Origin: a virus
Reading direction: 5' to 3' (one strand)
IMG/VR virus record: IMGVR_UViG_3300031972_001555
Location: 1 to 34,497 of that record
DNA: 34,497 bases
In this document: positions 1 through 34,497 of the stretch, in pieces
How the letters are laid out: every line of letters starts with the position of its first letter
Position numbering within the stretch: the stretch's first letter is position 1
Notes under the pieces: generated by a model
Told to the model about the DNA's origin: nothing
The model's input: the letters and a program-made list of their open reading frames with translations, nothing else
The model's database searches: none
Position numbers and translations under genes: made by a program

Positions 1-702
1 GGGGGGAAGCTCAGGGGGCAGCTCGGGGATCAGCTCTGGGGTCAGCTCAGGGATAAGGAAATTTATAACTCTAATTATTTATGGGGGTCACAAGATTTAT
101 ACTGGGTTTGTTGGGCAAGATTTGCCGAGCATATAGGCGTTATTTTAAATAAAAAGACAAAACAGCATCTTGATATAATGGAAGATATTTCTACTCAATG
201 TGAATGGTGGTGGCCATACGATGGGATAGTTTTTGTTTCTGAAAAGCCAAAAGAGGTTAATTGGGATGGAGATGTCTTACACGGAGAAGACAAACCTGCT
301 GTTATATATGAGGATGGTTATTCTGTTTATTCATGGAGGGGGACAAATGTTCCGCAGGAATGGATTAAAAATCCTGAGACATTAACACCTGATATGGCTA
401 TTACATGGGAAAACGTGGAACAACGTAGATGTATTGCTGAGATATTGGGGTGGCACAACATTCTTAATGATGAGAGACTAGGGGCAAAAACAATCGATAA
501 AGACGATGATCCTTTGATTGGTGAGCTTATAGAGGTTAATATACCTGATATTGGTAAGGAAAGGTTTTTGAAAATAACTTGTGGCACTGATAGGCATTTT
601 GCGCTACCTTGTCCCCCTTATATAGGTACAGCGCTTGAAGCTCAAGCATGGTTAAATTGGTGTACTGTAGATGATATATTAAATTTGGAGGTGAGGACGT
701 GA
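1..702 (+). CDS. DUF6745-type protein, C-terminal part (5' end outside window)
   Basis: The frame is open from base 1, so the ATG at 178 is probably internal and the gene is cut by the window edge. The first 19 codons hold four LxxQ-type tetrapeptides (LRGQ, LGDQ, LWGQ, LRDK). Next come an aromatic stretch (LYWVCWARF), CEWWWPYDGIVFVSEKP, LHGEDKPAVIYEDGYSVYSW and VPQEWI. This order of short Q-rich repeats followed by a WWWP...HGxxxPA...G block is what I know of DUF6745 proteins, whose function is unknown. No catalytic motif is evident. The stop overlaps the next start by 4 bases, so translation is probably coupled. The missing N-terminus is probably the ORF at 34271-34497. Family assignment is from memory of its pattern. 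Confidence 0.75.
   Translation, partial: GGKLRGQLGDQLWGQLRDKEIYNSNYLWGSQDLYWVCWARFAEHIGVILNKKTKQHLDIMEDISTQCEWWWPYDGIVFVSEKPKEVNWDGDVLHGEDKPAVIYEDGYSVYSWRGTNVPQEWIKNPETLTPDMAITWENVEQRRCIAEILGWHNILNDERLGAKTIDKDDDPLIGELIEVNIPDIGKERFLKITCGTDRHFALPCPPYIGTALEAQAWLNWCTVDDILNLEVRT
10..57 (+). repeat. 12-base tandem repeat encoding LxxQ units
   Basis: Four 12-base units at 10-21, 22-33, 34-45 and 46-57 follow the pattern CTC-NGG-G(G/A)N-CAG, the last ending AAG. Bases 1-9 look like the end of a further unit, so the array continues outside the window. It is in frame with the DUF6745-like gene and encodes LxxQ tetrapeptides. Such an array is a likely cause of the assembly break at the window edge. Confidence 0.8.
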
Positions 703-1190
703 TAACAAAAGATTATCTTATTTCTAATATGAAATATGAAAAAACAACAGGTGTTTTAAGTTGGATTAAATCTGGCAGTGGTAGGAAGATGGGTGCTCCT
801 GCGGGTAGCTTTGCTAAAGATGGGTATGTCAATATATATGTTTGTGGGAAACATTATCCTGCACATAGGTTGGTATGGTTTTATTTCCATGGTGTTTTCC
901 CAACTGAAAATATCGACCACATCAACGGAAATAAAAGTGATAATAGAATAGAAAATTTACGAGAGGCTACCACATCTCAAAATTGTCATAATCGTGGATT
1001 ACCTAAAAATAATACATCTGGCTTAAAGGGTATAAGATATAAAAAAAATAGATGGGAGGCTTCCATTTCCATTGATGGGAAAAGAAAATATCTTGGTAGA
1101 TATAAAACGAAAGAAGAGGCGTTAAATGTTTACAATGACTATGGAGAAAAACACATGAAAGAATTCTTTAAAAAAGGAGAAATACTATGA
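699..1190 (+). CDS. HNH homing endonuclease with AP2 DNA-binding domain
   Basis: The 163-aa protein has an HNH_3-type core around residues 54-97 (AHRLVW, then IDHINGNKSDNRIENLR with H74, N77 and N82) and an AP2-like domain at about 104-145 (SGLKGIRY, RWEASI, LGRYKTKEEA). This pairing is standard for free-standing phage homing endonucleases, which nick or cut DNA and spread their own gene. The start is GTG at 699, preceded by GGAGG at 687-691. It overlaps the upstream stop by 4 bases and the downstream ATG by 4. The tight overlaps suggest long residence or precise insertion between two cotranslated genes. Confidence 0.88.
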   Translation: MITKDYLISNMKYEKTTGVLSWIKSGSGRKMGAPAGSFAKDGYVNIYVCGKHYPAHRLVWFYFHGVFPTENIDHINGNKSDNRIENLREATTSQNCHNRGLPKNNTSGLKGIRYKKNRWEASISIDGKRKYLGRYKTKEEALNVYNDYGEKHMKEFFKKGEIL

Positions 1191-1528
1191 AAACGTTTAA
1201 AAAAGTAGCTGCTCAAGGCGATGTTATGTTTAAGAAAACGGATGCTTTGCCAGAAGGATTGATTAAGGCTGATGTGGAAAATGGAAAGTATGTTGTCGCT
1301 CATTCTGAGACTGGACATAACCATACGGTTTTAGAAAGAAACGCTCAGTTGCTTATTGATAAGACCAATGAATTTATAGCTTATTTGGTAGTAAATGAAG
1401 GTGGTGCAGTATTGGAGCATGAACGATCATTTGATACACATGAAAGCATTGCTTTTGATGAAGGTGTTTATGAAGTCCGTAGACAGCGAGAATACACGCC
1501 TGAGGGATATAGAAGAGCGCAAGATTAG
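1187..1528 (+). CDS. Conserved protein of unknown function, REYTPE type
   Basis: The 113-aa protein begins with AQGDVMFKK, carries ETGHNH at 41-46, and ends with VYEVRRQREYTPEGYRRAQD. I recall proteins with this GDV / GHxH / R-REYTPE pattern encoded next to DUF6745 genes in bacteria and phages, but no function is established. The conserved histidines and acidic residues would suit a small cupin-like or metal-binding beta barrel; that is inference. The ATG overlaps the HNH stop (ATGA), so it is the third member of a coupled set. It is followed by a promoter and a terminator. Confidence 0.7.
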   Translation: MKTFKKVAAQGDVMFKKTDALPEGLIKADVENGKYVVAHSETGHNHTVLERNAQLLIDKTNEFIAYLVVNEGGAVLEHERSFDTHESIAFDEGVYEVRRQREYTPEGYRRAQD

Positions 1529-1541
1529 TTAATAATAATTA

Positions 1542-1570
1542 TTGCGTAAAACTGAGTAACTGAGTATAAT
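1542..1570 (+). promoter_or_regulatory. Sigma70-type promoter
   Basis: TTGCGT at 1542-1547 and TATAAT at 1565-1570 are separated by 17 bases. The -10 box is perfect and the -35 box matches at three positions. A start near 1577 would meet the terminator ending at 1630 after about 55 bases, so it would make either a very short RNA or a read-through transcript of the next gene. Confidence 0.5.
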
Positions 1571-1599
1571 AAATTCGCTGATAGTTAATACTGAGTAAG

Positions 1600-1631
1600 A
1601 GCCCGCACTGTAAAAGGCGTGGGCTTTTTTG
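1600..1631 (+). terminator. Rho-independent terminator
   Basis: AGCCCGCAC at 1600-1608 pairs with GCGTGGGCT at 1617-1625 (one G-T wobble, one mismatch). The stem runs straight into a run of six T. It lies between the 113-aa gene and the lysine-rich gene. Confidence 0.8.
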
Positions 1632-1658
1632 TTAGGGTTCATAATGAAAGGATATAAA

Positions 1659-2063
1659 ATGAAATATGAATACACAGTGGAAGGCGAGTACATCACAACG
1701 GATGGCGGTTTAGATGAGTATAGTGCTAAATTTGTTCTTGATGAGAGTAATGAGGATGTAGCGCGTGCCATTATCCAGAATACGCTTATTCACACGCACT
1801 TGCGTAAAGACAGTAAGCGAAAAGATTATAAGCGTTGGAAGACATGCCAAGTTGAAGAGTGTAAACCTGTAGATAAAGATTCAGATATCAGTGTAGAAAT
1901 GCAAGACCTTATATCAGAAGCAACGGACTTAGGGTGTATGCCGCCTAACTTCAATGCGATTAAAAAAGATGATCTTAAAATCAAGAAGCTTAAAGAAGCG
2001 ATTAAGCTCAAAAAGAAGCGCATCAAGGATGATGAAGAAAAAAATAAGAAGGCAAATAAATAA
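1659..2063 (+). CDS. Hypothetical lysine-rich protein, 134 aa
   Basis: The start is placed at ATG 1659 because AAAGGA at 1647-1652 sits six bases upstream. Upstream in-frame starts at 1629 (TTG) and 1644 lack such a site, and 1629 lies in the terminator. The N-terminal half (MKYEYTVEGEYITTDGG, then LDESNEDVARAIIQ) looks like a small beta-alpha domain. The last 45 residues are a charged helix of Lys/Glu (LKIKKLKEAIKLKKKRIKDD), probably a coiled coil or nucleic-acid-contacting tail. I do not recognise a family. The stop is followed at once by a run of nine C. Confidence 0.7.
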   Translation: MKYEYTVEGEYITTDGGLDEYSAKFVLDESNEDVARAIIQNTLIHTHLRKDSKRKDYKRWKTCQVEECKPVDKDSDISVEMQDLISEATDLGCMPPNFNAIKKDDLKIKKLKEAIKLKKKRIKDDEEKNKKANK

Positions 2064-2079
2064 CCCCCCCCCTTTTGGG

Positions 2080-2108
2080 TTGTAAAAAACACAGCCTATA
2101 AGTATAAT
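2080..2108 (+). promoter_or_regulatory. Sigma70-type promoter for the structural gene at 2134
   Basis: TTGTAA at 2080-2085 and TATAAT at 2103-2108 are 17 bases apart. The predicted start near 2115 leaves about 19 bases of leader holding the Shine-Dalgarno sequence AAGGAG (2122-2127) before ATG 2134. Confidence 0.65.
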
Positions 2109-2133
2109 ATATGTGCGGCTTTAAGGAGACACT

Positions 2134-3489
2134 ATGTCAAAAGTTGGCCGCGCATACAAAAAAGCATCAGAGCTTAGAGTTGGTTTATCAAGTGACGTTA
2201 CAGATCAAACTATAGTAACGATTTCAAAAGATGATGAAGATTTCACACTAACAAAAGATGAGTTCAAAGCGGCTTATGATATATTTAATTATGAGAACCG
2301 TATAATCGTTCAATCTGCATCTGATTTATCCGATATAGACAGCACAAAACTTTATATGATTGATGGCCTGATAGATATGGGTACAACGCCTATTGTTGTT
2401 CCAGAGGGCGGGATCAATATAGCCGGTCTAAATGGTGGCCGTGAGGTTATGGGGCTTTATTCCAATGAAAACAATTACACTATGTTTACAACCCCAAGCG
2501 GAGGCTATGCGGGTAATGTATTAATGGAAAGCATGACGCTTTATGTTACGGGGACAAACTCAAAGCTATTTAATCTTGATAATGATGATAACAGCGGATC
2601 ATTTGAATTTACAGGCATGAATTTTGGTGGATTTGGTTCTGTATTTTGTACTTCTCTTGGCAGCATATCAAGCTATAGACAGTTCTTTGTCGCAACATCT
2701 GGTATATACAACGTGAAAGACGGCTTTACCATGAACGGCACTTGGTCGGGATTGGTGTTTACTGACAGCAATGTTTTAGGCACTGATGCGCTTACTCTAT
2801 TTAAAGAGGGTACGGATTTAATATTTGAAGGATCGTTAAGATCAAATGCAAACTTTGGCGCAACAGCGGGAAGTTTAAATTCGTCAAGTGTATTTATGGA
2901 TTTTGACGAAGATAATATACAATCAAAAGGCGGGTTATCTCTTACCAATTTCAGAACAAGCGTTGATGATGCCCTGCCAAACCTGCCAAGTACTTCATCA
3001 TATGTCAGGTACAAGGACGGCGCAGGGGTTAGAGATACCTATGTTGGTGGTCAATGGACAATAACCACGCAAGCAACAACAACGATTACCACGGCAGAAA
3101 CGCCTGTTAAGATGGCCGGCACAACAACAGAAGTTGATTTACAATGGTTTACAGACGGCGGAGATAATCGCCTTGTCTATGATGGCGAGCAACAGATTGA
3201 GGTAGAGTGTAAAGGCGTTATGTCTATTTCAGGGGGTAGCAACGATCAGGCATCAATATTTTTTAGACAATGGGACAGTAGCGCAAGCACTTGGATAGAC
3301 GCACCAAAAGCACAAGCCACATTGAACGGCGGTGGGGCAGGAAATAGAGCAGAGGGCGTTCCGTTTTTCGGATACTTCACACTTGATAACGCAGATTATA
3401 TAGAAGTATGGATACAAAACGATTCAGACACAACCAACGTTACAGCAATTGAGGGCGGATTGGCTTCAATTGTTGAAAGAGCAAGTTAA
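2134..3489 (+). CDS. Virion structural protein, probable tail spike or head fibre
   Basis: This 451-aa protein is rich in Gly, Ser, Thr and Asn. Its central part (about 80-290) has the repetitive character of a right-handed beta-helix. Residues 325-451 look like a separate beta-sandwich (TAETPVKMAGTTTEV, RLVYDG, FFRQWDS, ADYIEVWIQND) resembling C1q/TNF-like tips of phage receptor-binding proteins. No C-type lectin or enzyme motif is visible. It has its own promoter and AAGGAG site and lies upstream of the terminase, away from the main tail-fibre cluster. Host recognition or capsid decoration is inferred from fold character only. Confidence 0.6.
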   Translation: MSKVGRAYKKASELRVGLSSDVTDQTIVTISKDDEDFTLTKDEFKAAYDIFNYENRIIVQSASDLSDIDSTKLYMIDGLIDMGTTPIVVPEGGINIAGLNGGREVMGLYSNENNYTMFTTPSGGYAGNVLMESMTLYVTGTNSKLFNLDNDDNSGSFEFTGMNFGGFGSVFCTSLGSISSYRQFFVATSGIYNVKDGFTMNGTWSGLVFTDSNVLGTDALTLFKEGTDLIFEGSLRSNANFGATAGSLNSSSVFMDFDEDNIQSKGGLSLTNFRTSVDDALPNLPSTSSYVRYKDGAGVRDTYVGGQWTITTQATTTITTAETPVKMAGTTTEVDLQWFTDGGDNRLVYDGEQQIEVECKGVMSISGGSNDQASIFFRQWDSSASTWIDAPKAQATLNGGGAGNRAEGVPFFGYFTLDNADYIEVWIQNDSDTTNVTAIEGGLASIVERAS

Positions 3490-3496
3490 ATATCCT

Positions 3497-3525
3497 TTGA
3501 CTATTACATGACTTGGTAGTAAGAT
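3497..3525 (+). promoter_or_regulatory. Promoter placing the transcript start at the terminase ATG
   Basis: TTGACT at 3497-3502 and TAAGAT at 3520-3525 are 17 bases apart. Transcription normally starts about seven bases after the -10 box, which here is the A of ATG 3532. There is no clear Shine-Dalgarno sequence before that ATG (ATATTCCT precedes it), so a leaderless message is likely. Confidence 0.6.
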
Positions 3526-3531
3526 ATTCCT

Positions 3532-3960
3532 ATGGCAGGCGGTAGACCAGACAAATATGATGTAAAATATAATGAGCAAGTTTTTAAGCTTTGCTTATTG
3601 GGTGCAACTGATAAACAGATTGCTGATTTCTTTGGTGTTTGTGAAAAGACAATAAACAACTGGAAAAAGAAAGAGCCGGAGTTTTTACAGTCTCTAAAAA
3701 AAGGTAAGATGCAAGCTGATGCTGAAATAGCAAGTGCTTTATATCATAGGGCAAAAGGATATTCTCATCCTGAAGATAAGATTTTTAATGATAATGGATC
3801 TTCTTTGATTGTTCCTACAACAAAACATTATCCTCCAGATACAGGCGCAGCGTTTATTTGGTTAAAGAATAGAGCAGGTTGGAAAGACAAGCAAGAGGTC
3901 GATATGAACGCGACTGTCTCATTATCTGATAAACTGGCGGCGATGGATGATCCGGAATGA
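3532..3960 (+). CDS. terS: Terminase small subunit
   Basis: The 142-aa protein starts MAGGRPDKYD and has an HTH at about residues 28-52 (GATDKQIADFFGVCEKTINNW). This is followed by a helical part and a C-terminal segment with TGAAFIWLKNRAGWKDK, typical of small terminase subunits that recognise packaging DNA and assemble as rings. It overlaps the large subunit by 14 bases. The start lacks a Shine-Dalgarno site and coincides with the predicted transcription start. Confidence 0.88.
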   Translation: MAGGRPDKYDVKYNEQVFKLCLLGATDKQIADFFGVCEKTINNWKKKEPEFLQSLKKGKMQADAEIASALYHRAKGYSHPEDKIFNDNGSSLIVPTTKHYPPDTGAAFIWLKNRAGWKDKQEVDMNATVSLSDKLAAMDDPE

Positions 3961-5473
3961 AGAAAGAAAGCTTAAGGCGTTAAAAAACGATCTAGCTTAT
4001 TTTTGTAGAAACTGTCTAAAGATTAAAACGAAGGACGCAAAGATTGTCCCATTCAAGTTTAATCAATCACAAGAATACTTCCATAACATTTTAGAAAACG
4101 AGATCAAGACCAAGGGCAAGGTTCGAGTGCTTGTCGTTAAAGGTCGTCAGTCAGGAATATCTACCTACACGGCAGCAAGGTTCTATCATAAGACATCGAC
4201 ATCAAGAGCAAAGGGAACATTTATTCTGTCGCATGAAAGCGGGACGACTGATAAGCTCTTTAAAATTGTTAAGCTTTATAATGAACATAATCCTATTGCC
4301 CCTGAGACAAGAAGATCAAACGCAAAGGAATTAGATTTTGATGGGCTTAATTCCAACTATTATGTTGGTACAGCGGGATCAGGCGAGGTAGGTCGAGGTG
4401 GTACTGTGCAGCTTATGCATGGATCTGAAGTGGCAATGTGGAAAAATACCGATGATATCCAGACGGGATTAATGGAATCTATACCAGATTTGCCTAACAC
4501 TGAAATCATATTGGAAAGCACTGCAAAAGGTATGGGCAACTTCTTTCATAGAATGGTCGTTGATGCTATGGAAGGAAATAATGAATATAAAGTTGTGTTC
4601 ATCCCGTGGCACTGGATGGGCGAATATGAGATAGACGCATCAAGGTTTGAGCCAAGCGATGATGATATAAAATATGGTGAAACATATCTTTATATGTATG
4701 ATAAGGAAAAAAAGCTTAGAAAGCTTGCTTGGCGTAGGAATAAAATCAACACGTTTGGCAGGGAGTGGAAGTTCAAGCAGGAATACCCAGCAACAATACA
4801 CGAAGCATTCCAGACATCTGACGACACTCTTATAAATCCTGAAAGCATAATGAAGGCAAGGCAAAGATCAATACTTAATGATGATGCACCGCTTGTATTA
4901 GGTGTTGATCCTGCCAGAACAGGCGATAGAACGGCTATATGTTTCAGGCGTGGCCGCATAATAGAAGATATATACAGATGGGAAAGCGTGGGCGATGATA
5001 TGAATACAGTCGCAAAGATTGCGTCATACATAGATAAATATGACCCTATAGCGGTAAATATTGACTGCACTAACTCATATGCGATTTATGACCGATTGAA
5101 AGAGTTGGGATATAATCAGTGTAATGGTATTCATTTTGCCAATGCTGCGTCAGATAATAGAGTTTATGCGAATAAGCGCGTGGAGATGTGGTGTAACTTG
5201 GCAGACTGGATAGATGAAGATGTAAGCATACCTGATGATGATGAGATACATGCTGATTTTATGGCAGTACCGGATTACAAAGAGACATCAGACTCAAAGA
5301 TACGCTTGATAAGCAAAGAGAAGATCAAAGAGGAGTTTGGCAAGTCCCCTGATTTGGGTGATGCTGCCGCCCTTACTTTTGCCGTTCCTATATCGCGTAA
5401 TGCAGGTCGTGCGCGAGTAAGAAAAGCCAATACAACATTAACAAGCACTAGATCACTAAAAAAGAGAAGGTAA
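3947..5473 (+). CDS. terL: Terminase large subunit (packaging ATPase/nuclease)
   Basis: The 508-aa protein has an N-terminal ATPase with a deviant Walker A (VKGRQSGIST, residues 64-73, lacking the usual GKT/S), a Walker B around LMHGSEVAMW (E161) and a coupling motif ILESTAKG (188-195). The C-terminal RNase H-like nuclease shows GVDPARTGDRTA (D321), NIDCTNS (D373) and SPDLGDAAAL (D469/D472), the three acidic positions that bind metal. It translocates DNA into the prohead and cuts it. Length is normal for the family. The start at 3947 lies inside terS, so translation is probably coupled. Confidence 0.95.
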   Translation: MIRNEERKLKALKNDLAYFCRNCLKIKTKDAKIVPFKFNQSQEYFHNILENEIKTKGKVRVLVVKGRQSGISTYTAARFYHKTSTSRAKGTFILSHESGTTDKLFKIVKLYNEHNPIAPETRRSNAKELDFDGLNSNYYVGTAGSGEVGRGGTVQLMHGSEVAMWKNTDDIQTGLMESIPDLPNTEIILESTAKGMGNFFHRMVVDAMEGNNEYKVVFIPWHWMGEYEIDASRFEPSDDDIKYGETYLYMYDKEKKLRKLAWRRNKINTFGREWKFKQEYPATIHEAFQTSDDTLINPESIMKARQRSILNDDAPLVLGVDPARTGDRTAICFRRGRIIEDIYRWESVGDDMNTVAKIASYIDKYDPIAVNIDCTNSYAIYDRLKELGYNQCNGIHFANAASDNRVYANKRVEMWCNLADWIDEDVSIPDDDEIHADFMAVPDYKETSDSKIRLISKEKIKEEFGKSPDLGDAAALTFAVPISRNAGRARVRKANTTLTSTRSLKKRR

Positions 5474-5482
5474 TAAAATCAG

Positions 5483-6010
5483 ATGCATAGTTACAATTCC
5501 CCACAGGGCGGAGACAATTTAGAAAAATCTAATAGAAGGTTATTGCCTGTTATTGACATACGGATGGCAGATATAGAAGATTTAAGTTCTATTGTTAGCG
5601 TTGCTGATAGTTTCTTCTCTTATGGTGGATTCGATGCGGCTGAATATGACAGGGATATTTTCACACACACGGCAGAATTTACTATAATGGATCGCATCTC
5701 TAGCCGGGTATTCATTGCCGAGCATGATAATAAAGTTGTGGGCTATTATGCGCTATCGTGGTCTGCTTTATATTCCAAACGCCCCACGATGTACGAGACT
5801 CACTTTGCAGTGTTGCCTGAGTACAGGGCAAGTCATGCGGCGAGACTGCTTACAAAAAGAGCTATAGCACTAGGTGAAGAGATAAACGCCATAGCATTTT
5901 ATGCTGGTGCAACATCGGGAATAAATTCCTTTGATAATTCTATTTTAAACATGTATGCTAAGTGTGGAATGAAACACTGCGGCGCGATGATGAGGTATAA
6001 ATATGGGTAA
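5483..6010 (+). CDS. GNAT-fold acetyltransferase-like protein
   Basis: The 175-aa protein shows a GNAT layout: IRMADIEDL at about 26-34, VFIAEHDNKVVGYYALS at about 72-90, then HFAVLPEYRASHAARLLTKR, where the acetyl-CoA loop would lie (the usual Q/R-xx-G-x-G/A is degenerate), and a C-terminal SILNMYAKCGM. GNAT-like proteins occur between terminase and portal in many podophages, and T7 gp13 is of related type from memory. Activity is uncertain because the pyrophosphate loop is not canonical. It overlaps the next gene by 8 bases. Confidence 0.65.
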   Translation: MHSYNSPQGGDNLEKSNRRLLPVIDIRMADIEDLSSIVSVADSFFSYGGFDAAEYDRDIFTHTAEFTIMDRISSRVFIAEHDNKVVGYYALSWSALYSKRPTMYETHFAVLPEYRASHAARLLTKRAIALGEEINAIAFYAGATSGINSFDNSILNMYAKCGMKHCGAMMRYKYG

Positions 6011-6188
6011 GTTCAAGCCAAAAAGCGGTCCATCGGCTGCAGAGATAGCAGCAGAAGAAGAAAAGAAAGCTGAAGCTGAAAATCTTGCATCTATCAGAGC
6101 AGAAGAAGAAAAGCGTAGACGCTCACGACTTCAGCAAGATGAAGATCAACCTGATGAAATCACACGTAAGAAGTTATTTGGACAATGA
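6003..6188 (+). CDS. Small charged helical protein before the portal gene
   Basis: This 61-aa protein is almost wholly Glu/Lys/Arg/Ala after residue 12 (AAEIAAEEEKKAEAE), so it should be one long helix or coiled coil. It begins inside the GNAT gene and ends in a 4-base overlap with the portal start, which indicates coupled translation. The tight packing between virion genes supports it being real. Its role is unknown; a minor connector or assembly helper is possible. Confidence 0.65.
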   Translation: MGKFKPKSGPSAAEIAAEEEKKAEAENLASIRAEEEKRRRSRLQQDEDQPDEITRKKLFGQ

Positions 6189-7876
6189 GCGCAGAACAGG
6201 CACTAGAAAAATTCTCTTCATTAAAGAAGGCACGTCAGAATTGGGATGAACAATTCCAAGTTGTTGGTGAATATGTATCACAAACTAAGCAATCGTTTCT
6301 TGAGAAATACGAGCAAGGCGCATTTTTAAATCAGGATATATTTGACAGCACTGCGACATTCGCGGCGATGAATGCATCTAGTGCTTTACTTGGTATGTTG
6401 TGGCCTTCAAGTGCGGAAAAGTCCGTTAAGATCAATCCCCCGAAGGATATGAAGGACGTTACCAGTGAAGAAAAAGAATATTACGATTATATGACTGAGA
6501 CTGTCACAGCGGCGATGGATGATCCAAAGGCCAATCTTATGGCTGCGCTTGATGAGTATATGTTGGATGATATCATATTTGGTACGGCGGGTGTCGGATC
6601 GTTTTGGAAGGATGATGGCCTATACTTTAAATCCTATGGTGTGATGGAGATGCTCATCGAGGAAGGGGATAAGGGTAATGTTGATACAGTTGCGATTGTT
6701 TCTAAATGGACGGCCAAGCGTATTGTTGATACATATGGCGAGGATAGTGTATCTGAAAAGGTGCTTAAGGCGTATGAAGCCAATAATTATAATGAGCTTT
6801 TTGATGTTCTTATCCTTTATCAGCCACGACTTAAGCGGGGCAAGAGTCAGGGCAATATGGACATGCCTTTCCAGTCCCTACATATTGAGATTGCAACAAA
6901 GACTTTGTTAAAAGAAGGGGGCTTTGATAGCTTTCCTATTCATGTGAACAGATTTAGAAAGCTGTCTTATGAGCGTTATGGTCGTTCCCCTTCGATGGTT
7001 GCCTTGCCTGATATCAGAGAGATTAATATCTTCCGTGAAGCTGTAATTGTAGCTACTGAAAAGATGCTTGATCCGCCTTTGGGTGTTATGAATGATGGCA
7101 TCTTGGGCAATGGTGTTATAGATACATCATCGGGCGCGGTAAACGTATTTGATGGTCAGTCGTCTAATAATTCACCGCCTGTATTCCCTATAAATACTGT
7201 TGGTGATTTAAATGCTGCTTTGTTGCGTATTGAAGCTTTGGCGCAGAACATAGCGCAACATTTCTTTATTGATAGGCTTTTAGACTTTAATAATCAAACG
7301 CAAATGACCGCAACTGAGACAGCAGCGCGTGCGCAGATTAGAGCATCCTCATTATCTACGCTGTTATCACGTCAGATATCAGAAGTATTCTTGCCTTTCA
7401 CTGAAAGATCAGTGTTCTTAATGTATAAAAATGGAAAGCTAGGATATGCTGAGAATACAGCGGAATATCGTGCAGCGTTGGCAGTTGGTGAGAACCCTAG
7501 AATTATACCTGAGCGAATTGCAAAGCGCATAGAAGATGGATTACCCTCATACGAAGTTAAATTCACAACGGCAGCAGATAGAGCTAATAGCGTAGAGGAA
7601 TTACAAGGGACAGAACAATGGATTGAATCCATGATGATGAAGGCGCAGGCCGATCCAAACTATTTGGCTTATGTTGATACAGCAGGGACAGCGGATGTTC
7701 TTCATGGTCTATATGGTGCATCAGGAAGTGCGATGAGATCAAAAGAGGATGCGGAGCAATTAATAAACCAATCACAGCAATCACAAGAACAGGCTATGAA
7801 TGTAGAGCAGGGGCAAGTGATAGCGCAAACAGCGGAAGCGGCGGCAAATGCAGAAAAGACTTTTAACGAAGGATAA
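6185..7876 (+). CDS. Portal (head-tail connector) protein, T7 type
   Basis: This 563-aa protein matches the T7-like head-tail connector family in length and layout. It has an N-terminal RQNWDEQFQVVGEYV and FDSTATFAAMNASSALLGML, a stem region with FRKLSYERYGRSPSMVALPDI, and MTATETAARAQIRASSLSTLL before the crown. The C-terminus is Gln/Ala-rich. Twelve copies normally form the DNA entry ring where the terminase docks and the tail attaches. The start ATG 6185 overlaps the previous stop, and the gene overlaps the next by 29 bases. Confidence 0.93.
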   Translation: MSAEQALEKFSSLKKARQNWDEQFQVVGEYVSQTKQSFLEKYEQGAFLNQDIFDSTATFAAMNASSALLGMLWPSSAEKSVKINPPKDMKDVTSEEKEYYDYMTETVTAAMDDPKANLMAALDEYMLDDIIFGTAGVGSFWKDDGLYFKSYGVMEMLIEEGDKGNVDTVAIVSKWTAKRIVDTYGEDSVSEKVLKAYEANNYNELFDVLILYQPRLKRGKSQGNMDMPFQSLHIEIATKTLLKEGGFDSFPIHVNRFRKLSYERYGRSPSMVALPDIREINIFREAVIVATEKMLDPPLGVMNDGILGNGVIDTSSGAVNVFDGQSSNNSPPVFPINTVGDLNAALLRIEALAQNIAQHFFIDRLLDFNNQTQMTATETAARAQIRASSLSTLLSRQISEVFLPFTERSVFLMYKNGKLGYAENTAEYRAALAVGENPRIIPERIAKRIEDGLPSYEVKFTTAADRANSVEELQGTEQWIESMMMKAQADPNYLAYVDTAGTADVLHGLYGASGSAMRSKEDAEQLINQSQQSQEQAMNVEQGQVIAQTAEAAANAEKTFNEG

Positions 7877-8165
7877 TATTCCAGATCACATCAAGGATTG
7901 TATAGCAACGGAGCAAGGCAAGGTTCTAATGTACTGGCTTATGCTTGAATGTGGCTATGATAGAAATTTGCTAGACACAAATAATCCAAATAACACTCAG
8001 GTTCTAGCGGCGAAGCGTGGAGTGTATGCAAAATTGCGTGCATTAGCAGACCCGGAAGATTTGATAGATATAGAGTTTAGGTTTCAAATAAAGGAGGAAA
8101 ACCATGACCGAAGCAGCGGCACAAGACGTAACACCATCAACAAGTCAGGAATCAGTTCAAACTGA
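7848..8165 (+). CDS. Bbp19-like conserved phage protein
   Basis: The 105-aa protein has the pattern TEQGKVLMYWLMLECGYDRN ... VLAAKRGVYAKLRALAD, which I associate with the Bbp19 family found between portal and scaffold genes in BPP-1-like podophages. Function is unknown, and a minor assembly role is inferred from position. The gene is sandwiched, overlapping the portal end by 29 bases and the scaffold start by 62, so its C-terminal 20 residues are read in another frame of the scaffold gene. Confidence 0.7.
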   Translation: MQKRLLTKDNIPDHIKDCIATEQGKVLMYWLMLECGYDRNLLDTNNPNNTQVLAAKRGVYAKLRALADPEDLIDIEFRFQIKEENHDRSSGTRRNTINKSGISSN

Positions 8166-8925
8166 TACACGGCTAACAACAAGCGAGCCATCTAGTGACT
8201 TTGCTATTCCAGAAGCTTATGCAGGTAAGGGATGGGCAAATAATATTAAATCCACAGATGACTTATGGCGTGAGGTTGATACCCTTCAGCCTTTAATTGG
8301 TAAGAAATCAATACCTAATTCAGAAAGCAGTGAAGAGGAATGGGAGAATTTCTATTCTCAGCTACGCCCTGAAAGTACAGATGGGTATGATATAAAATTC
8401 CCAGAGGGTGCAGATGAGACACAAGTCAATCAAGAGGAGTTATCTCAATATAAAGATTTGTTTCACAAGGCAGGATTAACGCCACAGCAAGCGCAATTAC
8501 TATTCGATGGTGATCTTGCTATCCGTAATTCATCTATGCAGCAATCAGTTGAGCAGCAAGATGCTGAGTTTAAAGAAATGACACAAGGCGTATTTGGAGA
8601 TAAAGTAAATGAAGCCATTAAGGTATCCAACACTCTTTTGCAGACACTCCCTTCGGATCAGGCTGCAGCTATACAGCAATTGCCAAACGATCAGCTAGTA
8701 TCAGTCATGACGCTTTTAAACAATGTTCATAACAAGTATTCATCAGAAGATGTGCCAATGGGTGGTGATCAAGCACCTGCCAAAAGCCCTGAGGAGATAT
8801 CCAAGGCATTATTGGAAGCAAAGACTAAGCTGCGTGAGACTGATTTATTTAGCCCTGATTACAAAAGGCTTGAAAATGAGATTGATAAGCTCCGAGAACA
8901 GCATAGACGGGCGCATAATGGATAA
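8104..8925 (+). CDS. Capsid scaffold-type protein
   Basis: This 273-aa acidic protein has a disordered N-terminus rich in Ser/Thr/Gln, a conserved AYAGKGWANNIKSTDDLWREVD region (about 39-60), YDIKFPEG, a middle GLTPQQAQLLFDG, and a C-terminal charged helix ending IDKLREQHRRAHNG. This matches scaffolding proteins of T7/BPP-1-type phages, which guide coat assembly and are then expelled. Its start has a strong AAGGAGG site (8091-8097). It lies directly before the capsid gene, separated by a terminator and promoter. Confidence 0.8.
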   Translation: MTEAAAQDVTPSTSQESVQTDTRLTTSEPSSDFAIPEAYAGKGWANNIKSTDDLWREVDTLQPLIGKKSIPNSESSEEEWENFYSQLRPESTDGYDIKFPEGADETQVNQEELSQYKDLFHKAGLTPQQAQLLFDGDLAIRNSSMQQSVEQQDAEFKEMTQGVFGDKVNEAIKVSNTLLQTLPSDQAAAIQQLPNDQLVSVMTLLNNVHNKYSSEDVPMGGDQAPAKSPEEISKALLEAKTKLRETDLFSPDYKRLENEIDKLREQHRRAHNG

Positions 8926-8931
8926 TATACA

Positions 8932-8960
8932 GGGGCAGGGAAACTTGCCCCTTGTTTTTT
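8932..8960 (+). terminator. Rho-independent terminator after the scaffold gene
   Basis: GGGGCA at 8932-8937 pairs with TGCCCC at 8946-8951, followed by TTGTTTTTT. It separates the portal/scaffold transcript from a new capsid transcript. Confidence 0.8.
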
Positions 8961-8985
8961 ATGTGGGAATATATTACTATACGTT

Positions 8986-9015
8986 TTGACAGGTGGCCTT
9001 TATGGTCTGTCTATT
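8986..9015 (+). promoter_or_regulatory. Promoter for the major capsid gene
   Basis: A perfect TTGACA at 8986-8991 is followed, 18 bases on, by TCTATT at 9010-9015 (four of six). The predicted start near 9022 gives an 80-base leader to the capsid start at 9104. Placement just after a terminator suits a separately boosted capsid transcript. Confidence 0.55.
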
Positions 9016-9042
9016 AGAGGTGAGAATCCTTAGATAGAGTGT

Positions 9043-9055
9043 CCTGATTATCAGG
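9043..9055. promoter_or_regulatory. Palindrome in the capsid leader
   Basis: CCTGAT-T-ATCAGG is perfectly symmetric around base 9049. In RNA it could form a 5-bp hairpin with a 3-base loop in the capsid mRNA leader. As DNA it could be a protein site. Confidence 0.45.
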
Positions 9056-9103
9056 GTGGCACAATCGAATGATTTTGTTTTAACTGAAAAAAGGAAACTC
9101 GAT

Positions 9104-9988
9104 ATGGTACAATCCATCGATAATGCTTTGATAACCGAATTTAGTGAATCGGTTCATCACGAAGTCCAGCAAATGACTTCACAACTTAAACCCTACACAA
9201 TGATGAAACCAATGTCAGGCGATGTTTTCGCGTATGATGGTCTTGGACCAGTGGAAATGCGAGAAGTATCTGGCCGTGTTGTTAAAGCTGATTTTGACGA
9301 CATCGACCATACACGCCGTAAAATTTCAAGACAACGTTTTGTTCTTAACCTTCCAATTGATAGCTCAGATGTACGTGGTGCATTGCAAGACCCTCAATCA
9401 GAATATGCAAAGGCTGTTGCTGCTGCTGCTATGCGTAAATGGGATCAGGTTGCGGCTGCTGCTGCATTTGCAGATGTTCAGACAGACCGTGATTTTGAAA
9501 ACACAGTTACATTTGCTAATGATGGTGGTCTAACTGTTGATGCGACATCTGGCTTAACGTATGAAAAGCTTTTGGAAATTCAACAAAATTTCATTAACAA
9601 TAGTGTAGGAATGGACTCGAATGAGAAGTTATTCCTAGCCATTACAGGTAAGGAAAACACTGCTCTTATGGGTGAGACTGAATTGACAAGTGGCGACTTC
9701 GTTCGTGAATTGTCGGTTGATAAAGGTCGCATGGTTAAGGCAGCGGGTCTTGACTTGATCCACTTCCCTGCAAATGCTACAAACCCTGTTCTTGATGTTG
9801 CGAGTACAGTTCGCTCATGTATCGCTGCATCATCTCGCGGTATCTGTGTTGGTATGTCTAAGGATATGTCTATCACGGTAACAGAGCGTGATGACTACAT
9901 CGAGACAACTCAAGTTCAGGTTATCTTGGAGATGGGTGCTGTTCGTACAGAGGGCGCGTTAATCCAAAAAGTAACAACTACTGCATAA
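9104..9988 (+). CDS. Major capsid protein, BPP-1 type
   Basis: The start is set at ATG 9104 because AAGGA lies at 9091-9095, eight bases upstream, and because the resulting N-terminus (MVQSIDNALITEFSESVHHE) looks like that of related coat proteins. The longer frame from GTG 9056 has no well-spaced ribosome site. The 294-aa product has QQMTSQLKPYTM, DHTRRKISRQRFVLNLPIDS, an Ala-rich helix (YAKAVAAAAMRKWDQVAAAA), SRGICVGMSKDMSITV and a C-terminal EMGAVRTEGALIQKV, consistent with an HK97-fold shell protein. Next to it are a scaffold gene upstream and a cement-type gene downstream. Confidence 0.85.
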   Translation: MVQSIDNALITEFSESVHHEVQQMTSQLKPYTMMKPMSGDVFAYDGLGPVEMREVSGRVVKADFDDIDHTRRKISRQRFVLNLPIDSSDVRGALQDPQSEYAKAVAAAAMRKWDQVAAAAAFADVQTDRDFENTVTFANDGGLTVDATSGLTYEKLLEIQQNFINNSVGMDSNEKLFLAITGKENTALMGETELTSGDFVRELSVDKGRMVKAAGLDLIHFPANATNPVLDVASTVRSCIAASSRGICVGMSKDMSITVTERDDYIETTQVQVILEMGAVRTEGALIQKVTTTA

Positions 9989-10000
9989 GGAGATAAAATC

Positions 10001-10504
10001 ATGGCTGTAGAAGATAAATATGTAGATGCAGACCTAGCGGCAGGGAAACTTGCTAAAGGTGCTTTGTCTCAGGGTGCAGAAACTATTACAGTTGTTGCAA
10101 CTGTTGAGATTGCTGCTGGTGACGATGATGATTCGGTTTATCGCTTGTTTAAGAGCGTACCGAGTACATATGTTCCTGTAGAGATCACGATTGCTACTGA
10201 CGGTATTACTGGTGGTACTGATTATGATCTGGGACTATATGAAGTTGGTGTTGGTAAAGATGTAGTTGATGCTGATATCCTTATGGATGGTCAGACAATG
10301 GCATCTGCTCTAACACGAGCAACAGGTCATCAGCTTGGATTGCAAACAGTTGATATCGCTAATATCGGCAAGACACTTGGTGAGCTTGCTGTAATTGGCG
10401 CGGCAAGTGAAGCAATTGAATCTTACGATATCGCGCTAACTGCAAATACAGTTGGTACGGCTGCAGGGACTATCTCAGTTCTAGCGGTATTCGCACAAGG
10501 TTAA
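10001..10504 (+). CDS. Probable capsid cement/decoration protein
   Basis: This 167-aa, beta-rich, acidic protein directly follows the capsid gene, 12 bases on, with AAGGAG before its ATG. It has alternating hydrophobic strands (GAETITVVATVEIAAG, YVPVEITIATDG, GTISVLAVFAQG), consistent with a jelly-roll. The Bbp16 cement protein holds the same position in BPP-1-like phages. Its role in stabilising the shell is inferred from position and composition, and sequence similarity cannot be confirmed here. Confidence 0.65.
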   Translation: MAVEDKYVDADLAAGKLAKGALSQGAETITVVATVEIAAGDDDDSVYRLFKSVPSTYVPVEITIATDGITGGTDYDLGLYEVGVGKDVVDADILMDGQTMASALTRATGHQLGLQTVDIANIGKTLGELAVIGAASEAIESYDIALTANTVGTAAGTISVLAVFAQG

Positions 10505-10533
10505 AATAAGGGGGGATTAACTTCCCCCTTATT
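10505..10533. terminator. Strong hairpin after the cement gene, without T tract
   Basis: AATAAGGGGG at 10505-10514 pairs perfectly with CCCCCTTATT at 10524-10533 (10 bp, 9-base loop). CCTCACTTAAGGAG follows rather than a T run. It may be a weak terminator, an RNase processing site or a 3'-end stabiliser that lowers downstream tail-gene expression relative to capsid. Confidence 0.55.
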
Positions 10534-10554
10534 CCTCACTTAAGGAGTTATGTT

Positions 10555-11142
10555 ATGGCATCGTCAAAAGTTGATATTTGTAACCTTGCATTAGATTTGC
10601 TGCAAGTTGATGATCCGGTAACAGACATAGACAATCCCTCCACGAAAACAGAAGAATTATGCTCCAGATGGTACGATAATACGCGCAGAGAAGCGTTACG
10701 TGCTCATTCATGGAATTTTGCTATTAAGCGTGCGCAATTGGCGCAGGATTCAACATCGCCCGCATTTGGTTATTCGGCTGCATTTAATTTACCCGCTGAT
10801 TATATACGACTTATGTATGTCACATTAAATGATGTGAATGCTGAGCAGATTTTAGATCCTCAATCATATTCGGTTGAAGATGGTCAAATATTGATTGGTG
10901 GCATAAGAAGCGTAACACCAGACGCATTGAATATAGTTTATACATATGATGCGGATAATGTTCCGCGCTTTGATCCTTTGTTCACGGCTTATTTTTATAC
11001 ATTGCTTGCGCAGAACATGGCTTATTCAGCATCGCAGAGTAATACGAATATACAAAGAATTAATGGTCTTATGGATCAGATAGAATCAAAGGCCAAGGCG
11101 ATGGATGGGCAGGAATCCCCACCGCGCAGGCGTGAAAGCTAG
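10555..11142 (+). CDS. Tail tubular protein A-like head-tail adaptor
   Basis: The 195-aa protein starts SSKVDICNLALDLLQVDDPV and has CSRWYDNTRREALRAHSWNFAIKRAQLA, then FNLPADYIRLM and QMAYSASQSNTNIQ-type helices. This matches the T7 gp11 / gp4-like tail tubular A family, which docks under the portal. It has AAGGAG upstream of ATG 10555 and sits after the cement-gene hairpin, followed by the tubular B gene. Confidence 0.88.
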   Translation: MASSKVDICNLALDLLQVDDPVTDIDNPSTKTEELCSRWYDNTRREALRAHSWNFAIKRAQLAQDSTSPAFGYSAAFNLPADYIRLMYVTLNDVNAEQILDPQSYSVEDGQILIGGIRSVTPDALNIVYTYDADNVPRFDPLFTAYFYTLLAQNMAYSASQSNTNIQRINGLMDQIESKAKAMDGQESPPRRRES

Positions 11143-11193
11143 AGGGCATTTGCATCACGCAGTAGAGTTGGATCACATAGAAACCGAGATGGG

Positions 11194-11201
11194 TATATTA
11201 T
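11194..11201 (+). promoter_or_regulatory. Possible -10 region just before the tail tubular B start
   Basis: TATATTAT at 11194-11201 lies seven bases before ATG 11208. That ATG has no Shine-Dalgarno sequence (ATCTTTCC precedes it). No good -35 box is present at 16-18 bases; TTGGAT at 11168 is too far. The layout resembles the terminase start but is weaker. Confidence 0.25.
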
Positions 11202-11207
11202 CTTTCC

Positions 11208-13493
11208 ATGACCAGAGTAAATACACAGCAGACTAATTTTACGGCGGGAGAGTTAAGCCCTAAACTGTATGGTCGTTCTGATTTACAGGCGTATTTTAAT
11301 GGTGCGCGTAGGATTGAGAATTTCAGAGTAGATACAGCGGGGCAGGTTAGTTTTAGAACGGGGACGCAATATGTTGCAGGCACTAAGGATAACAACAAGC
11401 CTTTCTTGTATAAGTTCCAGTTCTCAGATATTCAGGCGTATATGCTTGAGTTCACAGAGGGTAATATACGAATTTATAAGGATAGGGGCGTAGTTACGAG
11501 CGGTGGTTCACCTGTAGATGTGACAGCACCTTATGAAGAAGAAGACTTGTTCGAATTGAAGTTTGCACAAGATGCGACTAATCTTTATATCGTGCATCCG
11601 AGACATAACCCAAGAAAGCTAACGAGAAGCTCAGATACATCATGGACGCTTTCATTGCATAGCCCTACAGGTTTAACTCCAGACTTTGGAAAGCAAGATA
11701 TTACAGATATAACGCAAGCAAATCCTGCCGTTGTTACTTATTCAGGTGATGATGACTTTGCCATAGGTGACTTGGTATTGATTGAAAATGTTGTAGGGAT
11801 GACAGAAGTAAACGGGAATTACTATGTTGTTTCCAATGTTAATACGGGCGCAAATACGTTTGAATTGAAAGATACAGATTCAACAAGTTTCACAGCTTAC
11901 ACAAGCGGCGGTGATTTATATAACGCCGATAACTTTCCAAGTGCCGTGACATTCTATGAGCAACGCCTAATATATGGCGGTAGCGTTATCAATCCTGAAA
12001 CATTGTGGTTTTCAGTAAGTGCTGATCCTGATGACTTTACAGTAGGTACAGATGCAACGGACGGCATTAAGTACACGGTGGCATCTGGTGAGGGTACGAA
12101 TAAAATCGAATGGATACGCGGTACACAGGATTTCCTTGCTATTGGTGGTTTCGATGATTTGTTAAAAGCAACAGGGGGAGAGGGTCAAGAAGCCATTGCA
12201 CCTAATCAGATATCTATTAAGCCAACGAATACGATTGGATGCGCGGATATAAATCCAGTATCAAAAGATCAGTATATTGCATTTATGCAGCGCAATGGCT
12301 TAACGCTTAGAACATTTGAGTATTTATCGATTGAGGGTATATATAGGCCAATAGATAGAAATATTGCAGCCGATCACATTACAAATTCAGGTGTGACACA
12401 GATTGCCCACCAAGAGGGCAGACCATCCTTAATAAGGTGTATAAAGTCAAATGGTGATGCTATTAATCTAACCTTAGAGCGCGAGCAAGAGGTTGCTGCT
12501 TGGCAACGTGATACAACGCAAGGAGAGTATATATCTTGCACATCTACATCGCGCATAGGTGAATTTGATGATGTCTGGTACGCAGTAAAGCGTGGTGATA
12601 ATTATTATATAGAATATGAAAACGATCAGGCTATTATTCCTGCTCGTGAAGATTATAACCTATCATCTGATGAGAGTGCGGATAATGATGTTTATTTACG
12701 TGCGCTAATGGAAGCGCAGCGCGGATATATTCATCTTGATAGCTCTCTTACATATGATGGTTCATTAGTTACGTCTGGCATTACCTTAACAATCGCCGCT
12801 GTGAGTGGTGCTGGTGTAACCTTTACCGCGTCAGGAGCTATCTTCTCAGCTTCTGACGTTGGTAGGGAAATCATCGTTAAGTCTGCCGATGGATCAGAAT
12901 ATGGAAGAGCAACTATTTCTTCTTTCCTCAATTCGGTTTCAGTAAGATGTGATATAGATTTAGAATTTTCTTCAGTAAATGTAAGTGAATGGTATTTGAC
13001 AGCTGATGAGATATCAGGGGCGGATCATCTAGACGGCTACACATGCGGCGTTGTTGTTGATGGTGCTATACATCCTGATGTTGAAGTATCTAGTGGAGCA
13101 GCGAATTTAAACACGCAAGCAGCTGTTATTCATATTGGTTTAAAATATTCTGGCCGTGTTGAGACTATGGACATCGAAGGCGGTGGAACAACGGGAACGG
13201 CTCAAAGTAAAAAGAAATCCGTTAATGAGGTTGGTTTCAGATTATGGAATACACTGGGCTTGGCTTGGGGTGTTCATCATTATAGCTTGGAGGATAGGCT
13301 CTTGCGTTCTTCTCTTGATACCATGGATAATCCACCTCCTTTATTTACGGGTGATGAAGTCTTAAAGATAAAAGATGTTGGTCGAAGAGATCAGCTTGGA
13401 TGGAGTAGATCAAAGCGTATAATTTTTGAGCAATCATTGGCATTACCTGCTAATATACAAATGGTTGTTCCTTATTTTAATGTGTCAAATTAG
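11208..13493 (+). CDS. Tail tubular protein B-like tail nozzle protein
   Basis: The 761-aa protein begins TQQTNFTAGELSPKLYGRSD, followed by YFNGARRIENFRVDTAGQVS and RTGTQYVAGT, the hallmark start of T7 gp12-like nozzle proteins. The rest is beta-rich, with AVTFYEQRLIYGGS and DFLAIGGFDDLLKATGG, repeated beta-propeller-like blades, and a C-terminal FNVSN. It forms the end of the short tail tube through which DNA passes. The ATG lacks a Shine-Dalgarno sequence. It ends 8 bases before the first ejection-protein gene. Confidence 0.9.
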   Translation: MTRVNTQQTNFTAGELSPKLYGRSDLQAYFNGARRIENFRVDTAGQVSFRTGTQYVAGTKDNNKPFLYKFQFSDIQAYMLEFTEGNIRIYKDRGVVTSGGSPVDVTAPYEEEDLFELKFAQDATNLYIVHPRHNPRKLTRSSDTSWTLSLHSPTGLTPDFGKQDITDITQANPAVVTYSGDDDFAIGDLVLIENVVGMTEVNGNYYVVSNVNTGANTFELKDTDSTSFTAYTSGGDLYNADNFPSAVTFYEQRLIYGGSVINPETLWFSVSADPDDFTVGTDATDGIKYTVASGEGTNKIEWIRGTQDFLAIGGFDDLLKATGGEGQEAIAPNQISIKPTNTIGCADINPVSKDQYIAFMQRNGLTLRTFEYLSIEGIYRPIDRNIAADHITNSGVTQIAHQEGRPSLIRCIKSNGDAINLTLEREQEVAAWQRDTTQGEYISCTSTSRIGEFDDVWYAVKRGDNYYIEYENDQAIIPAREDYNLSSDESADNDVYLRALMEAQRGYIHLDSSLTYDGSLVTSGITLTIAAVSGAGVTFTASGAIFSASDVGREIIVKSADGSEYGRATISSFLNSVSVRCDIDLEFSSVNVSEWYLTADEISGADHLDGYTCGVVVDGAIHPDVEVSSGAANLNTQAAVIHIGLKYSGRVETMDIEGGGTTGTAQSKKKSVNEVGFRLWNTLGLAWGVHHYSLEDRLLRSSLDTMDNPPPLFTGDEVLKIKDVGRRDQLGWSRSKRIIFEQSLALPANIQMVVPYFNVSN

Positions 13494-13501
13494 GTGAGAA
13501 T

Positions 13502-13948
13502 ATGGGAAAAAGTGCAGCAATAATTCTGGCGGGTATAAGCGCAGCAGCAGGCGTTGCGAGTGGTGTATCTGGTATGATGGCAAGCAAGCAGCAGGCCGAA
13601 GCCGCGCAAGAGCAAGCGGAAGCATCAGCAAGAGCGCAGGCACAAGAAAACATAGCTTTTGAAAAGCAGCAGAAATTACAATACTTAAAATCAGGTGTTG
13701 AGTTGAGCGGATCTCCTTTATTGGTTATGGCAGAAACGCGAAGGAAAGGATTAGAGAACATAGAAAACACTCTAGGCAGTGGGCAGCAGACAGCATCATC
13801 AGCTTTGGCTAGTGGTCGTAGCGCATTGTTTAGCGGCCTAACATCGGCGGCTAGTTCGGCAGCGGGTTCTTTCGGTGGGGAGAATATGGCAGGACAGGGC
13901 AGAACATTTAATCCGGCAACACAAGCACCATTGAGGAAACCTATATAA
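13502..13948 (+). CDS. Internal virion (ejection) protein, small
   Basis: The 148-aa protein has a hydrophobic N-terminal helix (ILAGISAAAGVASGVSGMMA), then a Gln/Ala-rich helix (QQAEAAQEQAEASARAQAQE) and a Ser/Ala/Gly-rich C-terminus. Length and character match the small ejection protein of T7-like phages (gp14 position), thought to span the outer membrane on DNA entry. AGGTGAG precedes the ATG. Its stop overlaps the next start (TAATG). The assignment rests on position and composition. Confidence 0.7.
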   Translation: MGKSAAIILAGISAAAGVASGVSGMMASKQQAEAAQEQAEASARAQAQENIAFEKQQKLQYLKSGVELSGSPLLVMAETRRKGLENIENTLGSGQQTASSALASGRSALFSGLTSAASSAAGSFGGENMAGQGRTFNPATQAPLRKPI

Positions 13949-15957
13949 TGGGCGTTATACCAAGATTCACACAAACAGTATTGCCAAGCGGGGCAGACTT
14001 GGGAGCAATCTCAAGGGCGCAACAGCCTTTTCAAGCCATAGGGCAAGCTGTGGAAGTAGCGCAGCAAATGAAGCAAGCAAAGGATACAACCTTTGTTAAT
14101 AAGCAATCCTCAGTTCTTGAGCGCGATGTTGATAATTTCTACGAGCAGAATAAGATTGACTTTCAGGGTGATCCAGATGCAGGAGTAGGCGCATTACAAA
14201 ACTTTATGCAAAGCCGATTTAGTGAGTTATCTCAAGATGCATCACCAGAAGCGCAATCACAATTCGCGCAGATAAAGCAGAATATAGAAGGGCAGTATTT
14301 ATCACGTTGGGGAAATTATGCACGCGAGCAGAATGTTAGGAATTTTGCAGCAGACTTTGACGAGACAGCGCAAAATATTGCTAATGTAGCGCGTAACGCG
14401 GGGAAGCGTGGAGAATCTCTTGATGAGCATCTTGCGTCACTTGATGCAAACCTTCTTGCAGGATCTACTTTTTTAGGTGAAACTGACTTAAAGAAGTTAG
14501 ACAAGGCATCACGTGAGCGAGTAACGGTTGAATATCTGGAAGGTGTAGGGGAGTCAAATCCTAACCAATTAAAGCAAATTGTAGAAGATTATGACCTTCC
14601 ATCAGACACCATACAGAGATTAGACGGCTATGCTGATAGACAGATTGCAAAGCGTGAAGCTGAGTTCCAAAGAGCGCAGGCCAAGGCAAGGCAAGAGACT
14701 TTAAACGGTATTGATCTTAGAATATTTGAAACTGGCGATATTAACAACGAGCAGTCCATAACATTCGATGATTTAGAAGCTATGGTTAATGATGGTCAAA
14801 TATCAGTACCACAATATATATCTCGAGCGACTGAGTTAGAAAAATCCTTAGATAAGCGCGAAAAAGAGCAAGACAATATCAATCTTATGGATTCTGTGAA
14901 CCGTGGTGATCTAGTGTTTAATCCAAATAATAAAGAGCATAAAAATGCCATGGATGATTACTATGAGAAAATATTCCTTCAAGCCGAACCTGATATCAAT
15001 GCAAAGGCTGATTTTGCAGTAAGTCGGAGTGCAATACCTTCTAAGCTAAAAAGTGAGATACAAGGCTCTTTATATTCTGGGACGAATGATGCAAAGGTTG
15101 AAGCTTCTAACTTTGTAAATAGCATTATTAATAGAAACCCTTCACTTGCAAGGCAGTTTAACGACCAAGATGTCGCATTATCTTCTAAGATATCAACAGC
15201 AGTCAATGCGGGTTTAAATGCAAGCGAAGCAGTAGAATTTGCACAAGCTCAAACAGTATTGAAGAACGATCCTATATACAAAGCTAGGAATAGTGTTTTT
15301 GCAAAGGAATCAGCAGACTTTAAAAAGGGCAAGCTTAACCAATTCTTTAGAAATGATCCAAACACTGCCCCGCCTGAGATGGCTTCGGAGTGGAAAACGC
15401 TCTATAGAAACTACGTTGTAACGCATGGCGTAGATGATGCGGAAGCGCAAGAGCTTGCATACTCTAAGATAAAATCGACATGGGGAGTGTCTAGGTTATC
15501 TGGTGATCCTGAATGGGTTAAGTATGCGCCTGAAATTATGTACAATGTTCCTGATGCTAGTGATGATTGGTTAGAAAACCATTTGAAAGAATTTACAGGC
15601 AAGGAAACATTAGAAAATGTAAATGTTATTGCAGATATAAGAACAGTTGCAAGCGGTGAGCCTGCTTATCAAGTAGTAAATCAAGTTGTTAAAGATGGGA
15701 ATTTATTCGTAGATACTCTTAAGGATGAGAATGGTAGCCCTGTATATTGGAAGCCTGATTACACAGAAACGAAAGAATATAAAGATCAGGCTAAGAAGTT
15801 TCAGGAGCAAAAAGCAAAAACATTGAAAGAGGCGGAGCGTCAAAGAAAGCGCAATCAAGAAATCATTCAGAAATTTGGAGATCTTATTCCTGAGAAGAAA
15901 ATCATTAAAGGGCCACGCGGTGAAATGGCGGTCAGAAGTATTAGAGAGGGGATGTAA
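13948..15957 (+). CDS. Internal virion (ejection) protein, middle
   Basis: This 669-aa, mainly helical protein starts with VIPRFTQTVLPSGADLGAIS. It has long charged helices (REAEFQRAQAKARQETLNG at about 236-254) and a Lys/Glu-rich C-terminal coiled coil (QEQKAKTLKEAERQRKRNQE). It lacks enzyme motifs. Position between the small and very large internal proteins corresponds to T7 gp15, part of the channel carrying DNA through the periplasm. It is translationally coupled on both sides by 1-base overlaps. Confidence 0.72.
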   Translation: MGVIPRFTQTVLPSGADLGAISRAQQPFQAIGQAVEVAQQMKQAKDTTFVNKQSSVLERDVDNFYEQNKIDFQGDPDAGVGALQNFMQSRFSELSQDASPEAQSQFAQIKQNIEGQYLSRWGNYAREQNVRNFAADFDETAQNIANVARNAGKRGESLDEHLASLDANLLAGSTFLGETDLKKLDKASRERVTVEYLEGVGESNPNQLKQIVEDYDLPSDTIQRLDGYADRQIAKREAEFQRAQAKARQETLNGIDLRIFETGDINNEQSITFDDLEAMVNDGQISVPQYISRATELEKSLDKREKEQDNINLMDSVNRGDLVFNPNNKEHKNAMDDYYEKIFLQAEPDINAKADFAVSRSAIPSKLKSEIQGSLYSGTNDAKVEASNFVNSIINRNPSLARQFNDQDVALSSKISTAVNAGLNASEAVEFAQAQTVLKNDPIYKARNSVFAKESADFKKGKLNQFFRNDPNTAPPEMASEWKTLYRNYVVTHGVDDAEAQELAYSKIKSTWGVSRLSGDPEWVKYAPEIMYNVPDASDDWLENHLKEFTGKETLENVNVIADIRTVASGEPAYQVVNQVVKDGNLFVDTLKDENGSPVYWKPDYTETKEYKDQAKKFQEQKAKTLKEAERQRKRNQEIIQKFGDLIPEKKIIKGPRGEMAVRSIREGM

Positions 15958-18900
15958 TGCCCTTATTGACAGAAGATGAATTAAAGAAATCTTATGGATT
16001 GCCACAGATTCCTAATGATAATCCTGAATTAAAGACACCACAGTTTAATGAAGCGTTGGGTGCAGCATTTCGTTTAGAAAATACGGTTGGTTCTGCGTTG
16101 GTTGATCTGCCATATAAAGAACATTTCTCACGTGAAATAATAGATAGGGAATTTGATCTTACTGAAAAGTTAGAAGAATATGATTTAGTGCCTTATGCTG
16201 ATAGTTTCACAGAGGTTTTTAATGATGAACAGTTTGACAGGCAAGCGCAAAAACTTGAGGGTGAGCTTAAAGATCGTGAAATACTTGCTAATTCTGGATG
16301 GCGTGGATTTGCTGCAAATGTTGTAGCGGGTACGTTTGACCCTATAAACTTAGTTCCGGTTGGTGGTGTAGCTGTAAAAGGCATGAAAGCTAAAAGTTTT
16401 TTACAAGCAAGCATATCAACGGCAAAGGTTGCAGCACCTTCTATTGCTTTGCAGGAATCATTACTTAACGCCACGCAAGAAACAAGGACGCTAGGAGAGA
16501 GTGTTGTCAATATCGGAGCGGGAACGGTTCTGGCAGGTACGCTTGGCGGGTCTTTGAATTTTCTTGGTAATGCAGGAAAAAACTTTGATGATATCACTTC
16601 GAGATTTGAAAAAGATTTAGTAAAGGACACGAAGGCAGTTGAGACAGCAGAAAAGGAATTTTATTCGCAATTGGTTGAAGGTAATAGTGTCGGCGCGGCA
16701 GCGAAGTTCGAGACGACGCTAAAACACGAATCACTTGCCCCTTCTTTTGGATTTGGTGAAGCAACGAGTAACTTAGTCCCATCATTGAGACTGGCAAAAT
16801 CCCCTATTAAATCAGTACGTGAATTTTCTCAAAAGCTTATTGATAATCCGATGTTCTTCAATAAAAACTTCGAAGGCATTGAAACACCTTTATCAGTTGA
16901 GAATTTAAGATTTGAACAGGATGTTAGAAGCGCAAAAATCAGAACATCATTTAGAGACTTTTATAAGGCGCATAACAAGAATGCCGGCGAAGGGCAAAAA
17001 TTAAATAAGAAGGAATTTAACGAAGCAGTATCATATGCCATGCGTAATGGTGATGTAGGTGCAAGCGATGCTATTAGTGAAGCTGCTAAGAGATTGCGTA
17101 ATGATGTTATAGAGCCATTAAAGAATGATGCAATCGGTCTTGGGTTGTTACCAGAGGATGTAAATGTATCAACGGCTGATAGTTACTTAACGCGCTTATG
17201 GTCGAAGGAAAAGATTGTTCAAGACTTGCCCCGCTTTAGGGAGATTATGAAAGATCACTTCATAAAGAAGTCACAGCAGATACGCAGGCAAGACCAGATA
17301 GAGTTCCAAACCAAGATAGATAAAATTAAGGGTCAAATAGCAAAGTCGACAGGCGATAAGCTAGATGAGCTTAATAATAAGTTATCTCAGCTAGAATTTA
17401 ATAAGCGCGCTCAAAATGAATTATTTGACGATGTAGAAGCGTTTGAAGATTACATAAATGATCTGGTGAATGATATACAGGCCAAGCTAACAGGCACAGG
17501 ACGCGCACCACTTGCATTTGAGGTTACTATTGCAGACCATGGCCCATTAAAAGATAGAACGCTTGATATAATGGATAATGAGGTTCAGGACTTTTTGGAA
17601 AATGACGCGGAAATGGTTCTGGAAATTTATAATCGTGATATGACAGGGCAGACTTTATTGCAAGAGCAATTTGGCACTATTAAATTCGAAGACGCTTTCC
17701 AAGATATACAGAGGGAATTTAACGATTATATTCCTACTGTACCAAAAAAGGATCAGAAAAAAGCACTTAAGAAGTTTAAGCAAGATACCGAAGATATGGA
17801 GATGCTTTGGGATTTAACCAACGGCACGTATAGAAGTACTAAAAACCCTGATAAGGCGTTTGTCAAAGGCTTGGCAGATATCAGGACGCTTAACTATATG
17901 CGGTTGCTTGGCGGTGTGACTATATCATCATTAGCTGATGCAGGCTCTCTTGTTATGAGCCATGGCTTTAAAAATGTATTTGGTGACTTACTCGTTCCGA
18001 CAATAAAAAACATGGGCAAGATTAAGCCTGTTATTGGAGAGATGAAAGATGCAGGTATTGTTTTAGAATCCCTCCTTAATTCAAGAATACAAGCATATGC
18101 AGAAATATCAGACCCAACAGCAAGGGGTACGTATTTTTCTAGAATGCTGAATAATATGTCTACATTCTTCACGCAAGCAACCATGATTACAACGTGGAAC
18201 GATACAATGAAGGCATCGGCGGGTATTTTGGTGCAATCAAAGACCTTGCGCAATGCATCCAAGTTCTTAGCTAAAGAATCCATATCTGAAAAAGATTTAG
18301 CAGAATTGAAGTGGATGGGGTTGAGTGATGCGGATTTAATGGCGATTGCCAAAGAATATAAAAAGCATGGATCACAGAGAAACGGAATATATCTATCAGG
18401 TGCGGAGAATTGGGAAAATCAATCAGTCGCCAGAAGATTTAGAGCTGCATTAAATAAAAATGTGAATGCAACGATTGTAACGAAGGGATTGGGCGATGTG
18501 CCTTCATTTGCAAATACAGAGCTTGGGAAATCATTCCTGCAATTCCAAAGCTTTTCATTTGCGGCTAATCAGCGCATAACCATTAGAAACGCGCAAAGAA
18601 TGGCTAAAGGTGATCTTGCTGTATTGCAAGGCGTATCGTCAATGATAGCCATGGGCATGTTGGTGGCGTACCTGAAAGCAGAAGGCCACAAGGAAGGAAC
18701 TACGGATTCATGGACAACTGACAAATGGATCATGGAAGGGGTAGACCGTTCAGGGATTATACCTGTTGCGATGATGTTTAATAACCCTTGGGAGAGGGTA
18801 GGAATGCCCGGAATATCACGCGGGCTTGCGGGTATAACAGGGAATGACGCACAACCTGTATCAAGGTATGCGGCTCGTGGTACTGCTGAAGCTTTGCTAG

Positions 18901-19076
18901 GTCCTACTATGGGTACGATAGGAGATACTTCACTTGCTATTCATTCTGCTGCAAGCGGTGAATTAAGTGAGAGTGATATTCACAGGTTCAGAAAGCTACT
19001 ACCATATCAAAACCTTATAGGAATTAGAGGGATTTTTGATCAAGCGGAGGAACAGATAAAAGATAATGCATTATAA
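15957..19076 (+). CDS. Internal virion (ejection) protein, large
   Basis: The 1039-aa protein is the longest in the window. It starts MPLLTEDELKKSYGLPQIP and has a hydrophobic segment around 118-135 (ANVVAGTFDPINLVPVGG) and another at about 185-200 (GAGTVLAGTLGGSL). Helical regions follow, with VSYAMRNGD, EVQDFLENDAEMVLEIYNRD and a C-terminal GLAGITGND. It is the T7 gp16 counterpart by position but shorter, and no transglycosylase active site is visible at the N-terminus. Peptidoglycan cutting during entry must therefore come from elsewhere or be dispensable. Confidence 0.75.
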   Translation: MPLLTEDELKKSYGLPQIPNDNPELKTPQFNEALGAAFRLENTVGSALVDLPYKEHFSREIIDREFDLTEKLEEYDLVPYADSFTEVFNDEQFDRQAQKLEGELKDREILANSGWRGFAANVVAGTFDPINLVPVGGVAVKGMKAKSFLQASISTAKVAAPSIALQESLLNATQETRTLGESVVNIGAGTVLAGTLGGSLNFLGNAGKNFDDITSRFEKDLVKDTKAVETAEKEFYSQLVEGNSVGAAAKFETTLKHESLAPSFGFGEATSNLVPSLRLAKSPIKSVREFSQKLIDNPMFFNKNFEGIETPLSVENLRFEQDVRSAKIRTSFRDFYKAHNKNAGEGQKLNKKEFNEAVSYAMRNGDVGASDAISEAAKRLRNDVIEPLKNDAIGLGLLPEDVNVSTADSYLTRLWSKEKIVQDLPRFREIMKDHFIKKSQQIRRQDQIEFQTKIDKIKGQIAKSTGDKLDELNNKLSQLEFNKRAQNELFDDVEAFEDYINDLVNDIQAKLTGTGRAPLAFEVTIADHGPLKDRTLDIMDNEVQDFLENDAEMVLEIYNRDMTGQTLLQEQFGTIKFEDAFQDIQREFNDYIPTVPKKDQKKALKKFKQDTEDMEMLWDLTNGTYRSTKNPDKAFVKGLADIRTLNYMRLLGGVTISSLADAGSLVMSHGFKNVFGDLLVPTIKNMGKIKPVIGEMKDAGIVLESLLNSRIQAYAEISDPTARGTYFSRMLNNMSTFFTQATMITTWNDTMKASAGILVQSKTLRNASKFLAKESISEKDLAELKWMGLSDADLMAIAKEYKKHGSQRNGIYLSGAENWENQSVARRFRAALNKNVNATIVTKGLGDVPSFANTELGKSFLQFQSFSFAANQRITIRNAQRMAKGDLAVLQGVSSMIAMGMLVAYLKAEGHKEGTTDSWTTDKWIMEGVDRSGIIPVAMMFNNPWERVGMPGISRGLAGITGNDAQPVSRYAARGTAEALLGPTMGTIGDTSLAIHSAASGELSESDIHRFRKLLPYQNLIGIRGIFDQAEEQIKDNAL

Positions 19077-19121
19077 ATTGTTTTTTGATAAGATTACAAC
19101 AGCGGCGCAAAAGGATAAAAC

Positions 19122-20630
19122 ATGACTGTCAATTCTACGACAAGGCAAAGCCGCCAATTAGGTAATGGAACGACTAAAGCATTTTCTGCTAATATTAAAA
19201 TATTTGCGGAGACAGATATTGTTGTTCATATTTTAACGCGCACAACAAGCGCAGTTGAAAAAACACTTGTATTAAATGATGCGGGATCAGATGGTTATAC
19301 AGTTACATTTGATTTAGATGATGAAACACTCACTGTTACATGTGTTACAGCACCAACGGCAACGCAAGACATACTTATAAACAGAAGTGTTCCTATTACG
19401 CAAACGCAAGATTATCCAAAAGCTAATAAGTTCCCCTCACAAGCAACAGAAAACGGACTTGATAAGCTAACGGCCATTGTTCAAGACAATCAAAGCGACT
19501 TAGACCGATCTATTAAGGTTTCAACGTCTGACACATCAGTAGACGGGACTTTATCATCTATCAGTGGAAATGCAGGAAAGGCTATTGTAGTTAATTCGGG
19601 TGAAGATGGTTTTGATTATAGGGAAGTCTTGGAAAGCGAAACTTTAGTAAACTTTAATAAATATACTTTTAACGGTGACGGATCGACAACGGTATTCACG
19701 CTGCCACAATCCATTGCAACGCAGAACGCTTTAGAGGTTTATGTTGTTGATACCGGTGAAAGCTTAAGACAAGAGCCTAATGTTGATTTTACAGCATCAG
19801 GAACAACGCTTACATTTACGACTGCCCCTGCATCAGGGACGGGCAATATATGGGTTGTTGATGCAGCAACAAGTACATCAGCAAGTGTTCCCGCTGATGG
19901 TTCTGTGACTGAAGATAAAATAGTCGATAGTGCTGTAACCTTAGAAAAGATTGAGAATATAGCAAGTTATAAAGCGGTTGCTAATGTAACAGGTTCAAGT
20001 GCATCACCGTCAGAAGTTGATATTCTTGATGAAGATGACATGTCAAGTGATAGCAATCAAGCACTTGCAACACAGCAAAGCATTAAAGGTTATGTTGACG
20101 GTGTTAATTCTCGGGTTCTTTTAGAAACTCAAACAGCATCAAATGATGCGACAATAGAATTTGATACCGGTATAGATGGTACTTATGATAAGTATTTATT
20201 AGAAATTATATCTATGAGGGCAACAGATGGAGAGGCTCTATACTTAAGAACTTCTAGCGATGGAGGAACTTCTTTTGACGCTGGATCATCAGATTACGGA
20301 TGGGGCTATGATAGGGTTACTATAGGTAACTCAACACCAACAATCAGGACTGCAAGCGCAGATAGTGCAATTGAACTTTCTAATAGTGGCTCTTTAGGTT
20401 TTGGCGCGGGAGAATCTCTAAATGCAAGTTTTACTTTATATGATCCATCAAATAGCGCTTTAAACACTATAGTAGGTATACAATTGGATTGTTATGATAC
20501 TAGCGGTGATGGTTTATCACTTGTTGGTACAGGAACTAGGTCTGCTGCTAGTTTAGTTGATGCTGTTCAATTTTCGATGAGTTCTGGCAATATCACATCA
20601 GGAACATTTAAATTATATGGATTAAAATAG
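19122..20630 (+). CDS. Tail fibre with T7-type N-terminal domain
   Basis: The 502-aa protein has an N-terminal attachment domain of T7 tail-fibre type: LGNGTTKAFSANIKIFAETD, strands around ILINRSVPITQTQDYPKANK, and GLDKLTAIVQDNQSDLDRSI. A second similar domain follows (YTFNGDGSTTVFTLPQSI, TFTTAPASGTGNIWVVDA), then a trimer-type linker with AVTLEKIENI and ATQQSIKGYVDGVNSR. The C-terminal 170 residues are a beta-rich tip, probably the receptor binder. AAAGGAT lies before the ATG. It is followed by two small proteins that may be fibre partners. Confidence 0.88.
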   Translation: MTVNSTTRQSRQLGNGTTKAFSANIKIFAETDIVVHILTRTTSAVEKTLVLNDAGSDGYTVTFDLDDETLTVTCVTAPTATQDILINRSVPITQTQDYPKANKFPSQATENGLDKLTAIVQDNQSDLDRSIKVSTSDTSVDGTLSSISGNAGKAIVVNSGEDGFDYREVLESETLVNFNKYTFNGDGSTTVFTLPQSIATQNALEVYVVDTGESLRQEPNVDFTASGTTLTFTTAPASGTGNIWVVDAATSTSASVPADGSVTEDKIVDSAVTLEKIENIASYKAVANVTGSSASPSEVDILDEDDMSSDSNQALATQQSIKGYVDGVNSRVLLETQTASNDATIEFDTGIDGTYDKYLLEIISMRATDGEALYLRTSSDGGTSFDAGSSDYGWGYDRVTIGNSTPTIRTASADSAIELSNSGSLGFGAGESLNASFTLYDPSNSALNTIVGIQLDCYDTSGDGLSLVGTGTRSAASLVDAVQFSMSSGNITSGTFKLYGLK

Positions 20631-20640
20631 GAGAAAAACC

Positions 20641-20946
20641 ATGACAACACGATCAACAATGCGTCCACAGCGCGGAAGTAATTTAGAATTAAGCGTATCA
20701 GGAACAAGTGCAAGGGTTGCATTGCAAGCCCCTACTATTGGCATTTATTGTGAAACAGCGTGCTATGTTAAATTTGGCGGTGATAGCGTTGCGGCTGCAA
20801 CAAATGATTATCATATTTATGTTCCGGCAGGACAATCAAGAGATATTGACACGGGCGGCGCGGGTTATGTTGCTGTGATTTTAGCGAGTGGAAGTGACAC
20901 AGCTTATATTAATGAATGGGTAACGACCACTCTTGCACAGGGATAA
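20641..20946 (+). CDS. Small beta-rich virion-associated protein
   Basis: The 101-aa protein starts TTRSTMRPQRGSNLELSVSG and has strands IGIYCETACYVKFGG and HIYVPAGQSRDIDTGG, a compact jelly-roll-like pattern. I recall similar 90-120 aa proteins beside tail fibres in many phages, without a defined role. AGGAG overlaps the fibre stop. It could be a fibre cap or a decoration protein. Confidence 0.6.
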   Translation: MTTRSTMRPQRGSNLELSVSGTSARVALQAPTIGIYCETACYVKFGGDSVAAATNDYHIYVPAGQSRDIDTGGAGYVAVILASGSDTAYINEWVTTTLAQG

Positions 20947-20948
20947 TC

Positions 20949-21716
20949 ATGCTTAGACTTGGATTAAATTTAGGGTTAACGTTTACAGGCGGCGGTGGTG
21001 GAAACCTCCCCCCTAATTCAGGAGACCTGTTCTACTGGTCTGATGCATCAGAAGCGCAATATCTCTTAAACGGTAGTGATGCAACGCCAGTTGATACAGA
21101 TGCGATTAAAACACTGCTTGATCGCACAAGTAATTCAAGAGATGCTATTCAAAACACTGCGGGAAATCGTGGCGTATGGGACGAAGACGCGCTTAACGGA
21201 TTGGGCGGAATCATTGTAGATAATACCGATGATGAGTACCAGATCACAAATCCTGATAGCTCTGGAGAGATCACAAGGGCATTGACGCAATCGTGGGTTA
21301 TTAAAGCCGCCCCTGATGATGGCTTTGAAACCGCAATGGGGTATTCTAACTTTTCAAACGGTTATTTTATTCAAAATAGATCAGGTGGCGATATAGAAAA
21401 ATTTCAGCTTTTGATTTATACAAGCGGCGGATCTGAGACTGTATCAGGCGGCGATGCTTTGTTGTTTGATGGTAATAATAATATATTTACAGTTCGCTTT
21501 GATGATGGGACGGTGGATGCTTGGCTTAACGGTGTTAAGGTTATTGACAATGAAAGCTACACATCGGATCAGAATTTAAGCACAACGGGGACAGATGTTC
21601 GCCTATTGCGTGATATTGGTGGCACATTCTATGAGAGCCTAATGTACCCAAGCGCATTATCTGATGCCGATATAACGGCACTTCACACATATTATTCAAA
21701 TAAATACGGTTTGTAG
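20949..21716 (+). CDS. Lectin-like (concanavalin/LamG-type) surface protein
   Basis: The start is taken as ATG 20949 with AGGGAT just upstream, giving 255 aa. The longer frame from 20916 would overlap the previous gene and has no site. After a Gly-rich linker (FTGGGGGN) the rest is a beta-sandwich with LFYWSDASEAQYLL, RGVWDEDALNGLGGIIVD, NNIFTVRFDDGTVDAWLNGV and MYPSALSDADITALHTYYSN. That ending is typical of concanavalin A-like domains fused to phage tail proteins. Sugar binding is plausible. It is probably an adhesin module cooperating with the fibre. Confidence 0.65.
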   Translation: MLRLGLNLGLTFTGGGGGNLPPNSGDLFYWSDASEAQYLLNGSDATPVDTDAIKTLLDRTSNSRDAIQNTAGNRGVWDEDALNGLGGIIVDNTDDEYQITNPDSSGEITRALTQSWVIKAAPDDGFETAMGYSNFSNGYFIQNRSGGDIEKFQLLIYTSGGSETVSGGDALLFDGNNNIFTVRFDDGTVDAWLNGVKVIDNESYTSDQNLSTTGTDVRLLRDIGGTFYESLMYPSALSDADITALHTYYSNKYGL

Positions 21717-21732
21717 AAAAGGAAAAAGCCAC

Positions 21733-22722
21733 ATGAGAAAATTTATCTTAACTGCCCTGATGATGTTAGTTCCATTAAATGCATATGCATCGAGTGGTCT
21801 TAACTTATTTGAAGATTTCGATACTAGAATTATTCATGAAGATCAATTTATTGGATCGAGCAATAACGATATTGACCCGCGTTATAAGGATTTTTGGCCT
21901 GCCCGTTCAGCGGGTACAACGCCATATAACGGAATTGAGCAAGATCAGGACACGCAGTGGAATAATCCTAATTCAAGCGAATGTTATAAGAAACCTGACG
22001 GCGATACGCAAAGCCATTACTATTTGAGTGGCAACCGCTTAACGCTCACAAGTCGCGCCTTATCGGTTGAAGAGCGTGCAAGCTGTTATGGCAAGGAAGC
22101 GCAAGCATCAATGATAGCAACGCATAACTTCGGGCGTGATGGTAAGCCAGACGGAAACGGCATCGAGCAACGTTACGGAATTTGGGAAGCGAAAATACAG
22201 CTTGCTTGTCATGCGGCTGATGGCACATGGCAGAGCTTTTTCCTATACACAACGCCTAGCGACTTTGATAAGCGCACTGGAGCAATGGAAGTAAACATTG
22301 TTGAGCATATTGTTAACTCAACACGAAATGACGCGACAATGGCACACAATCAGCTAGGGCTAAACTATTTGCTTGCATATGATGCTGATAATTTGAAAGG
22401 CACGCCACAAGATAGAATTTGGCCTAATAGCACACCTTGGCAGCATACAGAAAATCTATGTAATGCGGCGCACTGGTATCGTGTAGCAATCGCGCCATAT
22501 GACGCGCAAACGGATATTATCCAGTATGCATTTAATGACGATATCATTAAGGAAGTTATCAAGCCGCGTTCAAATCATAGCCCGCTGCATGTTGTTTTGA
22601 AAAACGGCAAGGGCATTAAGCCTGATTGGACGGGCGTATTTGATAGCTCGCGTGATCCATCAATTAGGGACTTTATGAGAATTGAAGCCCTTATAATTAA
22701 AAGCTTTGATTTTGTAAGATGA
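21733..22722 (+). CDS. Secreted GH16-like glycan-binding or -cleaving protein
   Basis: The 329-aa protein has a Sec signal peptide (KFILTALMMLVPLNAYA, likely cleaved after AYA at 19). The body has GH16/concanavalin hallmarks: QRYGIWEAKIQLACHAADGTWQ at about 146-167, then MEVNIVEHI at 185-193. The GH16 catalytic signature is E-x-D-x-x-E. Here it reads E186-V-N188-I-V-E191, keeping both glutamates but changing the middle Asp to Asn. It may be a polysaccharide hydrolase with altered activity, or a binding protein. AAGGA precedes the ATG. A secreted enzyme in a fibre cluster suggests action on the host envelope or on neighbouring cells' capsule. Confidence 0.65.
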   Translation: MRKFILTALMMLVPLNAYASSGLNLFEDFDTRIIHEDQFIGSSNNDIDPRYKDFWPARSAGTTPYNGIEQDQDTQWNNPNSSECYKKPDGDTQSHYYLSGNRLTLTSRALSVEERASCYGKEAQASMIATHNFGRDGKPDGNGIEQRYGIWEAKIQLACHAADGTWQSFFLYTTPSDFDKRTGAMEVNIVEHIVNSTRNDATMAHNQLGLNYLLAYDADNLKGTPQDRIWPNSTPWQHTENLCNAAHWYRVAIAPYDAQTDIIQYAFNDDIIKEVIKPRSNHSPLHVVLKNGKGIKPDWTGVFDSSRDPSIRDFMRIEALIIKSFDFVR

Positions 22723-22726
22723 TGTT

Positions 22727-23074
22727 ATGATGGAAACAACAGAAGTGAAATTAGCGAGATTTGAAGAACGTCAAAAGTCCATTGATGAAAACGTTAATGA
22801 AATTAAAGAAATCATCAAATCCAATGCACATGATTTTACAGATAACATCAACAAGCTTGTTGATGTGGCTCAAAAACAAACCGTTCAAATTAATACCTTG
22901 AAAAATAATCAGTATGCGAGCGAAAAAAAAATTGAAGAGATACAAGCAAAAGTTGACCAGAATGTTAATAAACTAAATCAGTTCGATAAAATGTGGCACT
23001 GGGTTGCAGGCGCATCGGTTGCGGGTGGTGGCGTTAGCGCTGCTGCATTAAAGGCACTAGGATTTATTCATTGA
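22727..23074 (+). CDS. Coiled-coil protein with C-terminal membrane segment
   Basis: The 115-aa protein is a long coiled coil (KLARFEERQKSIDENVNEIK and following, to about residue 88). It ends in a hydrophobic segment, WVAGASVAGGGVSAAALKAL. This resembles XhlA-type or DUF-type lysis accessory proteins. ATG codons at 22727 and 22730 are both possible. It overlaps the amidase by 4 bases, so it belongs to the lysis cassette. Role is inferred: membrane anchoring or holin partner. Confidence 0.65.
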   Translation: MMETTEVKLARFEERQKSIDENVNEIKEIIKSNAHDFTDNINKLVDVAQKQTVQINTLKNNQYASEKKIEEIQAKVDQNVNKLNQFDKMWHWVAGASVAGGGVSAAALKALGFIH

Positions 23075-23487
23075 GATCAGAAACTAAATATATAGTCATA
23101 CATTGTTCTGCCACACCTCCAGATATGGATATAGGCGTGGAAGAGATAAGGAAGTGGCATAAGGCTCGCGGATGGCGTGATGTTGGTTATCATGATGTTA
23201 TCCGTAGGGATGGTGTCATAGAAGAGGGCAGGCAAGTAAACGAGATAGGGGCTCATGTTAAGGGGTACAATAAGCAATCCGTTGGTGTGTGCTTGGTTGG
23301 TGGTGTTGATGATGATAATTCCCCGGAACGTAACTTCACTGAAAAGCAATATAAGAGCTTAAAGCGCATTTTAAGGTTCTACATGGCATTATTTCCTGAT
23401 GCTATTATTGTTGGGCATAATGATCTTGATAAGCATAAGGCGTGCCCATCCTTTAAGGTTGATGCTGATTTGCTATTGAATGGATAA
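23071..23487 (+). CDS. N-acetylmuramoyl-L-alanine amidase (T7-lysozyme type endolysin)
   Basis: The 138-aa protein matches Amidase_2: YIVIHCSATP (H11), WRDVGYHDVIRRDG (Y40), IGAHVKGYNKQSVGVCLVGG, and VGHNDLDKHKACPSF (H116, K123, C125). H11, H116 and C125 are the expected zinc ligands. It cleaves the bond between MurNAc and L-Ala in peptidoglycan. No signal sequence is present, so release depends on a holin. The start is TTG 23071, overlapping the previous stop (TTGA), which favours coupled translation. Confidence 0.93.
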   Translation: MRSETKYIVIHCSATPPDMDIGVEEIRKWHKARGWRDVGYHDVIRRDGVIEEGRQVNEIGAHVKGYNKQSVGVCLVGGVDDDNSPERNFTEKQYKSLKRILRFYMALFPDAIIVGHNDLDKHKACPSFKVDADLLLNG

Positions 23488-23498
23488 GTTGATATAAT
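23470..23498 (+). promoter_or_regulatory. Promoter for holin/spanin genes
   Basis: TTGCTA at 23470-23475 and TATAAT at 23493-23498 are 17 bases apart. The start near 23505 gives a 20-base leader with AAAGG before ATG 23525. The -35 box lies within the end of the amidase gene. Confidence 0.5.
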
Positions 23499-23524
23499 TT
23501 TTTTACCAAAAGAAAGGCTTTACT

Positions 23525-23734
23525 ATGGAATATTTAACTACTGCACTCGAGTTTATTCAAGGTGTTACATTTGGAGAATGGGTTGCGGCATTAACTGGTG
23601 TTATCGCATCATGTTCTGCTATTACAGCACTTACACCAACAAAAACAGATGATAAGATAATTAACGGTATTTTAAGCGTTCTTAATTTCTTAGCTCTTAA
23701 CGTGATTAAGAATAAAAACGCGGATTCAGAATAA
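23525..23734 (+). CDS. Holin candidate
   Basis: The 69-aa protein has a hydrophobic segment at about 16-37 (GEWVAALTGVIASCSAITAL), a polar turn (TPTKTDDK) and a second moderately hydrophobic stretch (IINGILSVLNFLALNVI). It ends in a charged tail (KNKNADSE). Two membrane segments and small size between amidase and spanins fit a class II-like holin, which would let the amidase reach the cell wall. Its stop overlaps the spanin ATG (TAATG). Confidence 0.7.
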   Translation: MEYLTTALEFIQGVTFGEWVAALTGVIASCSAITALTPTKTDDKIINGILSVLNFLALNVIKNKNADSE

Positions 23735-23937
23735 TGGAAGGATTTGCGATTAGTGCTGTTATATGCTTGCTTACTTATTGCTTTGCATGGTTGTGGGTGA
23801 AGGCAAGCGCAAAACAAGCTGCAACAGAAAGTGAGTTAAACGATGCGCAGGAAACTATTAAATCGGTGCGTAAAGGCAATGATGCTGTTTCTGATAGCTC
23901 CTATGATGGCGAGCTGCTCGACAAATATAGTAAATGA
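23734..23937 (+). CDS. i-spanin (Rz-like)
   Basis: This 67-aa protein has one N-terminal membrane segment (FAISAVICLLTYCFAWLWV, residues 3-21) and a periplasmic helix (KQAATESELNDAQETIKS), the layout of inner-membrane spanins. The o-spanin gene starts inside it in another frame. Together they fuse inner and outer membranes at the end of lysis. It is shorter than lambda Rz, within the range of small phage spanins. Confidence 0.75.
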   Translation: MEGFAISAVICLLTYCFAWLWVKASAKQAATESELNDAQETIKSVRKGNDAVSDSSYDGELLDKYSK

Positions 23938-24037
23938 TTATTGCACAATCACAAACCCTTATACAGATTTAACTATAAATGGTTTAAGGCGGTATGATTG
24001 TCTTTGCTCAGAAAGCCCTGTAAATCCTGATTGCTAA
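23843..24037 (+). CDS. o-spanin lipoprotein (Rz1-like), overlapping the i-spanin gene
   Basis: The 64-aa protein starts in the +1 frame within the i-spanin gene and runs 100 bases beyond it. It has a positively charged start (MRRKLLNRCVK), a hydrophobic core (AMMLFLIAPMMAS) and a lipobox-like MAS-C with Cys25 as the lipidation site. The mature form is about 40 aa with three further cysteines. The nested pair with a lipoprotein is the classic Rz/Rz1 architecture. Met at -3 of the lipobox is not ideal. Confidence 0.75.
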   Translation: MRRKLLNRCVKAMMLFLIAPMMASCSTNIVNDYCTITNPYTDLTINGLRRYDCLCSESPVNPDC

Positions 24038-24065
24038 AAACCTGCACCGATTAAAGTGCAGGCTT
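24036..24065. terminator. Bidirectional terminator between convergent operons
   Basis: CCTGCAC at 24041-24047 pairs with GTGCAGG at 24056-24062. On the minus strand the stem is followed by TTTTT, so it ends the leftward operon well. On the plus strand it is followed by CTTTCC, a weaker tail. It lies just after the lysis genes. Confidence 0.75.
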
Positions 24066-24122
24066 TCCAAAACCCCCAAGGCTCTGAGATCGCCACTATG
24101 ACGATGGGGTATAATAACAAAT

Positions 24123-24230
24123 CTATAGAAAAACTTCTATCAAATGATTGAGTATTATCATGAGTACGATAGGTATCATTAGGATGATGCATATACCGCC
24201 TATTGTCATGCTGTCTTTTTTATCGCTCAT
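24123..24230 (-). CDS. Micro-protein with one membrane segment, 35 aa
   Basis: ATG 24230 to TAG 24123 reads MSDKKDSMTIGGICIILMIP and then IVLMIILNHLIEVFL, one hydrophobic span after a short charged head. GGGG lies six to nine bases before the ATG (minus-strand GCGGGGATATT). The ATG overlaps the stop of the preceding 31-aa frame (ATGA). Overlap plus a ribosome site support it being real. Function is unknown. The last codons form a 6-bp hairpin (24125-24140). Confidence 0.6.
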   Translation of the reverse strand: MSDKKDSMTIGGICIILMIPIVLMIILNHLIEVFL

Positions 24231-24322
24231 AATATCCCCGCTACAACATAAGTAAGTGCAGCCATGGAAAGTAAAGCCATGCTTGCAAAAACTGAAACCA
24301 TTATTTTTTCTTGATTAGTCAT
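24227..24322 (-). CDS. Micro-protein with one membrane segment, 31 aa
   Basis: ATG 24322 to TGA 24227 reads MTNQEKIMVSVFASMALLSM and then AALTYVVAGIL, almost entirely a membrane helix. GAAAGG lies about 10 bases upstream on the minus strand. It overlaps the end of the upstream 65-aa gene by 8 bases and the next 35-aa frame by 4. The two micro-proteins in tandem suggest a two-part membrane device at the end of the early operon. Function is unknown. Confidence 0.55.
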   Translation of the reverse strand: MTNQEKIMVSVFASMALLSMAALTYVVAGIL

Positions 24323-24512
24323 ATATCACTAGCCTTTCTAATACAGATTGCTTGATTATTTTTTTTGCTTTGCGCACTCTTCTGAAATTAATTTTGTCCT
24401 CATTCATCAAGATCGCGGCCTGCTTGAGCGCATCGAACATATTATCATTGTGTTTTTTCAGCTCTCTGTTTTCGGCTTCTAGCCTGATTATCTTTTTCTC
24501 CAATTCATTCAT
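24315..24512 (-). CDS. Small leucine-zipper-like protein
   Basis: The 65-aa protein begins with a heptad-patterned helix (MNELEKKIIRLEAENRELKK) and has a basic C-terminal half (FRRVRKAKKIIKQSVLERL). A dimeric coiled coil with a basic patch is likely, possibly DNA- or RNA-binding. The start has only a distant GGA. The junction before it repeats the sequence found before the gene starting at 25049. No family is recognised. Confidence 0.6.
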   Translation of the reverse strand: MNELEKKIIRLEAENRELKKHNDNMFDALKQAAILMNEDKINFRRVRKAKKIIKQSVLERLVIYD

Positions 24513-24549
24513 CTTTCAAAATTCCGTATCTTACTGATGTATCTAGTAT

Positions 24550-24747
24550 TTAATCTGCGCTTTCTTGCACTGTGTAAACGATAGAATTTGACATGATTAC
24601 ATGTGTTTCTGTGACGATCTTTTTAGTGTCAGCAAACCCAGTTTCAACGTCAACTTCTCTGATTGCTGAAATATGTTTCGGGTTTAAGTATAAAGAATGT
24701 GTTTTAGCACCGACATCGTGCTTGTTGCTCAGTTTTATCATTTTCAT
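24550..24747 (-). CDS. FlbD/YlzI-like small protein
   Basis: The 65-aa protein reads MKMIKLSNKHDVGAKTHSLY and continues LNPKHISAIREVD ... VIMSNSIVYTVQES. The pattern I-x-L ... LNP-x-x-I-x-x-I ... V-x-M-x-x-x-x-x-Y-x-V-x-E-S matches the FlbD/YlzI family, with a longer middle loop. Family members occur near flagellar genes and in phages. Their molecular role is unclear. GGGG lies just before the ATG. It is part of the leftward early operon. Confidence 0.6.
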   Translation of the reverse strand: MKMIKLSNKHDVGAKTHSLYLNPKHISAIREVDVETGFADTKKIVTETHVIMSNSIVYTVQESAD

Positions 24748-24761
24748 AATCCCCTAGCCTT

Positions 24762-25049
24762 TTATTGCTTGCCGTAATTACTTATGCCGTACATGTCAAT
24801 TTCTAACGTTAAATTTGCAAGGTCATCACAAAACCCTATTTTTTCTCTCCTTTCAAAGGCATGTACTCCGTATGATGTTGTTGTTATTATATTACCTTCT
24901 TTATCTATCCCTATGGCGTGCGCTCTATGATCTCGCACTGAAACTATGATAAAGGCATACGTACCCTTACCGCCTTTTGATGGGTAAATATCACCAACTC
25001 TAACAACATTAGGAAGTGGGGCTTTATATCCTTTGGTTTTAAATCTCAT
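24762..25049 (-). CDS. Conserved small protein with SYG motif, unknown function
   Basis: The 95-aa protein has VGDIYPSKGGKGTYAFIIVS, HAIGIDKEGNIITTTSYG and HAFERREKIGF. These are strongly patterned blocks suggesting a compact beta-fold with conserved Gly/Lys loops. I have seen similar proteins in phages and prophages of alphaproteobacteria but know no function. It overlaps the Xre gene upstream by 11 bases, with its site and start embedded there. Confidence 0.6.
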   Translation of the reverse strand: MRFKTKGYKAPLPNVVRVGDIYPSKGGKGTYAFIIVSVRDHRAHAIGIDKEGNIITTTSYGVHAFERREKIGFCDDLANLTLEIDMYGISNYGKQ

Positions 25050-25230
25050 CTTTCAAAACTCCGTATTTCTTCATGTACTGGCACAACTGCAACGCCATGC
25101 GCTCTATAGGCATATCGCCATTCTCAAAGCGTTGCACCGTTCTATAATTAATGCCACCCATAACCTTGGCCATTTCTCGCTGAGTTAGGCCAAGGGATAA
25201 TCTAAGTTGTTTAAATTCGGCGGGGGTCAT
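25039..25230 (-). CDS. Xre-family HTH regulator
   Basis: The 63-aa protein is a single Xre HTH domain: PAEFKQLRLSLGLTQREMAK (helices 1-2) and INYRTVQRFENGDMPI (recognition helix region). It has no additional oligomerisation domain. It is encoded downstream of the palindrome at 25478-25496, which covers the local promoter, so autoregulation is a sensible inference. Its ATG overlaps the preceding stop (ATGA), and its end overlaps the next gene. Confidence 0.85.
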   Translation of the reverse strand: MTPAEFKQLRLSLGLTQREMAKVMGGINYRTVQRFENGDMPIERMALQLCQYMKKYGVLKDEI

Positions 25231-25421
25231 GATAAACGTTTAGCCTCATTTTTTAATGATTTAATATCCATTTTATTTATTTCAACAATTCGCAGTGTTC
25301 TTTTTTCAAGGTCACCTCTGTATTTAATGACTGCGTGATTTCTTAAAATCTTTCTTAAACGTATAGCTTCATTTAATACTAATTCGCCAGCATGGTTAGG
25401 TGAGTAAAATTCATTTTTCAT
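25227..25421 (-). CDS. Hypothetical protein, first gene after the operator
   Basis: The start is placed at ATG 25421, with AGGG eight bases upstream, giving 64 aa (MKNEFYSPNHAGELVLNEAI and onward). The longer frame to 25520 would run through the promoter/operator and into the neighbouring gene. The protein is basic and mostly helical (LRKILRNHAVIKYR, IKSLKNEAKRLS), with no recognised motif. It is the leader gene of the promoter at 25470-25498 and is coupled to the Xre gene. Confidence 0.65.
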   Translation of the reverse strand: MKNEFYSPNHAGELVLNEAIRLRKILRNHAVIKYRGDLEKRTLRIVEINKMDIKSLKNEAKRLS

Positions 25422-25469
25422 TTTATTTCCCTTATGTTGTCGGCGCTGTTGCCGTTTGCTTATGATCTT

Positions 25470-25498
25470 AATATACGGCACTATGTCGCATAGTGCAA
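25470..25498 (-). promoter_or_regulatory. Leftward internal promoter
   Basis: On the minus strand, TTGCAC (25498-25493) and TATATT (25475-25470) are 17 bases apart. The palindrome at 25478-25496 overlaps the -35 box and most of the spacer, the usual arrangement of a repressible promoter. It drives 25421 down to 24123. Confidence 0.6.
25478..25496. promoter_or_regulatory. Perfect palindromic operator
   Basis: GCACTATG-TCG-CATAGTGC, eight-base arms with a three-base centre. Its position across the -35 box and spacer of the leftward promoter, and the Xre gene two genes downstream, make it a likely binding site for that regulator. Confidence 0.7.
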
Positions 25499-25506
25499 GC
25501 GTTTTT

Positions 25507-26025
25507 TTATTTTTTTTCACCCCTAGCCTTTCTTATCGCATCATAAAATGATTGTTCTGGTTCGTGTCCCGTGTCCTCTAGTGCCTGTGCGAGTTTCTCC
25601 ATTTCTGCGAGCATGTCTGCTTTCTCCTCACGCAATTGCTCAACCTCAAAATCACTTGTTTTTGGGCATTTGTATTCTATTTTCCTGTCCTGAACAGATG
25701 CCGCAACATCTTCAAAGTCTATGTCCTCATCAAGAGCATCTGCGATATACTCAGCAAGGGTTACAAAGTTTGACTGCCAAATAACGTCCGTTATACCATT
25801 GTCGCGCATGAGAATGCATCTCAGGCATTCGCGTAAGTTTTCCCTCAACGCATCACGCTCATCTACAACGGCTTGGTGTATGTCGTCACGGTGGTATTTT
25901 TTAGAACTAAATTCTGTACCTGCACACTCGTCATTACTAGACCAGCTCTTACCGCTTGAATAATTTTCAACATTTATCGAGGGTTGATTTACCCATGCAA
26001 ATATTTCTCTCGGCATTTCACTCAT
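25507..26025 (-). CDS. Hypothetical protein, acidic with C-terminal coiled coil
   Basis: The 172-aa protein has PREIFAWVNQPSINVENYSS near the N-terminus, KYHRDDIHQAVVDERDALRE in the middle, a Cys pair (ECLRCIL) and a C-terminal coiled coil (EVEQLREEKADMLAEMEKLA). The N-terminal pattern followed by a charged helix occurs in Ead/Ea22-like early proteins of phages, a loose resemblance only. It ends 9 bases before the operator region. The start overlaps the 48-aa basic gene by 4 bases. Confidence 0.6.
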   Translation of the reverse strand: MSEMPREIFAWVNQPSINVENYSSGKSWSSNDECAGTEFSSKKYHRDDIHQAVVDERDALRENLRECLRCILMRDNGITDVIWQSNFVTLAEYIADALDEDIDFEDVAASVQDRKIEYKCPKTSDFEVEQLREEKADMLAEMEKLAQALEDTGHEPEQSFYDAIRKARGEKK

Positions 26026-26168
26026 CGTCTATTTACCTTTCTCGCCTTTCGGGCGGCTTTGTTTTTTGCACGGCGTTTCTTTGTCGCCTTGCTCATAGGT
26101 GACTTTTTGTAGGGTTTAAATCTCCCCATTGGCTCAAGGGGAAATAAGCCTAAGTAGCTAAACATCAT
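26022..26168 (-). CDS. Very basic micro-protein, 48 aa
   Basis: ATG 26168 (or the adjacent 26165) to TGA 26022. After a short hydrophobic head (MMFSYLGLFPLEP) the rest is Lys/Arg/Ala-rich (KATKKRRAKNKAARKARK), like a nucleic-acid-binding tail. GGAGGAG lies about seven bases upstream, a strong site. It fills an otherwise empty 130-base gap and overlaps both neighbours. RNA or DNA binding is inferred from charge only. Confidence 0.65.
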   Translation of the reverse strand: MMFSYLGLFPLEPMGRFKPYKKSPMSKATKKRRAKNKAARKARKVNRR

Positions 26169-26463
26169 CGCCAATCTCCTCCATAAGTTTTTGTGTCATG
26201 GCTTTGTATTCCTTACGATATATATCATCAAATGCGCCTATTGGTGTGTCGTGTGCAGCTTGCAGCATTCCCGCTGTTACCACACCACTCTGCACATACT
26301 CGGCAAGCTTTAGGGCGAATTTAACAGTGTCGTGATAATGCACAAGCCATATGGCACATGCCTCTTCAATCTCTTTTACTTCGCCTTTCGTAAACGCCTT
26401 ATACGGATCGACCTCTAAAAAGCTAAGTCTATTCAAAACCTCTTTAAAATCATGTTCTGTCAT
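26158..26463 (-). CDS. Hypothetical helical protein, 101 aa
   Basis: The start is chosen at ATG 26463, with AGGAG close upstream, rather than 26499. The product is helical and acidic (TEHDFKEVLNRLSFLEVDPY, EEACAIWLVHYHDTVKFALK), without a recognised domain. It lies in a chain of overlapping early genes: its end overlaps the 48-aa gene by 11 bases and its start overlaps the preceding gene by 14. Confidence 0.55.
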   Translation of the reverse strand: MTEHDFKEVLNRLSFLEVDPYKAFTKGEVKEIEEACAIWLVHYHDTVKFALKLAEYVQSGVVTAGMLQAAHDTPIGAFDDIYRKEYKAMTQKLMEEIGDDV

Positions 26464-26674
26464 TGTTTTGCTCCTGTTGATAAACGTGAGTAAGGGCATA
26501 GCTCCCTGAAATACCTTCTAACCAAACAACTGGCTCACCGCACATCATAGAAGCCTTGCTGCGTGTTTTTGTTAAGGTGGCTTTATCGCTAAAATCTTTC
26601 ATCACGACCACTTCTGTGCCTACAGGAACTTGCTTGTTCCATTCTTCAACTGTCTCAACGCATTTATGTGACAT
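26450..26674 (-). CDS. Hypothetical protein, 74 aa
   Basis: ATG 26674 with GGAGGTGG about six bases upstream. Reads MSHKCVETVEEWNKQVPVGT, then TEVVVMKDFSDKATLTKTRS and VVWLEGISGSYALTHVYQ. The alternating hydrophobic pattern suggests a small SH3-like beta barrel; this kind of protein (VPVGTEVVV...T.TRS...V.L.G..G.y.L..V) is common in phage early regions, function unknown. It overlaps the preceding stop by one to three bases. Confidence 0.6.
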   Translation of the reverse strand: MSHKCVETVEEWNKQVPVGTEVVVMKDFSDKATLTKTRSKASMMCGEPVVWLEGISGSYALTHVYQQEQNNDRT

Positions 26675-26970
26675 CACTCCACCTCCTTTATGATTTTGTA
26701 ACCGTTGGCGGTTAGGTAATCACCAATGCATTGAGCAACCTCATACGCATACTTCATATCTATTTTTGGATGCGACAAGTTGGTTGCTATATCGAGAAGT
26801 CTTTGTGTATCCAACACCACCTCAACTGTGGGGCATTCGGCGGTCATTTCTTCATACGCTGCATATAACCTACTAGCTACAAACGGATTGACGCTTTGCT
26901 TGTAGACCTTTGTACCCTTTCTCAACGAGGTTTTATCTAGCTCAATCGGCGCTAATTTCATTTTAGTCAT
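26674..26970 (-). CDS. Hypothetical protein, 98 aa
   Basis: Start taken as ATG 26970, with GGGAG about 11 bases upstream; the longer frame to 27120 lies inside the preceding gene. It reads MTKMKLAPIELDKTSLRKGT, then NPFVASRLYAAYEEM, VEVVLDTQRLLDIATNL and YEVAQCIGDYLTANGYKI. It is a mixed alpha/beta protein of unknown function. It overlaps the upstream gene by 8 bases. Confidence 0.6.
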   Translation of the reverse strand: MTKMKLAPIELDKTSLRKGTKVYKQSVNPFVASRLYAAYEEMTAECPTVEVVLDTQRLLDIATNLSHPKIDMKYAYEVAQCIGDYLTANGYKIIKEVE

Positions 26971-27406
26971 TGTTCTCAATCTCCCAAATATAAGCTTGAA
27001 TAATTGCGTGTAACCATGCGAGGTGCATTGTTGGTAATGGTCGTGAGTATATAGTTTCGTTATTAGACCAAGTAAATATTTTAAAAGTCCAAAACTTACC
27101 AACATTATTATAACCACCACCGCTCATATACCACCCGTCAGGCATTACTTCATGAAGAGCATCGAGTGAACGGGTGTATTCCGTTAAAAACCAAACAGGT
27201 TCTTTAGTGTCATTTATACCCCACCCACCTCTTGTGACTTCACCACCACCCAGTGTGTACGTGGTTTTTTGTTTAAACTCTGGAGTTCCCTCATTGTTCA
27301 AAAAACACCAAAACCGAGCATCAATCTCATCAAGCGTATCAGTATCTTTAACATCAACACCCTCAATCATTTTTAAAAGGTGTTGTCCTTGTTCAATTCT
27401 GGTCAT
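26963..27406 (-). CDS. Hypothetical protein, Trp/Gly-rich, 147 aa
   Basis: Start taken as ATG 27406, with GGGAG eight bases upstream, instead of 27427. It has DEIDARFWCFLNNEGTPEFK, TYTLGGGEVTRGGWGIND, YTRSLDALHEVMPDGWYMSG and a C-terminal MHLAWLHAIIQAYIWEI. The ExDARFWCF...YTRSLDA...LPDGW pattern is familiar from phage/prophage proteins (often next to ABC-ATPase-free early genes), where it has no assigned function. The 31-aa upstream frame overlaps its start by 14 bases. Confidence 0.6.
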   Translation of the reverse strand: MTRIEQGQHLLKMIEGVDVKDTDTLDEIDARFWCFLNNEGTPEFKQKTTYTLGGGEVTRGGWGINDTKEPVWFLTEYTRSLDALHEVMPDGWYMSGGGYNNVGKFWTFKIFTWSNNETIYSRPLPTMHLAWLHAIIQAYIWEIENND

Positions 27407-27488
27407 TTCTAAACTCCCATGCTTCATATGTTACCCAACCATTTACAACTGGTCGTGGCGTTTTTGTCTGAGGGCTTTCAACTACCAT
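27393..27488 (-). CDS. Micro-protein, 31 aa
   Basis: ATG 27488 to TGA 27393 reads MVVESPQTKTPRPVVNGWVT and then YEAWEFRNDQN. GGAGGCGAG lies directly upstream of the ATG, a strong ribosome site, and TGATG couples it to the preceding gene. It fills an 80-base gap in the operon. No function is suggested by the sequence. Site and spacing are the only support. Confidence 0.5.
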   Translation of the reverse strand: MVVESPQTKTPRPVVNGWVTYEAWEFRNDQN

Positions 27489-28066
27489 CACTCGCCTCCT
27501 GCGCGTTTGATTGTTTCTGCGTGGGTTTTGAGGGTTTCATTGCACAAGCGTTCGTTGCTTTCATGTGCGTACCTCATGCAATGGTCACTAACACCATTCT
27601 GCGAATGAAATCCAGAAGCGGCATGAATTGTGTTTAACGCTTGTGACAATTCCAGAATAACCGTATCCTTTTCCGCGCTCTGGGTTAGGGCGGTGCGTAT
27701 TGTTTCTATATCACCATCATGTGACCAATCCTCTGCCATATCTCCAGTATACCAAGTACTTTCCATCCGTTCCAAAGCCTCAAGCGCATTATCTCCGCTT
27801 TCTGCCTGTTTTTGAGAAGCAAGGTCTGCGCGGGTGTTCATAGCTTGGCATTCAATGAAGTAATAGACAGGGAATGTTCCCTCATCTCTGGCGCGCGCGA
27901 AGTCTCCTCCGCATGTGCATCGCCTTCCTATAGCATCAACACATATAGCATCTATCTTGTGACCGTATTCATGCTTGAAATGCGCAAGCTCGCGCGATGC
28001 TCGATTAACCCAATCGGCATGATTTTGAAATGCGCCTATTATCTTGGGCTTTAATTCTTCACTCAT
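27488..28066 (-). CDS. Hypothetical protein with Cys motif, 192 aa
   Basis: The N-terminal half has HADWVNRASRELAHFKHEYG and AIGRRCTCGGDFARARDEGT (a CxC-G knuckle); the C-terminal half is helical (DNALEALERMESTWYTGDMA, ILELSQALNTIHAASGF). The second half resembles small ERMEST-type helical proteins seen in phage early regions, so this may be a fusion of two modules. No catalytic motif is found. It overlaps the preceding stop by 3 bases. Confidence 0.55.
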   Translation of the reverse strand: MSEELKPKIIGAFQNHADWVNRASRELAHFKHEYGHKIDAICVDAIGRRCTCGGDFARARDEGTFPVYYFIECQAMNTRADLASQKQAESGDNALEALERMESTWYTGDMAEDWSHDGDIETIRTALTQSAEKDTVILELSQALNTIHAASGFHSQNGVSDHCMRYAHESNERLCNETLKTHAETIKRAGGE

Positions 28067-28551
28067 TAAATCATTCCATTTCTAAGCATGTATAAAAAGT
28101 CATTGTGTGATACATCTTTAAAGGCGGTTTTGGCTTTTACTATCGTTTCGAAGTATGATCTCCGACCATTCATACGACTTTTAGGTAAGCAAAGAATCTT
28201 TTTTTCTTCATGATTATATGCTACAACCCACTTATTCTGACTTACGTCACTCCAATCAGGCTCGAAGGCTTGGTCACGTATTGACTTTGCCAGTCTCAGC
28301 ATTTCATAGTGGTATAGTGCATCTCCTGGTGTTAGAAAGCAATTACCAGTTAGTATGTTAAGGCGGTCAGCTGGGTGATTTTCAAAATTTTCGCTAACAA
28401 CATCACCAAGCCCATCAAGCCTCCAGTACTCATCTCCGTATTCCAAACCATCAGGCGACCATTCTTTTTTAGACTCTTGTTGCTGTTCAAGCTGTTCAAC
28501 TACTTCAAGCGTGTTCTTTAAGTTTTCTCGTATGTCTTTAATCGTTTTCAT
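28066..28551 (-). CDS. Hypothetical early protein with N-terminal coiled coil, 161 aa
   Basis: Residues 1-30 form a coiled coil (LKNTLEVVEQLEQQQESKKE). Next come YGDEYWRLDGLGDVVSENFE, HPADRLNILTGNCFLTPGDA and LYHYEMLRLAKSIRDQAFEP. The YWxLDGxG-DV ... GNCF-T-x-x-A pattern is frequent in phage and prophage proteins of unknown role that contain a short beta module after the coiled coil. AGGAAATAAA precedes the ATG and overlaps the previous stop. Confidence 0.6.
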   Translation of the reverse strand: MKTIKDIRENLKNTLEVVEQLEQQQESKKEWSPDGLEYGDEYWRLDGLGDVVSENFENHPADRLNILTGNCFLTPGDALYHYEMLRLAKSIRDQAFEPDWSDVSQNKWVVAYNHEEKKILCLPKSRMNGRRSYFETIVKAKTAFKDVSHNDFLYMLRNGMI

Positions 28552-28559
28552 TTTATTTC

Positions 28560-28922
28560 CTATATAATAGTTACCACTTTTTTATCTTTTATAATCATTT
28601 CAAAGCCGTTTCTTTTTATCTTACTTGCCCCCGCTTCTATACTGCTTATCGCGCTATCGTCTAAAATCTCTTTGCGAACATCGTCAAAAGAAAAACCGCG
28701 TACACGCTCCAGATATCTGAGTATTGCATGATCTGAAATATCCGGATTTAAGCTTTCTTTTTTCTTCATGTCCGTGATAATTTTATTAAGGGAATCAAAC
28801 TCCTTTTGGGCTTGGGCAATCTCTTTCTGTAAAGGCTTCAACTCTTCTTTCTTTTTTATAAGAAAGGTTTCTAGTAAAAGAATGTCATCTTCTACATCAG
28901 TGGATTTTTTATACTCTGTCAT
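28560..28922 (-). CDS. Conserved phage protein, SDHAILRYLERV type
   Basis: The 120-aa protein has a coiled coil (KKKEELKPLQKEIAQAQKEF) and a C-terminal domain beginning ISDHAILRYLERVRGFSFDD and ending GFEMIIKDKKVVTII. The second domain is a DUF4258-like pattern (histidine then arginine in H-x-x-x-R-x-x-E-R) found in many phages and in some toxin-like nuclease families. Here it is fused to a coiled coil. Nuclease or toxin activity is not shown. GAGGAA precedes the ATG. Confidence 0.6.
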   Translation of the reverse strand: MTEYKKSTDVEDDILLLETFLIKKKEELKPLQKEIAQAQKEFDSLNKIITDMKKKESLNPDISDHAILRYLERVRGFSFDDVRKEILDDSAISSIEAGASKIKRNGFEMIIKDKKVVTII

Positions 28923-28968
28923 TTTTTCCTCGTTTGTTAGTGGTGGGGGCTGGATGCAGCCTTATAAG

Positions 28969-29121
28969 TTAATCACATGCCTTGTATACTCTACAGTTAT
29001 AATCGCTCACAGCATCAAGCCTAGCTATCTCTTTATCAATCGCCATAGGGATGATGAACATCACAAAAAACGAAGCTATAAGAGATAAAATCAACAATGG
29101 TATAATATCCTTCTTTGTCAT
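28969..29121 (-). CDS. Small membrane protein, 50 aa
   Basis: ATG 29121 to TAA 28969 reads MTKKDIIPLLILSLIASFFV, then MFIIPMAIDKEIARLDAVSD and YNCRVYKACD. There is one membrane span followed by a short, probably periplasmic, tail with two Cys that could form a disulfide. AGG lies seven bases before the ATG, and TAATG couples it to the preceding gene. Function is unknown; superinfection control is one possibility. Confidence 0.6.
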   Translation of the reverse strand: MTKKDIIPLLILSLIASFFVMFIIPMAIDKEIARLDAVSDYNCRVYKACD

Positions 29122-29444
29122 TATGCACCTGCCTGCTCATCAATTTTAGCTGATCTGTATTGCTCGTATGCATCATCTTCTGGACAGTGGTCATACGTAT
29201 CTTCTTTAATCTCTTCAATGCGAGCATTGCACTGATTAATCAAATCGGAAAGCTCAGAAAATACGCAATCCATATCACGGCGCAAAGCATATCCACTATC
29301 GCTAACTTGTAACTGGCGATTAAGTGATGGTATAATGTCAATCAATGCCTGAGCATCTTCAATCCACGCTTCAAGATCGCAAATGCTTTTATGCGCTGGT
29401 ACATCAGTTTTAATTTCATCAATAAATATTTGTATGTGTTTCAT
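29121..29444 (-). CDS. First gene of the leftward early operon, 107 aa
   Basis: Start at ATG 29444, directly after a perfect AAGGAGATAAAC. The product is acidic and helical (HIQIFIDEIKTDVPAHKSIC, ALIDIIPSLNRQLQVSDSGY, CNARIEEIKEDTYDHCPEDD). No known domain is seen. As the promoter-proximal early gene it should be among the first and most strongly made products. An acidic helical protein there could be a host-takeover or DNA-mimic type factor; that is inference. Confidence 0.65.
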   Translation of the reverse strand: MKHIQIFIDEIKTDVPAHKSICDLEAWIEDAQALIDIIPSLNRQLQVSDSGYALRRDMDCVFSELSDLINQCNARIEEIKEDTYDHCPEDDAYEQYRSAKIDEQAGA

Positions 29445-29464
29445 GTTTATCTCCTTACAATCCC

Positions 29465-29493
29465 TATTGTGCATATATAATTATTCAAGTCAA
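29465..29493 (-). promoter_or_regulatory. Leftward early promoter
   Basis: On the minus strand TTGACT (29493-29488) is followed, 16 bases on, by CACAAT (29471-29466). The message would have a leader of about 15 bases ending in AAGGAG. The -10 box is only four of six. TTATT-CAAGTC-AATAA (29481-29496) overlaps the -35 box and may be an operator. Confidence 0.45.
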
Positions 29494-29506
29494 TAACTTT
29501 TTTGCA

Positions 29507-29536
29507 TTGAATTTTATGTTTTTTTATGAATAGTAT
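29507..29536 (+). promoter_or_regulatory. Rightward promoter for the HTH regulator
   Basis: TTGAAT (29507-29512) and TAGTAT (29531-29536) are 18 bases apart, and the region is very AT-rich. It faces away from the leftward early promoter, with only 14 bases between their -35 boxes. Confidence 0.4.
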
Positions 29537-29568
29537 TATTTAAGTAAATTAATGAGAGGACTTAAATA
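29537..29568. promoter_or_regulatory. Inverted repeat between promoter and regulator start
   Basis: TATTTAAGT (29537-29545) and ACTTAAATA (29560-29568) are perfect 9-base inverted copies. They enclose the ribosome site GAGAGGA and reach the A of ATG 29568. It could be an autoregulatory operator or an RNA hairpin with the ribosome site in its loop. Confidence 0.6.
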
Positions 29569-29759
29569 TGAAAACAGCAAGCGGTAAGATAGCAACATGG
29601 AAAGAAAGAATGACAAAAGCAGGTCATACTCAAAAATCATTTTGTGAATTAGTGAGTGTAACACCTGATTTAATGTCTAGGTATATAAATAATAAGACAA
29701 AGCCTAGCATTAATACATATGACAAAATCGAGGAAAAGCTAAGGGAACTGGGGGTTTAA
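29568..29759 (+). CDS. Cro/CI-type HTH regulator
   Basis: The 63-aa protein is a single HTH: ATWKERMTKAGHTQKSFCEL, then SVTPDLMSRYINNKTKPSIN and YDKIEEKLREL. The QKSFCELVSVTPDLMSRYI part fits the two central helices of Xre/Cro domains. It lacks a C-terminal dimerisation or self-cleavage domain, so it is more Cro-like than CI-like. It opens the rightward operon and faces the leftward early promoter across a shared control region. Confidence 0.8.
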   Translation: MKTASGKIATWKERMTKAGHTQKSFCELVSVTPDLMSRYINNKTKPSINTYDKIEEKLRELGV

Positions 29760-29760
29760 T

Positions 29761-30195
29761 ATGTGTAGTAAGACAAAAGCTTTACAAGAGATATTAAGTA
29801 TAACAAAATCCGGCTTTCCTACGCCTGAGATTATGGAGATAGAAAAGATTGCTCACCGGGTCTTGAATAAAAAGGTTGTATTTAGAGAAACTGATTTTGA
29901 AAAGTTTTGGAAAGCATACCCTAAAAGGGAAGGGGCAAACCCAAAGGAAAGGGCTAGGCGTGCATTTGAAAAAGCTATTCAAGATGATGACATGGAAATA
30001 ATTATAAGGGCTGCCAATAATTATGATGGTGAAGAGGATAAAAGATTTACTCCTCAAGCTGCAACATGGCTTAATGAAAAGCGTTATTTAGATGTAGCTG
30101 AAAAACCTAAATTTGATCCTGATAGAAAATCATTGATGGATTTTGGTGGTGATTACGCAAAATATAAAGCGTATCTTGATGGATTGAGTACTTAA
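29761..30195 (+). CDS. Replication-type protein, C-terminal-domain-only
   Basis: The 144-aa protein has FEKFWKAYPKREGANPKERA, RRAFEKAIQDDDMEIIIRAA and RFTPQAATWLNEKRYLDVAE. FWxAYPxR ... A-x-x-A-F-x-K-A ... FTP-x-x-x-TWL-N-x-x-x-W/Y is the well-known C-terminal segment of phage replication initiator/helicase-loader proteins. The usual N-terminal winged-helix domain is missing; the N-terminal 45 residues are short and helical. It starts one base after the regulator stop, with GGGGG upstream, and sits just before the non-coding region. Confidence 0.7.
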   Translation: MCSKTKALQEILSITKSGFPTPEIMEIEKIAHRVLNKKVVFRETDFEKFWKAYPKREGANPKERARRAFEKAIQDDDMEIIIRAANNYDGEEDKRFTPQAATWLNEKRYLDVAEKPKFDPDRKSLMDFGGDYAKYKAYLDGLST

Positions 30196-30203
30196 AAAAA
30201 GAA

Positions 30204-30232
30204 GAAGGAGTTGACAAACTGCCCCCTCCTTC
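30204..30232. repeat. Inverted repeat over a -35 box
   Basis: GAAGGAG (30204-30210) and CTCCTTC (30226-30232) are perfect inverted copies flanking TTGACA. There is no T tract after it, so it is as likely an operator as a terminator for the upstream gene. Confidence 0.45.
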
Positions 30233-30240
30233 GATATTCT
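30211..30240 (+). promoter_or_regulatory. Promoter into the non-coding region
   Basis: A perfect TTGACA (30211-30216) and TATTCT (30235-30240) are 18 bases apart. Transcription would begin near 30247 and run through about 450 bases that hold no gene. Confidence 0.55.
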
Positions 30241-30246
30241 AATTTT

Positions 30247-30656
30247 GCACAACAAGAATATGGTTTAAGAATACACATTCCCCCACATTTTTGTCAAGCT
30301 AAGTTTATTGGTTTTTCTAACAAAAAAGCCCCCGCTGTCTAATGCGGTATATAAATGGGCAATAACTTCGGGCGAACTTTACACCAAAATTTATTTTAGG
30401 TGGTTTCCGAGCCGATTAAATGCTTGATATAGGCTATAATCGAAACCTATCGTTATCCGTACGATGACTTAGCTACTCTTAGGCAATATAAATTAAGAGA
30501 TCGGGCAAGCGGCACTTGTAAAAATGTAGATAGGCTATACGAAGTTTGTAAAATATATCCCCCTTGGTCTCTGTTGTGATAGCCTTTGGTTATCGGGGGT
30601 AACGGAAAGCGGAACTATGTCTATAGTAATAAAATGGAATTAAATAAATTATTTTG
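30247..30656 (+). ncRNA. Candidate structured non-coding RNA or replication origin
   Basis: There is no ORF over about 10 codons in 30247-30656. Helices seen by eye: GCCC/GGGC (30328-30331, 30357-30360) enclosing CCGC/GCGG; CACCAAAAT pairing with ATTTT-A-GGTG (30382-30402); ATCGT/ACGAT (30449-30465); CTCTTA/TAAGAG (30476-30499); CCCCC/GGGGG (30559-30599) enclosing GATAGCC-TTT-GGTTATC. AGGCTATA occurs twice (30431, 30532) in GATA..GGCTATA..CGAA contexts. A promoter precedes it and another follows. It matches no RNA class I know; position in the replication module also allows an origin. Confidence 0.45.
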
Positions 30657-30684
30657 TTGACTAACTTTCCCTATGATGTATTGT
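30657..30684 (+). promoter_or_regulatory. Promoter of the recombination operon
   Basis: TTGACT (30657-30662) and TATTGT (30679-30684) are 16 bases apart. The start near 30691 gives a leader carrying AAGGAG before ATG 30705. Confidence 0.5.
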
Positions 30685-30704
30685 GAAGGTGTAAGGAGAT
30701 AAAC

Positions 30705-30884
30705 ATGACTGATAATAAATTTTTCTACATCTGTATGCTTAAGCAACGTAAAATGGATTATACCATTATGCTGCGCAAGGCTATGAAAACTGACATGGGT
30801 AGATGTCATCTAAAAATGTTCACCACTGAAATTTTAAAGATTGAAAAGCAACTGGCTTATTTTAATAAGAAGGAGGTTGCGTAA
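30705..30884 (+). CDS. Small basic protein, 59 aa
   Basis: ATG 30705 after a perfect AAGGAGATAAAC. Reads MTDNKFFYICMLKQRKMDYT, then IMLRKAMKTDMGRCHLKMFT and TEILKIEKQLAYFNKKEVA. It is helical, basic and rich in Met and Lys. AAGGAGG within its last codons serves the next gene, whose ATG overlaps its stop (TAATG). As the leader gene of the recombination operon it may be a regulator or partner, but no family is recognised. Confidence 0.65.
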   Translation: MTDNKFFYICMLKQRKMDYTIMLRKAMKTDMGRCHLKMFTTEILKIEKQLAYFNKKEVA

Positions 30885-31495
30885 TGGAAACCGGTAATCT
30901 TGCCATAAAGGCAATTGAGTTAAATGAGAAAATTCATGAAAAAAATGGAATTAAGATTAAGGGCGGCAAGACCTATACAAAGGTTGTTCACCGAATAGAA
31001 GCATTTAGGCGCGTTGTTGGATATGAATGGGGTATTGATACAGAAATCACTATAGGTGCTACTGGTGCGCTTTGTAAGGCTGTTATAACTGATCCTAGCG
31101 GCATGGTTAAAGGTGCAGGAAGCTCTTTTACTAAAAGCATTCAATCTGACAAGGGAATAGAAAAGTGCGAAACAACGGCGATTGGTCGCGCTCTTGCATC
31201 GTTATCGCTTGGTGGTGATGAATATGCATCTATAGAAGAGATTGATTCGCATCAGGAAAGATACGAAGAGCCAAAAGTTGAAGGTGTTGTTGTTCAAGAT
31301 CCTGAGATTGATGCAAATAATCTCACAACGTCATTGATAGCAAGTGTAGAAGCGTGCAAGAACGTAAATGAGTTTGAACAAGCCAAGGCTAATGCTCGCA
31401 AACACTTTAATAATCTTGATGATGGTCAAAAGGCTAGTTTGCTAGATGCCATTAGTTTAGCTGAAAATGTATTTAATGGGGGTGATGATGAGTAA
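30884..31495 (+). CDS. Single-strand annealing (Erf/Rad52-like) protein candidate
   Basis: The 203-aa protein has VVHRIEAFRRVVGYEWGIDT, EITIGATGALCKAVITDPSG and a strong KCETTAIGRALASLSLGGDE-YASIEE block (about 97-121). The E/C-x-E-T-x-A-I-G-R-A-L-A ... A-S-x-E-E motif is typical of phage Erf/Rad52-like annealing proteins or close relatives. The C-terminal 70 residues are an acidic helical tail. It is coupled to the preceding gene and followed by Gp157-like and SSB genes, the usual company of annealing proteins. Confidence 0.6.
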   Translation: METGNLAIKAIELNEKIHEKNGIKIKGGKTYTKVVHRIEAFRRVVGYEWGIDTEITIGATGALCKAVITDPSGMVKGAGSSFTKSIQSDKGIEKCETTAIGRALASLSLGGDEYASIEEIDSHQERYEEPKVEGVVVQDPEIDANNLTTSLIASVEACKNVNEFEQAKANARKHFNNLDDGQKASLLDAISLAENVFNGGDDE

Positions 31496-31958
31496 TTTAT
31501 CCGATTGCCTTGGCAGAATAAAAAAGATAGCTGAGTTGCTAGATGATGATGACCCTGAAAAAGTCGAGATGATGAATATTGATGGTGATTATACATCTTT
31601 GATGAATTGGGCATTGCGTAAACGCGCTGAAAATATAGCATACGCAAATGCAGCAAAGGATCTTAAAGAACGATACGAGAAGCGAAAAAAATCTTTTGAC
31701 AATAAAGCCGATAGCATGAAAAACATTGTTGAAATGCTTATGGATGCAGCCAATGAAGAAAGCTTTAAAAGTGAGGTTGGCACAGCATCATTTAGAAAAG
31801 TTGCACCAAAGCCAATTATCACGGATGAGGATAAAATCCCTGATGAGTGGTTTAAAAAATCCATTGATAAGACAAAAATCAATAAAGCAATTAAAGACGG
31901 TCAATCCATTGAAGGTGTATCTATGGATAATGGCGGTAGAAGTTTAACAATAAGATAA
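31488..31958 (+). CDS. Gp157-like phage protein
   Basis: ATG 31488 is chosen for its GGGGG site at 31478-31482; the start lies inside the annealing gene. The 156-aa product has NIAYANAAKDLKERYEKRKK, a helix then MKNIVEMLMDAANEESFKSE, then VGTASFRKVAPKPIITDEDK-IPDEW. This is the Gp157 (PF05565) layout: a coiled-coil half and a beta-rich half with IPxxxx after a TxSxRK strand. Members occur next to annealing proteins and SSB, possibly helping host-resistance evasion or recombination; the function is unproven. Confidence 0.78.
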   Translation: MSNLSDCLGRIKKIAELLDDDDPEKVEMMNIDGDYTSLMNWALRKRAENIAYANAAKDLKERYEKRKKSFDNKADSMKNIVEMLMDAANEESFKSEVGTASFRKVAPKPIITDEDKIPDEWFKKSIDKTKINKAIKDGQSIEGVSMDNGGRSLTIR

Positions 31959-31969
31959 AGGAGATTAAA

Positions 31970-32407
31970 TTGTCAGGCAGCGTAAACAAGGTAACATTAA
32001 TAGGTAATTTAGGAGATGATCCTGAAATTAGAATAATGCAATCAGGTGACAAGGTATGCAATCTATCTATAGCCACATCTGAAACATGGCGCAGCAAGGA
32101 AACGGGGGAGAAGAATACACGCACACAATGGCATCGCGTAGTTGTATTCAATCCGGGCATTGTTAAGGTATGCGAACAATATCTTAAGAAGGGATCTAAG
32201 GTTTATTTATCTGGATCTATCGAAACTCGCTCATGGGATCAGGATGGTCAAAAGAGATACGCCACAGAGATTGTCCTTCGCCCTTATGGTGGTGAAATGG
32301 TCATGCTTGATGGTAAATCTAATGGAGGGCAAGAAAGTGGAGGCTCGTATTATGACACAGGAAAGCCTGATTATAATGATATAGGCGATACGGAAATCCC
32401 CTTCTAA
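31970..32407 (+). CDS. ssb: Single-stranded DNA-binding protein
   Basis: The 145-aa protein is a typical SSB: SVNKVTLIGNLGDDPEIRIM, ATSETWRSKETGEKNTRTQW, HRVVVFNPGIVKVCEQYLKK and KVYLSGSIETRSW form the OB fold. A Gly-rich linker leads to an acidic tip DTEIPF, the tail that recruits replication and repair partners. The start is TTG 31970 with AAGGAG upstream; no ATG would preserve the fold. It overlaps the next gene by one base. Confidence 0.95.
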   Translation: MSGSVNKVTLIGNLGDDPEIRIMQSGDKVCNLSIATSETWRSKETGEKNTRTQWHRVVVFNPGIVKVCEQYLKKGSKVYLSGSIETRSWDQDGQKRYATEIVLRPYGGEMVMLDGKSNGGQESGGSYYDTGKPDYNDIGDTEIPF

Positions 32408-32757
32408 TGCAAAACTTTAAGAGAAAAAGGATAGACGATGCAAAATACAGAAAGTGGATATCTTCTTTACTTTGTGTCGTTACCCTTCGTCCTGATGTTC
32501 AATGCGCTCATTTGCGTTCTGGTAATGGGTCTGGTATGGGTCACAAAAGCGGTGATAATTTTTGTTTACCGTTGTCATGTGAGCTACATGCAAAGCAGCA
32601 TGAAAAGGGGAGTGAGCAGGAATTTTGGAAGGAATACGGCGGGTATGAAGAAGCTGTGAAACTGGCAAATGATTTATACAACATGCGTTATGATACAGAA
32701 CGATCAATGATGAGAATTGTTATTTGGAGAAGATTATGGGATACGAAGCAGAATTAG
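32407..32757 (+). CDS. DUF968/HNH-like nuclease
   Basis: The 116-aa protein has KYRKWISSLLCVVTLRPDVQ, then CAHLRSGNGSGMGHKSGDNF, CLPLSCELHAKQHEKGSEQE and FWKEYG. C-x-H-x-R-x-G ... G-x-K-x-D-x-x-x-x-P-L-x-x-x-x-H-x-x-x-H is the DUF968/Rap/NinG-like HNH pattern for nucleases that resolve branched DNA. The final Cys of a full zinc finger is partly replaced. It overlaps the SSB stop and the next gene's start. Confidence 0.75.
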   Translation: MQNFKRKRIDDAKYRKWISSLLCVVTLRPDVQCAHLRSGNGSGMGHKSGDNFCLPLSCELHAKQHEKGSEQEFWKEYGGYEEAVKLANDLYNMRYDTERSMMRIVIWRRLWDTKQN

Positions 32758-33179
32758 CAAGATCAATAGCGGTTAGCTTTGAGTGTAAAAAAGATGGTCT
32801 GAGACAAAATCAGGATGGAGGTGTCAGGCTAACATTGAATATCCATCCCAATGATATGCCTGCAAGCTTATATACTCAGCCAATGGGTCAAAGATATGTT
32901 GTCTCAGTTGTTCCTATTGGTGATGATGATGCGCCGCAAATAGATGAGCCTAAGGGCAAGTCAAAGGCAGGTGAGGGCAAGCTATTAGCGCAAGATGCTG
33001 AGTTTAAGAGATATTCGGGCGCAGAAAATGCGGAAAGCTGGATGAAAAACTACATAGGCATAAAAAGCTGTTCAGAATTAATTGAAGGATCAGAAGCTTA
33101 TAATCGCTTTGTTAATCTTAGGAAAGACTTTTACTCATGGAAGCAGGCGCAAGAGCAAGTGGAGTATTATAGCAGATAA
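32736..33179 (+). CDS. Conserved phage protein of unknown function, 147 aa
   Basis: ATG 32736 with GGAGA six bases upstream. It has DGLRQNQDGGVRLTLNIHPN-DMPASL and PMGQRYVVSVVPIGDDD, the core of a small family common in proteobacterial phages beside SSB and resolvase genes. A C-terminal part follows, AESWMKNYIGIKSCSELIEG and RFVNLRKDFYSWKQAQ. The core may be a beta barrel; the tail is helical. Function is unknown, and context suggests replication or recombination. Confidence 0.65.
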   Translation: MGYEAELARSIAVSFECKKDGLRQNQDGGVRLTLNIHPNDMPASLYTQPMGQRYVVSVVPIGDDDAPQIDEPKGKSKAGEGKLLAQDAEFKRYSGAENAESWMKNYIGIKSCSELIEGSEAYNRFVNLRKDFYSWKQAQEQVEYYSR

Positions 33180-33487
33180 TGCCGTTATATTGGAAATTAA
33201 AAGGACATAAGAAAATAGGGGAGTGTTACATGCCGTTTGATTTAACAAAAAAGCAGATGAAAGACATAGAAGAGCGCAACGGATGGAAGCCTGTGCGAGT
33301 TCAAACAAAAGAAGATTTTCGCAAGGAATATAAGTATAATGTTATCATTGATGGATTTGTGATTGAAACGCACACAAGACCTAGTTTATTATTAAAGCGT
33401 GATATAGATCGTATCCATGATGATGTATCAGGACGGCTTGACGTGAAAAAAGAGCATATAACAATAAGGCTTATGAATGCCAAATAG
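33179..33487 (+). CDS. Hypothetical protein, 102 aa
   Basis: It reads MPLYWKLKGHKKIGECYMPF, then TKKQMKDIEERNGWKPVRVQ and IETHTRPSLLLKRDIDRIHD. A second in-frame ATG at 33230 has no better site. It is basic and mixed alpha/beta, with no domain recognised. It overlaps the previous stop by one base and the resolvase by 11 bases, so it belongs to the same operon. Confidence 0.55.
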   Translation: MPLYWKLKGHKKIGECYMPFDLTKKQMKDIEERNGWKPVRVQTKEDFRKEYKYNVIIDGFVIETHTRPSLLLKRDIDRIHDDVSGRLDVKKEHITIRLMNAK

Positions 33488-33791
33488 AAGTAAGCAAAAA
33501 GGCGATAGAGAAGAACGCGCCATTGTGAATGATCTTAGGGCTTTAGGATTTGAAGTTGAGAGGACTTTGGAATCTGGCAAGCGTTCAGATGGTTCTGAGC
33601 CAGTAGATATATTGCTTGAAAGCAGAATAGGTACATTGCGCATTGAATGCAAAATGCGTAAAGATGGATTTAAGACCTTGTATAATTTAATCGATAAGGG
33701 TAGCGTAGATGTATTAACCCTTAGATCGAACAATAAGAAAAGGCTATATGTTCTTACAGAAGAAACTATGCTTAACTTATTAAAAGAATAA
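33477..33791 (+). CDS. PD-(D/E)XK nuclease, Holliday-junction-resolvase-like
   Basis: The 104-aa protein has QKGDREERAIVNDLRALGFE (conserved Glu in the first helix), then ESGKRSDGSEPVDILLESRI (D44) and LRIECKMRKDGF (E57-x-K59). This order, E...D...ExK, is the PD-(D/E)XK fold and the size fits Hjc-like or RusA-replacing resolvases. It would trim or resolve branched DNA made by the annealing protein. It is the last gene before the terminator-like hairpins. Confidence 0.75.
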   Translation: MPNRSKQKGDREERAIVNDLRALGFEVERTLESGKRSDGSEPVDILLESRIGTLRIECKMRKDGFKTLYNLIDKGSVDVLTLRSNNKKRLYVLTEETMLNLLKE

Positions 33792-33792
33792 A

Positions 33793-33873
33793 AACTGTAG
33801 CCCACAACAGTTCCCCGCGCTCATGTTTATCAAAGTCCTTACACACTTCCTACATAGCGCGGGGTTTTCTTTT
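33793..33873 (+). terminator. Double hairpin, terminator-like
   Basis: AACTGT/ACAGTT (33793-33798, 33807-33812) forms a first hairpin. CCCCGCGCT (33813-33821) and AGCGCGGGG (33856-33864) form a perfect 9-bp second stem with a 34-base loop, followed by TTTTCTTTT. The large loop is unusual for a simple terminator. Confidence 0.65.
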
Positions 33874-33902
33874 CATACACTCGTATTTATCAAATAAAGT
33901 TA

Positions 33903-33933
33903 TTTACAAAATTATTTAGTATGATAATATCAT
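33903..33933 (+). promoter_or_regulatory. Promoter with palindrome before the DUF6745 operon
   Basis: TTTACA (33903-33908) and TAATAT (33925-33930) are 16 bases apart. ATGATA-A-TATCAT (33921-33933) is a perfect palindrome lying over the -10 box, so this promoter may be controlled by a small regulator. Confidence 0.45.
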
Positions 33934-33951
33934 TCATGTAAGGAGATAAAC

Positions 33952-34122
33952 ATGGATGTAATAATCAATGACATTGATATAGATGAATTTTTAAAGCTTA
34001 AAGCACCTTGCTTAAAGGTCGATTATTTAGGCTCAACTGTAATTTGCCCTTTATATTTTGATGTGCCTATACGCATTTCATGCGGGTATGATAATGGAAA
34101 TTTTTGGACAGGATTAGAATAA
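33952..34122 (+). CDS. Small hypothetical protein, 56 aa
   Basis: ATG 33952 after a perfect AAGGAGATAAAC. Reads MDVIINDIDIDEFLKLKAPC, then LKVDYLGSTVICPLYFDVPI and RISCGYDNGNFWTGLE. It has three Cys and an acidic N-terminus. It is coupled to the next gene by TAATG. No family is recognised. Confidence 0.6.
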   Translation: MDVIINDIDIDEFLKLKAPCLKVDYLGSTVICPLYFDVPIRISCGYDNGNFWTGLE

Positions 34123-34274
34123 TGTATCAGGAAAAAGTTTTTATAGATTTAACCGAAGATGACGAATGGGATGTTTATATTCGTTTGGAAGAAATGGAAA
34201 GACGGCTAGATCAAATTGATGCTGCTGTATTGTCCATGGAAGAATATTTATTAATGAAAGGAAGTGTATTATGA
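34122..34274 (+). CDS. Small acidic helical protein, 50 aa
   Basis: Reads MYQEKVFIDLTEDDEWDVYI, then RLEEMERRLDQIDAAVLSME and EYLLMKGSVL. It is a short acidic strand followed by a coiled-coil-type helix. It is coupled to both neighbours by overlaps, and AAAGGAAG near its end serves the DUF6745-type gene. Function is unknown. Confidence 0.6.
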   Translation: MYQEKVFIDLTEDDEWDVYIRLEEMERRLDQIDAAVLSMEEYLLMKGSVL

Positions 34275-34497
34275 ATAAAATAGAAATACTAACAAAAGAA
34301 CAGGAAGATTATCTGCCAGTTTTTAGGCAAAAGTATTTAGATATAGCGTGTGATGGTTCGCGTATAGATAGGGATAAATTGCAAGATGCCCTTGATAGAG
34401 CGTATTCTGTTATTGGCAAGGATAGCCCTAAGCTTATTATATTGCAATCACCATTTCAGGCGATGATGGCTATTAAGTTTTTTGAATATTTTGATTC
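34271..34497 (+). CDS. DUF6745-type protein, N-terminal part (3' end outside window)
   Basis: The open frame starts at ATG 34271, overlapping the previous stop (ATGA), with AAAGGAAG upstream, and runs off the window after 75 codons. It reads ILTKEQEDYLPVFRQKYLDI, ALDRAYSVIGKDSPKLIILQ and SPFQAMMAIKFFEYF. The LTxEQ...R-x-x-x-L ... A-Y ... SP-x-x-A start is what I know from DUF6745 proteins, where it precedes LxxQ repeats and the WWWP region seen at 1-702. Direct joining of window ends would be out of frame, so bases are missing between them. Confidence 0.65.
   Translation, partial: MNKIEILTKEQEDYLPVFRQKYLDIACDGSRIDRDKLQDALDRAYSVIGKDSPKLIILQSPFQAMMAIKFFEYFD

Follow-up and report, generated by a model that had tools for sequence, protein, structure and literature searches.

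A putative OOP-like antisense RNA gene and a predicted convergent promoter pair beside the O-like replication gene of a podovirus

Analysis of both strands indicated that the left end of a long non-coding gap next to a phage replication gene looks like a compact small RNA gene on the minus strand, with an OOP-like layout. We favour, with modest confidence, the reading that this predicted antisense RNA and a pair of convergent promoters form a module controlling the replication operon. The features concerned are listed below; the window is the whole 34,497-nt stretch of viral DNA that was analysed.

29568-29759, plus strand: Cro-like HTH protein, upstream in the operon of the O-like gene (PF01381, E 8e-6).
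29761-30195, plus strand: O-like replication protein (FWxAYP), 144 aa, C-terminal domain only (phrog_270).
30194-30232, minus strand: predicted intrinsic terminator with a GAAGGAG/CTCCTTC stem and inner GGCA/TGTC, followed by TTCTTTTTTT (-15.0 kcal/mol).
30195-30261, minus strand: predicted OOP-like small RNA of 67 nt, folding into a pair of hairpins with a U-tail and antisense to the O-like gene's 3′ UTR (fold, promoter-terminator scan).
30196-30704, no strand: non-coding gap separating the O-like gene from the downstream operon (ORF map, periodicity, family and DNA searches).
30211-30240, plus strand: promoter-like TTGACA-18-TATTCT, start at about 30247 (motif search).
30234-30261, minus strand: hairpin 1 of the small RNA, ATATTCT...AGAATAT (fold).
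30268-30297, minus strand: predicted sigma-70 promoter TTGACA-18-TATTCT of the small RNA, start at about 30261 (motif search).
30328-30360, minus strand: weaker hairpin resembling a terminator, with TTTTTT after it; a second minus-strand RNA may end here (-10.3 kcal/mol).
30657-30684, plus strand: promoter-like TTGACT-16-TATTGT before the downstream operon (9/12 matches).
30705-30884, plus strand: small ORF of 59 aa that opens the downstream operon, with AAGGAGATAAACATG in front (ORF map).

In a simple ORF map the gap, at 509 nt, is the longest ORF-free stretch of the window. The runner-up (377 nt, 23938-24314) lies between convergent gene blocks, and its hairpin CCTGCAC/GTGCAGG at about 24043-24065 looks like a two-way terminator. 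No ORF of more than 43 aa is located wholly within 30196-30704, codon periodicity there is 0.66-0.77 as against at least 1.85 in coding stretches, and none of the six reading frames matched a PHROGs or Pfam family; a degraded gene was rejected on this ground. The first-pass annotation was therefore right in reporting a real non-coding stretch beside the replication gene. No tRNA or tmRNA was found in the gap, and a similarity search of its DNA against phage and plasmid collections gave nothing convincing. Comparison with RNA family models, which that annotation had proposed as a check, was carried out with the Rfam covariance models; no score exceeded the gathering score and only chance-level matches were seen at E up to 10, so that known Rfam families (ribozymes, introns, large phage RNAs) were rejected.

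The FWxAYP protein matched the replication initiation protein family phrog_270 with an E value of 9.9e-17, but over positions 174-254 of 383 only. In the region 29568-30195 the HTH protein lies directly 5′ of this O-like protein without N-terminal part, and the two are possibly a split replication initiator. No plus-strand terminator belonging to this upstream operon was found. The downstream operon encodes, in order, the 59-aa ORF, a protein of phrog_11717 (unknown family), a Gp157/Gam-like protein, SSB and an HNH/DUF968 protein. The 15-base leader AAGGAGATAAACATG occurs in identical form before three early genes, at 29442-29456 (minus), 30693-30707 (plus) and 33940-33954 (plus); 0.13 copies were expected and none of 100 shuffles reached three. 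It is read as a translation-initiation leader common to these genes, which possibly was duplicated together with its promoter. The words common to the gap and the divergent promoter region 29475-29567 were only this ribosome-binding leader and one 9-mer, and shared operator words were thus rejected.

The sole clear structure signal came from windows over 30150-30299 on the reverse complement (z between about -4.1 and -4.3), a signal missed in the first-pass annotation. Read along the minus strand, TTGACA (30297) is followed by an 18-nt spacer, TATTCT (30268) and then the 67-nt stretch ATATTCTTGTTGTGCAAAATTAGAATATCGAAGGAGGGGGCAGTTTGTCAACTCCTTCTTCTTTTTT. The promoter has a perfect TTGACA and agrees at 10/12 positions with the consensus, which is that of sigma-70 and may not be the host's; the 18-nt spacer and the -10 element TATTCT are suboptimal. 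The 67-nt RNA folds at -21.4 kcal/mol (z -4.15; 4/5000 shuffles as good), with stem pair probabilities of about 0.86-0.94. Since some 18 windows on each of the two strands were inspected before this stretch was chosen, the fold statistic alone is weaker than its face value; the promoter and the T-run are evidence separate from it. The terminator is the strongest intrinsic terminator on the minus strand of the window, and was missed by the standard terminator scan because of the scan's loop limit. Its T-run and the O-like stop codon overlap, and this codon is the only coding sequence that the RNA covers. The weaker hairpin at 30328-30360 is similar to false positives found inside genes. Thus, while the first-pass annotation proposed a phage regulatory RNA here and one is probably encoded, it would lie on the opposite strand, measure about 67 nt and not 350-400 nt, and occupy the left edge only (30195-30297).

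The promoter-terminator pair of the minus-strand RNA is the only such pair in the window at the thresholds used, and none arose in 300 shuffles of the region. As a positive control, lambda 37800-40400 was scanned with the same program at slightly looser thresholds than for the window; a single pair was returned, pO to tO (OOP), with 9/12 promoter matches and -16.0 kcal/mol. A background survey of 28 other loci together with the window (about 730 kb of strand) yielded few such pairs, indicating a low background.

Terminator-like elements were also noted in two other places in the window. The 130-base gap before the major head gene (8926-9055) contains a strong terminator at 8931-8952 (-16.6 kcal/mol) followed by TTGACAGG, making a separate capsid transcription unit probable. 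At 33806-33875, 3′ of the last gene of the replication module, the inverted repeat CCCCGCGC...GCGCGGGG is followed by TTTTCTTTT, and has the look of a long-looped terminator.

The gap had at first been described as a structured plus-strand RNA of 350-400 nt, perhaps a ribozyme or sponge. An ORF is indeed absent and several helices can be drawn, but the 426-nt plus-strand fold (-94.3, shuffle mean -93.5, z -0.13) is no better than that of shuffled sequence, and sliding plus-strand windows gave z values of -1.4 to +1.3. The helices, the 4+4 pseudoknot and the GGCTATA/ATAGGCTATA repeat (copies at 30429 and 30530) exist where they were placed, yet all are within chance: a comparable H-type pseudoknot was present in 900/1000 shuffles and in 62/84 windows of the same length from the same phage, and a 10-nt direct repeat, as formed by the two ATAGGCTATA copies, in 165/1000 shuffles. 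The terminal CCCCC/GGGGG stem, also named in that description, forms a hairpin with a z of -1.5 that was equalled or bettered in 68/1000 shuffles. Together with the lack of an Rfam match and of a plus-strand terminator, these data make such an RNA very improbable, and nothing was found in favour of a ribozyme or sponge on this strand.

The TTGACA promoter assigned to the plus strand was confirmed as a motif, lying at 30211, and TATTCT follows it after 18 nt. The window has just two such strict sites, this one and the minus-strand promoter, and they face each other; one strict site per strand was obtained in 0/20,000 shuffles. Both sites are therefore probably real and would converge, with transcription starting near 30247 and 30261; the plus promoter may be one half of this pair. 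A caution is that the -35 of the plus promoter falls in the minus-strand terminator's loop; some bases thus serve both functions. No plus-strand terminator was found between the plus promoter and 30705, and a plus transcript is therefore more likely to be a leader of the downstream operon. The whole gap could accordingly be read as a long plus-strand leader of that operon (about 460 nt from 30247) carrying regulatory structure, for which the strict promoter at 30211 and the uninterrupted path to 30705 both speak; however, structure is not in excess of chance and the second promoter at 30657 makes such a leader unnecessary, and we regard this explanation as unlikely.

The only signals in the approximately 350 nt at 30300-30656 are part of a set of four CCCCC runs and the weak minus-strand hairpin 30328-30360; this remainder probably consists of untranslated leader and spacer sequence, with the promoter at 30657 at its end. 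The CCCCC runs are at 30222, 30280, 30329 and 30559 (plus strand), within 340 bases of an AT-rich gap, and at least four such runs occurred in 185/20,000 shuffles. Two of the four sit in terminator-like hairpins on the minus strand.

In layout the predicted minus-strand RNA resembles lambda OOP and P22 oop in several respects: a short transcript (63-77 nt for the known RNAs, P22 oop being 63 nt (PMC13397905), and 67 nt predicted here) opposes the early rightward operon; its own sigma-70 promoter, here a predicted one, lies on the strand opposite to that operon; it ends at a strong intrinsic terminator, again predicted here; and it lies next to an O-type replication gene and converges on the main early transcript. 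In the lambdoid right operon, likewise, OOP opposes the early transcript next to O. There are also differences. OOP covers the 3′ end of a cII/c1-type activator gene in antisense orientation and promotes cII mRNA decay via RNase III (PMC5869508, PMC12197685), whereas the present RNA would cover the O-like stop codon and 3′ UTR, and no cII-like gene was recognised here. The OOP promoter is found where gene O starts, between cII and O, whereas the present one (30268-30297) is downstream of the O-like gene. OOP has a LexA-type site at its promoter, whereas a search for two types of LexA box found none in 30190-30300. No sequence similarity to OOP was shown. Because the present RNA departs from OOP in two features of position (antisense to cII, start at O) and in the LexA box, membership of OOP proper is not claimed. 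The P22 sar and 23as RNAs and other phage cis-antisense RNAs are likewise RNA units opposite phage genes, but their targets and positions differ from those of the present RNA.

From the computed promoter motif, terminator, fold and rarity we infer transcription, pairing with the 3′ UTR followed by RNase III cleavage, and transcription interference. RNA polymerase would start at about 30261, as judged from the promoter, and terminate near 30195 within the T-run. This would yield an RNA of 67 nt complementary to the 3′ UTR of the operon whose last gene is the O-like replication gene; the RNA may pair with read-through mRNA and so expose that mRNA to RNase III. Firing of the minus promoter would also work against rightward transcription, including any that begins at the opposing plus promoter (30211). 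Less transcription may thereby enter the Gp157/SSB operon or cross an origin in the vicinity, as when pO acts against pR in lambda, where the convergent pO reduces transcription from pR and affects the origin, supporting its correct function (PMC3985674). The dual-promoter control of lambda replication by pR and pO (PMC3985674) shares with the present locus the convergent promoters beside a replication gene, but pR is distant, whereas here the facing plus promoter is about 60 bp away and the origin position was not located.

If the minus RNA is real, it might alternatively act in trans on phage or host mRNAs and not on the adjacent operon. Its 3′ arm CUCCUUC is complementary to the AAGGAG leader before three phage genes; but the arm is locked in the terminator stem, and the best pairing with phage start regions (-30.6) is matched by the shuffled-RNA mean of -30.7, with 94/200 shuffled RNAs pairing as well. 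Trans targets within the phage were rejected on this basis, as pairing was not above chance, and we hold a trans-acting role to be quite improbable.

A replication origin in the gap, the other function first suggested for it, is possible but was unsupported by the searches: no iteron array or tandem repeat was found, and DnaA-like boxes were not in excess over chance. On this explanation the HTH and FWxAYP proteins would act at the origin, with transcriptional activation provided by the convergent promoters. It is consistent with the position of the gap next to the O-like gene, with the FWxAYP protein lacking its N-terminal part (the lambda origin is inside gene O), with an AT-rich stretch at 30616-30700, with one TTTTGCACA box at 30243 (relaxed DnaA-like), and with a turn of the cumulative GC skew near 29.5 kb. 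Several directly repeated initiator sites were nevertheless not seen, the two ATAGGCTATA copies being within chance, and the skew turn tracks gene orientation; we consider an origin here doubtful. A further speculation, to which we attach little credence, is that the convergent pair and the 67-nt RNA are a self-contained copy-control/origin module, with an initiator split into the HTH protein and the C-terminal O-like protein and with the 350 nt as a transcription-activated non-iteron origin.

Searches with the FWxAYP protein, the 30884 protein, SSB, and the portal, terminase and capsid found no close relatives carrying the gap. Structural relatives exist (capsid up to 69% identical), carrying other replication modules, and none was found with the gap. 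Relatives of the FWxAYP protein are full-length initiators or have unrelated neighbours. One relative, L046, has a related Gp157-SSB-DUF968 block, but its gap is 173 nt long, between divergent genes and beside a primase/helicase-like gene. Exact-pattern scans returned a single match, a 19-mer, which falls within an unrelated, GC-rich and apparently coding region of a contig and was judged to be chance.

The structural proteins of this podovirus have no more than a distant relationship to those of named phages. If the minus-strand RNA is transcribed, OOP-like control by an opposing RNA would extend to such a podovirus, at the far side of its replication gene; the case also shows that a promoter-terminator scan of both strands picks up phage small RNAs to which energy-based folding of the sense strand is blind.
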